Positions 1 through 64,000 of a stretch of 64,000 nucleotides of DNA are shown one piece after another. The stretch is from NCBI RefSeq assembly GCF_011947285.1, contig NZ_JAAOZT010000003.1, positions 62,001-126,000 of the forward strand, in the 5' to 3' direction. How positions within the stretch are numbered: position 1 is the stretch's first letter; every line of letters begins with the position of its first letter. Source of the stretch: Glaciimonas immobilis. GTDB lineage: Bacteria; Pseudomonadota; Gammaproteobacteria; Burkholderiales; Burkholderiaceae_D. Under the pieces are notes generated by a model. It made no database searches and was not told the origin of the DNA. It saw only the letters and a list, made by a program, of their open reading frames with translations. The translations under genes were made by a program, and so were the position numbers.

Positions 1-3000
1 TTTAATCGGTGCCTTACCGATGGTCGACGGCGGTGCTTTGGTCTGCTTTTTGGCAAACTTTTTTAGTACATCGTTACCTAAACGTTGCGCCTTGAAACCC
101 CAATCGGTCATGACTTTGCGGGTCATATTGATGGTTGCCGGATCCTTGGCATTTAGGAAGAACATCGCCGCCGACGTGCCGGGATTAAACGATTTTTTGT
201 TCATCTTGCGCAGCAGATTGCGCATGTTCATCGATACTTCACCGAAGTCGATATCCACCGGGCATGGCGTTAAACACTTGTGGCAGACGGTGCAATGGTC
301 AGCGACGTCTTCAAACTCTTCCCAATGCTTAATCGAAATGCCGCGGCGAGTCTGCTCTTCGTACAAGAAAGCTTCGACCAGCAGCGACGTTGCCAGAATC
401 TTGTTGCGTGGTGAGTACAGCAAGTTGGCGCGCGGCACATGGGTCGCACACACCGGCTTACATTTACCGCAACGCAAACAATCTTTGATACTGGTCGCAA
501 TTGCGCCGATATCGCTTTGCTGCATGATTAGGGACTCGTGTCCCATCAACCCGAACGATGGGGTGTAAGCATTACTAAGATCAGCCTCAAGACCCGGCAG
601 ATTAAGTAGTTTGCCTTTGTTAAAACGGCCTTCCGGATCGACGCGTAATTTGTAATCGCGGAAATCCTTGATCTCCTCTTCAGTCACAAATTCCAGCTTG
701 GTAATACCAATCCCGTGCTCACCAGAAATGACGCCATCCAGCGAACGCGCCAACTTCATGATGCGTGCGACGGCAGCGTGCGCATCCTGCAGCATTTCAT
801 AATGGTCCGAGTTGACCGGCAAGTTGGTGTGGACATTGCCATCACCAGCATGCATATGCAGCGCCACAAATACGCGCCCGCGCAGCACCTTTTTATGAAT
901 CGCCGTGCATTCGTCCAAAATCAACTTGAACGCGCCGCCATTGAATATTTGACGCAATTGCGCGCGTACTTCCTGCTTCCAGGAAACACTCACAGTACGA
1001 TCCTGCACGACGTCAAACAGGCGTGCGTCCGGTTGGGTTATCAGGCGCTGTTCAAACGTTGCGCTTAATTTACCCAATCCCAGCACCGCCAGTTCAGTCT
1101 TTACATCTGCCAGAGGGGCATCAAGTTGCTGCAACAAAAAGGTCCAGCGCATTTTTGCTTTCGCGAGCAGATCTTCTGCTTGCGGTATGCGCTGTTCTAT
1201 CAGTTCGGCGCCAGTAATATCGTCGTCATCAGACTCCTCGCTTTTGCTTATAGGCAGATTGCCCTTGCCGATGAAGGCCTGCAACTCGTCCAGCAACTGC
1301 AACTTGTTTTTGATGGATAACTCAATATTGATCCGCTCAATACCGTCGGTGTACTCTCCCATGCGGTTGAGCGGAATGACTACGTCTTCGTTAATTTTGA
1401 AAGCGTTGGTGTGCTTGGAGATCGCCGCAGTGCGGGAACGATCGGCCCAGAACTTCTTACGCGCCTCCGGACTTACCGCCACAAATCCTTCGCCAACGCG
1501 ATTATTGGCCAGTCGGACAACTTCTGAGGCTGCATGAGCGACGGCGTTTTCGTCATCGCCGACGATGTCGCCAAACAACGCCATCTTCGGCAACACGCCG
1601 CGTTTGGACTTGGTGGAGTATCCGACAGCGCGCAAATAGCGCTCGTCCAAATGTTCGAGGCCCGCGAGGCGGATGGAAGTGAACCCGCCGCCTTTTGCTG
1701 GCAAAGCATCCAGATAGTTTTTGATTTCAACAATCGATGGAATCGCGTCCCGCGCCTGACCAAAAAATTCCAGGCAAACGGTGCGGGTGAATTTTGGCAT
1801 CTTGTGCAAAATCCACACGCCAGACGTTATAAGACCGTCGCAACCTTCCTTCTGAATGCCCGGCAAACCTGCTAAAAATTTGTCGGTGACATCCTTGCCC
1901 AAGCCTTCTTTACGGAAAGTCCCGCCTGGTATTTCAAGAATCTCGCTCTTGAATACCGCTTCTGCAGGATGTCCTTTGGCGGCAGGATGACGCCATTCGA
2001 GCTTGAAGCGCGCTAATGGCGTGTCATGAATTTTGCTAAGATTGTGGTCCAGACGCGTGACATCAAGCCAGTCGCCGTTTGGATCAACCATTCTCCAGCT
2101 CGCCAGATTATCAATGGCGGTGCCCCACAACAAAGCCTTTTTTCCGCCCGCGTTCATGGCTATATTGCCGCCGATACACGATGCGGAGGCGGATGTCGGG
2201 TCTACCGCGAACACGAAGCCGGCTTTTTCAGCTGCATCGGCCACGCGCTTGGTGACCACGCCAGCGCCCGAAAATATCGTCGCATATTCTATTTGCAGAC
2301 CCGGCAACACGGCCATTTCGACCTCGCCCAACTGCTCAAGCTTTTCGGTGTTGATTACAGCAGAGAATGGCGTCAGCGGAATCGCGCCGCCGGTGTACCC
2401 AGTGCCGCCGCCCCGCGGAATAATGGTCAGACCGAGTTCAATACAGCCTTTAACCAGACCGGCCATCTCGTCTTCACTATCGGGTGTCAGCACAACGAAC
2501 GGATACTCAACACGCCAGTCGGTGGCATCCGTTACGTGCGAGACGCGTGACAGGCCGTCAAATTTAATATTGTCCTTAGCGGTATAGCGCCCCAAAATTT
2601 TATTGGTGCGCTTACGCAAGTCATAGGTTTGCCGGAATTCATCCGAAAATTTGGTGATAGCTAACCGTGCGGCCTGAACCAGGGCCTCTACATTGGCGCT
2701 GCGCCGGATCGCGTCATCGTCATGGACACCATTATGGGCAACGCCCAGCCGACGCTTGTCGACTTCTGCTAAACGATGGTTAAGCGCGTCAATCAGCGCC
2801 TGCCGCCGTTTTGGATTGTCGAGCATATCGTCTTGCAAGTACGGATTGCGGCGTACGACCCAAATATCGCCCAACACCTCGTACAGCATGCGCGCTGAAC
2901 GGCCGGTCTGACGCTTGGAGCGTAATTCATCTAGCAACGTCCACGAAGCTTCACCGAGGAGACGGATGACAATTTCACGATCTGAAAAAGAGGTGTAATT

Positions 3001-3084
3001 GTAAGGAATTTCACGCACGCGTGTAGGGGTCGCGCCATGGGGAGCGTCTGTAACTAAGGCTTGGATTTGTACTGGGGCGTTCAT
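1..3084 (-). CDS. FAD-binding oxidoreductase with DUF3683 N-terminus and Fe-S motifs (partial, C-terminus off window)
   Basis: The frame is open from ATG at 3084 to base 1, giving 1028 residues and no stop, so the gene continues beyond the left edge. The N-terminal ~200 residues resemble the DUF3683 region of large Burkholderiales oxidoreductases. A PCMH-type FAD-binding segment follows, with the Gly-rich motif [11 protein letters not shown] (about 2383-2423). Near the visible end are two ferredoxin-type cysteine motifs, [11 protein letters not shown] (about 450-490) and [12 protein letters not shown] (about 255-300), fitting two 4Fe-4S clusters. This architecture (FAD domain, FAD-oxidase C domain, Fe-S/CCG-like module) is that of D-2-hydroxyacid or lactate dehydrogenase relatives. 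The exact substrate cannot be read from sequence. Confidence 0.85.
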
Positions 3085-3356
3085 GTATATTAATAGAGTA
3101 GGCTGCCACTGAGTGTGCATTTTAGCCTATCGCGCGACGTCGCGACGGCAAGGTGATGTTTGTATGACCTTACATTTGCATTTGATTCCCACTTCCGCCA
3201 GCGAAGGAAGGTGCGGAAACGCTTCCACAGCGGGAAAAATGAAGAAAGAGTCGCATAACGTGCAGAAAAGACTACAAGAATAAGACTACCACTTATCTGA
3301 TGGCACGATAGGGACGAGCAATGGCATTGATAAATACAATCAATTTATATTTATTG

Positions 3357-3371
3357 ATAGTATTAACCTAT
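3357..3371. promoter_or_regulatory. Possible OxyR/LysR-type site
   Basis: ATAGTATTAACCTAT has the ATAG-N7-CTAT and T-N11-A layout of an OxyR half-operator. Neighbouring repeats needed for a full tetrameric site are weak. No peroxide-response gene lies next to it. Confidence 0.2.
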
Positions 3372-3530
3372 ACTAATTACAACCGAAAGCGCTTTAACTG
3401 CTTTGTGTAACTATTCAACCCGTTTTTTTGAAAGCATCTATGTGGCATCAAATGTGGCGCATTGTGAATGACGGTGCAGACGACCTGACCGGAACGCTGG
3501 CCGCATACGCCGCCGCCAAAGGCTAAAGTG

Positions 3531-3545
3531 AAATTTGGGGGTAAC
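3531..3545 (+). repeat. 15-base motif, copy 1 (second copy at 48197-48211)
   Basis: AAATTTGGGGGTAAC occurs here and again, identically, in the intergenic region at 48197. GTAACC resembles the -35 element of some ECF sigma promoters. Here it lies 47 bases upstream of a small membrane ORF. Confidence 0.35.
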
Positions 3546-3592
3546 CGACCACCAGCGCCCCTAACTACGTACCATTTTATTGGAGCATGTCC

Positions 3593-3748
3593 ATGAACAC
3601 CCGCAATCAAGTCCTTAACAATCGCTATTCCGGGCTGTCTCACCTGCTTAGCACCCTGCCGTGGCAAGTACGTATTGTGCCCCCACTCGTATTGATGCTG
3701 GTGGCACCGGCACTGGCAAACATCATCCTGCACGGGTTGACTGCATAA
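3593..3748 (+). CDS. Small single-pass membrane protein, 51 aa (unrecognised)
   Basis: ATG at 3593 is preceded by GGAG at a spacing of eight bases, and the frame closes with TAA at 3746-3748. The product is basic at the N-terminus, then carries a hydrophobic stretch from about residue 28 to 46 (including VPPLVLMLVAPALANIIL), consistent with one membrane helix or a signal anchor. I do not recognise a family. Support comes from the ribosome-binding site, the hydrophobic segment and an upstream motif shared with another locus. A chance ORF remains possible. Confidence 0.4.
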   Translation: MNTRNQVLNNRYSGLSHLLSTLPWQVRIVPPLVLMLVAPALANIILHGLTA

Positions 3749-3783
3749 ATTAAGTATTGAACAAATAATTAATTTACAAGAAG

Positions 3784-4275
3784 CTAGAAGGCCCATTGGG
3801 CGAGCTTATGCCAAAATCCGTCGGGCACCGACAGTAAAATCCATGTCATGGCGATATAGCGAAGAAATTTGCCGATGGCCATATACATAACGCACGGCCA
3901 AAACGGCAGTCGCAACCATCCGCCCAAGGTGCAGATCGGGTCACCGATAATTGGTAGCCAGCCTAAGATCATCGTTTTTGGGCCGTAATACTCTAACCAG
4001 TAAAACCAGCGGCTTTTGCGCTCCTGCGGAAAAGCTTGTTTGGCCCGATACCCCATCCAGTAATCCAGTGCGCCGCCGAGCGTATTACCGGCAGTCGCAA
4101 CGACAATAACCCACCAATACAACGCGCCATTGGCTTTAATGACGGCGAACACCGCCGGTTCTGATCCCAAAGGCAACAAAGTTGCGGACACAAAGCTAAT
4201 GAAAAAGACCGACCACAATCCAACTGCGGGTACCGCCAGCAAGCTTAACAACCATACAACAGCGGATTCGATCAT
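3784..4275 (-). CDS. YqaA/DedA-like inner-membrane protein
   Basis: The 163-residue polytopic membrane protein has several hydrophobic helices and the conserved core EPAVFAVIKANG, GNTLGGALDYWMGY and RFLRYIAMTWI-type ending of the YqaA branch of the SNARE-associated/DedA (VTT) superfamily. Family length is typically 140-170 residues, so it appears complete. Related DedA proteins work in lipid flipping and membrane homeostasis; the role of YqaA proteins is poorly defined. It is divergent from ilvA and starts at ATG 4275. Confidence 0.85.
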   Translation of the reverse strand: MIESAVVWLLSLLAVPAVGLWSVFFISFVSATLLPLGSEPAVFAVIKANGALYWWVIVVATAGNTLGGALDYWMGYRAKQAFPQERKSRWFYWLEYYGPKTMILGWLPIIGDPICTLGGWLRLPFWPCVMYMAIGKFLRYIAMTWILLSVPDGFWHKLAQWAF

Positions 4276-4487
4276 AATAAATTTTCAATAAGAGTGAAAG
4301 GGGTGCATCGGCAGCAAAATCTACCATGCTGCTAGCTGACGCAAGGTTCGGATTGAAAAGCATATACGCCCTGAACCATAAGCCTGGAAGCTGTTTTCAA
4401 GCATCTTTCAGGGTATTTAAGCGTATGTAACCGTGCACCAAATAGTTGGCCACTCAACCATTAATTCCCTTGCGCAACGCGGTCCAT

Positions 4488-4493
4488 TATAAT
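4488..4493 (+). promoter_or_regulatory. Candidate -10 element for ilvA
   Basis: A perfect TATAAT about 100 bases upstream of ilvA. The matching -35 is unclear: TTGCGC lies only 12 bases upstream and TTAATT about 21 bases upstream. Confidence 0.4.
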
Positions 4494-4520
4494 GACCGGC
4501 TGTCTTCATAACTGGGAGAC

Positions 4521-4532
4521 ATGAAAATTTGA
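4521..4532 (+). other. Minimal leader ORF Met-Lys-Ile-stop
   Basis: ATG AAA ATT TGA follows GGGAG (4514-4518) with a two-base gap, giving a three-residue ORF with an isoleucine codon just before the stop, upstream of the isoleucine-pathway gene ilvA. Chance occurrence is quite possible. Confidence 0.25.
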
Positions 4533-4591
4533 CCAGGCGCTAGCGACCAGGACCCTCCTGATCTGCCGTAGCGCGCTAATTTGACCCGACC

Positions 4592-6118
4592 ATGCCTACA
4601 GATTATTTGCAAAAAATCTTGACTGCCCGCGTCTACGACGTCGCGCAGGAAACACCGCTTGAACTGGCACGGACGCTTTCGCTTAAGACGGACAACCAGA
4701 TTTATTTCAAGCGCGAAGATATGCACAGCGTATTCAGCTTTAAGCTGCGCGGAGCATATAACAAGATGGCTAGCTTGACGCCACAGCAACTAAAACGTGG
4801 GGTCATTTGCGCTTCTGCGGGTAACCACGCACAAGGGTTGGCCCTGTCGGCAGCTAAACTTGGCTGTCGCGCCTTGATCGTGATGCCTACCACCACACCT
4901 CTGGTCAAGGTCGAGGCGGTGCGCGCACGTGGTGGTGAGGTGGTGCTGTTCGGCGACTCATATACCGAGGCCTACAACCATGCGGTGACGCTGGAAAAGA
5001 AAAACAAGCTGACTTTTGTGCATCCCTTTGACGATCCGCATGTCATCGCGGGTCAAGGCACGATAGGCATGGAAATTTTGCGCCAGCATGCCGGCCCTAT
5101 TCATGCGATTTTTATTCCCGTCGGCGGCGGCGGTCTGATTGCAGGGATCGCTGCTTACGTGAAAGCGGTCCGCCCGGAAATAAAAATTATCGGCGTTCAG
5201 ACAGTCGATTCTGATGGCATGGCACGCAGTCTTAAAGCCGGTCGGCGGGTAACGTTGTCCGACGTGGGCCTGTTTGCCGACGGCACTGCGGTTAAATTGG
5301 TGGGCGAAGAGACGTTTCGATTGGCCAAACTTTACGTGGATGAAATCATTCTGGTGGATACGGCCGCCGTTTGCACGGCTATCAAAGATGTATTTCAGGA
5401 CACCCGGAGCATTTTGGAGCCGTCCGGGGCGCTCTCGGTCGCCGGGGCCAAAGCCTATGTCGAGCGCGCCAAAGGCACACGCAAACCGATCAAAAACCAG
5501 ACGCTGATTACCATCGCCTCCGGTGCCAACATGAATTTCGACCGACTGGGCTTCGTCTCAGAAATGGCCGAGGTGGGACAATCGCGCGAGGCCGTATTTG
5601 CGGTCACGATGCCAGAAGAACGCGGTACTTTTGCCCGTTTCTGTAAATTAGTGGGCGACCGCAACGTCACGGAATTTAACTATCGGATCGGCGATGAACG
5701 CGCCGCGCATGTTTTCGTCGGCCTGCAAACGTCCAGCCGCGACGAATCCGGACTGATTGCCAAGAATTTCGAAAAGCACGGATACAACACGCTGGACCTG
5801 AGCCATGATGAACTGGCCAAGGTACATATACGCCATTTGGTGGGCGGCCGCAGTGCGCTGGCCCAGAACGAGCTGATGTATCGCTTCGAGTTTCCGGAAC
5901 GTCCGGGCGCATTAATGCGTTTTCTGGATTGCATGGCACCAAACTGGAACATCAGTTTGTTTCATTATCGCAGTCAGGGCGGCGATGTCGGCCGTATTTT
6001 GATCGGACTTCAGGTACCGAAAAAAGAAATGAAGGCGTTCCGCTTATTTCTCGGCAATCTCGGCTATCGATACTGGGACGAAAGCGAGAACCCGGTTTAT
6101 AAATTATTCCTGGGCTAA
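4592..6118 (+). CDS. ilvA: Threonine ammonia-lyase, biosynthetic
   Basis: This PLP enzyme deaminates threonine to 2-oxobutyrate, the first committed step of isoleucine synthesis. The 508-residue length matches the long biosynthetic form. The PLP lysine lies in KREDMHSVFSFKLRGAYNKM (residues ~40-59) and the phosphate loop is GGGGLIAG (about 187-194). The last ~180 residues form two ACT-like regulatory domains (for example MPEERGTFARFCKLVGDRN and FPERPGALMRFLDCMAPNWN), which in this family bind isoleucine and valine. The start ATG at 4592 has no clear Shine-Dalgarno. No other ilv genes are nearby. Confidence 0.97.
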   Translation: MPTDYLQKILTARVYDVAQETPLELARTLSLKTDNQIYFKREDMHSVFSFKLRGAYNKMASLTPQQLKRGVICASAGNHAQGLALSAAKLGCRALIVMPTTTPLVKVEAVRARGGEVVLFGDSYTEAYNHAVTLEKKNKLTFVHPFDDPHVIAGQGTIGMEILRQHAGPIHAIFIPVGGGGLIAGIAAYVKAVRPEIKIIGVQTVDSDGMARSLKAGRRVTLSDVGLFADGTAVKLVGEETFRLAKLYVDEIILVDTAAVCTAIKDVFQDTRSILEPSGALSVAGAKAYVERAKGTRKPIKNQTLITIASGANMNFDRLGFVSEMAEVGQSREAVFAVTMPEERGTFARFCKLVGDRNVTEFNYRIGDERAAHVFVGLQTSSRDESGLIAKNFEKHGYNTLDLSHDELAKVHIRHLVGGRSALAQNELMYRFEFPERPGALMRFLDCMAPNWNISLFHYRSQGGDVGRILIGLQVPKKEMKAFRLFLGNLGYRYWDESENPVYKLFLG

Positions 6119-6396
6119 AGTAGACGTTTAATGTGGTAGTACGGGTAAATCGAGACTATTATTTTCCTGCGATGCGTGACCGTGCGTCTTTAAATCTTGG
6201 ATTGGACCTGGTTTAGTAGCGGTTTGCCTAAGGGCCCTGTTCGTTCGCCCTTTTGGCATTTATTTTGTTGTGCTAATGTGATACTGCGGAAATCTTTTGT
6301 CGTTCCGATCAGAATTCCTTCGGCTTCACGCTACCATTGTTGACTCGAGGTTCGGGCGATCTTACATCCCGACCTCATTTATGCATCACCCAAAAC

Positions 6397-7233
6397 ATGA
6401 CCGCTTCCACTACCCCAGAACTCTCGCCCTTAGGCAAAATCGCGACCTACAAGGCCGAATACGACCCTAGCCTGTTATTTTCCATTGCCCGCTCGGGTAA
6501 ACGGGAAGAACTGGGAATACGCGGGGCATTGCCGTTTTTTGGCGTCGATATCTGGAATGCTTATGAAGTGTCCTGGCTTAATCTGCGCGGCAAACCGCAA
6601 GTCGCCATTGCCACCATTACGGCACCCGCCGATTCCCCCAATATTATTGAGTCAAAATCGTTCAAGTTGTATCTGAACTCTTTTAACCAAACGCGACTGG
6701 CCGATACCGACGCTTTGCTGGCACTGTTGCGGGCCGATTTATCGCTCGGCTTTGGTGCTACTGTCCAGGTAAAACTGACTACAGCAGATGCATTCTCGAC
6801 TCAGGTTATCAAGGAACCACAAGGCATACTTCTTGATCGTCTGGATATTGAAGTCACTGAATATCAACCGAATCCAAGTCTGCTCAAAACCGACCGCAAC
6901 GCGATCCCTGTTACCGAAACGCTGCTCTCGCACTTACTCAAATCCAACTGTCTGGTGACCGGGCAGCCTGACTGGGGTAGCGTGCAAATCCACTATGTCG
7001 GCACGCCTATTGATCAAGCAAGCTTGCTACAGTATTTGATCGGTTTCCGCGACCATAATGAGTTTCATGAACAATGTGTGGAACGCATTTTTATGGACAT
7101 AATGCGCCATTGCGCACCGCAAAAACTGTCTGTATATGCACGCTATACCCGCCGCGGAGGTCTGGACATTAATCCGTGGCGCTGCAACTTTTCCGGCAAT
7201 CAACCATCAAACCATCGTCTCGCGCGTCAGTAA
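6397..7233 (+). CDS. queF: NADPH-dependent 7-cyano-7-deazaguanine reductase
   Basis: QueF reduces preQ0 to preQ1 in queuosine tRNA modification. The two-domain long form is present: N-terminal half with the KYDPSLLF-like segment ([13 protein letters not shown]), C-terminal half with the catalytic cysteine in [18 protein letters not shown] and the substrate-binding Glu in [12 protein letters not shown]. Start ATG 6397 ([11 protein letters not shown]) gives 278 residues, close to the ~280 of E. coli; an upstream in-frame TTG/ATG extension to 6337 is not conserved-looking. It stands alone, with no other que genes nearby. Confidence 0.95.
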
Positions 7234-7354
7234 CCCCACTTTTAGGTGCCACTAATAGGTGACGAGCAGGTGACGTGCAGGTATTTGCCCCGGTTACATC
7301 AAAAATACAAACGATCGTCATCGCAGGCCTTCTTGCGCCAGACTTTGACGTTGC

Positions 7355-7380
7355 GGTATGGAAACCTATGTTTCCATACC
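7355..7380. repeat. Perfect 11-bp inverted repeat upstream of pagP
   Basis: GGTATGGAAAC and GTTTCCATACC are perfect complements separated by CTAT. The element ends 22 bases before the chosen pagP start. It could be an operator for a dimeric regulator or a 5' UTR hairpin. There is no T-run to suggest a terminator. Confidence 0.7.
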
Positions 7381-7402
7381 TTTCATTACTTACGAGTTAT
7401 TT

Positions 7403-7981
7403 ATGTGTAGAAAATTTTTATCGTCTTGCATGACGAGTATTATCATTATGTTATGCACATCCACCTCCTACGCCCAAGAAACTACCGATAGCGCGGGCTG
7501 GTGGCAACATACTAAGAACCGCCTCGGAAATATCGTCGACAACGGCGCGGAAGAGCTCTATTTGTCTGGCTACTCTTATCATGGTCGCAACACTTATACT
7601 GCGGAACGCATTCGTGAGCTAAACGAAAAGGCGTGGGGTATCGGTGGAGGGCGCACATTCCGAAATGCCGCTGGCAACGACGAATCGCTGTTTTTTTTCG
7701 GCATCCGCGACTCGCATTCGAAGCCCCAGCTAATGGCAGGGTACGCATACGAGTGGGTCTTCGATATTCCAAAAACGCCGTTGGAATTTAGTGCGGGTTA
7801 CACAGCGATGCTGGTAAGTCGTCAGGATTATTTCGGTGGTTTTCCCTTTCCGATACCATTACCTATCGCCGGATTCGGGACAAAAAAAGCAAAACTTATG
7901 GCATCTTATGTGCCGCGCTTGTCCAGCAATAAAGGTAACGGCGACGTTCTGTTATTATTCGCGCGCTTTGAAATCGATTAA
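7403..7981 (+). CDS. pagP: Lipid A palmitoyltransferase, outer membrane
   Basis: PagP moves a palmitate from phospholipid to lipid A in the outer membrane and modifies the endotoxin under stress. The motif SGYSYHGRNTYTAERI holds the candidate catalytic His, and FFGIRDSHSKPQ the Asp-Ser pair known from E. coli PagP. The end MASYVPRLSSNKGNGDVLLL matches the C-terminal beta-barrel strands. Start ATG 7403 gives a 192-residue preprotein with signal peptide ending near SYAQE; the earlier in-frame ATG at 7358 lies inside an inverted repeat and would spoil the signal peptide. In enterobacteria pagP is PhoP-regulated; here a palindrome precedes it. Confidence 0.9.
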   Translation: MCRKFLSSCMTSIIIMLCTSTSYAQETTDSAGWWQHTKNRLGNIVDNGAEELYLSGYSYHGRNTYTAERIRELNEKAWGIGGGRTFRNAAGNDESLFFFGIRDSHSKPQLMAGYAYEWVFDIPKTPLEFSAGYTAMLVSRQDYFGGFPFPIPLPIAGFGTKKAKLMASYVPRLSSNKGNGDVLLLFARFEID

Positions 7982-8148
7982 CAAAATGATTTTGGCGTAG
8001 TAAACCATGGTGATAAAGCAGCTTTATTTCCTGCACCGCACACTCATTAAATGATTTTGGCTGGCGGACAGGGGGCAGGTGCTTTAGGCCGGATTCAGGC
8101 CTATAATTCTGCACAACAACCCGACGCGCAAATCACTAATTCGTAAAA

Positions 8149-8646
8149 ATGACTAACCTTGCAAAAATTCTCCCCGCACAAAATGTTGTGGTGGATATGG
8201 AAGTTTCCAGCAAAAAGCGCGCTTTTGAGCAAGCTGGACTTCTTTTTGAAAATAACTGTGGCATCGCACGCTCTACCGTATCGGACAACTTGTTTGCCCG
8301 CGAAAGATTAGGCTCAACCGGCCTCGGGCACGGCGTCGCGGTCCCCCACGGACGGGTAAAAGGCCTGAAAGCACCACTTGCCGCTTTTGTCCGGTTGTCG
8401 GAGCCGATTCCGTTTGAGTCGCCTGACGGTGAACCGGTAAGCCTGCTTATATTTTTATTGGTTCCAGATCATGCAACCCAGCACCATCTTGAAATCCTGT
8501 CAGAAGTCGCAGAAATGTTTTCAAGCGATGTCTTTCGGGACATATTAAGCACCGATCCGGATCCTTTATCGATACACGCCCGCTTGATTTCATGGCAACC
8601 GGCGGCTAACGAAATGCAGACTGGGAATACGCAAAATAAACCATAA
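8149..8646 (+). CDS. ptsN: PTS IIA-like nitrogen-regulatory protein (EIIA-Ntr)
   Basis: Phosphoryl acceptor of the nitrogen PTS, regulating potassium transport, nitrogen and stress responses rather than sugar uptake. The 165-residue protein has the EIIA fold signature GLGHGVAVPHGR, with the phosphorylated histidine at the PHGR motif, and the downstream helix HHLEILSEVAEMF. It precedes hprK and rapZ, the usual order in Burkholderiales, although rpoN and hpf, which often lie upstream, are absent here and pagP takes that place. The C-terminal ~15 residues are a polar extension. Confidence 0.95.
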   Translation: MTNLAKILPAQNVVVDMEVSSKKRAFEQAGLLFENNCGIARSTVSDNLFARERLGSTGLGHGVAVPHGRVKGLKAPLAAFVRLSEPIPFESPDGEPVSLLIFLLVPDHATQHHLEILSEVAEMFSSDVFRDILSTDPDPLSIHARLISWQPAANEMQTGNTQNKP

Positions 8647-8758
8647 TCAAATTGCCCTAAGAAACGAGCAGGCCGTCTGAAGATCGCATAAAATAAACCA
8701 ATTCGGATCGCCGCTCAGCAACTTAACCGCAATCAAGCACAACGCCCGACGCCCGACT

Positions 8759-9709
8759 ATGCCTTCAAGTACTCCGCTATCCATTCAACAACTTTACGAA
8801 GATAATCGGGAATCGCTGCAACTCGGCTGGTTTGCCGGGTTTCCGGGCGGCGAACGACTGATTTCAGGGGATGCGGCGTCCGCAGCCGATCAGGTGGGGC
8901 ATCTAAACTTGATTCACCCGGGACGTATTCAGGTTTTCGGGCATCAGGAAACCCAGTACTACAAACGCCTGTCCGAGACCTCGCGCGCCTATCAGACGTC
9001 CGAGCTGGTTGCCGGTGCCCCGCCCGCTTTTATCATCGCGCAGGGTTTGGCGACACCGCCCAATATTCTCGATGTTTGCGACGAAAAAAATATTCCTTTA
9101 TTTTCAACGCCGTTGCCTGCAGCACAGGTGATCGATTATCTGCGCGTGTATCTTTCCAAAAAACTGGCACAACGCATCACCATGCATGGCGTTTTTATGG
9201 ATGTGCTGGGCGTGGGCGTACTGATAACCGGCGAGTCCGGACTGGGTAAAAGCGAATTAGGGCTAGAGCTCATCTCACGCAGTCACGGTTTAGTTGCCGA
9301 CGACGCGGTTGAGTTTGCCCGGATTGCCCCAAATATGATTGAAGGCCGCTGCCCCTCGTTACTGCAGAATTTGTTAGAGGTACGCGGCTTGGGCTTGCTA
9401 GATATTAAAACGATCTTTGGGGAAACTGCGGTTCGTCGCAAAATGCGATTAAAACTCATCGTTCATCTGGTGCGGCGGGCCACGCTGGAAGAAAACTACG
9501 AGCGCCTGCCCCTTGATGCGCACTACGATGATGTGTTGGGATTGCCCGTACGCAAAGTAATCATTCCGGTCGCGGCGGGACGCAATATCGCGGTTCTGCT
9601 CGAGGCCGCAGTGCGTAACACCATATTGCAACTACGCGGCATCGACACGCTAAAAGACTTCATCGCCCGTCAGCGTGCAGTGATGGATAGCGAAAGCGAT
9701 CTTTACTAG
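8759..9709 (+). CDS. hprK: HPr kinase/phosphorylase
   Basis: Bifunctional enzyme that phosphorylates and dephosphorylates Ser46 of HPr. The N-terminal half is the DRTGG-like domain; the C-terminal kinase has a Walker A motif [13 protein letters not shown] (residues ~159-171), the LVADDAVEF segment and the family signature ending [15 protein letters not shown]. 316 residues is normal. In Proteobacteria with an incomplete PTS it couples PTS-Ntr to metabolism. It is the housekeeping copy and is unrelated to lasso-peptide kinases. Confidence 0.96.
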
Positions 9710-9994
9710 CTCTTCGCTTGAAGCAGCGCCATCCAGTGCGAGCGCCAATCATCGCAAGTATCTGGCTTATTTATTACGTTAATTTTGTTTAAAAATTGGC
9801 GATCATCAGAAAAACTCAGCCCCATCTAACCCGTGCCCGATTTGATACTATCCGGCACGTATGTTATGTTTCCCGTCAACATTAGTTTATTCCTGAATTT
9901 GAACAAATCGGCATGACACCGATGTCCCGCAAAAGGCGACGTAGCGCGGCACCAGGTAGCATAACGATGCAAAAAAATTGCGATAACAACCATT

Positions 9995-10858
9995 ATGCGA
10001 ATAATTCTTATCACCGGCATTTCCGGTTCTGGTAAATCGGTTGCCCTGCGGGTTCTGGAAGACGCCGGTTACTTCTGCGTCGATAACTTACCGCCCACAC
10101 TATTGCGCGAACTAGTCGCGACCCGTGTCAACGAAGGCATTCAGATGCTGGCGGTCGCCACCGATGCGCGCAGTGCCGATTCGCTAGCCAGGCTACCTTC
10201 GGATATCCAGCAACTTAAAACCCAGGGTCACGACGTCAAGGTCATCTTTTTAACGGCGCAAACTGAAGCATTGATCGCGCGTTTTTCTGAAACCCGGCGC
10301 AGCCATCCGCTGTCGCATCGTCTGCGTCCCGGACAAAATCCGTCGGACCGCCTGACGCTTACCGAATGCATCATTAACGAACGTGAATTACTGGTCGAGA
10401 TTGAAGGTCTGGGTCATATTATCGACACCTCCGATTTAAGCACCAACAAACTGCGCAGCTGGATAAAAGGCTTTGTCGATACCGATCATGCGCCGCTGAC
10501 TTTGCTATTTGAATCGTTCGCCTTCAAACATGGCGTTCCGCTAGATGCCGATCTGGTGTTCGATGTGCGCATGCTGCCTAATCCTCACTACGATCCGCTT
10601 TTGCGCCCGTTAAATGGCCGCGATCAACCGGTGATCGATTTTCTGGATGAATTGCCATTAGTGGCCGAGCTACTGCACGACATTGAGGGGTTCATTACCA
10701 AATGGCTGCCGTCCTTTAAACAGGACAATCGTAGCTATCTGACGGTCGCGATCGGTTGCACCGGGGGGCAACATCGATCGGTCTATATGGTCGAGCATCT
10801 TGCACAACATTTTGAAGCGGCAGAGCATGTCGTGCGGCGCCATCGCCAACTCAGCTAG
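9995..10858 (+). CDS. rapZ: RNase adapter protein / nucleotide-binding RapZ
   Basis: RapZ (YvcJ family) binds ATP/GTP and, in enterobacteria, delivers the GlmZ small RNA to RNase E to control glucosamine-6-phosphate synthase. Walker A is [16 protein letters not shown] at residues ~7-22, followed by [12 protein letters not shown]. The C-terminal domain has the [20 protein letters not shown] signature with conserved Cys and His. 287 residues matches the family. It closes the ptsN-hprK-rapZ series after a ~285-base gap that holds no visible gene. Confidence 0.96.
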
Positions 10859-10938
10859 TCCGGTTAAACCCGACAACGAATTTTGTTTCGCAACATTTCC
10901 GGAGCATGCCTTTTCAAAGCGCCTCTCCGACTCCGGCT

Positions 10939-12120
10939 TCACACGAAAAGATCATCCTGGCGAAACACCGCGAGCAATAATTTTTTAACCGGTGCCGGTA
11001 ACGGCGCATCGGCCAAATTTTCCGCTGCGTACCAGACGTATGACGACTGCGCTGCCATGTGGAGACGACGTTCAAGCTTGATTTCGTAAGGCGAAATCTG
11101 CAGTTTAAAATGCGTGAAAACATGCAGGATGGATTGTAGCGGCGCGCACGAAGCCACGGTCCCAAAGGGCGCCGTCAAGCGCGTCACAGATGCCTCCAGA
11201 TCAAGCGCCATATCGAACTCCGGCAACGACAACAGGCCACCCCATATCCCGCTGTCCGGTCGTTGTTCCAGCAGCACCTGATTGCGGTCAACAATTACCA
11301 GCATTCCCGTTTGTTTTTCTGGGATCGCCTTCTTCGGCTTGCGCACTGGCAACTCTGACACCCGGTCTGTCGCCAGTGCGACGCAACGTTGCGCAAGCGG
11401 ACATACGCCACAAGTTGGCTTACTGCGCGTGCAAAGAGTGGCACCCAAGTCCATCAATCCTTGCGTATACGACTCAATACCATCCTCTGGTAGTAAAGCC
11501 ACGGCCCGGCGCCACATAGGTTCTTCGATGAGCCTGGCTCCCGGATATCCGTCGATTCCGAATACCCGGGCGAAAACCCGTTTTACGTTACCATCCAGAA
11601 TAGCGGCCTTGACGCCGTATGAGAATCCGACTATTGCTGCTGCAGTAGAACGTCCGATACCGGGCAGATCCTCAAGTAAGGTAGGGTTATCGGGAAATAT
11701 GCCGCCGTATTCCGCCACAACACGCTGGGCGCAACGATGCAAATTACGCGCACGCGTGTAATAACCAAGCCCGGCCCAATGCGCCATGACGTCTTCGCTC
11801 GGCGCTTGTGCCAGACTTTGCACGTCTGGAAAACGCACCATAAATTTGTGGTAATAAGGAATAACCGCCGTCACCTGCGTCTGTTGCAGCATAATTTCTG
11901 ACAGCCAGACACGATAAGCATCCCGCGTATTTTGCCACGGTAAGGCGTGTCGTCCGTATTGCTTTTGCCAGCGGATGACAGCCTCGGAAAAGGCGGGATC
12001 GGCAAAATGCGCAGACTGCTCATGCATTATTTGAGCTTGAGACGAGCCATTATTGACATTAGCGGCGTCAAAATTAACGACGCCCTTTGTGGGGGCAAGA
12101 TTATTTACAACACGCTTCAT
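10939..12120 (-). CDS. mutY: A/G-specific adenine glycosylase
   Basis: Removes adenine mispaired with 8-oxoguanine. The HhH-GPD domain shows WLSEIMLQQTQV with the catalytic Glu, and LPGIGRSTAAAIVGF followed by ILDGNVKRVFAR with the catalytic Asp. The 4Fe-4S cluster ligands fit C-x6-C-x2-C-x5-C (CTRSKPTCGVCPLAQRC). A Nudix-like C-terminal domain recognises 8-oxoG. ATG 12120 gives 393 residues; an internal ATG at 12027 (MHEQSAHF) is closer to the start of known MutY proteins and may be the real one. It pairs with mutM just upstream. Confidence 0.95.
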   Translation of the reverse strand: MKRVVNNLAPTKGVVNFDAANVNNGSSQAQIMHEQSAHFADPAFSEAVIRWQKQYGRHALPWQNTRDAYRVWLSEIMLQQTQVTAVIPYYHKFMVRFPDVQSLAQAPSEDVMAHWAGLGYYTRARNLHRCAQRVVAEYGGIFPDNPTLLEDLPGIGRSTAAAIVGFSYGVKAAILDGNVKRVFARVFGIDGYPGARLIEEPMWRRAVALLPEDGIESYTQGLMDLGATLCTRSKPTCGVCPLAQRCVALATDRVSELPVRKPKKAIPEKQTGMLVIVDRNQVLLEQRPDSGIWGGLLSLPEFDMALDLEASVTRLTAPFGTVASCAPLQSILHVFTHFKLQISPYEIKLERRLHMAAQSSYVWYAAENLADAPLPAPVKKLLLAVFRQDDLFV

Positions 12121-12252
12121 TTATGCGGCAACTTTCAACAGGTTCAATTAGGAGCGCATGCAACCATTTTCTATGGAATTGTCATTAGCTGCGCGCTTTT
12201 AGGTAGGTTCTCAGGATAGGTTTGTGCACCACAAGATTCTGCAACCGATTAA

Positions 12253-13074
12253 TTATTTTTGACAGGATTTACAATAAAATGTTGAACGCTGTCCTTGCTT
12301 AATTTGTTCGATTAGCAACCCGCACACCCGACACGGCTCGCCCGCCCGATCATAGACAAAATAACTTTGCTGAAAATAACCGGAGCGCCCATCAGCGCCG
12401 ACAAAATCGCGCAAGGTACTACCACCCTTTTCGATCGCGCGACCAAGAATATCTCGAATCGCGCCCGCCAACTTGCTGTACCGTACCTTGCCGATGCGGT
12501 GGGCCGCAGTTTTGGGATTAATACCCGCCTCGAATAAACTTTCGCAAGCGTAAATGTTGCCGACCCCCACGACGATATCGCCAGCCAGTAAAACCTGTTT
12601 AATGGGCGCGCTCCGGTTGCGCGTCTGTTGATAAAGAATCTCCCCAGAAAAAATATCCTCCAGAGGTTCCAGTCCAAGTTTAGCCAGCAATACATGTTCG
12701 GCAAGCGGCCCGTCGCCAGTTGGGTGCCATAGAACGGCACCAAAACGACGCGCATCATTCATGCGCATTAACTGCTGGCCGACCACCAAATCGAAATGGT
12801 CATGTTTTTTTGGAATCGTCGCCAATGGCAAAATCCGCAAATTTCCGGACATGCCCAAGTGAACGATCAACGTGCCGTGATCAAAATGGATCAGCAAATA
12901 TTTACCGCGCCGACCGGTACCGCGGATAATCTGACCACTCAGATGAGATGACAACTCCAGCGGAAAAGGCCAGCGCAGACCGCTCCGGCGTAATACCACT
13001 TCCGTCACGGTCTGCCCTTCAATATGGGGCGCTACGCCGCGTCTGGTCACTTCAACTTCAGGGAGTTCTGGCAT
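12253..13074 (-). CDS. mutM: Formamidopyrimidine-DNA glycosylase
   Basis: Excises 8-oxoguanine and formamidopyrimidines with beta,delta-lyase activity. The start is fixed at ATG 13074 because the catalytic residue is the N-terminal Pro exposed after Met removal ([13 protein letters not shown]); the open frame extends six codons further upstream to 13092. The conserved [12 protein letters not shown] and helix-two-turn-helix [16 protein letters not shown] are visible. The C-terminal zinc finger has CRVCG and CKSC pairs. Its 273 residues are the normal length. Together with mutY it forms the GO repair system. Confidence 0.97.
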
Positions 13075-13633
13075 AACTTTAACGGCATTCAAAAAAGTTG
13101 GTTCACAAAATGCGTAATTAAACGACCAGTTTACGACCGGGTTACGGCTGATTTCGTTTCCGGAGAATATCTACAATCTTACCGCGCGACGATGATTCGG
13201 TGCTAGGTTGGTGTTAAGTTGGTACTAATTTGTGCTCACAATCCGCAAGATAGATACCCCGCCCCACCTTATTCTGAAACTTCGCCAATTCGGCTCAAGC
13301 TTTAACGGGGACCGGACATGGCAAAAAGTGTTCCGGATGGTGCGCAAGCAGGAAAAGCGGCAAGCGTAACCGCACATTCCGCCCCGGTTGGGCGTAAAAT
13401 CAGGATTACCTTTATATTGTAAGCAGGTCCAGACGCAAATTGTCCCCGCGCCATGGGATGGCGATGGAATGAAACGAATAAGACTTCCGCAAAATCGTCC
13501 CGGCAACGGGCTTGCCAATCCTGCCGACGCAGATAGTACGCTAGTACGCTAGTGCGGCCAGGAAAGCAAAACGCCGCTGTGGCGGTTTTTGCGGGAGTTC
13601 CCCACAACTTAGCTTTACTAGTCAGGATATGCC
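13075..13633. other. Divergent intergenic region mutM / TPR lipoprotein
   Basis: About 560 bases that should hold both promoters. I see a short tandem repeat at 13535-13556 and a weak GC hairpin followed by TTTTT at 13568-13590. No convincing gene. Confidence 0.5.
13535..13556. repeat. Short tandem repeat AGTACGCT
   Basis: Two exact 8-base copies of AGTACGCT (13535-13542 and 13543-13550) and a degenerate third copy, about 80 bases before the TPR gene. Confidence 0.6.
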
Positions 13634-15427
13634 TTGAAAAAAGCTCTTGCCATTGTTACGCTCTCGACCTTGTTATCTGCTTGTGCAGGCCTGGCGCCAA
13701 CCAATAGCACTGGTAACCCCAAAGACACGCCCAATGGGCAAAACGCAACAAATGCACAAAAATCGGATGAAGAAAAAGTAGCCGAAGAACAAAAAAAAGC
13801 GGATGAACACCTTCCGCTCGTTACCTTAACCAGCGAAATTCTGTTCAAAGAGATCAGTTCCGAGATCGCCTTCCAACGTGGCAATTGGCAGGCGGGCTAC
13901 GCCACGCTGATGAGCGTCGCGCAACAAACCCGGGACCCGCGTCCGGCACGCCGCGCTGCCGAGATGGCATTGAGCGCCAAGCAGGGCGGCGACGCGCTGG
14001 TGGCAATACGCTTATGGCGTGAACTGGCGCCCCAGTCCGAAGAAGCGACGCAGTATTTTCTTGGCTTTATTCTGCTAAGTAATAACCTGGCAGAAGCACA
14101 GCCGGTGTTAGAGCAACGGATCGCGAATGCGACCCCACCAACCCGTGGCCTGATTATTTTTCAGACGCAGCGTTTGCTCAGCCGTGCGCAAGACAAAACC
14201 GCAGCCATGCGGATGCTGGAAACGCTGGTAGCGCCTTACCAGACCATGCCTGAAGCACATTTAGCCTTGGCGCAGGCTGCATTTTCCAACGGCGATTCTG
14301 CCCGCGCCACTGAAGAGGCCCGTCTTGGACTGCAACTTAAGCCGGACTCTGAACTCGCTATCCTGACGGTAGCCCAAGTCGCCCCCGACAAGCTCATTGC
14401 GACCAAAGCGCTCACTGATTTTCTTGCGGCCCATCCAAAGGCACGTGAAGTACGCATCGCCTACGCACGCATTCTAGTAGAGCAAAAAGAATACGACCCC
14501 GCCCGCAGCCAGTTTGAAATTTTATTGAAAACCGATAAAGACGACCTGACTACACTGCTGGCGCTGGGATTGCTCAATGCGCAAATTGGCGACAAAACAG
14601 TCGCCGAAAAATATTTGATGCAATATGTCGAAAAATTGGCCGCCCATCCAGACGAAAACCGCGACAACACGCAAGCCCTCCAAATCCTGGCCCAGCTTTC
14701 CGCTGAACGTAACGATATTGACGGCGCGCTAAAATGGCTGGCACAGGTGGGTCCCGGAGAAGGTTACCTCGACACCCAATTTCGGCGTGCATTATTGATA
14801 GCCAAGCGCGGCGATGTAGATGGTGCGAGACAGGTATTGGCCCATATTGAAACCAATGGCGAAGGCGAAGAAGTGCAGGTAACCCAGCTTGACGCGCAAT
14901 TACTGCGCGAAGCGAACCGAAACAGTGAAGCGCTACGGGTCCTTGCCGCGGCGCTCAAACGCTATCCAAAAAATACTGACCTCTTGTATGACTATGCAAT
15001 GGTGGCGGAAAAGCTGAACAATGTCACCCTGATGGAGACCGCTCTTCGCAAATTAATCGCACTGGCGCCAAATAGTCAGGATGCGTATAACGCGTTGGGC
15101 TTCTCATTAGCCGATCGCAACGTCCGGTTACCGGAAGCATTCGAATTAATTAAAAAAGCGCTTTCGCTCGCTCCGCAAAATCCATTTATTCTCGATAGCA
15201 TGGGCTGGGTCGAATTTAGAATGGGGAATCTGACTGATGCCGAGACGCACCTGCAAGCAGCTTATACCGCGTTGCCTGATGCGGAAATTGGAGTCCATCT
15301 GGGCGAGGTTCTGTGGGCAGCCGGGCGAAAAGATGCAGCGCAAAAAGTGTGGCGCGAAGTGCAAACCAAAGATCCTAAAAATACATCATTAACCAGCACG
15401 CTGGCACGCCTGCGCGCCCACCTATGA
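13634..15427 (+). CDS. TPR-repeat outer-membrane lipoprotein
   Basis: The 597-residue protein starts at TTG 13634 behind AGGA and has a lipoprotein signal peptide with lipobox LLSACAG (Cys17). A short Lys/Glu-rich linker follows (residues ~32-55), then many TPR-like helical repeats to the C-terminus, for example NAQIGDKTVAEKYLMQ and AYNALGFSLADRN. It overlaps lolB by four bases (ATGA), so the two are probably translated together. Similar proteins sit before lolB across Burkholderiales; a scaffold role in envelope assembly is inference. Confidence 0.88.
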   Translation: MKKALAIVTLSTLLSACAGLAPTNSTGNPKDTPNGQNATNAQKSDEEKVAEEQKKADEHLPLVTLTSEILFKEISSEIAFQRGNWQAGYATLMSVAQQTRDPRPARRAAEMALSAKQGGDALVAIRLWRELAPQSEEATQYFLGFILLSNNLAEAQPVLEQRIANATPPTRGLIIFQTQRLLSRAQDKTAAMRMLETLVAPYQTMPEAHLALAQAAFSNGDSARATEEARLGLQLKPDSELAILTVAQVAPDKLIATKALTDFLAAHPKAREVRIAYARILVEQKEYDPARSQFEILLKTDKDDLTTLLALGLLNAQIGDKTVAEKYLMQYVEKLAAHPDENRDNTQALQILAQLSAERNDIDGALKWLAQVGPGEGYLDTQFRRALLIAKRGDVDGARQVLAHIETNGEGEEVQVTQLDAQLLREANRNSEALRVLAAALKRYPKNTDLLYDYAMVAEKLNNVTLMETALRKLIALAPNSQDAYNALGFSLADRNVRLPEAFELIKKALSLAPQNPFILDSMGWVEFRMGNLTDAETHLQAAYTALPDAEIGVHLGEVLWAAGRKDAAQKVWREVQTKDPKNTSLTSTLARLRAHL

Positions 15428-16212
15428 TGATATCGCTGTGCCAAATGGATCGTATGCTTGTAAAAAACGCCACCCAAAACAACGCATCTGGATGGCGTGC
15501 AGCGATCGCCGAAGCGGGGCAAATCCTGCGTAGCGGACTGGCCCCATTAACAAACCTTCGGTCCATGACAGGGATAAGCCTTATAGCGGTCGCGCTGGCG
15601 ACTACTGGTTGCGCGACACTGACATCGCCCTCCGCACCTCTGACAACTGCGGCCAATGGCGATCATGGCAGTCAAACCGCGCGGCAATATCACCCGGCAA
15701 TTGACTTCAACGGACGCTTGTCATTGCGCTATCAACAAGACGGCAAAGAGCAAGCGCTACATGGCAGCTTTACCTGGTCACAAGCCAGCCAGCGTACCCT
15801 CGTCACGTTACTGTCGCCATTGGGGCAAACCTTAGCGACCATTGACATCACGCCGCAGCAATCCACTCTTCATCAAGCTGGCCAACCGCCTCGCTCAGCC
15901 GCTGACGTTGATTTGCTGACGGCGCAGGCACTGGGGTGGCCGTTACCGATTGCAGGGCTGCGTGACTGGCTACAAGGCTTTGGCTCAGATATCAACGGCA
16001 AGCGTTTTAATATCCAGCCGTCGGGCGAAAAAGAGCCGACTAACATCACCACAGCCGATCATTGGGCTATTCAATATACGGGCTGGCAACCGGCTGAGGG
16101 GTTAACTGGCGATGCCAACAGCACCCCCAAGCGCATCGATCTGACCCGTAGTACCGAGCAGGCCGGTGAGGTGGCGATTCGCATCGTCGTCGACAGTGCT
16201 CAGATTCATTGA
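15424..16212 (+). CDS. lolB: Outer-membrane lipoprotein receptor
   Basis: LolB accepts lipoproteins from LolA and inserts them in the outer membrane. The lipobox ALATTGCATL is clear, and the following domain has the LolB pattern DFNGRLSLRYQQDGKEQ and WPLPIAGLRDWLQG. The reading frame from ATG 15424 places the lipobox cysteine near residue 62, unusually deep, so an internal ATG at 15565 (MTGISLIAVALATTGC) that gives a normal signal peptide is the more likely start. The upstream overlap with the TPR gene supports translational coupling either way. Confidence 0.88.
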   Translation: MMISLCQMDRMLVKNATQNNASGWRAAIAEAGQILRSGLAPLTNLRSMTGISLIAVALATTGCATLTSPSAPLTTAANGDHGSQTARQYHPAIDFNGRLSLRYQQDGKEQALHGSFTWSQASQRTLVTLLSPLGQTLATIDITPQQSTLHQAGQPPRSAADVDLLTAQALGWPLPIAGLRDWLQGFGSDINGKRFNIQPSGEKEPTNITTADHWAIQYTGWQPAEGLTGDANSTPKRIDLTRSTEQAGEVAIRIVVDSAQIH

Positions 16213-16332
16213 CAACGCCTAACGACACTAGGCGGTCGAGACGATTAAACCGCGCTCCTTTGCCGGTGTTTTACCGAAGGTTCACTGTGGTTTGTAAAAA
16301 AATTCGCTACAAAGTTTGTTATAAAACTTATT

Positions 16333-17196
16333 ATGATTCGCTCTCTTAAACACTGCCTTGCACCAGCCAAATTAAACCTTTTCCTGCACGTCAATGGCCG
16401 CCGTGCAGATGGCTATCATTTATTGCAGACCGTATTTCAGTTGCTGGACTATGGGGATTCGCTGGACTTTGATACCCGCGACGATGGCGTTATTCATCGC
16501 GTATCGGAGGTATCCGGGGTTCCAGCCGAAAGCGACCTGATTGTGCGCGCGGCAAAATTGCTACAAATCGCTGCCGCCCAAAAGCATGGCAAACACCCCC
16601 TCGGTGCCGACATTACCATCAAAAAAAATTTACCAATGGGCGGCGGTCTTGGCGGCGGATCATCCGATGCCGCGACCACATTGATGGCGCTCAATCACCT
16701 ATGGAAAACTGGCTTTGATCGCGCGGAATTAATGGCGATTGGCTTGCGATTGGGTGCCGATGTACCCTTTTTCATATTTGGTCAAAATGCATTTGCCGAA
16801 GGCATTGGCGAGACTTTACAGCCGGTAGAAACCGCCGATCGCTGGTACGTTGTCATTGAACCTGGTGTCCAAATCGCCACTTCGTTAATATTTTCGTCAG
16901 AAGAATTGACACGGACGACAAAATTGGTCAAAATGGCGGACTTTTCGGGGCATCAGGATTACTTCGGAAAGAATGATTTACAAATCGTTGCTACCAGACT
17001 TTTCCCTGCTGTTGCCGCAGTTATTCATTGGCTGCAACAATACGGAGATGCGAGGATGACCGGTTCAGGCGCATGTGTTTTTTGTGCATTTGAACGGGAA
17101 GAGCAAGCCAGCAAAGTACTGCAATTAGTACCGAAGTGTTGGAAAGTGTGGAAAGCTAAAGGAATAAGCTCCCATCCTTTAAAAGATTTGCTATAA
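16333..17196 (+). CDS. ispE: 4-diphosphocytidyl-2-C-methyl-D-erythritol kinase
   Basis: GHMP-family kinase of the MEP isoprenoid pathway, phosphorylating CDP-ME. Conserved features are APAKLNLFLHVNGRRADGYH at the N-terminus, the ATP-binding loop PMGGGLGGGSSDAATTL (residues ~99-115), GADVPFFIFG, and the C-terminal GHMP motif MTGSGACVFCAF. 287 residues is normal. It is followed 78 bases later by tRNA-Gln, matching the conserved Burkholderiales order lolB-ispE-tRNA-prs. Confidence 0.97.
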   Translation: MIRSLKHCLAPAKLNLFLHVNGRRADGYHLLQTVFQLLDYGDSLDFDTRDDGVIHRVSEVSGVPAESDLIVRAAKLLQIAAAQKHGKHPLGADITIKKNLPMGGGLGGGSSDAATTLMALNHLWKTGFDRAELMAIGLRLGADVPFFIFGQNAFAEGIGETLQPVETADRWYVVIEPGVQIATSLIFSSEELTRTTKLVKMADFSGHQDYFGKNDLQIVATRLFPAVAAVIHWLQQYGDARMTGSGACVFCAFEREEQASKVLQLVPKCWKVWKAKGISSHPLKDLL

Positions 17197-17274
17197 TCTG
17201 GTCCCTAATTCATTGGTCATGAAACGCAAGCACTAAAGTAGTGTTTGACGATTATGACCAACACAAAGTTGCGT

Positions 17275-17351
17275 AGGGGAGTCGCCAAGTTGGTTAAGGC
17301 ACTGGATTTTGATTCCAGCATTCGAAGGTTCGAGTCCTTCCTCCCCTGCCA
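17275..17351 (+). tRNA. tRNA-Gln (anticodon TTG)
   Basis: The acceptor arms AGGGGAG and CTCCCCT pair fully, followed by discriminator G and encoded CCA. The anticodon stem CTGGA/TCCAG encloses TTTTGAT, giving anticodon TTG for Gln. The T-arm GGTTCGAGTCC is canonical. 77 bases. Confidence 0.97.
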
Positions 17352-17586
17352 TTTAGTTCCTGCGTTAGTGATTAAGTAATAAATTTAGTGCTAACGCAAA
17401 ATCAGTCACGTCAAGCAATAAAAGAAACCAGCGAAGTTTTATCAGGCAGCAGCATTATGAGCCGATAACAACGCGAAAAATACGATGATACAAAGATAAG
17501 CCGCCAACGCAAGACTTCATAGTCGGGCATTGTCGGCTTTTCAACTTGGCCTTTCAACTTTTTAACGACTGTACTCAGGGATCTCC

Positions 17587-18540
17587 ATGGCACTCGAAAA
17601 CCTTATGGTTTTTACCGGCAACGCAAACCCGGAACTAGCTATTGGAGTTGCCAGACAGCTCGGCATTCCGTTAGGTAAAGCAAACGTTACCAAGTTCTCC
17701 GATGGCGAGATTGCCGTTGAAATCAATGAGAATGTGCGCGGCAAGGACGTTTTTGTTTTGCAATCGACCTGTGCGCCAACTAACGACAGCCTGATGGAAA
17801 TCATGCTGATGGTCGATGCGCTGAAACGTGCGTCCGCTGGTCGCATCACTGCGGCAATCCCCTACTTCGGCTATGCTCGCCAGGATCGCCGTCCGCGCTC
17901 AGCACGCGTTGCGATTTCGGCCAAGGTCGTTGCCAACATGCTGCAGGAAGCGGGCGTTGAACGTGTCCTGATCATGGATTTGCATGCAGACCAGATACAA
18001 GGTTTCTTTGACATCCCGGTTGACAATATTTATGCATCGCCGATCTTGCTGGGTGATTTGGTTAGCAAAAACTATGATGATCTGCTGGTTGTATCTCCAG
18101 ACGTCGGTGGCGTAGTACGTGCCCGGGCGCTGGCGAAACGTCTGAATTGTGATCTCGCCATTATCGATAAACGTCGGCCAAAAGCCAACGTATCCGAGGT
18201 CATGAACATCATCGGTGAAGTCGAAGGCCGTAACTGCGTGATTATGGATGACATGGTGGATACCGCCGGCACCCTGACCAAAGCAGCGGAAGTATTAAAA
18301 GAGCGTGGCGCGAAAAAGGTTGTTGCTTATTGTACGCACCCGGTGTTATCCGGTCCTGCCCTTGAGCGCATTGTCAATTCGCCGCTGGATGAGCTGGTTG
18401 TCGTTGACACGATTCCGCTCTCCGCCGAAGCAAAGGCCTGCGGCAAAATCCGTCAGTTGTCCTGCGCGGAACTGCTGGCGGAGACATTCAAGCGTATCAG
18501 CAAAGGCGATTCAGTAATGTCGCTGTTCGCCGACTCGTAA
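17587..18540 (+). CDS. prs: Ribose-phosphate pyrophosphokinase (PRPP synthetase)
   Basis: Makes PRPP from ribose 5-phosphate and ATP for nucleotide, His and Trp synthesis. The 317-residue protein has the N-terminal [10 protein letters not shown], the ATP-binding flexible loop [16 protein letters not shown], the metal-binding [18 protein letters not shown], and the PRPP loop [13 protein letters not shown]. Start ATG 17587 gives standard length. It follows tRNA-Gln and precedes rplY, the usual order. Confidence 0.98.
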
Positions 18541-18660
18541 AATTATTCAGAATTTATAACCTCTGAGCGGGATTGTCCTGTTTAGAGGTGTACTTAAATC
18601 CCCTGGTCGCGGGTGATTTTTACCGCAAGGCGCGAGTCTTGCAAACATTGGAGTTTCAAA

Positions 18661-19269
18661 ATGAAAGTTATCGCATTTGTACGCAAAGAGCTGGGGACCG
18701 GAGCGAGCCGCCGCCTGCGCATTGCTGGCCAAACACCTGGTATCGTTTACGGTGGTGCTGACGCGCCGGTTAATCTGTCGCTGGATCATAACGCGCTTTA
18801 CCACGCGTTGAAAAAAGAAGCTTTTCACTCGTCGATTCTGGATCTGGAAATTGACGGTGCAGTGCAAAAAGTGTTGTTGCGTGACTTCCAGGTCCACGCA
18901 TACAAGCAATTGGTATTGCACGCTGACTTCCAGCGCGTAGACGCTTCACAAGCAATTCACGTAAAAGTGCCGCTGCACTTTGTTAATGCAGAACTATCCC
19001 CAGCAGTGAAATTGTCGGCCGGTATCATCAGCCACGTTATCACTGATTTGGATATTTCATGCTTGCCAAAAGACTTGCCTGAGTTCGTTGAAGTTGATTT
19101 GGCCGCTCTGGAAGTCGGTCACTCGATTCACCTGATTGACCTGAAACTACCTAACGGCGTCACAGTTGTCAGCCAGGAAAACCTGACGATCGCAACTGCT
19201 GCGATCCCTGCAGGTAAAGTTGAGCCAGAAGCGCCTGCTGCAGACGCTCCTGCTCCAGAAAAGAAGTAA
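18661..19269 (+). CDS. rplY: 50S ribosomal protein L25 / Ctc
   Basis: Binds 5S rRNA. The product starts at ATG 18661 ([20 protein letters not shown]), after a GGAG ribosome-binding site; the frame is open upstream to 18613 but those residues are not family-like. At 202 residues it is the long Ctc form, with an N-terminal L25 domain (GIVYGG motif) and a C-terminal TL5-type beta domain ending in an Ala/Pro/Glu tail. A strong terminator follows 34 bases after the stop. Confidence 0.96.
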
Positions 19270-19302
19270 AGTAATCAGTCAGCTAATTTGGTGACTAGAA
19301 AG

Positions 19303-19328
19303 ACCCGCCCTCTGTGGCGGGTTTTTTT
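19303..19328 (+). terminator. Rho-independent terminator after rplY
   Basis: CCCGCC (19304-19309) pairs with GGCGGG (19316-19321) around CTCTGT, followed by seven T residues. It ends the prs-rplY transcript before pth. Confidence 0.92.
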
Positions 19329-19384
19329 ATGCTCGACGCACATGCACATAAATGAACGCATAAATAAGTGCGTTAACAGTGCAT

Positions 19385-19420
19385 CAATCAGCCGACCAAC
19401 CAGCCGATCAATCAGCGCAT
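19385..19420. repeat. Degenerate 12-base tandem repeat, three units
   Basis: CAATCAGCCGAC, CAACCAGCCGAT and CAATCAGCGCAT follow one another in the rplY-pth gap (19270-19652), which otherwise holds only the terminator. No known function. Confidence 0.6.
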
Positions 19421-19652
19421 TGTTATACATGTATTTACAGGAATATATAGTTCGCCCATGCATAGAGACCGGCTTTCTATACCGATGTTGCGGTTCGTCT
19501 TGCCTTCCGTGATAATCTAAAAAATTAAAACTGTTCTGCAGATTCCCTAAACCCTGTTTCAGCAGAAGATTAAACAGTTGCACTGCCATCGCATGCAGTT
19601 GGCGGACTTTTTTTACCGCCTCTGTTTCACCGTACGCTTTACTCGGAATCTC

Positions 19653-20237
19653 ATGTCAATTCGCCTTATCGTCGGCCTCGGCAATCCCGGCCCGGAATAT
19701 GAACAAACCCGCCATAATGCTGGCTTTTGGCTGGTCGATAATCTGGCGCAAGATGTCGGCTGTAGCCTGCAACGCAAGGCCGATTTCAAAGCACTGATGG
19801 GCAAGACTAAAATTAACGCGCAAGAGGTCTGGTTGCTCGAACCGCAGACCTTTATGAACCGGTCGGGCCAGTCGGTAGGCGCTCTGGCGCGTTTTTACAA
19901 AATTGCTGCAGAAGAAATACTGATCGTACATGATGAGTTGGATTTATCTCCCGGCGTTGCCAAACTTAAAAAAGGCGGCTCATCTGGTGGGCATAACGGC
20001 TTGAAAGACATCACTGCGGCACTCGGCACTCAGGATTACTGGCGCTTGCGCATCGGCATTGGTCATCCCCGCACCCTGAATTTACAACAAGCGGTGGCAG
20101 ATTTTGTACTGCACCGCCCGCGCAAGGAAGAGCAGCCGTTACTGGATGAGGCAATTGCCGACAGTCTGAAGATCCTGCCACTTTTATGCGAAGGCAAATT
20201 TTCAGAAGCCACCATGCAATTGCATACGGCAAAATAA
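19653..20237 (+). CDS. pth: Peptidyl-tRNA hydrolase
   Basis: Recycles peptidyl-tRNA by cleaving the ester bond. ATG 19653 gives [20 protein letters not shown] with the family N-terminus and the catalytic His in TRHNAGFW; the frame extends further upstream without conservation. Other signatures are [22 protein letters not shown] and [14 protein letters not shown]. 194 residues is typical. Usually ychF follows pth in this group; here an autotransporter gene lies between them. Confidence 0.97.
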
Positions 20238-20749
20238 GTCAAAATCCCACCAGAGCGCACAACGTGAGCGGCCTGAGTACCGCAGCCTGCGCGCTAAAAA
20301 CGGTCAGGAATAATCAATAGATTTTGTTCAGGTGGGTAATTGAAGAATGGCGTGATTCGGGGTCCGTTAAGACCATGACAGGCTGATCGCCTGGTAAACT
20401 TTGTGCCGTTTGGAGTCAAATTGGGTGGGCATGATGTCGGCCTCATCGACGGCAAAGCGTTCATCCACATTCAAAGCCACTCCTCTGGTCCAAAAAATCT
20501 CTGACTTAAGTATTCTCCCTGTCTTTCGTCCTCGGCCTTCTAAAGACGGTGCGATTGTCCTAGAATAAAACTCCTGACTTAAAAAAACTGCTGGCTCGTC
20601 ACCGATAACCATCATGTTTCAACTGCTTCTGCAGACGCTGCCGTCCATGGCTAACGTCTCTATGAATCACGGCCGCTTACTGTCAATCATGGTTGTTCGC
20701 TGTCGCTCATTATCGAAATAAGCCCGCTCATCACTTGAGGAGAATTGCT
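20238..20749. other. Intergenic region between pth and the autotransporter
   Basis: About 510 bases without a convincing gene. An 82-codon minus ORF (20367-20615) has no recognised homology. A good Shine-Dalgarno, GAGGAGA at 20737-20743, marks the next gene. Confidence 0.5.
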
Positions 20750-22747
20750 GTGGTTTCGCTACCATTTGCCCTTTCACGTCGTTCGCGCCTTTTTTCTGAT
20801 CTTTTTGTCCCGCGCTTTAAAACCCGCGCTCGCCAGGCGATCTGGACACTCTCTACCGTAAGTGCAAGTATTGGCATAGGCCTTTGTCCCGCACCGAATG
20901 TCTTCGCCTCCAATTTTTCACAAATAATTTTTTTTGGGGACTCATTGACAGACAGCGGGTATTTTTCGGGCGTTGGCCAACAACCATCATTTACAACCAA
21001 CCCCGATTTACCCTGGTCTCAAGTACTGGCAAGGCAAAATGGCTTGAAAGCCGACCCTGCGTTTGTCCTGACAAACAAGGGGGTCACAACGCGCGGTGGA
21101 ACCAATTATGCTATTGGCGGGGCGCGCGTCAGTCGACCTGGATTCCATGAACTATTCCCATTAATTCCTTCCGCAACCGACCAAATTAATACCTATCTGG
21201 CCAGCCATCCGCAACCGGACAAAAAAGCGTTATTCAGTATATGGGCGGGGGCCAACGATGTTTTCGTTTACACGGAACAGAACGCCGCCGGATTGCTTCC
21301 TTTCCAGTCGCCCGCAACGCAAGCGGCCACCGCACGGCTAATTATTGGGGATGTGGCAGGTGAAGCAGTTAACGTCGCAGGTTTAATTGGCAGATTGCAA
21401 CACGCTGGCGTTAGTAAAGTAATGGTGCTGAACTTACCGGATATTGGCAGCACACCGCTCGCGGCCCACCTCGGATTACAACGTCTCTGGACTGCCGCGT
21501 CCTATACATTTAATCAAACCTTAAATCAAAGTATCGACAAGTTGGGCGGCGATATCATTGCATTGGATACGTTTAGTTTGCTAAATGAGGTCAAACGGAC
21601 GCCGGGGTTATATGGCTTTAAAAACGTCACTTCTGAAGCCTGCACTTCGGTAGGAGCGTTAGGTACGATCGCTGCTGGCCTTTGCACCAGAGACACTTTG
21701 GTAGAGCCTGATGCTAATCGCACTTACCTGTTTGCCGATGGCGTCCATCCTACCGGCGCGGCGCATGCCATTCTCGCGCAGTACGTGCAGTCCGTATTAG
21801 TGGCGCCATCGCAAATCAGTATGCTGGCAGCCGCACCATTCGTCGGTGCCCAGGCCCAGACCACAGCGATTGATAATCGGTTCAGATTATTTGCAGACAG
21901 CCCAACTATCGTGGGCAAGCCGCAAGCCTATGCGGTAGTCAACAACCTCCGGCAAAATTACCAAAAAACAGACAATATGCAAGGCTTGGAAGGCTCTGTT
22001 AACAGCGCAACTGTCGGTATCGATTACGCGTTGGATCCCCATTGGATGATCGGCGCTGCATTTGGTTACGGACAGAATAAAGCCGGTTTTGGCAGCAATA
22101 CCGGGCACTTCAAACTGGACCAAAATATGCTTGCGGCTTATACCCAGTATCGTACTGGCGCTTGGGCAATCAATGCCACGGGTCTGGCAGGTTTGCTCCA
22201 GTACAACAACGTAACCCGCAGCATCGCGCTAGGCCCAGCAATACGGAGTGAAACCGGAAAAACGGCGGGCAATCAATTACTTATGCGCCTAGGCACGCAA
22301 TATGACGTTGACATCGGTCTCGCAACCCTCAGCCCTGTTGTGAACTTAACCTGGCAGCAGGTAAAAGTCGACGGCTACGATGAAATGGGCAACGACAGTA
22401 CGGCGATGCACTTTGATCAGCAAACCCGTACATCGTTGAGGTCTGGCTTAGGTCTGCAATTTACCTCAAGTCGGGCGATGGGCTCTTATTTCATCCAGCC
22501 GTTCGCCAAAGTAACGTGGGAAAAAGAGTATAAAAACACGCCGAATGATGTCCGCGCGCACATAGTCGGCATGGGCGGCAGTTTCGGCATGCCCGCATAT
22601 CGGGGTCCTGTGAATACCGCGCGTCTGGAATTGGGCGCCAACATCAAATTGCCAGCAAGCACCACAGCGTTCGTCGCCTACAGCGGGGAGTTTGCGGGTG
22701 GCAGTAAAAACAACGCCTTTCAACTGGGCGTAAATAAGCTGTTTTAA
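20750..22747 (+). CDS. GDSL-esterase autotransporter (EstA-like)
   Basis: The passenger is a GDSL/SGNH lipase-esterase: FFGDSLTDSG with the nucleophile Ser (about residue 65), GANDVF with the conserved Asn, and DGVHPTGAAH with the Asp-His pair. The last ~270 residues form an autotransporter beta-barrel ending in Phe (GVNKLF). I prefer GTG 20750 as start because GAGGAGA lies six bases upstream; this gives 665 residues. The N-terminus is long and basic before the hydrophobic core, like an extended signal peptide, with likely cleavage near NVFA-SNF. A surface-anchored esterase is inferred. Confidence 0.9.
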   Translation: MVSLPFALSRRSRLFSDLFVPRFKTRARQAIWTLSTVSASIGIGLCPAPNVFASNFSQIIFFGDSLTDSGYFSGVGQQPSFTTNPDLPWSQVLARQNGLKADPAFVLTNKGVTTRGGTNYAIGGARVSRPGFHELFPLIPSATDQINTYLASHPQPDKKALFSIWAGANDVFVYTEQNAAGLLPFQSPATQAATARLIIGDVAGEAVNVAGLIGRLQHAGVSKVMVLNLPDIGSTPLAAHLGLQRLWTAASYTFNQTLNQSIDKLGGDIIALDTFSLLNEVKRTPGLYGFKNVTSEACTSVGALGTIAAGLCTRDTLVEPDANRTYLFADGVHPTGAAHAILAQYVQSVLVAPSQISMLAAAPFVGAQAQTTAIDNRFRLFADSPTIVGKPQAYAVVNNLRQNYQKTDNMQGLEGSVNSATVGIDYALDPHWMIGAAFGYGQNKAGFGSNTGHFKLDQNMLAAYTQYRTGAWAINATGLAGLLQYNNVTRSIALGPAIRSETGKTAGNQLLMRLGTQYDVDIGLATLSPVVNLTWQQVKVDGYDEMGNDSTAMHFDQQTRTSLRSGLGLQFTSSRAMGSYFIQPFAKVTWEKEYKNTPNDVRAHIVGMGGSFGMPAYRGPVNTARLELGANIKLPASTTAFVAYSGEFAGGSKNNAFQLGVNKLF

Positions 22748-22773
22748 TAGTTAAACCGACATGTGATGTCGAC

Positions 22774-22813
22774 GCGGGTCCGGTACACTTAAAAGCGGAC
22801 CCACGCTGATTTT
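22774..22813 (+). terminator. Terminator-like hairpin after the autotransporter
   Basis: GGGTCCG (22776-22782) pairs with CGGACCC (22796-22802), with extra GC pairs beyond a bulge, followed by TGATTTT. The T-run is short. Confidence 0.6.
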
Positions 22814-23244
22814 GTTAAAAAATTTACAAAGCGCGTTTGACAACACGCAGGCCCGGCCCTCCGAAAATTACGGTGGCCGGTCAACGTACGGTCAATAAAT
22901 ACTGCATCAGGGTTGCGCCAATGCAGCGCGTACCGCACACAAGCGTACCACTTAACAAAATCTCACAGATATAGCGGGCTTTTGACGCTCCCCTTTAGGA
23001 AAACACCTTCCGACAGAGTTACAATAGGCATCCTTTTGAACAAATTCCTGCAAAGCTGGTGAAGACTGCCCGGTTGCGTTGATATTGTTGCAAGCCAGTC
23101 GTGCGCACTGTAGAACATCTGTGTGGTGCGTCCTGGTTCCGCATTTAACTTATTACAGGTTCCGACTAGCAGACAAGTTTGTGTCAGTCTATATACGGCG
23201 TCGGGCCTGTCTGTATCTGTACCTATTGATCTAGAAAGATTTTC
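22814..23244. other. Intergenic region upstream of ychF
   Basis: About 430 bases with no ORF of note; it presumably holds the ychF promoter. No motif I can name. Confidence 0.5.
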
Positions 23245-24336
23245 ATGAGTCTCAAGTGCGGTATCGTCGGCCTACCTAACGTTGGCAAATCCACCCTATT
23301 CAATGCACTGACCAAAGCAGGCATTCCGGCAGAAAACTACCCATTCTGCACCATCGAACCCAACGTCGGCATGGTCGAAGTTCCGGACCCACGGTTGGCG
23401 GCGCTGGCGCTGATTGTCAAGCCCGAGCGGATTTTGCCAGCCACGGTCGAGTTTGTGGATATTGCAGGTCTGGTCGCTGGCGCATCCAAAGGCGAAGGCC
23501 TGGGTAACCAGTTTCTCGCCCACATCCGTGAAACAGACGCCATCGTTAACGTCGTGCGCTGCTTTGAAGACGACAATGTGATTCACGTCGCTGGCAAAGT
23601 AAGTCCATTAGACGACATTGAAGTCATCCAGACCGAACTGGCGCTGGCCGACATGGGAACGGTCGAAAAAGCGATTCATCGCGAGAACAAAAAAGCCCGC
23701 TCTGGCGACAAAGACGCCGCCAAACTGGTCGCGATTCTGGAGCGTCTGATGCCAGAACTGAATCAAGCCAAGCCAGTGCGTGCCTGCGGTCTGGATGAGG
23801 AAGAAATGGCCCTGATCAAGCCGCTGTGCCTGATCACTGCAAAACCGGCGATGTATGTCGCCAACGTGTCGGATACCGGTTTCACCAATAATCCTTTGCT
23901 GGATCAATTGACCGCCTACGCGGCATCGCAAAATGCGCCGATGGTGCCCATCTGCGCGTCAATTGAATCAGAAATATCGGATCTGGACGAAGCGGATAAA
24001 CATGAATTTCTGGCCGACATGGGAATGGAAGAGCCCGGTCTGGATCGCTTGATCCGTGCTGCATTCAAGCTACTCGGTCTGCAAACCTATTTCACTGCCG
24101 GCGTCAAAGAAGTTCGCGCGTGGACCATCCATGTGGGCGACACCGGTCCGCAGGCTGCTGGCGTTATTCACACTGACTTCGAACGCGGCTTTATTCGCGC
24201 TCAAACGATTGCGTACGACGATTTCATCACCTTCAAGGGCGAATCCGGCGCGAAAGACGCAGGCAAGATGCGCGCTGAAGGTAAGGAATACGTAGTGAAA
24301 GATGGGGACGTTTTGAACTTCCTGTTTAACGTTTAA
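23245..24336 (+). CDS. ychF: Redox-regulated ATPase/GTPase of the Obg family
   Basis: YchF binds ATP in preference to GTP and associates with ribosomes. At 363 residues it has G1 [15 protein letters not shown] (residues ~8-22), G3 [20 protein letters not shown], the NVSD-type G4 region [10 protein letters not shown], and the C-terminal TGS domain ([16 protein letters not shown] to [11 protein letters not shown]). Start ATG 23245 matches the family N-terminus [15 protein letters not shown]. It is convergent with the FHA gene. Confidence 0.98.
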
Positions 24337-24471
24337 TTTGACACTGGGGCGCTTGCGCTGATTTGCATTCTTGCGGTCAGCGTAAGCTTTGAAAGGGCTT
24401 GGAAGTGCCTTCAGCGCCAGGGGTTAGAAGCCTTTAGACGCCTTTGAATGCCGTTACCTTAGCCTGACACT

Positions 24472-25092
24472 TCAAGCGCCTATCTTCGAGCTGCAGGAAA
24501 ATTTCATTGTCGATCCGGCGATGCCAATAACATCCCCGTCTTTTAACGGACGTGCACCGATATCCAGTGGCGTGTCGTTGATGCAGGTGAAGGGTGTTCC
24601 TTCGACATGTGTCAGCTCAAAACTCTCTGCTCTTCTGGTGACAATGGCGACCTGCATTCCCGGTCGGCCTATCGTCGTAAGCACCTTGGTCAACGCTATT
24701 ATTTTGCCTGTACTGGGTCCGTCCAGAACGGTAATGGTGGCGTCGCGCTGCGTTATCGGCAACTCTTCGTGGCGATTATCAAGACCACGTTTACCATCGA
24801 GGACGTCATCCACGATGTAAAGCAGTTTATAACCAGCCATCTGGATAACATCGTTGTGCTGCAATGCATGCCTGGTGACCGCCCGACCATTGACCTGCGT
24901 ACCATTGGTGCTATTGCGGTCCTCCAGCAAGGCCTCGTTAATACCAGCAATAATGACCGCATGGTCGCCACTAATGGTAGGACTGTCGATTACCAGATCG
25001 TTGTACGACTTGCGACCAATGGTGGTACGTTCCTTGTGCAGCGCCATCTCTCGCACTACATTGCCGGCTTGGGTCAAGATGATCTTCGCCAT
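24472..25092 (-). CDS. FHA-domain protein
   Basis: The N-terminal ~90 residues are a standard forkhead-associated domain that binds phosphothreonine: TTIGRKSYNDLVID, then SGDHAVI and NSTNGTQVNGR. The second half (TTIGRPGMQVAIVTRRAE to LKDGDVIGIAG) looks like a second, more degenerate FHA domain. ATG 25092 (MAKIILTQAG) is chosen over the extended frame from 25119. 206 residues. It lies downstream of a PP2C phosphatase in the same direction, suggesting a Ser/Thr phospho-signalling pair; no Ser/Thr kinase is in the window. Confidence 0.88.
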   Translation of the reverse strand: MAKIILTQAGNVVREMALHKERTTIGRKSYNDLVIDSPTISGDHAVIIAGINEALLEDRNSTNGTQVNGRAVTRHALQHNDVIQMAGYKLLYIVDDVLDGKRGLDNRHEELPITQRDATITVLDGPSTGKIIALTKVLTTIGRPGMQVAIVTRRAESFELTHVEGTPFTCINDTPLDIGARPLKDGDVIGIAGSTMKFSCSSKIGA

Positions 25093-25254
25093 GCCTCTCT
25101 CTCCTGTACACGGGAACAACGGGATACAAAGTTGTTCTGAATATTTTAAATTTTATGGCGTTACAAACGTCTTGCTCTGCCACTTGGTCAAGAGGACATA
25201 AACTATGTAAAAAGTTACAGCTTTATAAGGTCATGAACCAGACTATTAACGACT

Positions 25255-26022
25255 TTAGTGCATGACATTTATCAATATTACGGAAATGTTATCCTGGCCG
25301 CCGTTATCATTGGCTGCTTCAACCAGTCGGTCTGAGGCCGTTGCGATATCTCTGTCGGCAAAGTTAATGATGACTAATATCTGCGCTGAAGAAAGTCGAT
25401 CGGTTAAACCGTCGGAGCACAATATAAAAAGGTCGCCTGCTTGTATTGCATGCTCATCGATATCTACTTTAAGCTGCTGGGCGACGCCCACCGCACGCGT
25501 AATGATATTGCGATTTGTCGCGATCGCTGCTTGCTCGGGCTTCAGCAACCCTGCCGTAATTTGCTCTTGCACCACTGAGTGATCACGCGTCAATTGCCGC
25601 ATCTCCCCATTCCGTATCAAGTACGCACGCGAATCGCCCACGTGGGCGATGCTAACGCAGTCCTCCTGGAACCAGGCGAGCACCACAGTCGTGCCCATGC
25701 CGCGGTATTCCGGCTGCTGTCGAGCTGATTCAATAATTGCGGTGTTCGCTTTTCTGACGGCCTGCATTAAACATAGCCGGCGCACGGCGGGTTGGTCGTC
25801 GGGATGACTGTATTCGTTCTCCAGCAAAAGCTGCTGCACCGCATCCATGATCGTGGTGACAGCGATATTACTGGCAACCTCGCCAGCATTATATCCGCCC
25901 ATACCATCGGCCAAAATAGCTAGCTGCAAGCTCTCACTTATCGCAACGGCATCTTCATTCTCCGGCCGCACTCTACCCACATCAGTCTTGGCATAAAATT
26001 CAAATCGTAAGGTACTGGACAT
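25255..26022 (-). CDS. PP2C-family Ser/Thr protein phosphatase
   Basis: The 255-residue cytoplasmic phosphatase of the Stp1/PrpC type has the PP2C metal-binding motifs: RPENEDAVAI, ILADGMGGYNAGEVAS, HVGDSRAYLIRNG, LFILCSDGLTD and GGQDNISVILI. The metal-coordinating Asp residues are intact, so it is expected to be active. It lies 162 bases upstream of the FHA gene and likely forms a unit with it. The cognate kinase is not visible. Confidence 0.93.
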   Translation of the reverse strand: MSSTLRFEFYAKTDVGRVRPENEDAVAISESLQLAILADGMGGYNAGEVASNIAVTTIMDAVQQLLLENEYSHPDDQPAVRRLCLMQAVRKANTAIIESARQQPEYRGMGTTVVLAWFQEDCVSIAHVGDSRAYLIRNGEMRQLTRDHSVVQEQITAGLLKPEQAAIATNRNIITRAVGVAQQLKVDIDEHAIQAGDLFILCSDGLTDRLSSAQILVIINFADRDIATASDRLVEAANDNGGQDNISVILINVMH

Positions 26023-26034
26023 GTTAAGTAATGA

Positions 26035-26187
26035 TCAAGGATAATTTTTGAGTGGACATTCAGATTGGAGCAACTCTGAAATCAGATTAAAGGGTTGGTA
26101 CAGCCAATAAAGAATAAAGAAAGCCAGAATAAGGCAAACATAAATCTTAACAAGCTCGGATCGTCTCTCATCCGATTTTACCCCCAT
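26035..26187 (-). CDS. Possible 50-aa single-pass membrane protein upstream of the PP2C gene
   Basis: ATG 26187 to TGA 26035, 12 bases before the phosphatase start and in the same direction. The product has a charged N-terminus (VKSDERRSELVK) and a strongly hydrophobic segment, IYVCLILAFFILYWLY (residues ~15-30), as expected for a small membrane protein. A GGAG lies rather far upstream (15 bases), which weakens the start. No family recognised. Hydrophobicity and position are the only support. Confidence 0.35.
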   Translation of the reverse strand: MGVKSDERRSELVKIYVCLILAFFILYWLYQPFNLISELLQSECPLKNYP

Positions 26188-26590
26188 AACAAGATAAAAC
26201 GGCTCCAACTTTCTGAAGGTAATCGGAAGTCGCCAATGGAGAATGTTTAGCGTATATGGGCGACGCTATAGTATAAACTCGCGCCCTGACGACCACGCGT
26301 AAAATCAATACTTCTTTTGGAACGTGCGGGACCTTTCAAATGCTACAAACTACCTTATGCGCTATTGCAATGGGGACATGCTTAAGATCCTGCCGGCTGC
26401 TGCGGTTTGAGCGCGCTGACTTGATGACACGCAATACGTCCCCTAGGGTGGTATCGTATACCTAAGATAAATTTTGGTGGATCGCAGGAAGGTCTGGCAA
26501 TTTCCTGAAGTATCAAAAACTAAAGGAGCCGAAGCTCCTTTAGTTTTATATTGCCTTACGAAAAATATCGCAAATACCGCAAATATAAAT
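26188..26590. other. Intergenic region between sucD and the PP2C unit
   Basis: About 400 bases holding the sucCD terminator (26516-26547) and presumably the promoter of the PP2C-FHA unit. No other gene seen. Confidence 0.6.
26516..26547 (-). terminator. Strong terminator of sucCD with UUCG tetraloop
   Basis: On the minus strand AAAACTAAAGGAGC, loop TTCG, GCTCCTTTAGTTTT forms a perfect 14-bp stem with the very stable C(UUCG)G loop, 44 bases after the sucD stop. The flanking A/T bases make it work on both strands. Confidence 0.92.
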
Positions 26591-27472
26591 TTACAGCATT
26601 GCCATCAACAAGCGTGCCATTTCCGATGGATTCTTGGTGGTTTTGATACCGCAAGCTTCCATGATGTCGAGTTTGGCTTGCGCTGTATCGGCACCGCCAG
26701 AAATTAACGCACCAGCGTGACCCATACGTTTGCCAGCGGGGGCAGTGACGCCAGCGATAAAGTTGACGACTGGCTTTTTCATATTGTCTTTGATCCAGTA
26801 AGCCGCGTTGGCTTCATCCGGGCCGCCGATTTCACCAATCATGATGACCGCGTCGGTGTCAGGATCGTCATTGAACATCTTCATGATGTCGATGTGCTTC
26901 AGGCCGTTGATTGGATCGCCACCGATACCAACCGCGGATGATTGACCCAGACCCAGCGCGGTCAATTGACCAACTGCTTCATACGTCAATGTGCCCGAAC
27001 GCGAGACCACCCCGATACGGCCTTTTTTGTGAATATGGCCTGGCATGATGCCGATTTTGATTTCGTCAGGAGTGATCAGACCTGGACAATTTGGTCCAAG
27101 CAGCAAAGTCTTGCTACCGGATTTGGCCATACGGTTTTTTAATGCCAGCATATCGCGCACGGGAATACCTTCCGTAATACAGATTGCTAGATCCAGTTCC
27201 GCTTCTACGGCTTCCCAAATCGCTGCTGCCGCGCCTGCTGGCGGAACATAAATCACCGAAACGTTGGCACCGGTGGCGGCCTTGGCTTCTGCGACGTTAG
27301 CAAAAATAGGAATGCCGTCGAAATCTTCGCCAGCGCGTTTAGGGTTCACGCCCGCGACAAAAGCTTCTTTGCCATTTGCATAATCACGGCAACCGCGTGT
27401 GTGATATTGACCGGTTTTGCCAGTGATACCTTGGGTGACGACTTTTGTATCTTTGTTAATCAGGATCGACAT
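26591..27472 (-). CDS. sucD: Succinate-CoA ligase, alpha subunit
   Basis: TCA-cycle enzyme converting succinyl-CoA to succinate with ATP or GTP formation. The 293-residue subunit has the CoA-binding [40 protein letters not shown], and the phosphorylated-His motif region [10 protein letters not shown] near the C-terminus. Follows sucC by 107 bases in one transcript, and a strong terminator ends the unit. Confidence 0.98.
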
Positions 27473-27579
27473 GTTTGTTCCTTGCCTTATTTTTGAACGT
27501 GAATCAATTTGTCAGTTGATTGCCAAATTAATCATCGCTAAATTCTCAGATCGCTAAATGCAATGCGCTTATTTATTGA

Positions 27580-28746
27580 TTACTGACCGTTAGCTGCAGC
27601 AACAACTTTCTGCGCCGCTTCTTCCATGCTGTCAGCGGCAATGATAGGCAAGCCCGATTCTGCCAGCAATTTTTTGCCGATTTCTTCGTTCGTACCCTTC
27701 ATGCGCACAACCAGTGGCACGCTCAAAGAAACCGCCTTCGATGCCGCAATCACGCCTTCAGCGATCACGTCACAGCGCATGATGCCGCCGAAAATATTTA
27801 CCAGAATGGCTTTCAAATCAGGATTTTTCAGCATGATCTTGAACGCTTCGGTCACTTTTTCTGCTGTTGCACCACCGCCGACGTCGAGGAAGTTGGCCGG
27901 CTCGCCGCCGAACAACTTGATCGTGTCCATGGTCGCCATCGCCAGGCCAGCGCCGTTGACCAGGCAACCGATATTACCGTCCAGCGAGATATAGGCCAGA
28001 TCGAATTTCGATGCTTCTACTTCTGCTGGGTCTTCTTCATCCAGATCGCGATACGCGACGATTTCCGGCTGACGATACAGAGCATTAGGATCAAAGTTGA
28101 ATTTTGCATCCAGAGCGATGATTTTGCCTGAACCGGTAACGATCAACGGATTGATTTCGGCAAGTGAGCAATCGGTATCCCAATACGCTTTGTAAAGACC
28201 TTGCAGCTGCACCCGAGCGTCAGCGATAGAGCCCGCTGGCACGCCGATTCTGGCAGAAATACTATCCGCGTCAGCGTCGGTCAATCCTGTCGATGGATCA
28301 ATCACCACCTGATGGATTTTTTCAGGATGGCTTGCTGCGACTTCTTCAATATCCATGCCGCCTTCGCTCGATGCCATTAGCACCACACGCTGGCTTACAC
28401 GGTCAGTGACCATACTGACGTATAGCTCTTGCTTGATATCCGCGCCTTCTTCGATCAACAGACGACGGACCTTTTGACCTTCTGGGCCAGTTTGGTGCGT
28501 GATCAGTTGCATGCCTAGGATTTCATTGGCAAATTCGCGCACTTGCTCGAGCGATTTAGCTACTTTTACGCCGCCGCCTTTACCGCGTCCTCCTGCGTGG
28601 ATTTGCGCCTTCACGACCCATACCGAGCCACCGAGAGTTTCAGCAGCTTTAACGGCCTCATCGACGCTTAAGCACGGAATACCGCGTGGTGTTGTTACCC
28701 CAAATTTACGAAGAATTTCTTTGCCCTGATACTCATGGATTTTCAT
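27580..28746 (-). CDS. sucC: Succinate-CoA ligase [ADP-forming], beta subunit
   Basis: ATP-grasp subunit of succinyl-CoA synthetase. 388 residues, with the N-terminal [17 protein letters not shown], the ATP-grasp glycine loop [14 protein letters not shown], and the C-terminal [17 protein letters not shown] and [16 protein letters not shown] motifs. Start ATG 28746. Upstream of sucD in the same direction. Confidence 0.98.
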
Positions 28747-28827
28747 GCGAGCTTCCCTTCTGACGCTGATTTAAATTAACCTGCTGGTTGGACTGACAAA
28801 TGCAATGACAAATAATGACGAAAAAAA

Positions 28828-29577
28828 TCATTTACTGCGCTTACTGGACTCGATATCTGGGACTGCGTTTGATGCCTGGCTTAGTGCTTGATTTCGTGAT
28901 TGGCTCATTACTTTATTTTGTACCGGACTCGACGCGGGATGGGACGACAGGCCTGATATTAAATTTGATGCAGTGTCTTGTTCTGAAACCGATGCTATAG
29001 CTGGTACCAGCTCCATGGTCGGGTGGATTGCCCACCTTGGATAATACTTTGCAACGATTGCGCCGTCTCTGCGGAGCGCATGACAACTGCCTACCTGAAA
29101 CGGCTTTTTTTGACCTGCATCCGAGGTAGATTGATCGCCACTTTCAGGCGATTCACCAGAGAAAGCCTGGAGTGCTGCCGTCGGTAAGATTTGTGCCAAT
29201 TCAGTTAAATGGGTGCAACCCATTGCGCCGCCAATCCGCTCTCTCAAGGCATACCGAAAGCCTTTTAGCAAACACAAGCCAACCAGTTGATTGTAGGCGG
29301 GAGCGATCGTATTGCAATGCCCGGGATAAGGCACAGCCTCAGAATCTGCGGCGACTTCGACAATGTTGTATTCATGGTCCAACGTTAACCGCAACCATAA
29401 GTTGTGCAGAGGTTCACCGGCAGGCAAGACGCCACGGATCAACTTAAGTTCGCTGGATTTTATATCGGTAATGTGCGCGTCCAACTCCCATAAGCCATCT
29501 TCACGTATGAACGCGTCGATTTGTATGGTGCGCGTGTGCTGTAGCGCCCGGCGGGAATTAGAAGGTAATAGAGACAT
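28828..29577 (-). CDS. DUF2889-domain protein
   Basis: The 249-residue protein matches what I recall of DUF2889: an N-terminal segment RTIQIDAFIREDGLWELDAH followed by LTLDHEYNIVEVAADSEAVP, and the conserved GAMGCTHLTEL. The family often occurs near recA/recX and sucCD in Burkholderiales. Function unknown. The last ~60 residues are low-complexity and Ser/Gln-rich, without clear structure. No signal peptide. Confidence 0.75.
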   Translation of the reverse strand: MSLLPSNSRRALQHTRTIQIDAFIREDGLWELDAHITDIKSSELKLIRGVLPAGEPLHNLWLRLTLDHEYNIVEVAADSEAVPYPGHCNTIAPAYNQLVGLCLLKGFRYALRERIGGAMGCTHLTELAQILPTAALQAFSGESPESGDQSTSDAGQKKPFQVGSCHALRRDGAIVAKYYPRWAIHPTMELVPAIASVSEQDTASNLISGLSSHPASSPVQNKVMSQSRNQALSQASNAVPDIESSKRSK

Positions 29578-30149
29578 TTTGATGGTCTGATTTGCTTATC
29601 GCTACTACAGTTTCTATAGTAGCTGCCGCTCCTGCGGTTTGCAAAAAACCTCAAAATTGTAGCACAGCTGGAGGGAATTGGTGAGGTAGTGTGCGTTGCA
29701 GCAAATTGCATCGGATTGAATCACTTTCTATCGTCGCCTTTCTAACTGAACGACATAACACATAAATTATTTAATTAACATTTTTTCAATTTGGAAGGAC
29801 ACGGTTGCTGTGAGCGACGTAAAGCAAAGCCATAAGGTAATGGAGTGGATTAAGGAGGGGATTAAATGGGGCAAAGTAACCGCACGAGGTAAGAATAATT
29901 AGCCGTAGCAGTAAACCAAGCCCTAAACATAATCAGCTAATCTACTTTAAAAACAACGGACAAATGGACTCACCAATGAAAAAGACGGTGTATGTAAGAA
30001 CGCTATATTTTCAGCTTTAAATTAATGCAGTTTTAATGCAGATCCATTCTGAAGCGACGTTCATATCATAAGTACCGTCACGGGTCTCCCTATTCAATGC
30101 GACCCAATACACCGTTCGATCCAGTCTGCGCTACTGCCTTTACCGACAC
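29578..30149. other. Intergenic region recX / DUF2889
   Basis: About 570 bases, AT-rich, with one possible 30-codon ORF (29810-29902). Otherwise no gene seen. Confidence 0.5.
29810..29902 (+). CDS. Possible 30-aa micropeptide
   Basis: GTG 29810 to TAG 29902 with GGAAGGA ten bases upstream. The product is very basic, with VMEWIKEGIKWGKVTARG as its main part, which could form an amphipathic helix. No family recognised; could be chance. Confidence 0.2.
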   Translation: MSDVKQSHKVMEWIKEGIKWGKVTARGKNN

Positions 30150-30626
30150 TCACCCAGTCTCGTCTTCATCGAAATCGATATCATCGCCGCCGCTCTTTAT
30201 CGCAGCCTGTATCGCGCGATGAGAAAAGCCACGCTGCAATAAAAAACGCATTTGCTTCATGCGCTCGTTAGCGTCAACTGGCTGATGCCCGAATTTTCTT
30301 TGCCATACTTCGCGGGCACGGGCGACCTCTCCGTCCGCAAGTTGTGTCTTAAGCGAATTAATCGCCTCGGCGTTAATACCGTGGCTTTTTAATTCCATAA
30401 CGATGCGGCTATTTCCGTATCGTGCTGCCCGACGGTGGACGAGCGATTCTGAAAATCGCTCTTGGGATAGAAATTTCGACGCCTCCAACCAGTCCAGCAA
30501 CACCTCAACATTATCGCCCTCCTGTATATACCGCGATAGCTTGCGCGATAACTCCATGCGACTATGCTCACGCATCGATAAATATCGAAGCGCACGAGAT
30601 TTAAGGCTGATTGTCGGTTTTGCCAT
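30150..30626 (-). CDS. recX: Regulatory protein RecX
   Basis: Binds RecA filaments and limits their extension. ATG 30626 ([20 protein letters not shown]) is preferred over the TTG-initiated extension to 30647. Three-helix repeats typical of RecX are visible: [33 protein letters not shown], and [19 protein letters not shown]. 158 residues. Directly downstream of recA (76-base gap), as is usual, so probably co-transcribed under SOS control. Confidence 0.95.
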
Positions 30627-30702
30627 TACTGAATGCGGTTCCCACAAATTAAAAATCGAACCGAAAACATGGCGCTTTCAGTTCGATTTTGCACAACTAC
30701 GC

Positions 30703-31824
30703 TTATTCTGGTTTTGCTGCCGCTGCGGCTTCTTTGGCGGCTGCTTTTTCCGCTGCTTTGGCGGCTTTCTCTGCCGATTTGTCTGTTTCGGCTGAAATTG
30801 CCCCTTCTAGCAACGGTACGCCTAACGAGGCACGTACTTTATTTTCGATCTCACGCGCCAGTTCTGGGCGTTCTTTAAGGTAGTTACGTGCATTGTCCTT
30901 ACCTTGCCCAATGCGTTCACCGTTGTAGCTATACCAGGCGCCCGATTTTTCAACGATTTTTGCGTCTGAACCGAGATCCAGAATTTCGCCTTCACGTGAA
31001 GTACCTGTGCCGTACAAAATGTCAAAATGCGCTTCCTTGAACGGCGGTGCAATTTTGTTTTTGACGACTTTGACGCGTGTTTCGTTACCAATCACTTCGT
31101 CGCCAGATTTAATTGAGCCGGTACGGCGAATATCCAGACGGACCGAGGCGTAGAACTTCAATGCATTACCACCAGTGGTGGTTTCTGGGTTGCCGAACAT
31201 GACGCCAATTTTCATACGAATCTGGTTAATGAAAATAACCAAAGTGTTGGTACGATTAATACTACCGGTCAATTTGCGCAACGCTTGCGACATCAGACGT
31301 GCTTGCAGACCTGGTAATGAATCACCCATGTCGCCTTCAATCTCGGCGCGCGGGGTCAATGCCGCAACGGAGTCAATAACGATCAGGTCAACGCCACCCG
31401 AGCGCACCAGCGCATCGGTGATTTCAAGCGCCTGCTCGCCCGTGTCTGGCTGCGAAATCAGCAAATCTGCCAGATTGATACCTAATTTTTGCGCATAACC
31501 GACGTCAAGCGCGTGTTCTGCATCAATAAATGCACAGGTACCGCCAAGCTTTTGCATCTCGGCAATTGTTTGCAGTGTCAGCGTCGTTTTACCCGATGAC
31601 TCAGGCCCGTAAATTTCGACTACCCGGCCACGCGGCAAACCGCCGACGCCCAGCGCGATGTCGAGACCGAGCGATCCGGTAGAGACAACCTGTACTTCTT
31701 CAACCACAGCGCCATCTTCCATGCGCATGATTGAGCCCTTGCCGAATTGCTTTTCGATTTGCGCCAATGCTGCGGCAAGAGCCTTACTTTTATCGGGATT
31801 TGCTGCGGATTTTTTATCGTCCAT
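30703..31824 (-). CDS. recA: Recombinase A
   Basis: Strand-exchange ATPase and LexA co-protease. Walker A is [13 protein letters not shown] (residues ~73-85), Walker [11 protein letters not shown], and loop L2 [31 protein letters not shown]-like region is intact. The 373-residue length is slightly long because of an Ala/Lys/Glu-rich C-terminal tail ([19 protein letters not shown]), common in betaproteobacteria. A LexA box sits 50 bases upstream of the ATG. Confidence 0.99.
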
Positions 31825-31873
31825 AGGGTTTCTTTCGGCAAAAAAAGGTGTAAGACTGTATCAATAAACAGTA

Positions 31874-31889
31874 CTGTATAAAAAAACAG
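31874..31889. promoter_or_regulatory. LexA (SOS) box upstream of recA
   Basis: CTGTATAAAAAAACAG is an exact CTGT-N8-ACAG match to the proteobacterial LexA operator, 50 bases upstream of the recA start codon. Confidence 0.9.
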
Positions 31890-32084
31890 TGAACTATGCA
31901 AGCGTTTTAACTTTAAATCGGAAAGTGTTGCAAATGGGCGGCAACCCACTCCTCATCCATATTGTAAACCTGTGAGCGAATTTGGTCTCAAATTGCAGCG
32001 ACTTTATCACCTCATACTGTTTGTTTTATGGGGAGGGGTTGCTGCGTTGCATCGCGCTTTATTTTCCGCTCCCCTTTTTTTAGG

Positions 32085-32660
32085 TTAGCGATGAATTACA
32101 ACCAGTAACGCCCTGGCATCTGTCTTTCCCGTATTGCGTATTGCGTGATTTTTATCGGCTTGATAACGGGCAGTGCCGCCTACTTTCAATTTTTTCTTCA
32201 CGCCATCGACTACTACCTCTACCCCGCCATTCAACAAAGTCAAATGCTCCATGGTGCCCGGATCATGCGGTGTGGAAATCAGCGCGCCTTCCGAGGCCAA
32301 TGTCAGTTCATACCACTCATACTTTCCCGCCAGGTCCATCGGCCCCAAAATTCGCAGTACATAACCGGCATGCAGGCCGGGTAATGTCGGCGTCTCATGC
32401 GGCTCCATGATATGGATGACCTCCCGTTCCGAGGTGTCCGTGGCAAGTAGTTCCTCGATGCCAATTCCGAGAGCGTTAGCCAGCCGCCACGTGACAGCAA
32501 TCGTCGGGTTAGCTTTTTCGCGCTCAATCTGAGACAGCATTGATTTGGAAACACCTGCCGCGCGCGATAAATCGTCTAGTGTCAGCCCGCGCTTCAGGCG
32601 CAGTCTTTGCAGCGTAGCCCCGACTTCTGGAGGTGGATTGCTGGAAATAAGAGGATGCAT
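32085..32660 (-). CDS. XRE-family regulator with C-terminal cupin domain
   Basis: 191 residues. Residues ~13-67 form an HTH_3 domain (LKRGLTLDDLSRAAGVSKSM, SQIEREKANPTIAVTWRLAN) and the C-terminal half a cupin_2 domain (HDPGTMEHLTLLNGGVEVVVDG, KNHAIRNTG). Such regulators sense small molecules, often amino acids or amines, through the cupin. It is divergent from kbl-tdh and separated from it by a large palindromic operator, so it probably controls threonine catabolism and itself. Confidence 0.9.
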   Translation of the reverse strand: MHPLISSNPPPEVGATLQRLRLKRGLTLDDLSRAAGVSKSMLSQIEREKANPTIAVTWRLANALGIGIEELLATDTSEREVIHIMEPHETPTLPGLHAGYVLRILGPMDLAGKYEWYELTLASEGALISTPHDPGTMEHLTLLNGGVEVVVDGVKKKLKVGGTARYQADKNHAIRNTGKTDARALLVVIHR

Positions 32661-33047
32661 AAATGTGCTTGCTATGTTGAATGGCAGTGGTTAATATCCA
32701 CTATATTGAATCTTTGTTCGATATAGTGGATATTTTCTTTATATCGAACTATATCCTACCAGACGGAATGCATTAAACCGTATTAAGTTGGATTAAAGTA
32801 GTCGTAGGTACCGACCAGGTCATGTTAAGGCGATATATATTCCCCCGTTAAATGATTTTCCAGGACAGTAACCGGCCTCAGAGGTTGCCGCCTATACATG
32901 AACGGCGATAGCCTATAGCGGCCACTTGGCAGCCCTGAATAAACCCGAGCATTCGTACCCGCACGTGCCCCGAGCCGCGGCTGCGCACAAAGCAAGCGCG
33001 CAAGTCTTAAGATACGTTGCGTGCATCGAAATTGATAAGGAGTTGTA
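32661..33047. other. Divergent control region, regulator / kbl
   Basis: About 390 bases holding the palindromic operator near the regulator gene and a ribosome-binding site (AAGGAG) for kbl. Nothing else recognised. Confidence 0.6.
32693..32749. promoter_or_regulatory. Composite palindromic operator
   Basis: AATATCCACTATAT (32693-32706) and ATATAGTGGATATT (32721-32734) are perfect 14-base complements. Overlapping them, GTTCGATATA (32716-32725) pairs with TATATCGAAC (32740-32749). The nested arms look like a tandem binding array for the adjacent XRE-cupin regulator, 33 bases from its start codon. Confidence 0.85.
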
Positions 33048-34262
33048 ATGACATTGCCATCCCCCAAAGCAAACTTTTACGCTGATTTAGACGCCAACCT
33101 GAACGGCCTTCGCACTCAGGGCCTATATAAGCAAGAACGCGTGATCAGTTCTCGACAAGGTGCAGAAGTGCTATGCGACGATGGCCGCACCCTTCTCAAC
33201 CTCTGCGCGAATAATTATCTGGGCTTGTCCGGGGATGAAAAATTAGTCCAGGCATCCATTGATGCCACCCGGCAATATGGATACGGCCTATCTTCAGTGC
33301 GCTTTATTTGCGGCACGCAAACCGTTCACAAGCAACTGGAACAGGCGTTGTCGGCATTTCTCGGGATGGAAGACACGGTTCTGTACGCCGCAGCGTTTGA
33401 TGCCAATGGCGGATTGTTTGAGCCGCTGTTTGATGAGCAAGACGCGATCATCTCCGACACGTTAAATCACGCATCCATCATTGACGGTATCCGTCTGTGT
33501 AAAGCCAACCGTTTCCGTTATGCGCACAACGACATGGGCGATCTGGAACTCCAGCTGCAGGCAGCAGCCGACAAGCGCCACAAAGTGATTGTGACGGATG
33601 GCGTATTTTCGATGGATGGCACGATTGCCCAACTCGACAAGATCTGCGATCTGGCGGACAAATACGGCGCATTGGTCATGATCGATGAATGCCATGCCTC
33701 CGGCTTCATGGGCCAGACCGGACGCGGTACCCACGAGCATCATCATGTCATGGGCCGCATCGACATCATCACGGGCACACTCGGCAAAGCACTTGGTGGC
33801 GCAATGGGCGGCTTCACCGCGGCACGACGCGAAGTGATTGAGACGTTGCGCCAGAAATCACGGCCCTATTTGTTTTCCAATACGTTGGCACCATCGATCG
33901 CCGGTGCATCGCTGTCGGTACTGAACATGCTCTTATCCTCCACCGAACTGCGTGATCGCTTGCACGCCAATACTGCGCATTTCCGCCACCACATCACGCA
34001 ATTGGGATTCACTATCAAACCCGGTACGCATCCGATTGTGCCCGTGATGCTGTTCGATGCGCCGGTTGCACAGCAATTTGCGCAACGGCTATATGCGCTG
34101 GGCGTCCTGGTGACCGGCTTCTTCTATCCTGTCGTACCAATGGGACAAGCGCGCGTGCGCGTGCAACTGTCTGCGGCGCACACCACTGCGCAACTCGATC
34201 AGGCTTTGGCGGCTTTTGCGCAAGTCGGACGTGAGCTCGGCTTACTGAAAAATCAGGAATAG
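33048..34262 (+). CDS. kbl: Glycine C-acetyltransferase (2-amino-3-ketobutyrate CoA ligase)
   Basis: Second step of threonine degradation: 2-amino-3-oxobutyrate plus CoA gives glycine and acetyl-CoA. PLP-dependent alpha-oxoamine synthase family with [26 protein letters not shown], the [13 protein letters not shown] Asp motif, and the PLP Lys in [14 protein letters not shown]. 404 residues is near the ~398 of E. coli Kbl. It begins six bases before tdh, so the two form an operon. Confidence 0.96.
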
Positions 34263-34267
34263 AAATA

Positions 34268-35227
34268 ATGGAAAAGATTCTGGTCATCGGCGCTAACGGT
34301 CAAATCGGTAGCGAACTGGTGGACGCGCTGATCGTGCAACATGGCGCTGACAACGTCATAGCCGCCGATATCAGCCCGTCCAGTCTGTATGGCGCTCCGC
34401 GTTATGAGCGCGTGGACGTACTGGATAGCAACCGGCTTGCGGAAGTTGTCGCACGCCACGCAATCACGCAGGTCTATCAACTGGCAGCGATGTTGTCCGT
34501 GACTGGCGAACAGGCCCCGTTGAGGGCATGGACGTTGAATATAAACGGCTTGCTGAATATTTTGGAACTGGCGCGTGAACGTGGTCTGGCCGGGAAACCT
34601 TTGCGATTATTCTGGCCATCATCGGTCGCCGCATTTGGACCCCATACGCCAGCGATTGATACGCCCCAGTTGACGATTATGGATCCGACTACCATTTATG
34701 GAATCAGTAAACAGGCGGGTGAACGACTCTGCGAATATTATTTTACCAAGTATGGCATTGATGTCCGCAGCATTCGCTACCCTGGCGTCATCAGCTATAA
34801 ATCGCCACCCGGCGGCGGCACCACCGACTATGCGATTGCGATTTTTCATGCAGCCAAACGAGGTGAAGTCTATACATGTTTTCTTGGCCCCGAAACGACG
34901 TTGCCGATGATCTATATGCCTGACGCTATACGCGCCACCATGGGTATTATGGCGGCTCCGGCAACGCAAATCCGCGTGCGCTCATCTTACAATGTCGCAG
35001 GAGTCAGCTTTAATCCGGCCCAGTTAGCCAGTCTCATCAAGGACGCGTTACCGGAATTTGAAGTGCGATATCACCCGGACGAGCGGCAGGAAATCGCCGA
35101 TAGCTGGCCGCAGAGTCTTGACGATACGCAGGCCCAAACTGATTGGGGTTGGCATGCCGAGATCGGTATGGAAGCGTTAGTCGCAGACATGCTGGCAAAT
35201 ATCCCTGTCAGAAAGCTGGATGCTTGA
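34268..35227 (+). CDS. SDR-type L-threonine 3-dehydrogenase
   Basis: 319-residue NAD-dependent epimerase/dehydratase-type SDR: Rossmann motif GANGQIGSEL (residues ~7-16), Ser in WPSSVAAFGP and the YxxxK dyad in TIYGISKQAGE. The context right after kbl points to the SDR-type threonine dehydrogenase (the extended-SDR kind known from Cupriavidus and Flavobacterium), not the zinc MDR type of E. coli. The product is 2-amino-3-oxobutyrate, the Kbl substrate. Confidence 0.9.
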   Translation: MEKILVIGANGQIGSELVDALIVQHGADNVIAADISPSSLYGAPRYERVDVLDSNRLAEVVARHAITQVYQLAAMLSVTGEQAPLRAWTLNINGLLNILELARERGLAGKPLRLFWPSSVAAFGPHTPAIDTPQLTIMDPTTIYGISKQAGERLCEYYFTKYGIDVRSIRYPGVISYKSPPGGGTTDYAIAIFHAAKRGEVYTCFLGPETTLPMIYMPDAIRATMGIMAAPATQIRVRSSYNVAGVSFNPAQLASLIKDALPEFEVRYHPDERQEIADSWPQSLDDTQAQTDWGWHAEIGMEALVADMLANIPVRKLDA

Positions 35228-35348
35228 TGATCGGCGTAATCTCTCCAGCTGCGCATCCACGCCACACAGTTATACCGCACCCTCTATACAATTTGTCTGC
35301 GTACCGTATCGCAAAATATGCGGCATACTCAAGTTATACCTATAAGAT

Positions 35349-36842
35349 TTACCAGGTAGTGTCGATATCCAGCGGATAAATTGGCCGACGTACATTTTTG
35401 ATCGGAAACAAATCAAAATTGGAACTGGTCGGTCCGCCGGTATCGGAATCGCATTCTTCCAAACCTCTGCTGATAGGGCCGAATACCGGGCGGCAATACA
35501 TGCGTGATTTCAACAGCAGGAAGGTTTTGGCAGTAGGATCAAGCCCCAGGCTGGTGAATACGCCCAGGTCGTACGGCTCCACCCGCTCTTCGGTAACCAC
35601 GATTTGAGCGACGCCGATATCGAACAATACGCTTCTTCCCATCGCTATCGTCGACCCGGTATAGATCGGTCCGGTTACGTGAACCTGGCCGTCCGTAATC
35701 GCCAATACTTTACCAGTCAATGTGAGCGGTGTTTTGGTGATGCCTTGCTTGGTCAGCGCTACGTTATTACCGAGCGGCACGGTGACGATCGCACCGACTC
35801 CCGCCGCAATCAATTCGGCAACCGCTTGCGGATCGCTGATTGGTCCGACGCCGATATCCTCCAGACCTTCCGCGATGGCACCCTGCAACACATCCATGGT
35901 GTTACACGTGCCGCCGGACATGACGTTATCGCTGTGATCGAGCAACAGCACTGGACCAACACCAGGGCCTGCCGCCAGTCCTTTTGCGCGCGCGAGCGAA
36001 AGGCGCAATGGCTTGCTGTCGTAGACAAAGCCGTCGCGTTCCTTCCAGATTGAGCGTGCGATTTTTTCGGCCACCAGATCGGCGAGTACAGGATCGTTGT
36101 CTGCGACCACTACTACCGACATCCCGGCGTCCTTAAAATCGGATAAAGGAAAACCAGCAAAGATTGACACCGCTAACACCCCCGGTTCCGCTTCTGCCGC
36201 GATAGCGGCCTGCACTCCTCGTTGCATTGCGCTGGCGGACGTATTGCTGGTCAGCGAGGCGGATAGCAGCGGCAATTGACGCCAGCCGATTACGGGTCGG
36301 CTTTTTTGTCGCAGCAGATCGACTAGCAAGCGCCCCGCATGCTCGCCTGCCTCATACATATCGACGTGCGGATAGGTCTTGAAACTAACAATGATATCGG
36401 CATTATCGATGATCTTCTGCGTCACGTTACCGTGCAAATCGAGCGCGACACACAAAGGTGTATCCGGTGCGATGGCGCGTATTTTTTGTAATAGCGAGCC
36501 CTCCCCATCTTCCGCATTTTCGGCCACCATCGCGCCGTGCAAATCTAGCATAATGGCGTCGCAACCGGCCGCGATAGCCCGCAGAATGGCGTCATTCATG
36601 AGCGTATAAGCGTCGGCTGCGACCGCGGCACTGGGATTAGCCATGGCCGCGATCGGTGTAACGATCGTGGCACCGAGACCATCTGCGATATCCAGAAAGG
36701 CGCCCATCGCCGTACGCGCTCCTTTTTGATCCTGATAGGCTGCCTCATCCCATTGCGGTACAAATGCATCGAGCGGTGTGGCGATCGGCGAAAAAGTATT
36801 CGTCTCGTGATTCAGGCGTGCAATAACAATTTTTAATGGCAT
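35349..36842 (-). CDS. M81-family metallopeptidase (MlrC-like)
   Basis: 497 residues, related to MlrC of the microcystin degradation pathway. The start carries the family motif IARLNHETNTFSP with a putative zinc His, followed by MLDLHGAM and LDLHGN-type His motifs and a DHSDNVMSGGTCNT segment. M81 proteins in most bacteria are of unknown natural substrate; microcystin breakdown need not be implied. It lies just downstream of a carbamoylase-like hydrolase (3-base gap) and an ABC importer, suggesting processing of an imported peptide-like or amide compound. Confidence 0.9.
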   Translation of the reverse strand: MPLKIVIARLNHETNTFSPIATPLDAFVPQWDEAAYQDQKGARTAMGAFLDIADGLGATIVTPIAAMANPSAAVAADAYTLMNDAILRAIAAGCDAIMLDLHGAMVAENAEDGEGSLLQKIRAIAPDTPLCVALDLHGNVTQKIIDNADIIVSFKTYPHVDMYEAGEHAGRLLVDLLRQKSRPVIGWRQLPLLSASLTSNTSASAMQRGVQAAIAAEAEPGVLAVSIFAGFPLSDFKDAGMSVVVVADNDPVLADLVAEKIARSIWKERDGFVYDSKPLRLSLARAKGLAAGPGVGPVLLLDHSDNVMSGGTCNTMDVLQGAIAEGLEDIGVGPISDPQAVAELIAAGVGAIVTVPLGNNVALTKQGITKTPLTLTGKVLAITDGQVHVTGPIYTGSTIAMGRSVLFDIGVAQIVVTEERVEPYDLGVFTSLGLDPTAKTFLLLKSRMYCRPVFGPISRGLEECDSDTGGPTSSNFDLFPIKNVRRPIYPLDIDTTW

Positions 36843-36845
36843 GGC

Positions 36846-38141
36846 TTATTCCTCAGATTTAATCACGCTTCGTAGATTATTTTTAGACGGGACCACTACC
36901 GCGCTGGCCAATATGGCATGCAGCAAGACGTTGGCACCAGCTTCCAGATGTTCCGGTTTGGCGTCTTCGATTTCGTTATGGCTGACGCCATCTTTGCACG
37001 GCACAAAAATCATGCCTGACGGAGCGACACGGGCCGTATAAATTGCATCATGCCCAGCGCCTGAGACCACGTCCATGGTCGCATAGCCCAGCATGCTGGC
37101 GGCATTGCGCACCTGGCCGACGCAGTCCGGATGGAAGTTGCAGGGCGGAAAATAGGAGACGCGTTCCAATGCTATTCCTAGTCCGCTCTGTGTGCGAATC
37201 TTATCGATGTAGGCATATAAGTCTGCGTTCATGCTATCCAGCGCTTCATCACTGACATTACGTAAATCGATCGAAAATTTCACCATCCCGGGAATCACGT
37301 TGCGACTATTCGGCATGACTTGCACCGCGCCGACCGTGCCGCGGCCATACGGGGCATAACGTAGCGCGATTGCCACCACCTCCTGCATAATGTAGGTCGA
37401 GACTTGCAACGCATCCTTGCGGATTGCCATCGGCGTCGGTCCCGCATGCGATTCAAAACCCGTCACCGTGCAATCGTACCAAGACAGGCCGAGTACTGCC
37501 GGCACCACGCCGATCACGGTATCGGCGTTCTCCAGCACTGGCCCCTGTTCAATATGCGCCTCGTAGTACGCGCCGATAGGATGGTCGCCACATAGTTGAT
37601 CGCCGATATAACCGATCCGGGTCAATTCGTCCTTCACCGTTATTCCGCCAGTGTCGGCCGCGGCATAGGCATGCTCCAGCGTGAACGCACCGCAAAAGAC
37701 GCCGGAGCCCATCATTACCGGCACAAAGCGTGACCCTTCTTCATTGGTCCAGACTGCCACCTCAATCGGTGCTTCGGTCTGAATATTGTAATGATTTAGC
37801 GTGCGGATAATTTCGATGCCCGCCAGCACGCCGTAATTGCCGTCAAATTTGCCGCCGGTCGGTTGCGTGTCTATATGCGAACCGGTGACAACCGGAGGCA
37901 GATCGTTGTTGCGTCCAGCACGGCGCATGAAGATATTACCGATCTGGTCGACCGTTACGCTCATACCTTCTGCGATTGCCCAGCCCGAGACCAGATCGCG
38001 GCCTTGTTTATCCAGGTCGGTAAGCGCCAGACGACAGACGCCGCCTTTTGGCGTCGCGCCGATCGCGCCCAGATCCATCAGCGAGCGCCACAAGCGGGTG
38101 CCGTCTATGCGTAAAGCATCAGTTGGTGAAATAGCCTTCAT
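36846..38141 (-). CDS. Zn-dependent amidohydrolase of the allantoate amidohydrolase / N-carbamoyl amino acid hydrolase family
   Basis: 431-residue M20-type metallohydrolase (hydantoinase/carbamoylase family). Metal ligands are visible in VTGSHIDTQPTGGKFDGNYG (His, Asp), NEEGSRFVPVMMGSG (Glu-Glu), and EAHIEQGPVLE (His), with GAGHDA near the C-terminus. Family members hydrolyse N-carbamoyl amino acids, beta-ureidopropionate or allantoate; sequence alone does not choose. With a beta-alanine-type transaminase nearby, a ureidopropionase-like role is possible but unproven, as no dihydropyrimidinase is present. Confidence 0.9.
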   Translation of the reverse strand: MKAISPTDALRIDGTRLWRSLMDLGAIGATPKGGVCRLALTDLDKQGRDLVSGWAIAEGMSVTVDQIGNIFMRRAGRNNDLPPVVTGSHIDTQPTGGKFDGNYGVLAGIEIIRTLNHYNIQTEAPIEVAVWTNEEGSRFVPVMMGSGVFCGAFTLEHAYAAADTGGITVKDELTRIGYIGDQLCGDHPIGAYYEAHIEQGPVLENADTVIGVVPAVLGLSWYDCTVTGFESHAGPTPMAIRKDALQVSTYIMQEVVAIALRYAPYGRGTVGAVQVMPNSRNVIPGMVKFSIDLRNVSDEALDSMNADLYAYIDKIRTQSGLGIALERVSYFPPCNFHPDCVGQVRNAASMLGYATMDVVSGAGHDAIYTARVAPSGMIFVPCKDGVSHNEIEDAKPEHLEAGANVLLHAILASAVVVPSKNNLRSVIKSEE

Positions 38142-38247
38142 AGTCGAAATAACTCCGTAAATTATTGCACTGTCTAAAAAGCTCGGACTAGAAGCTTGGT
38201 CTGCAATTGTGCTGCGGTGAGTAATTGTGCTGCGGTACGTGCTGAAT

Positions 38248-38964
38248 TTAAGCGACCAGATTCACGCCCAGATAGCGATCCTTCGCATTATCATCCGCCA
38301 GAAAATCGGCATTGCTAGCCGCATACACCACGCGACCTTGCTCAATAATGTAATGACGGTCTGCGAGCTGGGTGCACACTTCCAGATTCTGCTCAACCAG
38401 AATGATTGACATTCCGGTGGCTTTAATCAGCTTTAGTTGGGCAACGATTTCGTCAACAATGACGGGTGCCAATCCTTCGACCGGCTCATCGAGCATCATC
38501 ACTTTAGGGTGCGTCATCAGCGCACGACCGATCGCCAACATCTGTTGCTCGCCGCCGGACAATTGGCCGCCGCCATTTTTGCGCCGTTCCTTCAGGCGCG
38601 GAAATATCCTGTAAATGTCCGCTAGTCCCCACGCAGATTCGCGCCGCGCCGCCATCGTCAGATTCTCTTCAACAGTCAATAATTTGAAGATACCGCGATT
38701 CTCTGGGACCAGACAAATACCACGCGAGGCGATTTTATAAGCAGGTAAACCGGCCACGTTATCACCCTGAAAAATAACCGTGCCTTGCTGTGGTCGGACC
38801 ACGCCAACGATACTTTTAAGCGTGGTACTTTTACCGGCGCCGTTACGACCCAGCAGCGTTACTACCTCCCCGGCCGCAATGTTGATCGATAACCCTTGCA
38901 GGATATGGCTTTTGCCGTAAAAGCTGTGTATGTTCTCAACTTTTAGTATGAAGTCGGTGTTCAT
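38248..38964 (-). CDS. Branched-chain-amino-acid-type ABC transporter ATPase (LivF-like)
   Basis: 238-residue ATPase with Walker A LLGRNGAGKSTTLKS, signature GGQLSGGEQQMLAIGRALM and Walker B VMMLDEPVEGLAP. LivF-type in order and size. Overlaps the livG-like gene by four bases (ATGA), so translationally coupled. Part of a five-gene importer transcribed leftward. Confidence 0.94.
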   Translation of the reverse strand: MNTDFILKVENIHSFYGKSHILQGLSINIAAGEVVTLLGRNGAGKSTTLKSIVGVVRPQQGTVIFQGDNVAGLPAYKIASRGICLVPENRGIFKLLTVEENLTMAARRESAWGLADIYRIFPRLKERRKNGGGQLSGGEQQMLAIGRALMTHPKVMMLDEPVEGLAPVIVDEIVAQLKLIKATGMSIILVEQNLEVCTQLADRHYIIEQGRVVYAASNADFLADDNAKDRYLGVNLVA

Positions 38965-39728
38965 GCTCGCCCTCCGGTGATCATGCTGCCTAAATAAGCG
39001 CGGCGAACGCGTTCATCGTTGCGGATCTCATCCGGCTTGCCTTGCGCCAGAATCTGACCTTGCTGCATCACGGTTATTTGATCGGAGATATCCATCACGA
39101 TATCCATATTGTGTTCAATCAACAGCACCGTATAGTTATCGCGCAAGCCGTGGATCAGGCGCTTCATTTCACCGATGTCGTCAATGCCCATGCCGGATGT
39201 TGGCTCGTCAAGAAAAATGACTTTGGGCTGCCCCGCCATCGCCATGCCAACCTCCAGACGACGTTGTTGCCCGTGTGATAATTCCGCTGATAAACGTTGC
39301 GCCACACCATGCAAATTTAATTTACCCAGCAGGTCATCGGCAATATCACAAGCCATCGTCAGCGACTCTACGCGCCTCCATGGATTAAAAGCCTGGGTCG
39401 GTCGCGTCCCTTGTGCGGCCAGTCGCAAATTCTCGCGTACGGTCAGATTCGGAAACAAACTAGTTACCTGAAACGAGCGCGCCAAGCCTTTACGCACGCG
39501 CTTAAAGCCCGGCAAGTGAGCGATTTCTTCGCCTTCGATGAGAATGCTGCCGGAAGTGATCGGCGTGGAACCGGTCAACGCATGAAACAACGTCGTCTTG
39601 CCAGCACCGTTCGGCCCGATGACCGAATGAACGGTACCCGGCAGGATATCCAACGTAATATTGTTGACGGCAGTAAAAGTGCCATAGCGCTTGGTGACAT
39701 TTACCGCTTTCAGGATCGGGGCGGTCAT
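38961..39728 (-). CDS. Branched-chain-amino-acid-type ABC transporter ATPase (LivG-like)
   Basis: 255-residue ATPase: Walker A IGPNGAGKTTLFHALTG, the LivG-type insertion before the signature AELSHGQQRRLEVGMAMA, and Walker B VIFLDEPTSGMGIDD. Overlaps both neighbours by four bases. It pairs with the LivF-like ATPase to drive one importer. Confidence 0.94.
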   Translation of the reverse strand: MTAPILKAVNVTKRYGTFTAVNNITLDILPGTVHSVIGPNGAGKTTLFHALTGSTPITSGSILIEGEEIAHLPGFKRVRKGLARSFQVTSLFPNLTVRENLRLAAQGTRPTQAFNPWRRVESLTMACDIADDLLGKLNLHGVAQRLSAELSHGQQRRLEVGMAMAGQPKVIFLDEPTSGMGIDDIGEMKRLIHGLRDNYTVLLIEHNMDIVMDISDQITVMQQGQILAQGKPDEIRNDERVRRAYLGSMITGGRA

Positions 39729-40756
39729 GAATGGGTCTCCTTGGGCGTTTCTTTGCGTATTTCTTTAATATCGATGTGATGCGCGACGTCTAACTTGTTA
39801 GCGCGGCGGAATAATTTCACCCGCGTGATCAGCGACTGTGCAACGCCGTACAAGCCCTTATGCATGTAAAGACTGACAGCGATTAGCAGCAAGCCCAGCA
39901 ACATCAGCCAGCGCGGCCAAAGACTCGACAACCAATTTCCAATCAGTACGTAAAATGCGGCACCCAATACCGATGCGTACAGACTACCGGTGCCGCCAAT
40001 GACGGTCATGATTAAAATCGATTCGCTGGTGTGGTATTCAATATTGGAAAGCGGCGCAAGTCCGGTCATCATTGCATGCAGACCGCCCGCCAGTCCGGTC
40101 ACGGCACCGGACAGCACAAACGCGGCCAATTTAAACAATGTGATGTTGTAGCCCACTGCCGCTGCGCGGGTTTCATTGTCGCTGATCGCCAGTAAAGTCC
40201 GCCCCAATACCGAATCGACGATGCGCTGTAACACCCAGAACATCAACACAAACACTACCGCTACGAAGCTGTAGTACTGCCAGGACGTGGTCGTCGGCAA
40301 CAGGACTATGCCAAAGAGTGATAAATCAGGCCGCGGGATATTTAGCAAGCCATTGTCGCCACCGGTAACATCTTTTAAGGTGTACGCAAGAAAGTAAAAC
40401 ATCTGCGCAAAAGCCAGCGTCAACATGACAAAGTAAGTACCGCGCTGCCGGATCGAAAACCAGCCGACCACCAATGCCGCCAACCCACCGATCAGCATCG
40501 CGATCAGTAGTGAGGGCAATAAAGACACGTGGAGATGCAACAACGATAGTCCCGTGGCGTAGCTGCCAACACCAAGAAAAATACCCTGGCCGAATGACAT
40601 CAGACCGGTGTAGCCTAACAAAAGATTACAGCCCAAAGCTGCCAGCGCAAAGATCAGTACTTCGGTCGCCAGCGTACCCGAACTCACCAGCAAGGGCAGG
40701 ACTAATACAGTCGCAATAACCAGCAGCGTGAAGCGATAATGCAGAATAATTTTCAT
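39725..40756 (-). CDS. Branched-chain-amino-acid-type ABC transporter permease (LivM-like)
   Basis: Inner-membrane permease with about ten helices; the conserved LLGYTGLMSFGQGIFLGVGSY and SDNETRAAAVGYN motifs identify the LivM side. ATG 40756 (MKIILHYRFTLLVI) is preferred; the extended frame to 40828 would run into the livH-like gene. 343 residues. The C-terminus is a basic polar tail of ~40 residues. Confidence 0.92.
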   Translation of the reverse strand: MKIILHYRFTLLVIATVLVLPLLVSSGTLATEVLIFALAALGCNLLLGYTGLMSFGQGIFLGVGSYATGLSLLHLHVSLLPSLLIAMLIGGLAALVVGWFSIRQRGTYFVMLTLAFAQMFYFLAYTLKDVTGGDNGLLNIPRPDLSLFGIVLLPTTTSWQYYSFVAVVFVLMFWVLQRIVDSVLGRTLLAISDNETRAAAVGYNITLFKLAAFVLSGAVTGLAGGLHAMMTGLAPLSNIEYHTSESILIMTVIGGTGSLYASVLGAAFYVLIGNWLSSLWPRWLMLLGLLLIAVSLYMHKGLYGVAQSLITRVKLFRRANKLDVAHHIDIKEIRKETPKETHS

Positions 40757-40766
40757 TGCGCGTTCC

Positions 40767-41627
40767 TCAGCTTGAGCGGCCAAACAGGCCGTTAGGTCGT
40801 AACAGCATGACTGCTGCCATGGCGACATAAATCATCAGATGTGCCCCTTCTGACCAGATTGTGCTCATTAAGCTTTGGACGATGCCGACCAGCAAACCAC
40901 CGGCAAGGGCACCGAAAAAACTCCCCAATCCGCCGATCACCACGACGACAAACGCGATGCCTAATGCCTCGACGCCCATAAAAGGATCTACGCCGCGGAT
41001 CGGTCCCGCCAGCGCGCCCGCCAGTCCCGCTGTTATCGCGCCTAAAGCAAAAACCAGGCTGAAAATGCGGTCAATATTAAGGCCAAGCAGCGACACCATT
41101 TCGGTCGACTCGCTACCTGCACGGACGATCGCGCCAAGCCGGGTGCCCTCAAGCACCCACCATAGCAACAGCGCCATCACTGCGGTCACCGCAATGACGA
41201 ACAGACGGTATTTAGGGAAGATGAAACTGCCAAACATCACGACGCCTTGCAAAATATCGGGAGGTGAAATATTGGCACCTAACGGTCCCCAATAAGAGAT
41301 CACCGCCTCTTGCAAAACCAACGCCAATCCTACCGTAAACAAGATATGAAAATGATGCGGCAAAGCATAGATATGGCGTAAAACGAATCTTTCTATTACC
41401 CACGCAAATACACCAACGATCACCGGCGCCACCAGCAACGACCACCAAAATCCCAGCCCCATTACGCCGAGCTGATAGCTAAAATAGGCGCCGATAAGAT
41501 AAAACGCACCATGCGAAAAATTAACGAACCGCAATAGGCCGAACACGATGCTCAAGCCGACCGCGAGCAAAAAATACAGCATGCCGATACCGATACCGTT
41601 AGCGATTTGCAACAGATATATATTCAT
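40767..41627 (-). CDS. Branched-chain-amino-acid-type ABC transporter permease (LivH-like)
   Basis: 286-residue permease with the LivH pattern YFLLAVGLSIVFGLLRFVNF and SHGAFYLIGAYFSYQLG at the N-terminus and GGLGSFFGALAGGLLVGIVQ near the C-terminus. It is followed ten bases later by the livM-like gene. With the binding protein upstream it completes the importer. Confidence 0.93.
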   Translation of the reverse strand: MNIYLLQIANGIGIGMLYFLLAVGLSIVFGLLRFVNFSHGAFYLIGAYFSYQLGVMGLGFWWSLLVAPVIVGVFAWVIERFVLRHIYALPHHFHILFTVGLALVLQEAVISYWGPLGANISPPDILQGVVMFGSFIFPKYRLFVIAVTAVMALLLWWVLEGTRLGAIVRAGSESTEMVSLLGLNIDRIFSLVFALGAITAGLAGALAGPIRGVDPFMGVEALGIAFVVVVIGGLGSFFGALAGGLLVGIVQSLMSTIWSEGAHLMIYVAMAAVMLLRPNGLFGRSS

Positions 41628-41730
41628 GACACCTCAAGACTTTATGAATTGACGCGATGCGGCGATGGCCCTTTTCATCGTCGCATCGCGCTTTAGTAGT
41701 CACCTGATACCTCAAAACCTAGCCCTGCTT

Positions 41731-42930
41731 TCAGGCTATTTTGCACATGGTTTTATCTAGCGGCAGAAACGATTTACCAAACGATACGATATCAGCGTAG
41801 TCGTTCTTGTTGCGCATTTTTGATTTCGATTTTCCTTTTAGCAGGTAATAATTTTTTATCACCTGATGGTCGCCCTTGCGGATTTCTTCGGTGCCGGTCA
41901 GCCCCTCGTATTTCACGCCTTCCATCGCAGCGATCACGGCTTTTGGATCGATACTGTTCGCCTTTACAATCGCATCCAATACGATTTTGGTGCAGATGTA
42001 AGAACCGGCAAGACTATAATTGGGGTCGATTTTTAGACTTGAATTGACAAAGCTGACGAACTCTTTATTGAAGGGAGAATCAATCGCGTGCCAATATTGC
42101 GCGCCAAAATAAACGTTGTCACAGATATCCGCGCCCAGTGCCTCAAATTGCTCCAGTCCCGAGGCCCAGGCCATCAATATCGTCATGTTATTTTTCATGC
42201 CGAAACTGACCGCTTGACGCAACGTATCGGATGCCTGCGATCCAAAATTTAGCAACAGCAAAACATCTGGTTTGGCAGCCATCGCATTAGTCAGGTAACC
42301 GCTGAACTCTTTCTCGGCGAGAGAGTGATAACTGTTGCCGACATGCTCGATGCCTTTTTCTTTGAAGACGTCTTTGGCCGCGCTAAGCAAGCCCTCGCCA
42401 AATACATATTGGGGCGTAATGGTATACCAGCGTTTTGCCTTAGGCAGTTTTTCGATCAGCGGCCGCACGGTCTGTGCGATCGCACCAAACGTCGGGACGG
42501 ACCAGCGGAACGTTGCAGCGTTGCATTCGCTACCGGTGATCTCGTCAGCACCTGCTGTAGTAATAAAAACGCTTTTAGTTTTCTCAGCTTCCTTGCCCAT
42601 TGCAAGGGATTCCGAAGATAAAATACCACCGGCAAAAAAGTGCGTTCCTTTTTCTACCGCTTCTTGCATTTTGCGCACAGCCGTGGCGGGCTTTCCCTCC
42701 GTATCTATCGTGGTATAGGTGAGATTTTTACCCAGCACTTTGCCATATTTTTGGAGCACCAGCTTCATACCAATATCAGCATATTTTCCGTTCGCGGCAA
42801 ATGCGCCGGACATCGGAACCGGACAACCGAACTGGATCGCATCGGCTTGCGCAAACACATTCCCGAAAGCCAGAGTGCCAGGTGCAGCCAGGGCCGAAAG
42901 CTTAAGAAAATCACGGCGATTAACCATCAT
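41731..42930 (-). CDS. Periplasmic substrate-binding protein (Peripla_BP_6), likely Tat-exported
   Basis: The binding protein of the importer. ATG 42930 gives MMVNRRDFLKLSALAAPG, a twin-arginine signal (RRDFLK), then mature sequence near ADAIQFGCPVPMSGAFAANG, the amino-acid/amide-binding fold start. 399 residues. The frame extends to 42954 without RBS or signal sense. The Tat signal suggests folding, or a cofactor, before export. The ligand is not known: amide, peptide or branched-chain amino acid are all family options. Confidence 0.92.
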   Translation of the reverse strand: MMVNRRDFLKLSALAAPGTLAFGNVFAQADAIQFGCPVPMSGAFAANGKYADIGMKLVLQKYGKVLGKNLTYTTIDTEGKPATAVRKMQEAVEKGTHFFAGGILSSESLAMGKEAEKTKSVFITTAGADEITGSECNAATFRWSVPTFGAIAQTVRPLIEKLPKAKRWYTITPQYVFGEGLLSAAKDVFKEKGIEHVGNSYHSLAEKEFSGYLTNAMAAKPDVLLLLNFGSQASDTLRQAVSFGMKNNMTILMAWASGLEQFEALGADICDNVYFGAQYWHAIDSPFNKEFVSFVNSSLKIDPNYSLAGSYICTKIVLDAIVKANSIDPKAVIAAMEGVKYEGLTGTEEIRKGDHQVIKNYYLLKGKSKSKMRNKNDYADIVSFGKSFLPLDKTMCKIA

Positions 42931-43706
42931 TAAATCTCCAAAAATGACCAACATTAAAAGTTACCTACCAAGCGAATTAAAGCAAAAACGTTACAGTCAA
43001 CAACAGCAATTTCTGTGCCTGATAAAAAATATTTTGACACTGGATTTTTGAAATACCTACATGACAGATACACCGGCTAACCGGAGACAGATACGTGTCG
43101 CATTATTACCGCACGTTCTCATGCGGTGAGAAAAAGGGGATTTTTAAACTGCGCGCTAACAGATAGGTTGCATAAAATATGCTTCGGTGAGGACATATTT
43201 TCTTCCTGTACGAGGTCTCGATATCGTTATAATTTTTTATGATTTATTTCGGGGCTTTGCGATGAAAACCACCTTACGAAGTGTATAACGCGATTCGCAT
43301 TTTTATGCGTCTTCAGTTTATTTATTTTTTATTTACACAAAATAAATAGTCCGCAAAAAGGTGCAAATTTTATGTTGTTCCGCACCATTCCAATACTTAA
43401 GCTCACCAATATAGTCACAAACTATTCTCATACATAAACTGTGCCCACATATAAAAAAAGATGACATGAACCTGGCGCATGTCATCTTAATTTTTAACGG
43501 AACTTCATCAGATCATTACCTGATCGTTTCATTTTTAAGAATGCGAACTCCGCACTCGCGCTAGCGGTGTCCATGGTGGAAATGCTGCGCTGTTAAAATC
43601 AAAAACGACAGGAAGAGTGGACATGTGATTCTGTTAAACAGTTCTGTTGGCGGGGTGTTTTCTGCGGAGCGTCGCAATTGGTGCGACCGGCTCCGGTTCC
43701 TGATGT
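42931..43706. other. Long AT-rich intergenic region upstream of the binding-protein gene
   Basis: About 780 bases; it includes the aminotransferase terminator (43458-43488) and presumably the importer promoter. No gene recognised. Confidence 0.6.
43458..43488 (-). terminator. Terminator of the aminotransferase gene
   Basis: AAGATGACATG and CATGTCATCTT form a perfect 11-bp stem around a nine-base loop, with a T-run on the minus strand (43452-43457). It lies about 220 bases beyond the aminotransferase stop. A second T-run follows on the plus strand. Confidence 0.85.
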
Positions 43707-45026
43707 TCAGTCGAGTGTTTGCAGAATGCCCGAAAGCTTTCCAATTAGCTCGTCGATATGTGATTTTTCAAATACCAAAGGCGGCGATAACGCGATAATG
43801 TCGCCAGTGGTACGAATCAGAATGCCATCATTAAATGCCTGCTTAAACGCATCGAATGCACGCGCACCAGGCTTACCCGCAATCGAAGCTAGCTCAATGC
43901 CTGCAATTAAACCGATGGTACGAATATCCACTACATGCGGTAATCCTTTGAGCGAATGCACCGCATCCTCCCAATAGCCGGCGATGCCTTTGGCATGTTC
44001 CAGAATGCCGTCATTCTCAAAAATATCTAACGATGCCAGACCGGCAGCGCAAGCCAGCGGATGGCCGGAATATGTGTAGCCATGGAATAGCTCAATCCCG
44101 GTTGGCCAATCCATGAACGCATCGTAAATATGCTGCTTAACAAACACAGCGCCCATCGGTACCACACCATTAGTCAGACCTTTCGCGGTAGTAACCATGT
44201 CCGGTTCGACGTCAAAATAGTCAAAAGCAAAAGGTGTCGTCAGGCGTCCAAAACCGGTAATCACTTCATCAAAAATTAACAGAATACCGTGTTTGGTACA
44301 TAACTCCCGCAAGCGCTTAAGATAACCTTTTGGTGGCACTAAAATGCCAGTTGATCCCGCGACCGGCTCCACTATAACGGCGGCGATATTGGACGCGTCA
44401 TGCAAAGCCACGATGCGCTCTAATTCATCAGCCAGGTGTCCGCCCCATTCCGGCTGGCCTTTGGTGTAGGCATTTTTTTCCAGGTTATGGGTGTGCGGCA
44501 TATGGTCAACGCCGGTCAGCAGCGACCCAAAAGTTTTACGATTGCCGGAAATCCCCCCGACCGAAATACCGCCGAATCCGACGCCGTGGTAGCCGCGCTC
44601 ACGACCGATCAATCGGGTCCGGGTGCCGTCGCCGCGCGCGCGATGGTAGGCCAGCGCCATTTTCAGCGCGGTATCGACCGATTCGGAGCCGGAATTGGTA
44701 TAAAACACTTTACTGAAACGGTTATTAGTGTATTGCTTGAGACGCTCTGCCAGCTCAAAAGCCGCCGGATGGCCCATCTGAAATGTCGGTGCAAAATCCA
44801 GTTTGGCGACCATATCCTGCACCGCCTTAACGATTTTTGGCTGCGCGTGGCCGAGCGGGACGCACCACAAACCCGCCGTACCATCCAGAATCTGACGACC
44901 ATTTACATCCTTGTAATAGACCCCAGACGCCGAGGCTAGCAGGCGCGGAGCCTCTTTAAAGTCCCGATTTGCAGTGAATGGCATCCAGAAAGCGGATAAA
45001 TCAGCGGGGCTGGAGTTGGGGGTCAT
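43707..45026 (-). CDS. Class III omega-aminotransferase (beta-alanine:pyruvate type)
   Basis: PLP transaminase transferring an omega-amino group, commonly from beta-alanine, to pyruvate. 439 residues from ATG 45026 (MTPNSSPADLSAFWMPFTAN, the start of this subfamily); a GTG extension to 45035 is less likely. Motifs: FYTNSGSESVDTALKMALAY, ILLIFDEVITGFGR with the PLP Asp, and TTAKGLTNGVVPMGAVF with the PLP Lys. Divergent from a MocR regulator that probably controls it. Confidence 0.92.
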   Translation of the reverse strand: MTPNSSPADLSAFWMPFTANRDFKEAPRLLASASGVYYKDVNGRQILDGTAGLWCVPLGHAQPKIVKAVQDMVAKLDFAPTFQMGHPAAFELAERLKQYTNNRFSKVFYTNSGSESVDTALKMALAYHRARGDGTRTRLIGRERGYHGVGFGGISVGGISGNRKTFGSLLTGVDHMPHTHNLEKNAYTKGQPEWGGHLADELERIVALHDASNIAAVIVEPVAGSTGILVPPKGYLKRLRELCTKHGILLIFDEVITGFGRLTTPFAFDYFDVEPDMVTTAKGLTNGVVPMGAVFVKQHIYDAFMDWPTGIELFHGYTYSGHPLACAAGLASLDIFENDGILEHAKGIAGYWEDAVHSLKGLPHVVDIRTIGLIAGIELASIAGKPGARAFDAFKQAFNDGILIRTTGDIIALSPPLVFEKSHIDELIGKLSGILQTLD

Positions 45027-45196
45027 GGCGCGCACCTAAAGTAGATTGTTGATCATTTATTTCAATTGAATTTATTATTACGGGACAGCGTCAATATTGT
45101 TAGATACACTTTTGTTTTATATGAAAAACTGTATTGCTACGTTTAGACTTTCCCTACAGATATCTTTGTAATTATTATTTTATATTTGGAATCACC

Positions 45197-46615
45197 ATGA
45201 AGCGCGCGCAGGCCAAACCTATTTTGTTATCGCTGGAACGGGCATCCGCTACCGGCCTTGTCGAGCAAATTGTGGCGGGTCTGGCGCATTTGATTGCGCA
45301 AGGTACATTACGCTCGGGCGAGCAATTACCGTCGGTACGCCGGTTTGGTACTGATCAAGGCGTCGGTACCTCGACTGTGGTAGAGGCTTACGAACGATTG
45401 GTGGCACGTGGCCTGGTGGCAGCGCGACGCGGTGCTGGCTTCTTTATCGCCTATCAATCTCCGCAATCTCCGCCGACACCGGTTTTTAATCCACCCGCTC
45501 CGGTCATCGATTCAGCCTGGTTACTTTCCGAGATGTTTGCTGACGAGCGCGTACCGATTAAAGCTGGCTGCGGCTGGCTCCCCGGTAAATGGCTGGATGA
45601 TGACGGTTTGCATCAAGCCGAGCGGCGTATTATTCGGGCACCCGGCGCGCAACAGGTCGGTTACGGTCATCCGTACGGTTACGCGCCACTCCGACTGACA
45701 ATCAGTCAATTTCTGGCGCAATGGTCACTTGAGGTACCGATCGATCAAATCCTGACGACGCATGGGGCCACGCAAGCGCTTGATCTGATTATCAGAACCA
45801 TGGTCAAGCGCGGGGATACAGTGTTGATCGATGACCCTAGTTATTGCAATTTGATCGCGATGCTCAGATTGGCGGATGTCAACGTTATCGGCATTCCGCG
45901 CACACCCACTGGCATCGACACCAACGCGCTGGAAAATCTGGCTAGGCTACATAAACCGGTGCTGTACTTCACTACCAGTGTGCTGCACAATCCGACCGGA
46001 ACTTCTTATACGCCAGCCTGCGCCATGCGGGTTTTACAGGCAGCGGAGCGCCACGGATTCTGGGTAGTTGAGGATGATATTTTTCGCGAACTCGGCCAGC
46101 CTAACGATCCGATGCTGGCGGCGTTGGACGGTTTGCAACGCGTCATCTACGTCGGTAGTTTTTCCAAAACGGTCGCGCCATCGCTCCGCCTAGGGTTTAT
46201 CGCCTGCCAGCGTGAACTGGCGCGGCAACTGGTGCATACCAAAATGGTCCTGACACTTACCAATTCCGAAATTACAGAACGACTGGTACATAGTGCGCTC
46301 ACCGAAGGTCATCATCGACGCCATGTTGAGAACTTGGCAGCGGCGTTGTTGCATGCACAGGCACGGGTTAATGCCCGACTGCTTGAGGCCGGACTGACAC
46401 CGTTTGCGACCCCGCGTGGCGGCATGTTTTCCTGGGCAAAATTTGACCGCACTGAGTTATCGGCGCGGGATATCGCCGATCTTGCGCGGCGCGACGGTAT
46501 CTGGCTGGCACCCGGAGATTTTTTTCACCTGACGCCACCGGATCAGCCATGGTTCCGCTTTAATGTAGCCTACTCGGATGTGCCGGAATTAGTCGCATTC
46601 TTTCGCGGGCTTTGA
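45197..46615 (+). CDS. MocR-family GntR/aminotransferase-like regulator
   Basis: 472 residues from ATG 45197. An N-terminal winged helix (LVEQIVAGLAHLIAQGTLRS, LPSVRRFGTDQGVGTSTVVE, ARGLVAARRGAGFFI) is joined to a fold-type I aminotransferase domain with a PLP Lys in VGSFSKTVAPSLRLGF. MocR proteins use PLP as a sensor and usually control the adjacent divergent PLP or transport gene, here the omega-aminotransferase. The gap (45027-45196) contains the palindrome TTCAATTGAA at 45061-45070. Confidence 0.94.
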   Translation: MKRAQAKPILLSLERASATGLVEQIVAGLAHLIAQGTLRSGEQLPSVRRFGTDQGVGTSTVVEAYERLVARGLVAARRGAGFFIAYQSPQSPPTPVFNPPAPVIDSAWLLSEMFADERVPIKAGCGWLPGKWLDDDGLHQAERRIIRAPGAQQVGYGHPYGYAPLRLTISQFLAQWSLEVPIDQILTTHGATQALDLIIRTMVKRGDTVLIDDPSYCNLIAMLRLADVNVIGIPRTPTGIDTNALENLARLHKPVLYFTTSVLHNPTGTSYTPACAMRVLQAAERHGFWVVEDDIFRELGQPNDPMLAALDGLQRVIYVGSFSKTVAPSLRLGFIACQRELARQLVHTKMVLTLTNSEITERLVHSALTEGHHRRHVENLAAALLHAQARVNARLLEAGLTPFATPRGGMFSWAKFDRTELSARDIADLARRDGIWLAPGDFFHLTPPDQPWFRFNVAYSDVPELVAFFRGL

Positions 46616-46747
46616 GTCTGGCTGACGCTAGATCCTCACTTTGGCTCCCTTCTGGAGCCTGCATTTGGCCGAAAATCGTGAGCATCAACGATTATATGAG
46701 CGCAGCGCCACGGACACGACGGCCATAGACCAGGATGAAAAAAAACG

Positions 46748-46782
46748 AAAACCATCTGCGGTCTCCCGCAGATGGTTTTTTT
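46748..46782. terminator. Bidirectional terminator between mocR and the Tim44-like gene
   Basis: AAAACCATCTGCGG and CCGCAGATGGTTTT are perfect 14-base complements around TCTC. The plus strand continues with T residues, and the minus strand also has a T-run (A-run at 46738-46745), fitting convergent genes on both sides. Confidence 0.92.
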
Positions 46783-46879
46783 AACGCAGATATTACTGAA
46801 GGCCATCTAAAACCTGTTGACGACCTGCAACGGGCGGGCGTCATCAAATCATGGCCGCGCAGTCAGATCGTGAACAGGT

Positions 46880-47863
46880 TTAGGCAACTTGCTCAATACC
46901 TGCCAGGGTCCAACCGCCGTTGCCGTTAATAGGCTTGGTCAGATTCCAGATTTCATTGAAAGGTTCGGCTAGCTTGGTTGGATCTTCCTTGATCATCCCG
47001 GAGAACTTCACACCGGCCATATAATCCGTGCCCACAGTTTCCAGACCAAGGAATTCGGCCTCAATTGTGACTACATCGGTTTTATTAACGGACGTTCCTC
47101 GCTCCTGCAGTTGCATTTTCAATTCAGCAAACATTTCTGGTGTCGTGAAATCACGAATATCGTCGATATCTGCCTTATCCCAAGCGGCTTGCAAGCGGAG
47201 GAAATTGATTTTTGCATGACGGACAAAGCCTGCAATATCAAAATCAGCCGGCACTTCGATAGCATTATTGCCCGGCGCATCTGGTAGCTTAGCGCCACCG
47301 AACGCAATACCCGTTGTTGCGCCAGCGGCTGGAGCGCTATCAAATGACGAGCCACCAAATGCTGTCTTTTGCGAAGGCTCTACACGCGACGCGATTTCTG
47401 GCGTGAAATTAGCATTATGGACATTGTTTGACTGCTCTGCCCCAGAAAATGCTGGTTTCATACTATTGTTGCTGTCCATTTTTTTACGAAACATGCGGTA
47501 AATAAACATCCCGGCTATGCCCAGTAAAGCCACCATCAAAATAGTGCTGATCATGCTGGCCATTGCGCCACCCAAACCCATGCTAGACAACAACGCACCC
47601 AAACCCAAGCCTAACAACGCGCCACCCAACATGCCTTTCCAGGCACTGGACTTCGCCGCGCCACCTGCCGCCGCCGCTGCAGCGGCAGGTGGAGCAGCCT
47701 TGGCGGCGGCCTGATTTTGCGCCGGGGTGGCCTGCTGACGACTCATACTCTGCGATTTTTTACCGAACGAACCGCCCCCGCCCATACGTTTTGCTTCTAC
47801 TGATGAAAGACCTGCTGATAGCGTCATCGCAACGACGATCAGCGCCACAAATAATTTTTTCAT
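46880..47863 (-). CDS. Tim44-like domain protein, secreted/membrane-anchored
   Basis: 327 residues. Signal peptide (MKKLFVALIVVAMTLSAGLS, cleavage near VEA-KRM), then the family start RMGGGGSFGKKSQSMSRQ, a low-complexity Ala/Pro linker (residues ~45-72), a glycine-rich hydrophobic double segment (~78-125) and a C-terminal Tim44 domain (ADFDIAGFVRHAKINFLRLQ, AAWDKADIDDIRDFTTPEM). In bacteria the family is linked to membrane protein handling, but function is unsettled. Confidence 0.9.
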   Translation of the reverse strand: MKKLFVALIVVAMTLSAGLSSVEAKRMGGGGSFGKKSQSMSRQQATPAQNQAAAKAAPPAAAAAAAGGAAKSSAWKGMLGGALLGLGLGALLSSMGLGGAMASMISTILMVALLGIAGMFIYRMFRKKMDSNNSMKPAFSGAEQSNNVHNANFTPEIASRVEPSQKTAFGGSSFDSAPAAGATTGIAFGGAKLPDAPGNNAIEVPADFDIAGFVRHAKINFLRLQAAWDKADIDDIRDFTTPEMFAELKMQLQERGTSVNKTDVVTIEAEFLGLETVGTDYMAGVKFSGMIKEDPTKLAEPFNEIWNLTKPINGNGGWTLAGIEQVA

Positions 47864-48196
47864 ACTAACTCCTAAAATATTAATTGGTGTAATGTAAAGC
47901 GGTGAAATGCTATTTAACGGTGTAGTTAGGTAGCCTCTCGATTAATAAATTCATACCATTTGAATTGCCATACCGCCCTATACCACTCCTGCTTGCCGTC
48001 CCTGAAAGTATCCATACGCGCACTCGCAAATTTAGAAAAATCTTGCAAGATAGCCATCAATACCAACGCTGCATACGTTAATGACCTTATAGCCACTTTA
48101 AAGGCGTATAACTCGAAAGCACAATGACAACGCTAAATGCCGATTTTTCGAGACGCACAACCAGCTTAAATGCACAAAAAAAATTAAAACTGAAAT

Positions 48197-48211
48197 AAAT
48201 TTGGGGGTAAC
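48197..48211 (+). repeat. 15-base motif, copy 2 (see 3531-3545)
   Basis: Exact second copy of AAATTTGGGGGTAAC. Here it reads toward the 3' end of the minus-strand gene 48284-48691 and would be an antisense promoter if functional. Confidence 0.35.
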
Positions 48212-48260
48212 GCGCCGCCAAAAAGTCGCCGTGTAAGACGACTCAATGACAGGGGCGCAG

Positions 48261-48278
48261 CTAGCCAGAGCTGGCTAG
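48261..48278. repeat. Near-perfect hairpin CTAGCCAG/CTGGCTAG
   Basis: Eight-base arms with a two-base spacer lie six bases beyond the stop of the minus-strand gene at 48284. No T-run, so a terminator role is uncertain. Confidence 0.5.
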
Positions 48279-48283
48279 TAAAG

Positions 48284-48691
48284 TCAGGCGCGAGGGGGTG
48301 GGGGAACTAGCGGTAAGTAAGGCGGTTCGCGCTTCTTATCGTCGCTATGCGCGAGGGCTAGGGACGACTGTTTAGGCGGAAAAGTAAAACCATGTGCTGG
48401 CACCGGTTCGTCGCTCAGATCGGCATGCAAGCTGGAATCCGCCGGATCGTCACCGAAGGCGCAACAATCATCAAATCCGCTTTGATCTGTGATCATATCG
48501 GCAATATCCGCAATATCAAATAAGTGTGCTTGTTGCGCGACTTGATGAGCGGATTCTAAGATCTGATGCGCCTGCGAAAATGCCACGTTATTTTGTGCCT
48601 GATGTGCAATCTTGATATGCGCGTCTATACCGCCTGCAAATACTTGCAAAGGCAATAAAAACGTCAAGAAGAGAATCAACATTCGGTACAT
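48284..48691 (-). CDS. Small exported protein of unknown function
   Basis: ATG 48691 gives 135 residues with a clean signal peptide (MYRMLILFLTFLLPLQVFA). The mature part is His- and Asp-rich with a CC pair (GFDDCCAFGDDPADSS) and ends in a proline cluster (PPYLPLVPPPPRA). The open frame begins further upstream at 48796. The size, signal peptide start LLPLQ and acidic/His composition remind me of CzcI-like periplasmic metal-resistance proteins, but I am not sure. No metal efflux genes are nearby. Confidence 0.5.
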   Translation of the reverse strand: MYRMLILFLTFLLPLQVFAGGIDAHIKIAHQAQNNVAFSQAHQILESAHQVAQQAHLFDIADIADMITDQSGFDDCCAFGDDPADSSLHADLSDEPVPAHGFTFPPKQSSLALAHSDDKKREPPYLPLVPPPPRA

Positions 48692-49107
48692 GTAGCTATT
48701 CGGTAAGCGATCAATAAAAACACTAATAACAGATATCAATAACAAGTGTACGGATACCAACACGTGGATTATACCAAAAGTGGTGCTGAGCATCACGAAT
48801 ACGCCGCTTTTTCGGCGGTTTTACGCCGCGAAATCGGATGGGCCTGCAATAACGGCTTATGCGTCGTACGCTGTACGCCGTTATTCCATTAGCGAAAGTA
48901 ACAAATCTCACGCTCAACAGGGCGCAACGCTTGCCGCTACCTCAGAAACGCCATAGACTACGGTCGAGACCAAAGTAACAAGTCAGAAAAAAAAGCCGAC
49001 AAATGTCCACCCCTGAGTATGACCTCCAACATGGCCACTGAAGTGACTGTATGTAGACATATTCAGATCGATTCAGACCATAGAACGTCTTAAAGGCAAC
49101 CTAAGCC
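48692..49107. other. Divergent intergenic region upstream of the response regulator
   Basis: About 415 bases. GC-rich short repeats of GCCGC around 48802-48832. No gene or named motif seen. Confidence 0.4.
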
Positions 49108-49824
49108 ATGCGCATTTTACTTGCTGAAGATGATAGTGTTTTAGCTGACGGATTAACCCGATCCTTGCGCCAGTCAGGTTATGCGACCGACTGCGTTTTA
49201 AACGGCGTAGAAGCGGATTCTGCATTATCGACGCAGGATTTCGATCTGTTGATTCTGGATTTGGGCCTGCCCAAAATGGCGGGCCTAGAGGTATTGCGTC
49301 GTTTGCGCGCGCGCAATTCAAGGTTGCCGGTCCTGATCCTGACCGCAGCCGACTCTATTGAACAGCGCGTCAAAGGGCTGGATTTAGGGGCCGATGATTA
49401 TATGGCGAAACCATTTGCGCTGTCTGAGCTGGAGGCCCGCGTACGAGCACTGACGCGCCGGGGCGCGGGCGGCGGCCCGACCGTGATCAAACATGGCCCT
49501 TTATCCTACGATCAGGTCGGCCGCATCGCCTATATAAGCGACCAGATGCTGGACTTGTCAGCGCGCGAAATCGGTTTGCTGGAAGTATTGCTGCAGCGCA
49601 CCGGACGGTTGGTTTCCAAAGAACAACTGGTTGATCATCTATGCGAATGGGGCGAAGAAGTCAGCAATAATGCGATTGAGGTGTACGTTCATCGATTACG
49701 CAAGAAAATCGAAATAGGCGGGGTACGAATTGCGACGGTGCGCGGACTTGGATATTGCCTCGAAAAAATTCCTGAGACGCCTCCGCCTCAACCTGCACCT
49801 GCGCCGACCTCTGGCGCTGTCTAG
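49108..49824 (+). CDS. OmpR-family response regulator (TctD-like)
   Basis: 238 residues: receiver domain with the phospho-acceptor Asp51 in LLILDLGLPKMAGLEVL, conserved Lys in YMAKPFALSELEARV, and a C-terminal winged helix (LSAREIGLLEVLLQRTGRLV, NAIEVYVHRLRKKIEIGG). The tail is Pro-rich. Followed by its kinase after 105 bases. With the TctE-type kinase and the transporter downstream, it likely controls uptake of a carboxylate. Confidence 0.92.
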   Translation: MRILLAEDDSVLADGLTRSLRQSGYATDCVLNGVEADSALSTQDFDLLILDLGLPKMAGLEVLRRLRARNSRLPVLILTAADSIEQRVKGLDLGADDYMAKPFALSELEARVRALTRRGAGGGPTVIKHGPLSYDQVGRIAYISDQMLDLSAREIGLLEVLLQRTGRLVSKEQLVDHLCEWGEEVSNNAIEVYVHRLRKKIEIGGVRIATVRGLGYCLEKIPETPPPQPAPAPTSGAV

Positions 49825-49929
49825 CTTCTTAATGCGATTCTCAGATCATGCTCACACTGTACTCAAAGCGTGATGCGCAACCCTCAACACGCTCATACGT
49901 GATGAGGGGTTAACGAACTGACTTAACCT

Positions 49930-51516
49930 ATGACAGATCAGATTGTGGATCGGGCCGCGCAATATCCTGACGAAGCTTCGGAAACCGCACCCCTACAACC
50001 GCATGCGCTTGATTTCGGCAGCAGCCTCCTGCCGGAGACAGAATCTAAAGAACGGATTCAGCGCTCGTTATTCGGCGAAATCCTGGATTGGATGCTAGTG
50101 CCTTTGCTGTTACTGTGGCCGATGAGTATCGCCATCACTTATCTGGTAGCAAAATCCATCGCCAATCAACCATTTGATCGCGCACTGGACGATAGCGTAA
50201 CCGTGCTCTCCCAGCAGGTCACTCAGGCCAATGGCAAAGTGGTGACGCGATTATCAGGCGCGGCGCGTGATTTTTTGCGCGCCGACGACATTGACAACAT
50301 CTACTTTTTGATTACCGGTCCAAAAGGGGAATATGTAGACGGCGATCGTGAAATGCCCGCCATTGCGCCCGATGAAGATCCTCCGCATGCCGGCACTGTA
50401 CAATTTCGCAATGGTTCGATGCATGGCACGGACGTGCGCGTCGCTTATACCTATATTGATTTGCGCAACGACGTGGCCAGCACTAACGTCAATGACCCGG
50501 CACCGCCGATGGCGCTAATTCAGGTAGGTGAGACGCTGGAGAAACGCGCGCAACTGGCCAACGAGATCATTAAGGGCGTGATCCTGCCACAATTTTTGAT
50601 ATTGCCGATCGCATTGGCTTTAGTCTGGTTTGCGTTGTCGCGCGGTTTATCACCACTGTCCGAATTGCAGCAACGCATACGCGCGCGCAGACCCGACGAT
50701 TTAAGTCCGATCGACTCGGGACAAGTACCGGAAGAGATATCGCCACTGGTGCGCTCGCTCAACGATATGCTGGCCCGACTCTCGCAGACGATACAGACGC
50801 AAAAGCGCTTTATTGCTGATGCCGCACATCAAATGAAAACGCCGCTGGCTGGCATGCGGATGCAATCGGAACTAGCGCTGCGTCAAACCGATGGCAACGA
50901 TATTCGACGCTCGCTTGAACAATTAGCCAAAAGTTCCGATTCTGCAACGCGCCTTGTAAATCAGCTACTGTCGCTGGCGCGCGCAGAAAATCAAACACAG
51001 GAAAGCACCGCACTGGTCCCGATAGAGTTATCCGAACTGGCGCGCAATGTGATTGGCGATTGGGTGCAGGCATCATTTACGCAGCGAATAGATCTCGGAT
51101 TTGAGGAAGGACCGTATCCACTGACGGTGATCGGCAACCCGATCATGCTGCGCGAGTTAATGAGCAATCTCATCGATAACGCCTTGCATTACACACCCGC
51201 CGGTGGCCACGTTACGTTGCGCATCCGGCCCGGCGAAAGCTGGCAGGAAGGGATCCTTGAAGTAGAGGATACCGGTCCCGGCATTCCACCGGCCGAGCGC
51301 GAGCGGGTTTTTGAGCGCTTCTATCGCATTCTCGATAGCAATCTTTCTGGCAGCGGACTCGGGCTCGCAATCGTGCGTGAAATTGCACAGCAACATAATG
51401 CGGAAGTCGCCATTTTTTACAATCCGCGCTGTCCTGATCCGAAGCAGCCGGGGTGTTTGTTTCGTGTCACTTTCAGATTGCGTTCGGGGGTGATCCTGCA
51501 GGATGAATATCGCTAA
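49930..51516 (+). CDS. Sensor histidine kinase (TctE-like)
   Basis: 528-residue inner-membrane kinase. Two membrane helices (around residues 52-75 and 215-240) flank a 2CSK_N-type periplasmic sensor domain. H box FIADAAHQMKTPLAGMRMQS with the phospho-His, N box LMSNLIDNALHYTPAG, G1 EDTGPGIPPAERERVF and G2 GSGLGLAIVREIA are all intact. The N-terminal ~45 residues are a cytoplasmic extension. Co-directional with the regulator and the symporter genes. Confidence 0.92.
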   Translation: MTDQIVDRAAQYPDEASETAPLQPHALDFGSSLLPETESKERIQRSLFGEILDWMLVPLLLLWPMSIAITYLVAKSIANQPFDRALDDSVTVLSQQVTQANGKVVTRLSGAARDFLRADDIDNIYFLITGPKGEYVDGDREMPAIAPDEDPPHAGTVQFRNGSMHGTDVRVAYTYIDLRNDVASTNVNDPAPPMALIQVGETLEKRAQLANEIIKGVILPQFLILPIALALVWFALSRGLSPLSELQQRIRARRPDDLSPIDSGQVPEEISPLVRSLNDMLARLSQTIQTQKRFIADAAHQMKTPLAGMRMQSELALRQTDGNDIRRSLEQLAKSSDSATRLVNQLLSLARAENQTQESTALVPIELSELARNVIGDWVQASFTQRIDLGFEEGPYPLTVIGNPIMLRELMSNLIDNALHYTPAGGHVTLRIRPGESWQEGILEVEDTGPGIPPAERERVFERFYRILDSNLSGSGLGLAIVREIAQQHNAEVAIFYNPRCPDPKQPGCLFRVTFRLRSGVILQDEYR

Positions 51517-51640
51517 AAATATGGCTAAATACGTCGCTAGAACCTAATAACTAAAAATGTATTTTGGTGCCATCAACAATACTCCGCAATACGCCTGACG
51601 GCAGCGGGTTTAAAGCTTCCTGAATTTTTGTATTCTTATA

Positions 51641-52024
51641 ATGACCATGGTCCAATCCAGCCTACACCACGCCGTTACATCCAGTGCCCGACATTGGCGC
51701 AGGACCAAAACGCTGACTTTTTGCCTGTTGCTCGTGTGGGGGCTGGTGACGTTTTTGGTAGTATTTTTTGCGCGCGAGCTGTCGAGTCTAACCTTGTTCG
51801 GATGGCCGCTTTCGTTTTATATGGCCGCGCAGGGCCTGGTCGTCGTTTATCTCTTCATCGTAGTCATCTATACCTGGCAAATGCAGCGCTTCGACCGCGA
51901 TGCGGCATTAGAAGGAGCATTAGAAGCAGCATTAAAGGCAGCGCTAGAGGCGCGCGACCTTACTTCTCAGTCGATCCAGCCGTCCCAACCAACACAAGTC
52001 AATCGGGTCGACTATGAAAAATAA
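51641..52024 (+). CDS. DUF4212-family small subunit of sodium:solute symporter
   Basis: 127 residues with two hydrophobic helices (TLTFCLLLVWGLVTFLVVFF, then MAAQGLVVVYLFIVVIYTWQ), the usual DUF4212 make-up. DUF4212 proteins occur as partners of VC_2705-family ActP-like symporters and this one overlaps the symporter by 11 bases. The C-terminus has an unusual Ala-Leu-Glu repeat (ALEGALEAALKAALEAR, 51904-51953), a likely helix. A chaperone or auxiliary role is inference. Confidence 0.88.
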   Translation: MTMVQSSLHHAVTSSARHWRRTKTLTFCLLLVWGLVTFLVVFFARELSSLTLFGWPLSFYMAAQGLVVVYLFIVVIYTWQMQRFDRDAALEGALEAALKAALEARDLTSQSIQPSQPTQVNRVDYEK

Positions 52025-54065
52025 GTCCTTTCTGGCGCGTCTGACACGCTATTACGCTTGGTATACGGCTGGCTTTATCGGCTTTCTGATTATTCTGGCG
52101 ATCCTCGAAAAAGAGGGCTTCCCGCGTTCGTGGATCGGCTATCTGTTTATGTTCGCGACCATCGCGCTGTATGCCGGCATCGGCGTAGTCAGCCGGACTT
52201 CCGACGTGTCGGAGTATTACGTTGCAGGACGTCGCGTGCCAGGCATATTTAATGGCATGGCGACCGCAGCAGACTGGATCTCCGCGGCTACATTTATCAG
52301 TCTGGCCGGGGGGCTATATTTGCAGGGATTCGATGGACTGGCCTATATTATCGGCTGGACCGGTGGCTATTGTCTGGTGGCTTTGCTGATCGCTCCTTAT
52401 TTGCGCAAGTTTGGCCAATACACCATTCCCGACTTTTTGGCAGCGCGCTATAACGGCAATGCTGGCGCGCGATTTGGCGGCAATCCGGTACGACTTTTAG
52501 CGGTCATTGCTACCGTCCTGATCTCGTTTACTTACGTCGTTGCGCAGATTTACGGTGTCGGCCTCATCACATCCCGATTCACGGGTGTTGATTTTTCGGT
52601 CGGCATCTTTCTGGGCCTTGCGAGTATTCTGGTCTGTTCATTTTTAGGCGGGATGCGGGCGATCACATGGACGCAAGTGGCGCAATACGTGATTATTCTT
52701 TTTGCGTATCTGATTCCTGTTATTTGGCTGTCGGCCAAACACACCCACAATCCGATACCGCAACTGGCGTATGGCTCAGTCATGACGCAGCTTAGCGATA
52801 TCGAACAAACGTTGAGCGACGATCCCAAGGAACTGGAAGTACGCAATATCTATCGCGCGCGCGCCGACTTGCTTGGTAAACGCCTCAACAATTTGCCGCA
52901 ATCCTGGACGCAAGGCAGAATTGAAGCCCAGCGCCAGCTTAAAGTCTTGAAACATAATAGCGAGACCTCGCTCATTGAGATTCGGGCCGCCAATCGCAAG
53001 TTAAGCGATTATCCCAAATCGCCGGAAGAGGCCAGACTGGTCTGGATGGATGCCAGGGCCATGAATCTGGCCCATGCCGAACCGCCGACGCCACAAGCGA
53101 CGCCGTTCCCTGGGAAGGATAAGGAAGCCTCAGATATCAAGCGGAATAACTTTTTAGCGGTAGTTTTTTGTCTGATGCTGGGCACCGCAGCGTTGCCGCA
53201 TGTTCTGATGCGTTATTACACGACACCGTCTGTGCAAGAAACCCGTAAGTCGGTGTTCTGGACATTATTTTTTATCTTGTTGATCTACCTGACAGTTCCC
53301 GCCCTGGCGGTGCTGGTCAAGTACGATATCTATACTTCGCTGGTCGGTACGGAATATACGCATCTGCCTAATTGGGTCTCCTACTGGGCCAATATCGATA
53401 AAACAAATCCGCTCGTCAGCATCGTTGATCTTAACCACGACGGCATCGTACAACTGTCTGAAATCACACTCGATGGCGACATGATCGTATTGGCGACGCC
53501 CGAGATTGCCGGATTGCCTTATTTTATTTCCGGTTTGGTCGCCGCTGGCGGATTGGCCGCAGCGCTGTCGACTGCAGATGGCTTATTGTTGACGATCTCA
53601 AACGCGTTGTCGCATGACGTTTATTACAAAATAATCGACCCTGTTGCATCCACGCAAAAGCGGGTGACGATTTCTAAATTACTGCTGTTAGTTGTCGCGT
53701 TGCTGGCGGCGTACACGGCCTCGCTGAAGCCTGGGGATATTTTGTCAATGGTGGGCGCGGCCTTTTCGCTGGCCGGCTCGGCGCTGTTCCCAGCCCTCAT
53801 GCTAGGGGTGTTTTGGAAAAGAGCCAATCAGCAAGGCGCTATTGCGGGAATCGTTGCGGGATTCGGTATCTGCGTGTTTTACATGCTGCATACGCTTCCT
53901 GCATTCGGCGGAACGGTCGCAGGTCAATGGTTTCACATTGCCCCGATCTCGGCGGGGGTTTTTGGCGTACCGGCGGGGTTATTGGCGATGGTCGTCGTAA
54001 GCCTATTGACGCCACCACCCGATGCGCGAACCATGGCGTTGGTTGATTACATCCGTGCGCCCTGA
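52014..54065 (+). CDS. VC_2705-family sodium:solute symporter (ActP-like)
   Basis: 683 residues, about 13 transmembrane helices with SSS-family motifs (GMATAADWISAATFISLAGG, GGLAAALSTADGLLLTISNA). Between helices, a ~110-residue soluble insertion (residues ~255-370) is Glu/Lys/Arg-rich. A loop at 53427-53462 reads DLNHDGIVQLSE, an EF-hand-like Asp-Asn-Asp-Gly-Glu calcium loop. Partner of DUF4212; the TctDE-like system upstream probably regulates it. Acetate/short monocarboxylates are likely substrates, not proven. Confidence 0.92.
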   Translation: MKNKSFLARLTRYYAWYTAGFIGFLIILAILEKEGFPRSWIGYLFMFATIALYAGIGVVSRTSDVSEYYVAGRRVPGIFNGMATAADWISAATFISLAGGLYLQGFDGLAYIIGWTGGYCLVALLIAPYLRKFGQYTIPDFLAARYNGNAGARFGGNPVRLLAVIATVLISFTYVVAQIYGVGLITSRFTGVDFSVGIFLGLASILVCSFLGGMRAITWTQVAQYVIILFAYLIPVIWLSAKHTHNPIPQLAYGSVMTQLSDIEQTLSDDPKELEVRNIYRARADLLGKRLNNLPQSWTQGRIEAQRQLKVLKHNSETSLIEIRAANRKLSDYPKSPEEARLVWMDARAMNLAHAEPPTPQATPFPGKDKEASDIKRNNFLAVVFCLMLGTAALPHVLMRYYTTPSVQETRKSVFWTLFFILLIYLTVPALAVLVKYDIYTSLVGTEYTHLPNWVSYWANIDKTNPLVSIVDLNHDGIVQLSEITLDGDMIVLATPEIAGLPYFISGLVAAGGLAAALSTADGLLLTISNALSHDVYYKIIDPVASTQKRVTISKLLLLVVALLAAYTASLKPGDILSMVGAAFSLAGSALFPALMLGVFWKRANQQGAIAGIVAGFGICVFYMLHTLPAFGGTVAGQWFHIAPISAGVFGVPAGLLAMVVVSLLTPPPDARTMALVDYIRAP

Positions 54066-54441
54066 CGGCAATCAGAACTCCACGTAAAGTCGCCGAAATG
54101 GAAAAAAAGCCAAAAGATCATCGAGCCTTGTCGTTATTGCCTTATAAAATTTCAAGCTACTTCGTTGCGGACAAACGCTAAAAATCATATTCCATTTCAC
54201 AGCGCGAGATTGGCACGACAATTGCTTCAGTAAATGATATAAATTCTCTTCTGTGTGCCGATATTTCGCCTACCGCACGAGGCCGAATCAGGAGTAGAGT
54301 TAAGACATATTTTGCGCGTATGCGTTGTATGTAGCTGTTAAGTCTCTCGGAAACAGTCCATGCGACCAATTTATCCAGGTTGTTAAACCTGAACGTTGTC
54401 ATGGGGTGTTTATTTCGTATTTTGCATGAAAGGAAAATGCA
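54066..54441. other. Intergenic region upstream of the cupin gene
   Basis: About 375 bases without a gene I can support; it holds the ribosome-binding site GAAAGGAAA just before 54442. Confidence 0.5.
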
Positions 54442-54921
54442 ATGGATGCGCAAAACACTAATGACCAACTCGTCTCAAAAAACGCGTTTTCACACATACG
54501 CGAAGGCGACACCGCATTTGAAACCGGCGGTCTTCGGGATTTTTTTCAATATCGCGACCTCGGTATAAGCGCCGCTACCGGCGGACAGGTCGTCGCCCAG
54601 TTGGTGAAGGCCAATCGCGCACCAGAAGAGGGCACCGGCTGGCATCGGCATGAGGCGAATTTCCACATCGTGTATATGCTCAAAGGCTGGGCCCGCTTTA
54701 TGTACGAAGATCAGTTAACGCTGGTCTGCGCGGGCGATTGTGTGCACCAGCGCCCCGGAATAGTGCACTTTTTGTTTGATTACTCCCCAGATATGGAATA
54801 TCTGGAAGTCGCCGGCCCCGCCAACTTCACTTCTATAGACGCCCCTGCTCCATGCGCGGTCCCTAAACCCACGCCTTGGTATACAGAGCTAACGGCGACC
54901 TCCCCCATCAATAGCGAGTAA
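54442..54921 (+). CDS. Cupin-domain protein
   Basis: 159-residue single-domain cupin. The metal-binding motif appears as GTGWHRHEANFHIVYMLKGW (His-His-x-His pattern with Glu) and the second motif GDCVHQRPGIVHFLFDYSPD. ATG 54442 is preceded by GAAAGGAAA. No signal peptide. The function is not predictable from the cupin fold alone. It stands alone between the symporter and the ATP-grasp cluster. Confidence 0.85.
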   Translation: MDAQNTNDQLVSKNAFSHIREGDTAFETGGLRDFFQYRDLGISAATGGQVVAQLVKANRAPEEGTGWHRHEANFHIVYMLKGWARFMYEDQLTLVCAGDCVHQRPGIVHFLFDYSPDMEYLEVAGPANFTSIDAPAPCAVPKPTPWYTELTATSPINSE

Positions 54922-55087
54922 CGTCGCATGGCCAAACGTCGCGACACCTTAAATGGTGCAAGGTGGTTGCTACGCAGTATGAATAATGCTATTTTGATAA
55001 AACTAAAACTAAACCATATAGATGAAGAGTCAACGCAATTTGTTGCTCTTTTGACATTTACGTCCCAAACTACGACGAAGTAAGGTT

Positions 55088-56503
55088 ATGGCAAAATTTT
55101 TCAATGAAATGTACACGGACGGCGGCGATGTCGCACGTCCTCATTATGATGAATTTTCTAATTGGCTCGGACAGCAATCTGCTGAAACCATTGCTAGAAA
55201 ACGCGTCGAAGCGGATGTCATTTTCCGACGTGTTGGAATTACCTTCGCGGTGTATGGCAACGATGCGGGCACCGAACGCCTGATTCCTTTCGACATTATT
55301 CCGCGCATCATTCATGCGGCAGAATGGTCGGTACTGGAAGCGGGACTTATCCAGCGCGTCAAAGCGCTAAATATGTTCATTCACGATATCTATCACGATC
55401 AGAACATCATCAAAGCAGGCGTGATCCCGGCTGAACAAATCTACCGCAACGCCCAGTACCGGCCAGAAATGCAGGGCATTTCCGTCGCGTCAGATATCTA
55501 CGCGCATATTGCGGGCGTCGACATTGTGCGTGCCGGTCAAGGTGAGTTTTACGTACTGGAAGACAATTTGCGGGTGCCATCCGGCGTGTCTTATATGCTG
55601 GAAGACCGCAAGATGATGATGCGCCTGTTTCCTGAATTGTTCACCCGCCATAAAATTGCCCCGGTTGATCACTATCCCGACATGTTGCTCGACAATCTGC
55701 GCTCGGTTGCGCCAGTGGGCGTCACCGATCCAACCGTCGTGATCATGACACCCGGCATGTATAACTCAGCCTATTTTGAGCACGCGTTCCTGGCCCAGCA
55801 AATGGGCGTGGAACTGGTCGAAGGCAAAGACTTGTTTGTTGACGACAACGCGGTCTATATGCGCACTACACGCGGCCCAAAACGGGTGGACGTGATTTAT
55901 CGCCGAATCGATGATGACTATCTTGATCCTCTGGCCTTCCGCCCGGATTCCACTCTAGGCGTACCCGGTTTGCTGTCTGTATATCGGGCCGGTGGCGTAA
56001 CGCTGGCAAACGCTATCGGTACCGGCGTCGCTGACGATAAATCAATTTATCCTTACGTGCCCGACATGATCAAGTTTTATATGGCGGAGAAACCCATTCT
56101 AAACAATGTTCCAACATTTCAGTGCCGCAAAAAAGACGACCTGGCATATACGCTGGCGAACCTGAAGGATCTGGTAGTCAAGGAAGTCCACGGCGCTGGC
56201 GGCTATGGTATGTTGGTAGGTCCGGCATCCACCAAGCAAGAAATCGAAGACTTCCGCGCACGCGTCATCGCTAATCCAGAAGGCTACATCGCGCAGCCAA
56301 CGCTGGCGCTTTCGGCCTGCCCGACCTATGTCGACGCAGGTATTGCCCCGCGCCATATCGACCTGCGCCCGTTCGTTCTCTCGGGCAAAAGCGTTTCAAT
56401 GGTGCGTGGCGGCCTTACCCGTGTGGCACTTAAAGAAGGTTCGCTCGTAGTCAACTCCTCCCAAGGCGGCGGCACCAAAGATACCTGGATACTGGAGAAA
56501 TAG
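55088..56503 (+). CDS. Circularly permuted ATP-grasp type 2 protein
   Basis: 471 residues, matching the COG2308-type permuted ATP-grasp family. Landmarks: YRNAQYRPEMQGISVASDIY, DNLRVPSGVSYMLEDRKMMM (ATP-grasp core), YRRIDDDYLDPLAFRPDSTL, KEVHGAGGYGMLVGPASTK, and the C-terminal RPFVLSGKSVSMVRGGLTRV. It begins a run with the alpha-E, transglutaminase and Anbu genes. In this neighbourhood the enzyme is predicted to make a peptide or amide bond, but the product is unknown. Confidence 0.94.
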   Translation: MAKFFNEMYTDGGDVARPHYDEFSNWLGQQSAETIARKRVEADVIFRRVGITFAVYGNDAGTERLIPFDIIPRIIHAAEWSVLEAGLIQRVKALNMFIHDIYHDQNIIKAGVIPAEQIYRNAQYRPEMQGISVASDIYAHIAGVDIVRAGQGEFYVLEDNLRVPSGVSYMLEDRKMMMRLFPELFTRHKIAPVDHYPDMLLDNLRSVAPVGVTDPTVVIMTPGMYNSAYFEHAFLAQQMGVELVEGKDLFVDDNAVYMRTTRGPKRVDVIYRRIDDDYLDPLAFRPDSTLGVPGLLSVYRAGGVTLANAIGTGVADDKSIYPYVPDMIKFYMAEKPILNNVPTFQCRKKDDLAYTLANLKDLVVKEVHGAGGYGMLVGPASTKQEIEDFRARVIANPEGYIAQPTLALSACPTYVDAGIAPRHIDLRPFVLSGKSVSMVRGGLTRVALKEGSLVVNSSQGGGTKDTWILEK

Positions 56504-56504
56504 C

Positions 56505-57578
56505 ATGTTAAGCCGCACCGCAGATCACCTGTTCTGGATGGCCCGTTATACCGAACGCGCCGAAAACATTGCACGCATGCTAGATGTCCATCTGCAAACC
56601 GGCATGTTGCCGCAGCCGGCAGAAGACGTAGAACAAGGCTGGCGCGCGCTGTTGGGTATTTCCGAATTGCAGGAAGCTTATGACAAACGGCATAAAACGC
56701 TGACACCAAAAAATGTCATCGATTTTATGGTGCGCGATCCTGAAAATTCATCATCTGTTTCCGCTTGCCTTACGCAAGCCCGGGAAAACGCGCGCGCTGT
56801 CCGCGGAGCGTTGACTACCGAGGCGTGGGAAATTCAGAACGCCACCTGGCTCAAAATGCAGACGTATCTAAAAACCAATTCACTGGAACAAAATCCGGCT
56901 GAATTTTTTGAATGGGTAAAACATCGTTCACACCTCTCGCGAGGCGTCACTATCGGTACGATGCTGAAGGATGAAGCATTTCATTTCATCCGCCTGGGTA
57001 CTTTTTTAGAACGCGCCGACAATACCGCACGAATCATCGACGTCAGGTTTCATAACGCCAAAGATAAGCACCAAAAACAAGCGCAATCACAAACCCAGAC
57101 GCTAGCTCAGATGCAAGCTCAGATGCAAGATACAGCGCCAGATCTCAATCTGGATCAAGATCCAGAACAAACACGGGAACAAGCACCTACACTAGACGCT
57201 AAAGCCGAGCCGCAAATTGACTTTTACTATTGGGCCGCAATTTTGCGATCCGTGTCAGCGTTTGAAATTTACCGCAAAGTGTATCGCGATGTCATCACGC
57301 CCGCCCGCGTCGCCGATTTGCTGATTTTGCGCACCGATATGCCGCGTTCGCTAGCAGCTTGTCTTGAAGAGGTGGTCAATAATCTGCGGCACGTTAGTAA
57401 TAATGCTTCGGCCGATACCGAGCGATTCGCAGGCAAACTTCACGCAGAACTAAAGTTCAGCAGCATTGACGAAATTCTCGATGCAGGCCTGCACGATTAT
57501 CTGACATTGTTTTTTGATCGTATCTTTGACTTGGGCAACCGGATCAGTCGGGACTTTCTGGTTCCCCTGGCGGCCTGA
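56505..57578 (+). CDS. Alpha-E domain protein (DUF403)
   Basis: 357 residues of mostly alpha-helical sequence starting MLSRTADHLFWMARYTERAE and including RSHLSRGVTIGTMLKDEAFH and LGTFLERADNTARIIDVRF, the alpha-E hallmarks. One base after the ATP-grasp stop, so probably co-translated. A Gln-rich insertion of ~50 residues (57062-57211; KHQKQAQSQTQTLAQMQAQM and on) separates the two helical halves; ordinary members are about 310-320 residues. Function unknown; the partner of the ATP-grasp enzyme. Confidence 0.92.
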   Translation: MLSRTADHLFWMARYTERAENIARMLDVHLQTGMLPQPAEDVEQGWRALLGISELQEAYDKRHKTLTPKNVIDFMVRDPENSSSVSACLTQARENARAVRGALTTEAWEIQNATWLKMQTYLKTNSLEQNPAEFFEWVKHRSHLSRGVTIGTMLKDEAFHFIRLGTFLERADNTARIIDVRFHNAKDKHQKQAQSQTQTLAQMQAQMQDTAPDLNLDQDPEQTREQAPTLDAKAEPQIDFYYWAAILRSVSAFEIYRKVYRDVITPARVADLLILRTDMPRSLAACLEEVVNNLRHVSNNASADTERFAGKLHAELKFSSIDEILDAGLHDYLTLFFDRIFDLGNRISRDFLVPLAA

Positions 57579-57583
57579 CCAAT

Positions 57584-58387
57584 ATGCTCCTGACCATCAG
57601 GCACGAGACGATTTATCGCTACACTGAAGAACTGACTTATACAATTCAACAGTTGCGGCTAACGCCGCGTGCCGAAGCGCATCAGCGCACCATTGACTGG
57701 CATATCACTAGCACAGGTGCACGCCATCCGTTTGTCGATGCCTTCGGCAATCTGAGTCATATGTTGACGATTACAATTCCACATACCTACGTCCGCATCG
57801 TGGCAGAGGGCACTGTCGCGGTCACCCCCTTATTTTTGGGAAGGCTGCCGCAACAGGGGACTTTTTCACCGTTCGTATTCACGGTTGCATCGCCCCTCAC
57901 ACAGCCGACATCAGCGATTATCGCGTTTGCTCACAAGCATCTCATCAAAGGCGCAAACAGCAATCAATTACTTGCGCTGGCACAGGCCATTTGCGGCACC
58001 GTGGCCTACCAGAGCGGTAGCACGCTTGTCACAAGCAGCGCGGATGATGCGTTGCGACTAGGCCGAGGCGTGTGTCAGGACCACGCCCACTTATTCCTGG
58101 CTTGCTGCCATGTGGTCGGGATACCGGCTTGCTACGTTTCCGGTTATATCGATCCCGGCAATAGCGATCACGCCGAAAGCCATGCGTGGGTCGATGCGTG
58201 GGTCGAGCAGGCCGATTTCACAGGATGGATTAGTATCGACGTCACCCATGCGTGCTTTGCGAGCAATGCTTATTGCCGGCTGGCAATAGGACGCGATTAC
58301 GAATCGGCCGCACCAGTTCGGGGCGTACGCCGCGGCGGAGGTGCAGAAACATTGAGCGTAAACGTCAACGTAATAGCAACAACATAA
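57584..58387 (+). CDS. Transglutaminase-like cysteine peptidase
   Basis: 267 residues. N-terminal Bact_transglu_N domain (MLLTIRHETIYRYTEELTYT) and a core transglutaminase domain with the triad: Cys in GRGVCQDHAHLFLACCHVVG, His in AESHAWVDAWV, Asp in WISIDVTHACFASNAYCRLA. Starts five bases after the alpha-E stop. In this family such proteins are probably peptidases/amidases acting on the product of the ATP-grasp enzyme. Cytoplasmic, no signal peptide. Confidence 0.94.
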   Translation: MLLTIRHETIYRYTEELTYTIQQLRLTPRAEAHQRTIDWHITSTGARHPFVDAFGNLSHMLTITIPHTYVRIVAEGTVAVTPLFLGRLPQQGTFSPFVFTVASPLTQPTSAIIAFAHKHLIKGANSNQLLALAQAICGTVAYQSGSTLVTSSADDALRLGRGVCQDHAHLFLACCHVVGIPACYVSGYIDPGNSDHAESHAWVDAWVEQADFTGWISIDVTHACFASNAYCRLAIGRDYESAAPVRGVRRGGGAETLSVNVNVIATT

Positions 58388-58543
58388 AGCGCATTATTTG
58401 TCACAAAATGTCTCATAAGAAATAATTGTGTAAATAATAAACTGCACACTTTTTGGGAAGTTGAGATCGGTTTTTAGATTAGATGATCGGGATTAAATCG
58501 CTATGCTGTAGAATCAATTTTTTTGCATTCCGAGCATTACATC

Positions 58544-59419
58544 ATGACTTATTGCGTTGCTATGCGCCTCAAAACCGGACTGGTTTTTTTGTCTGATTCC
58601 CGTACCAATGCGGGTGTTGATCACGTCAGCACTTTTCGTAAGATGAGTGTATTTGAGAATTCGGGAGATCGATTGCTGGTCATGATGACCGCGGGCAACT
58701 TATCCATTTCCCAATCGATCAAACAGATTATCTCGGAACACGTCAATCCCGATGGGAAGACTATCTGGAACGCCGAATCGATGTTCGAGGCCGCACAGAT
58801 CGTAGGAGCGGCCATTCGCTCAGTGTATGAGCGTGACGCCAGCGCGCTTCAGAACTTTGGTATCGACTTCAACGTCGGCGTCATTTTTGGCGGCCAGATC
58901 AAAGGTGAGCGATGCCGTTTATTTCAGATCTATTCGGCCGGTAATTTCATCGAAGCGCATGATGAAAACCCGTACTTCCAGATTGGCGAATCCAAGTACG
59001 GCAAACCGATTATTGATCGCGTGCTCGCAGGCTCCGAAATCACACTGGACCAGGCTGCCAAGTGTGCATTGATATCAATGGATTCGACCTTGCGCTCTAA
59101 CTTATCGGTGGGCTTGCCCCTCGACTTGCTGGTGTATGAAAGCGAACAGCTTGCGCTGACCCGCTTCGTTACCATCGACTCAAAAAATGAATATTTCAAG
59201 TCCATCTCAAGCGGCTGGTCCAGTCGTTTGAGAGAAGTATTTGATGAAATCGAAGATCCGGTTTGGTACACCACAGCGACCATCGCAGAGTTAGCGTTAG
59301 CGCCATTAAAACCCGACTTGCGTCAGGCTTTGGTATCGATGCCGAAAGCCGGCTTCCGGGACAAAACAATGGCTGCACTCCAAACGCTGGCGCAAAGCGA
59401 AGCAACCGCGCAAAAATAG
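58544..59419 (+). CDS. Anbu (ancestral beta-subunit) proteasome-like peptidase
   Basis: Proteasome-related Ntn hydrolase. ATG 58544 is chosen because the mature enzyme needs Thr at position 2 as the N-terminal nucleophile after Met removal (MTYCVAMRLKTGLVFLSDSR); the frame is open seven codons upstream. The SDSRTNAGVDHVSTFRKM region matches the Asp/Lys catalytic area of Anbu. 291 residues, a bit longer than HslV. Follows the ATP-grasp/alpha-E/transglutaminase genes after ~155 bases, the known Anbu neighbourhood. Convergent with the lasso transporter gene, with eight bases between stops. Confidence 0.93.
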   Translation: MTYCVAMRLKTGLVFLSDSRTNAGVDHVSTFRKMSVFENSGDRLLVMMTAGNLSISQSIKQIISEHVNPDGKTIWNAESMFEAAQIVGAAIRSVYERDASALQNFGIDFNVGVIFGGQIKGERCRLFQIYSAGNFIEAHDENPYFQIGESKYGKPIIDRVLAGSEITLDQAAKCALISMDSTLRSNLSVGLPLDLLVYESEQLALTRFVTIDSKNEYFKSISSGWSSRLREVFDEIEDPVWYTTATIAELALAPLKPDLRQALVSMPKAGFRDKTMAALQTLAQSEATAQK

Positions 59420-59427
59420 CGCTTGCA

Positions 59428-61248
59428 TCATTCGCGTCGCCTGCGAGGGTGCCGGCTTTGCCTCTGAGCTCTTATCTCTGATCTCCCGCCTTGGCCTCTG
59501 CCGCCCCCGGTCAGAGGATTCTGTAGCAGCGATGCATCTCCCAGATCGATAACCGTATCGGCTATCTCAATCAACTCGTGGCGATGACTCACAACCACCA
59601 TCGTCTCGACACGACCCCTGATTCTTTCAATTATTCTGCCGGCCCTGGCAGAGTCGATCGCCGACGTAGGCTCATCCATTAGCAGTATCTTGGTTTGCCT
59701 GACCAGCGCCCTTCCAATCGCGATACGCTGCTTCTCCCCGCCGGATAATGCCTTGCCCTGAATGCCAAGATCCAACGCCAAAACGTCGCTGCCATTGCAG
59801 CCGCCCAACTCGGTGATTTCTACCAGCGCGGCAATCTCCAGCAACGCATGATCGGGCACCGCCCGCTGCGTCCCGTATAACAGGTTCTCCCGCAAAGTAC
59901 CGGAGAGGATGATCGGGTGTTGCAGGACGACCGACACTTCAGCGAACAGCGCGTTCTTTTCGACCGAACCGAGTGATTTACCTTCGAAAAAAATCTCCCC
60001 CTTTGATGGCTGAATGAACCCGATCAGCATCTTTATCAAGGTCGACTTTCCTGCGCCGGAAGGCCCACGGATAACGGTGAGCTGCTGGCTCTTAATGGTT
60101 AAAGAAAAATTTTCCAATATTCTGTTGCCGTCAAATTCCGTCACCACATTCTTCAGGACGAAAAGATCAGTTTTTTGCTCGTGATTTTGCTCATGACTTT
60201 GCTCGTGACTCTGCGCGTTTCGCTGTCCCTCAGCGGAGAGCGGCACGCTGTTTGCACCGCCGCAAGCAATTTCGATGGGCAATTGCAGATACGCTAGCGC
60301 GGCCCCTAATTGCACAAAATCTTTCCTGATATTGATAAATGACGACGACAAATAGGCCATCGGCAAAGTCAACTGAACGATATAGCCCGTCATCATAATA
60401 AAATCGCCTGCGCTTAAATTACCGACAAGATTTTGCTGGACCGTATAAAGCACGAACACGATAAGAATCGCACCGATTCCTAGCGATTGGATCACCATCA
60501 ACATGCCGATTTGCCGGTTCCCTTGTGTGACCGCGCGTACATATCCAAGTAACTTATTGCGGATGATTTCATCTTCTTTGGGGTAGGCGTTATTCGCCTT
60601 CATCTCTTCGATAAAGTGTATTTTTTCGATCAGATGCGAGCTAAGATCGTTGCTCGCTCTCATTGTCAACGCGTGCGACGCCTGACTCTTCTTAGCCAGG
60701 AAGAAAGCCAGTCCCAAAATCGCCAGCAGAAGGATCAAAAATAATACGGCAGCACCTACTGAAATCAATTTCGCTAAAATCGAAAATACAAACACCAACT
60801 CGATAAAAACCGGAAATAACACCCAAAAAACTGAAAATGTAATCGCACTAAAACTGCCGCAACTGCGCGACATATCCGCAATGAACACACCAGGATCAAG
60901 CTTGTTGATCGTTCCCATAGGAAGGTGAATAAAATGCGTAAAAATGGATTTATGAAAACCGGCATCGCACCTGGCCAACACTGCCGCAGAAATAATATTT
61001 TTTACCCACTCCATCATCTTGGCAACGGTCCAGCAAATACCGTACGCACTGGCGATCATATAAATCATGAAAACGGTTTTGTGCGGCGCAGTGATCGCAT
61101 TGGTAGTTTCCCGAAGCAGCAACGGCACCGCGGCGTTCAGTAACGCAATCAGGACGAGAAGTATCGAGGCAGACCCAAAGTGCCGGATGAATTTTGGGTA
61201 ATTACTTTTGGTAAGCTGCAGTGCGTGGAGATAATTTTTTATGAGCAT
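59428..61248 (-). CDS. Lasso-peptide ABC transporter (D protein)
   Basis: 606-residue half-transporter with fused membrane and nucleotide-binding domains. About six helices span residues ~25-330; a repeat linker follows (~347-358, SHEQ units); the ATPase carries Walker A GPSGAGKSTLIKM (~395), signature LSGGEKQRIAIGRALV, Walker B ILLMDEPTSAIDSARAG and the His switch VVSHRHELIEIADT. The C-terminal tail is Gly/Arg-rich. No C39 peptidase domain, in line with lasso exporters, where B2 cleaves the leader. Base composition is like the chromosome, unlike the genes upstream. Role: export of and probably self-immunity to the lasso peptide. Confidence 0.88.
   Translation of the reverse strand: MLIKNYLHALQLTKSNYPKFIRHFGSASILLVLIALLNAAVPLLLRETTNAITAPHKTVFMIYMIASAYGICWTVAKMMEWVKNIISAAVLARCDAGFHKSIFTHFIHLPMGTINKLDPGVFIADMSRSCGSFSAITFSVFWVLFPVFIELVFVFSILAKLISVGAAVLFLILLLAILGLAFFLAKKSQASHALTMRASNDLSSHLIEKIHFIEEMKANNAYPKEDEIIRNKLLGYVRAVTQGNRQIGMLMVIQSLGIGAILIVFVLYTVQQNLVGNLSAGDFIMMTGYIVQLTLPMAYLSSSFINIRKDFVQLGAALAYLQLPIEIACGGANSVPLSAEGQRNAQSHEQSHEQNHEQKTDLFVLKNVVTEFDGNRILENFSLTIKSQQLTVIRGPSGAGKSTLIKMLIGFIQPSKGEIFFEGKSLGSVEKNALFAEVSVVLQHPIILSGTLRENLLYGTQRAVPDHALLEIAALVEITELGGCNGSDVLALDLGIQGKALSGGEKQRIAIGRALVRQTKILLMDEPTSAIDSARAGRIIERIRGRVETMVVVSHRHELIEIADTVIDLGDASLLQNPLTGGGRGQGGRSEIRAQRQSRHPRRRRE
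60175..60210. repeat. Three 12-base tandem repeats inside the transporter gene
   Basis: TTGCTCGTGATT, TTGCTCATGACT and TTGCTCGTGACT follow in a row; on the coding strand they give repeated Ser/Asn-His-Glu-Gln units in the linker between the membrane and ATPase domains. In-frame expansion or contraction is possible. Confidence 0.85.
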
Positions 61249-61303
61249 ATTTAATATTATTTTAAAATAAATTATTAAGCGCTAGATTCTATTATCGTGA
61301 TAA

Positions 61304-61774
61304 CTAAACTCGAATTATTTCCGCTAAGTTTGTTTTTAAACTTTGCACATCTCCGCAAACCACGTTTTCTATTTCAACCCAAGCATGGGCTATGAAGTCA
61401 TACTTCTGAACTCCTATTACAAATTCAGCAGTTATCTTATTTTTAAGTAATAATAAAAATAACGCAGTTGATATCTCCAAGCAATAGAATTGCCTTGTGA
61501 AAAATTTCTCAGCAATGAATATAGAAGAAAGTAACGAATCGACGGCATATCGCGAACTCTCTGCACTATTTAAATGTAATATCTTTATTTTCTCTTTACG
61601 CATCATTGTTAGCAAACCACCAACTCCCTTGGCATCTTTTTTGCGTTTTATTTTATAGAGAAAAATGAGAGTTTTTAATAACTGAAGAAAATTTATTTTT
61701 TTAGTCACTGGTTTAAACTGATTAGTTAATCTCCACTCATAATTATCCATTCCAATAGCTTGTTCTTTACGCAC
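61304..61774 (-). CDS. Lasso-peptide leader protease, transglutaminase-like (B2 protein)
   Basis: Removes the leader from the precursor. The catalytic triad is visible (numbering from the GTG start): Cys98 in RQFYCLEISTALFL, His130 in FIAHAWVEIE, and Asp142 in VVCGD. The segment ITAEFVIGVQKYDF is typical of lasso B proteins. GTG 61774 overlaps the B1 stop by eight bases and gives 156 residues; an internal ATG at 61750 gives 148, closer to other B2 proteins, but neither has a strong ribosome-binding site. It follows B1 and precedes the exporter by 55 bases. AT-rich. Confidence 0.92.
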   Translation of the reverse strand: MRKEQAIGMDNYEWRLTNQFKPVTKKINFLQLLKTLIFLYKIKRKKDAKGVGGLLTMMRKEKIKILHLNSAESSRYAVDSLLSSIFIAEKFFTRQFYCLEISTALFLLLLKNKITAEFVIGVQKYDFIAHAWVEIENVVCGDVQSLKTNLAEIIRV

Positions 61775-62000
61775 TATTATTTGTTTTTTCTTTTCCCCCG
61801 TATACGATCACGCCATTCGCTATTAGATTTTTTACTACAGATGAATCCATGTGCGTATCGCTATTCATAGCCGCAAGCAATATTATACTTTCATTTTTTC
61901 CCAATAAAATATATTGATTTTTAGCTTCAATCAAAATTATAAATTCGTCTTCAAGTAACATATGGTGACAAAAACTAGAAAAAATTAAATAGTTGTTCAT
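61767..62000 (-). CDS. RRE/PqqD-like precursor-binding protein (B1 protein)
   Basis: 77 residues with the PqqD-type winged-helix pattern (QYILLGKNESIILLAAMNSD, VKNLIANGVIVYG). In lasso biosynthesis this RiPP recognition element binds the leader and presents it to B2. ATG 62000 overlaps the C gene stop (ATGA, four bases) and its stop overlaps B2, so C, B1 and B2 are likely translated as a coupled series. In capistruin and microcin J25 clusters B1 and B2 are fused, so a split pair is unusual in a betaproteobacterium. Confidence 0.9.
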   Translation of the reverse strand: MNNYLIFSSFCHHMLLEDEFIILIEAKNQYILLGKNESIILLAAMNSDTHMDSSVVKNLIANGVIVYGGKEKTNNSA

Positions 62001-63577
62001 TTAAATTTTCTTTCTGAAATCCGTCTATCCCAACTTTTAACAAACAACTCAAACGCGATAATCTTCATAAAATCATAAGGTATTCCGCCTAAACCAATCG
62101 ACGAAGATATTAGTGTAGATTCAAATTTATCCAAGTCTAAAATTTCATGCTCATATAAATATCCGTTATAAACTAAATCCCTGATCTTTTCCCTTTTAGC
62201 ATATAGTGACTTTTGAAAGACTCCTGTAACATGCCCCTTAGTTCTACGAAAGATAGCAGCGGAATTACATCTTGCGAATATTTCTTCTCTAAAAACAAGT
62301 CGATCTTGTGTAGAGTTAAATAAATCGTATACGGGAATATCCCGCGCATATGAAATAACTGGTGAGCTTGTCAGCGGAAAACTGAGGTGACAATTTTCAA
62401 ATCGATTTTTTGAGTTACTATTTTCACATAGTGCTTGCTCTATACTATGATTCCTAAATTCTTCCCCATTTCCAAAGTGACCGTATTTCGTGCTGTGTTT
62501 ATCAAAATATGCAGCACAAATTGAGGGTTTAATATAGCGATTTTTAACGTAACTCGTTTCCGACTTTCTTTGTAGATATTCTTTGATTACTTGAACTAGG
62601 CCGACCCGACGATAGCAGGACAACTCAAGCGATTTTTTTAGAAAAAAAGCTAATCCTTTGTCTTTCAAAGCTTCTCTCAGCATGTGAACCGTAGGCGAGG
62701 CGTAGAAAACATGATCGCCGCCATGCCCGTTCAATATAAGTGGATATTTGACATTCAGTTTTTCTATTGATTTCTGTATAAAACTGCGTCTAAATTTTTC
62801 GAAACAAATAGCTACGGAGGGATTATCTGGATATTTATCAACAGTAATTACTTCGAACAACATGTCAGGGTCAATATCAAATATCACATGCTCAATTCCT
62901 AAGCTAAGTGCTATTTTTGCCCCATGATTAACGTCATCATTTGAACTGCACCCATTTGATGCCCATGTTGCAGCCAGAATTTTTTTATCATTGATAGCTG
63001 CTACCTCATGAGCCGCGTACATCAAGGTTGTTGAGTCTAGTCCACCTGAAAATTCGATAATAATGCCGTCACATTCGTTGGCATTTTTTCGTATTTCTGC
63101 CGCTATTACCGCGTACAGATTAGAACACGGCGACCGGATTTCGTCTAAAAGAAATGTTGTGCTCACGTCCAATTTTTTGGAGGAATAGTCAATCGTTATG
63201 GAAGTACCGGGCGGTACTATTGAAACCCCTTTCCAAATCGTATTTAATCGATTGACTTCCCCCAAAAAAATAAAATTAAGTGCACAACTAATATCTATTT
63301 CTGGGGCGCAACCTAAAATTTTCGTTAAGTCACTCGAAAATATTATCTGGTCTTCCAAGGTCGAAATATAAAAGCTGCGTGTAGATTCCAGCCCATTTTT
63401 GATGATTAACTTCGACTCGTAAATCTCCATATTAAACGAGGTATTTTCATCATATAAGAAGTAGGACAGATTTCTAAAATTTCCATCCGGGGTCGTCAAT
63501 CTGATCTGAGTATCCTGATAAGACTTGGGATAATTCAAATTATGAATTTCGAATTCATTTGCTATAATTTTTTTCAT
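61997..63577 (-). CDS. Lasso-peptide macrolactam synthetase, asparagine-synthetase-like (C protein)
   Basis: ATP-dependent enzyme that adenylates the Glu/Asp side chain and closes the isopeptide ring. The pyrophosphate loop SGGLDSTTL lies at residues 177-185 (IIEFSGGLDSTTLMYAAH). The N-terminal ~130 residues resemble the glutaminase domain of asparagine synthetase B but lack Cys at position 2 (the protein begins MKKIIANEF), so no glutamine hydrolysis is expected, as in other lasso C proteins. 526 residues. ATG 63577 with SD GGAAG nine bases upstream, which lies within a hairpin arm. Confidence 0.93.
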   Translation of the reverse strand: MKKIIANEFEIHNLNYPKSYQDTQIRLTTPDGNFRNLSYFLYDENTSFNMEIYESKLIIKNGLESTRSFYISTLEDQIIFSSDLTKILGCAPEIDISCALNFIFLGEVNRLNTIWKGVSIVPPGTSITIDYSSKKLDVSTTFLLDEIRSPCSNLYAVIAAEIRKNANECDGIIIEFSGGLDSTTLMYAAHEVAAINDKKILAATWASNGCSSNDDVNHGAKIALSLGIEHVIFDIDPDMLFEVITVDKYPDNPSVAICFEKFRRSFIQKSIEKLNVKYPLILNGHGGDHVFYASPTVHMLREALKDKGLAFFLKKSLELSCYRRVGLVQVIKEYLQRKSETSYVKNRYIKPSICAAYFDKHSTKYGHFGNGEEFRNHSIEQALCENSNSKNRFENCHLSFPLTSSPVISYARDIPVYDLFNSTQDRLVFREEIFARCNSAAIFRRTKGHVTGVFQKSLYAKREKIRDLVYNGYLYEHEILDLDKFESTLISSSIGLGGIPYDFMKIIAFELFVKSWDRRISERKFK

Positions 63578-63583
63578 ATTTTC

Positions 63584-63611
63584 GAGCTTCCAAAATATAT
63601 TTAGGAAGCTC
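63584..63611 (-). promoter_or_regulatory. Hairpin between A and C that covers the C ribosome-binding site
   Basis: On the minus strand GAGCTTCC pairs perfectly with GGAAGCTC across a 12-base AT-rich loop. The second arm contains GGAAG, the Shine-Dalgarno of the C gene. It lies 22 bases after the precursor stop. Likely effect: more precursor than enzyme made. There is no T-run, so attenuation at translation, or 3' end stabilisation of the A message, is more likely than termination. Confidence 0.8.
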
Positions 63612-63633
63612 TATCTGACTCTCGTTCAAGTTC

Positions 63634-63798
63634 TTATGCAAAAGATCTCACAAAATAAGCTCCCTCAAGTATTGCCCCCCCAGGCGTGCCTTTCGTGTTT
63701 TGTGCTGCATCGATAACTACGATGCTGTCCTCGAATTTTTTTTCTTCCTTATTATTTATAGCATCGTCACGTTCAGTCACCAATAAAATATTTAACAT
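63634..63798 (-). CDS. Lasso-peptide precursor (A protein), 54 aa, capistruin-like core
   Basis: A short ORF with SD AGAAGGA (63808-63814) nine bases before ATG 63798. The predicted leader is 36 residues and ends NTK, placing the conserved Thr at -2. The predicted 18-residue core is GTPGGAILEGAYFVRSFA: Gly1, then Glu9 as ring acceptor (nine-residue macrolactam), tail GAYFVRSFA. Capistruin is GTPGFQTPDARVISRFGFN, with Asp9 and Arg15; here Glu9 and Arg15 occupy the same positions. Bulky Tyr12, Phe13 or Arg15 could act as steric plugs. The leader lacks a YxxP motif of actinobacterial type. It is directly upstream of C, B1, B2 and D. Confidence 0.88.
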   Translation of the reverse strand: MLNILLVTERDDAINNKEEKKFEDSIVVIDAAQNTKGTPGGAILEGAYFVRSFA

Positions 63799-64000
63799 AA
63801 TAAAATATCCTTCTAGTTAGGTTTAAACGGCAAATTTAAAAAAGGCCCATGTATGCGCAATAATGTGCAGCGGTTATCTTCCCAGTGTCCAACCACTAAT
63901 GAGTTAATTGGAAGCGCAACCAAATTCAAATTCAGAAATTTCCCTCTAAATTCAAATCACAAAGCCTGATAAACACAGTACGCGTTAAATGCAGAAATTA
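63799..64000. other. Upstream region of the lasso cluster
   Basis: About 200 AT-rich bases up to the window edge. Presumably holds the cluster promoter (minus strand), but I could not fix -35/-10 hexamers. No second precursor seen here. Confidence 0.5.

Follow-up and report, generated by a model that had tools for sequence, protein, structure and literature searches.

A predicted tandem operator linking an XRE-cupin regulator to the divergent kbl-tdh operon of Glaciimonas immobilis and its relatives

Results

Tandem 14-bp palindromes between an XRE-cupin gene and kbl-tdh

Comparison with relatives suggests that the palindromic DNA between an XRE-cupin regulator gene and the divergent kbl-tdh operon of Glaciimonas immobilis is very probably an operator on which two to three dimers of an XRE-cupin repressor would be bound, a repressor that would be dedicated to kbl-tdh and regulate its own gene. 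The conserved unit is a 14-bp palindrome with the consensus TTCRATATAYTGAA. Three predicted operator sites were located in the window, i.e. the whole stretch of 64,000 nucleotides that was analyzed: site A, TCCACTATATTGAA (32697-32710, position weight matrix (PWM) score 18.9), which is found at the same place in relatives; site B, TTCGATATAGTGGA (32717-32730, score 18.6), centered 20 bp from A; and site C, TTCTTTATATCGAA (32735-32748, score 19.2), centered 18 bp from B. None of them is assigned to a strand. No other 14-mer in the 64 kb scores as high as these three, site C having been left out of the construction of the matrix.

The original prediction had described two overlapping perfect inverted repeats, with arms of 14 and 10 bases, and both were found. 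The arms AATATCCACTATAT and ATATAGTGGATATT (32693-32706 and 32721-32734) form a perfect 14-base repeat, embedded in an 18-nt pair that is 94% complementary around a 6-nt loop (32693-32710 and 32717-32734); GTTCGATATA and TATATCGAAC (32716-32725 and 32740-32749) form a perfect 10-base repeat. Chance would hardly produce either at this locus: when the surrounding 160 nt were simulated 3000 times under a first-order Markov model, no perfect 14-base arms with a loop of at most 20 arose, and perfect 10-base arms did so in 0.5% of the runs. Across the whole 64 kb, three 14-base-arm repeats were counted against 0.03 expected (30 simulations).

The "nested" anatomy proposed for these repeats did not hold, the real unit being the 14-bp palindrome repeated at center distances of 20 and 18 bp; the nested appearance arises because symmetrical tandem sites also pair across neighbours. 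As judged from the aligned sequences, the long dyad is the symmetry between sites A and B. The 10-base repeat pairs the left half of site B with the right half of site C and, since a site like C is rare in relatives, it is read as joining half-sites of two neighbouring sites.

The flanking genes were identified by domain and family matches, which confirmed the predicted setting between a cupin-XRE regulator and a divergent kbl-tdh operon. The regulator gene (32085-32660, minus strand) codes for 191 amino acids with the two domains of the XRE-cupin class, HTH_3 (53.9 bits, cut-off 23) and Cupin_2 (33.3 bits, cut-off 27.2). On the plus strand, kbl (33048-34262) codes for glycine C-acetyltransferase, or 2-amino-3-ketobutyrate CoA ligase (TIGR01822, 639.5 bits, cut-off 493), and tdh (34268-35227) for an SDR-type L-threonine 3-dehydrogenase. 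The tdh product was assigned from its solved relatives, 18 at E <= 1e-20, most of them named L-threonine (3-)dehydrogenase and the best at 1.3e-135; no NCBIfam model scored above its cut-off for this protein or for the regulator. Beyond tdh, on the opposite strand (35349-38141), lie genes for an MlrC-like protein (below cut-off) and an allantoate/N-carbamoyl amidohydrolase. On the other side of the regulator gene, to its left, frames that we take to be recX-like and recA-like occupy 30150-31824.

Conservation of the two-site element among close relatives

A contig scan yielded 227 stretches encoding relatives of the regulator, of which the best 80, 70-85% identical, were kept. They come from Noviherbaspirillum, Undibacterium, Massilia, Herminiimonas and other genera, which we take to be mostly Oxalobacteraceae, the family being assigned in part from the genus names. 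In 79 of these best 80, kbl lies divergently beside the regulator; the remaining stretch (L030) ends at a contig edge before kbl. The 79 intergenic regions of relatives and that of the window, 80 in all, were compared.

The palindrome had been expected to recur near orthologous operons, and it did so throughout: every one of the 79 comparable regions had the two-site element A + B between its XRE-cupin gene and kbl. An iterated 44-column PWM with the 20-bp spacing recovered it in 78 of the 80 regions (77 relatives and the window). In the other two it was present on reading, with a spacing of 21 bp in L039 (by eye) and of 20 bp in L057, where the estimated regulator start cuts the edge of the region; counts out of 78 omit these two.

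The conserved columns make up four half-sites that form two 14-bp palindromes; each of the eight mirrored column pairs of these half-sites is complementary in 76-78 of the 78 regions. In some relatives the palindrome is exact, as in TTCGATATATCGAA; this holds at site A in 10 and at site B in 4 of 78 regions. Conservation is absent at column 31, within the core of site B, which marks B as the weaker site.

A further site (score at least 8) within 30 bases past B was found in 7 of 78 regions, including the window, at varying offsets; mononucleotide shuffles gave a mean of 0.47 and a maximum of 3 such regions. Three relatives (L058, L060 and L074) carry an extra 14-mer 20 bases before A and 40 before B, with scores of 10.1-13.9, that is, a third tandem site on the side opposite to site C of the window. 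The distance from the end of the element to kbl is 317 bases in the window against a median of 105 in relatives, the extra stretch lying within 32762-33047.

The outer half-sites carry TC in one group of genomes and TT in a second; the two agree in 66 of 78 regions (29 C/G and 37 T/A) and are mismatched in 12. Their columns covary (C7 with G38), changing jointly on 7 branches of the regulator tree against 1.0 expected; since column 7 shares as many as 7 branches with non-partner columns too, this covariation counts as weak support.

Co-occurrence of the predicted operator with the adjacent regulator

Among 300 genomes drawn from the order, the regulator was matched in 20 at a threshold of 1e-20, at 52-100% identity in 15 and at about 33-35% in 5. 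kbl occurs in 50 of the 300, including all 15 genomes with a regulator at least 52% identical, and in every one of these 15 it is adjacent and divergent. The 5 genomes with only a 33-35% identical XRE protein have no kbl beside it.

With the adjacent regulator present, the best 14-mer upstream of kbl scored 14.2-23.2 in 14 of 14 genomes, the window omitted; these comprise 5 close relatives, at least 2 of which possibly overlap the PWM training set, and 9 distant ones outside it. With the regulator absent, it scored -11.3 to 3.5 in all of 20 genomes, sampled from the 35 that have kbl but lack such a regulator. In these genomes the presence of the predicted operator tracks the adjacent XRE-cupin regulator, 14 of 14 against 0 of 20, as it should if the palindromes were the operator going with that regulator, in line with the original prediction.

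The nine distant relatives (L095-L103, 52-62% identical) all keep the divergent kbl, with best 14-mers of 14.2-23.2; three of them have an exact palindrome. A second site stands at exactly 20 bp in four, at other spacings in L100 and L102, while L098, L101 and L103 have one clear site only. Two-dimer binding would thus not be universal.

Occurrence of the operator in the genome

The paired site without mismatch occurs once in the 4.9 Mb of the G. immobilis genome, as expected of the small, local regulons of XRE-cupins. With two mismatches allowed, one other match was obtained, against one for the reversed-pattern control. The single unit TYCNNTATANNGRA was found at 10 places, three of them being A, B and C, and the reversed pattern at 16. 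The 7 remaining matches are isolated; long open frames cover 3 of them but not the other 4.

No threonine gene was found alongside two of the latter four, L142 and L149, which have PWM scores of 15.3 and 17.5, respectively. The match L149:1501-1514 is near the start of what is presumably a LysR-type frame and ahead of a presumably reductase-like one; that of L142 comes just before a frame that we take to be IclR-like. The regulator may have a weak second target elsewhere in the genome. A wider regulon was considered and rejected: a loose initial pattern had 26 matches and its reversed control 24, and the paired pattern occurs without mismatch only here. A match of the loose pattern at 62730-62747 of the window, with a one-base shift, was taken as chance.

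Predicted promoters facing each other across the operator

A predicted kbl -10 hexamer, TAATAT (32692-32697, plus strand), abuts site A, which overlaps its last base and the predicted kbl start point at about 32704. The hexamer begins with T in 77 of the 80 regions and has A as its second base in 78, and the final two are AT in all 80. The first four bases are not mirrored on the opposite side and are thus not part of the palindrome. The predicted -35 hexamer is TTGCTA (32669-32674, plus strand); TTGnnn stands 17 bp (71 regions) or 16 bp (4 regions) upstream of the -10 in 75 of 78 regions, by raw count. A strict consensus scan for promoters gave no hit in the window, because both kbl hexamers match the consensus at only 4 of 6 positions; the predicted kbl promoter rests on conservation.

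For the regulator gene, an extended -10, TGGTAGGAT (32753-32761, minus strand), was predicted from the motif TGnTAnnnT. Of the 78 regions, 55 carry this motif in the stretch leading from the operator to kbl, 5 to 182 bases past the operator; Markov shuffles gave a mean of 13 such regions and at most 18. TTGAC-like and TAnnnT hexamers 17-18 bp apart were present in 18 of the 23 regions lacking it. In the window, site C lies over the predicted start point of this promoter, at about 32746 on the minus strand.

The kbl and regulator promoters thus appear to point toward one another from the two sides of the operator, in which case their first transcribed bases would be mutually antisense. The palindromes had been proposed to control both transcription units. 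The conserved -10 next to site A suggests that they sit on the kbl-tdh promoter, and the facing regulator promoter that they probably serve the regulator gene as well.

The regulator protein

The structure model of the regulator has helices at residues 12-71 and beta strands at 91-188; its confidence (mean pLDDT 79.4, pTM 0.49) is fair for the separate domains. The nearest solved relative, by sequence as well as by the Foldseek top match, is 1y9q, an HTH_3-family regulator of Vibrio cholerae. The recognition helix, SKSMLSQIE, is nearly invariant across 95 proteins, as expected for an unchanged DNA unit; a change in this helix behind the TCCA and TTCR outer half-sites was therefore rejected. 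The TCCA and TTCR groups do differ at residue 34 and at further positions outside the helix, which may simply reflect ancestry. In the cupin domain, H131, E137, H171 and other residues are invariant in 34 aligned proteins; these histidines and the glutamate would be compatible with a metal or amino-acid pocket.

Discussion

From the arrangement of sites and promoters we infer binding by the regulator, repression rather than activation, autoregulation, cooperativity and a ligand, as follows. Regulator dimers would bind the 14-bp palindromes of the tandem, which are A and B, joined in this genome by C; several dimers side by side, as originally suggested, are likely. Lying about two helical turns apart, the sites would present nearly one face of the DNA, and binding would probably be cooperative. 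A dimer at A would cover the -10 end and start point of the kbl-tdh promoter, and dimers at B and C would occupy the start and path of the facing regulator promoter, so that both kbl-tdh and the regulator's own gene would be repressed. A small molecule bound by the cupin, likely threonine or a breakdown product of it, would loosen the regulator's grip on DNA, and threonine could then be converted to glycine and acetyl-CoA. In a more elaborate version, which we hold to be unlikely, cooperative dimers between the facing promoters would combine repression, interference and autoregulation into a sharp, possibly two-state switch sensing 2-amino-3-ketobutyrate or aminoacetone and not threonine.

Activation of kbl-tdh by a regulator bound at these sites, or a dual role for it, is likewise improbable. 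The imperfect kbl -35, TTGCTA, would suit an activated promoter. However, the sites span the -10 to about 40 bases beyond the predicted kbl start, and activators rarely act from such positions. An XRE regulator, NceR, is named in the title of PMC10470515 as an activator of ompA, whereas the Pseudomonas XRE-cupins are titled, and in the part of the text consulted described, as inhibitors (PMC7901475). Repression with autoregulation is the simplest reading and agrees with the consulted parts of the Pseudomonas XRE-cupin papers. The sites could also belong to some other DNA-binding protein and merely adjoin the XRE-cupin gene; this we regard as very improbable, because the site was present in all 14 genomes compared that have the regulator and in none of the 20 that lack it, and because the paired site has a single occurrence in the G. 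immobilis genome.

There is also a small chance that the long dyad is an RNA hairpin in the kbl leader, acting as a terminator or attenuator. In the window a stem of 19 pairs followed by a T-rich tail is terminator-like by prediction and, with G-U pairs allowed on the kbl-sense strand, a median of 14 of 16 pairs is kept over the 78 regions (16 in the window, 10 at the lowest and at least 15 in 16 regions). The unbroken stem, however, falls from 19 in the window to a median of about 8.5 over the 78 regions, and two mirror-image protein sites already explain much of the pairing. The kept columns obey the symmetry within each 14-bp site, which a long stem would not need, and a single site can stand alone in distant relatives. 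An Rfam search of 32500-33150 returned no match, which also speaks against a hairpin or a riboswitch.

An operator of a dedicated repressor, our preferred reading, would give the threonine dehydrogenase pathway a precise predicted operator and a regulator of its own, in a switch predicted to be shared by many beta-proteobacteria within a single family and by some of their relatives elsewhere in the order. With its almost constant spacing, the 20-bp tandem is a natural data set on the pairing of XRE-cupin dimers on DNA, and the locus illustrates how tandem symmetrical sites can mimic nested palindromes.

In Escherichia coli the same pathway genes, kbl-tdh, are under Lrp, a global regulator instead of a dedicated neighbour, and the E. 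coli Tdh belongs to another enzyme family. A different route is indicated for Burkholderia pseudomallei, where kbl and tdh appear in the BsaN regulon table (PMC4236580, consulted in part). The portions of the literature searched describe no dedicated XRE-cupin regulator of kbl-tdh.

The XRE-cupins characterized in Pseudomonas are, in the sections consulted, local inhibitors with palindromes near the -10 (PMC7901475, PMC12724383), and here, likewise, a palindrome lies at the predicted promoter of an adjacent metabolic operon. PsdR, PauR, ErfA and other P. aeruginosa XRE-cupins are alike in having small, mostly local regulons with metabolic neighbours, palindromes thought to be bound by dimers and, for some, autoregulation; PsdR differs in its motif, TTAAGnnnnnCTTAA, and the targets are different ones, kbl-tdh not being among those named for these regulators in the text consulted (PMC7901475, PMC10965056).

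The partly consulted report on DbuR, from the dbu operon of Pseudomonas putida, provides another comparison (PMC12724383). DbuR too is an XRE-cupin encoded divergently from the amino-acid catabolic operon that it targets, although that operon serves D-branched-chain amino-acid catabolism and not threonine. Its palindrome, AATTCTCATATATTAGAATT, has the same TTC...TATA...GAA layout as the kbl-tdh unit but, on each side, TTC and GAA lie one base farther from the TATA core. The consulted text describes one palindrome, in contrast to the fixed tandem at kbl-tdh. The DbuR footprint covers 44 bp and includes the predicted -10 (PMC12724383), a length that would be compatible with two 14-bp sites at the 20-bp spacing as well.
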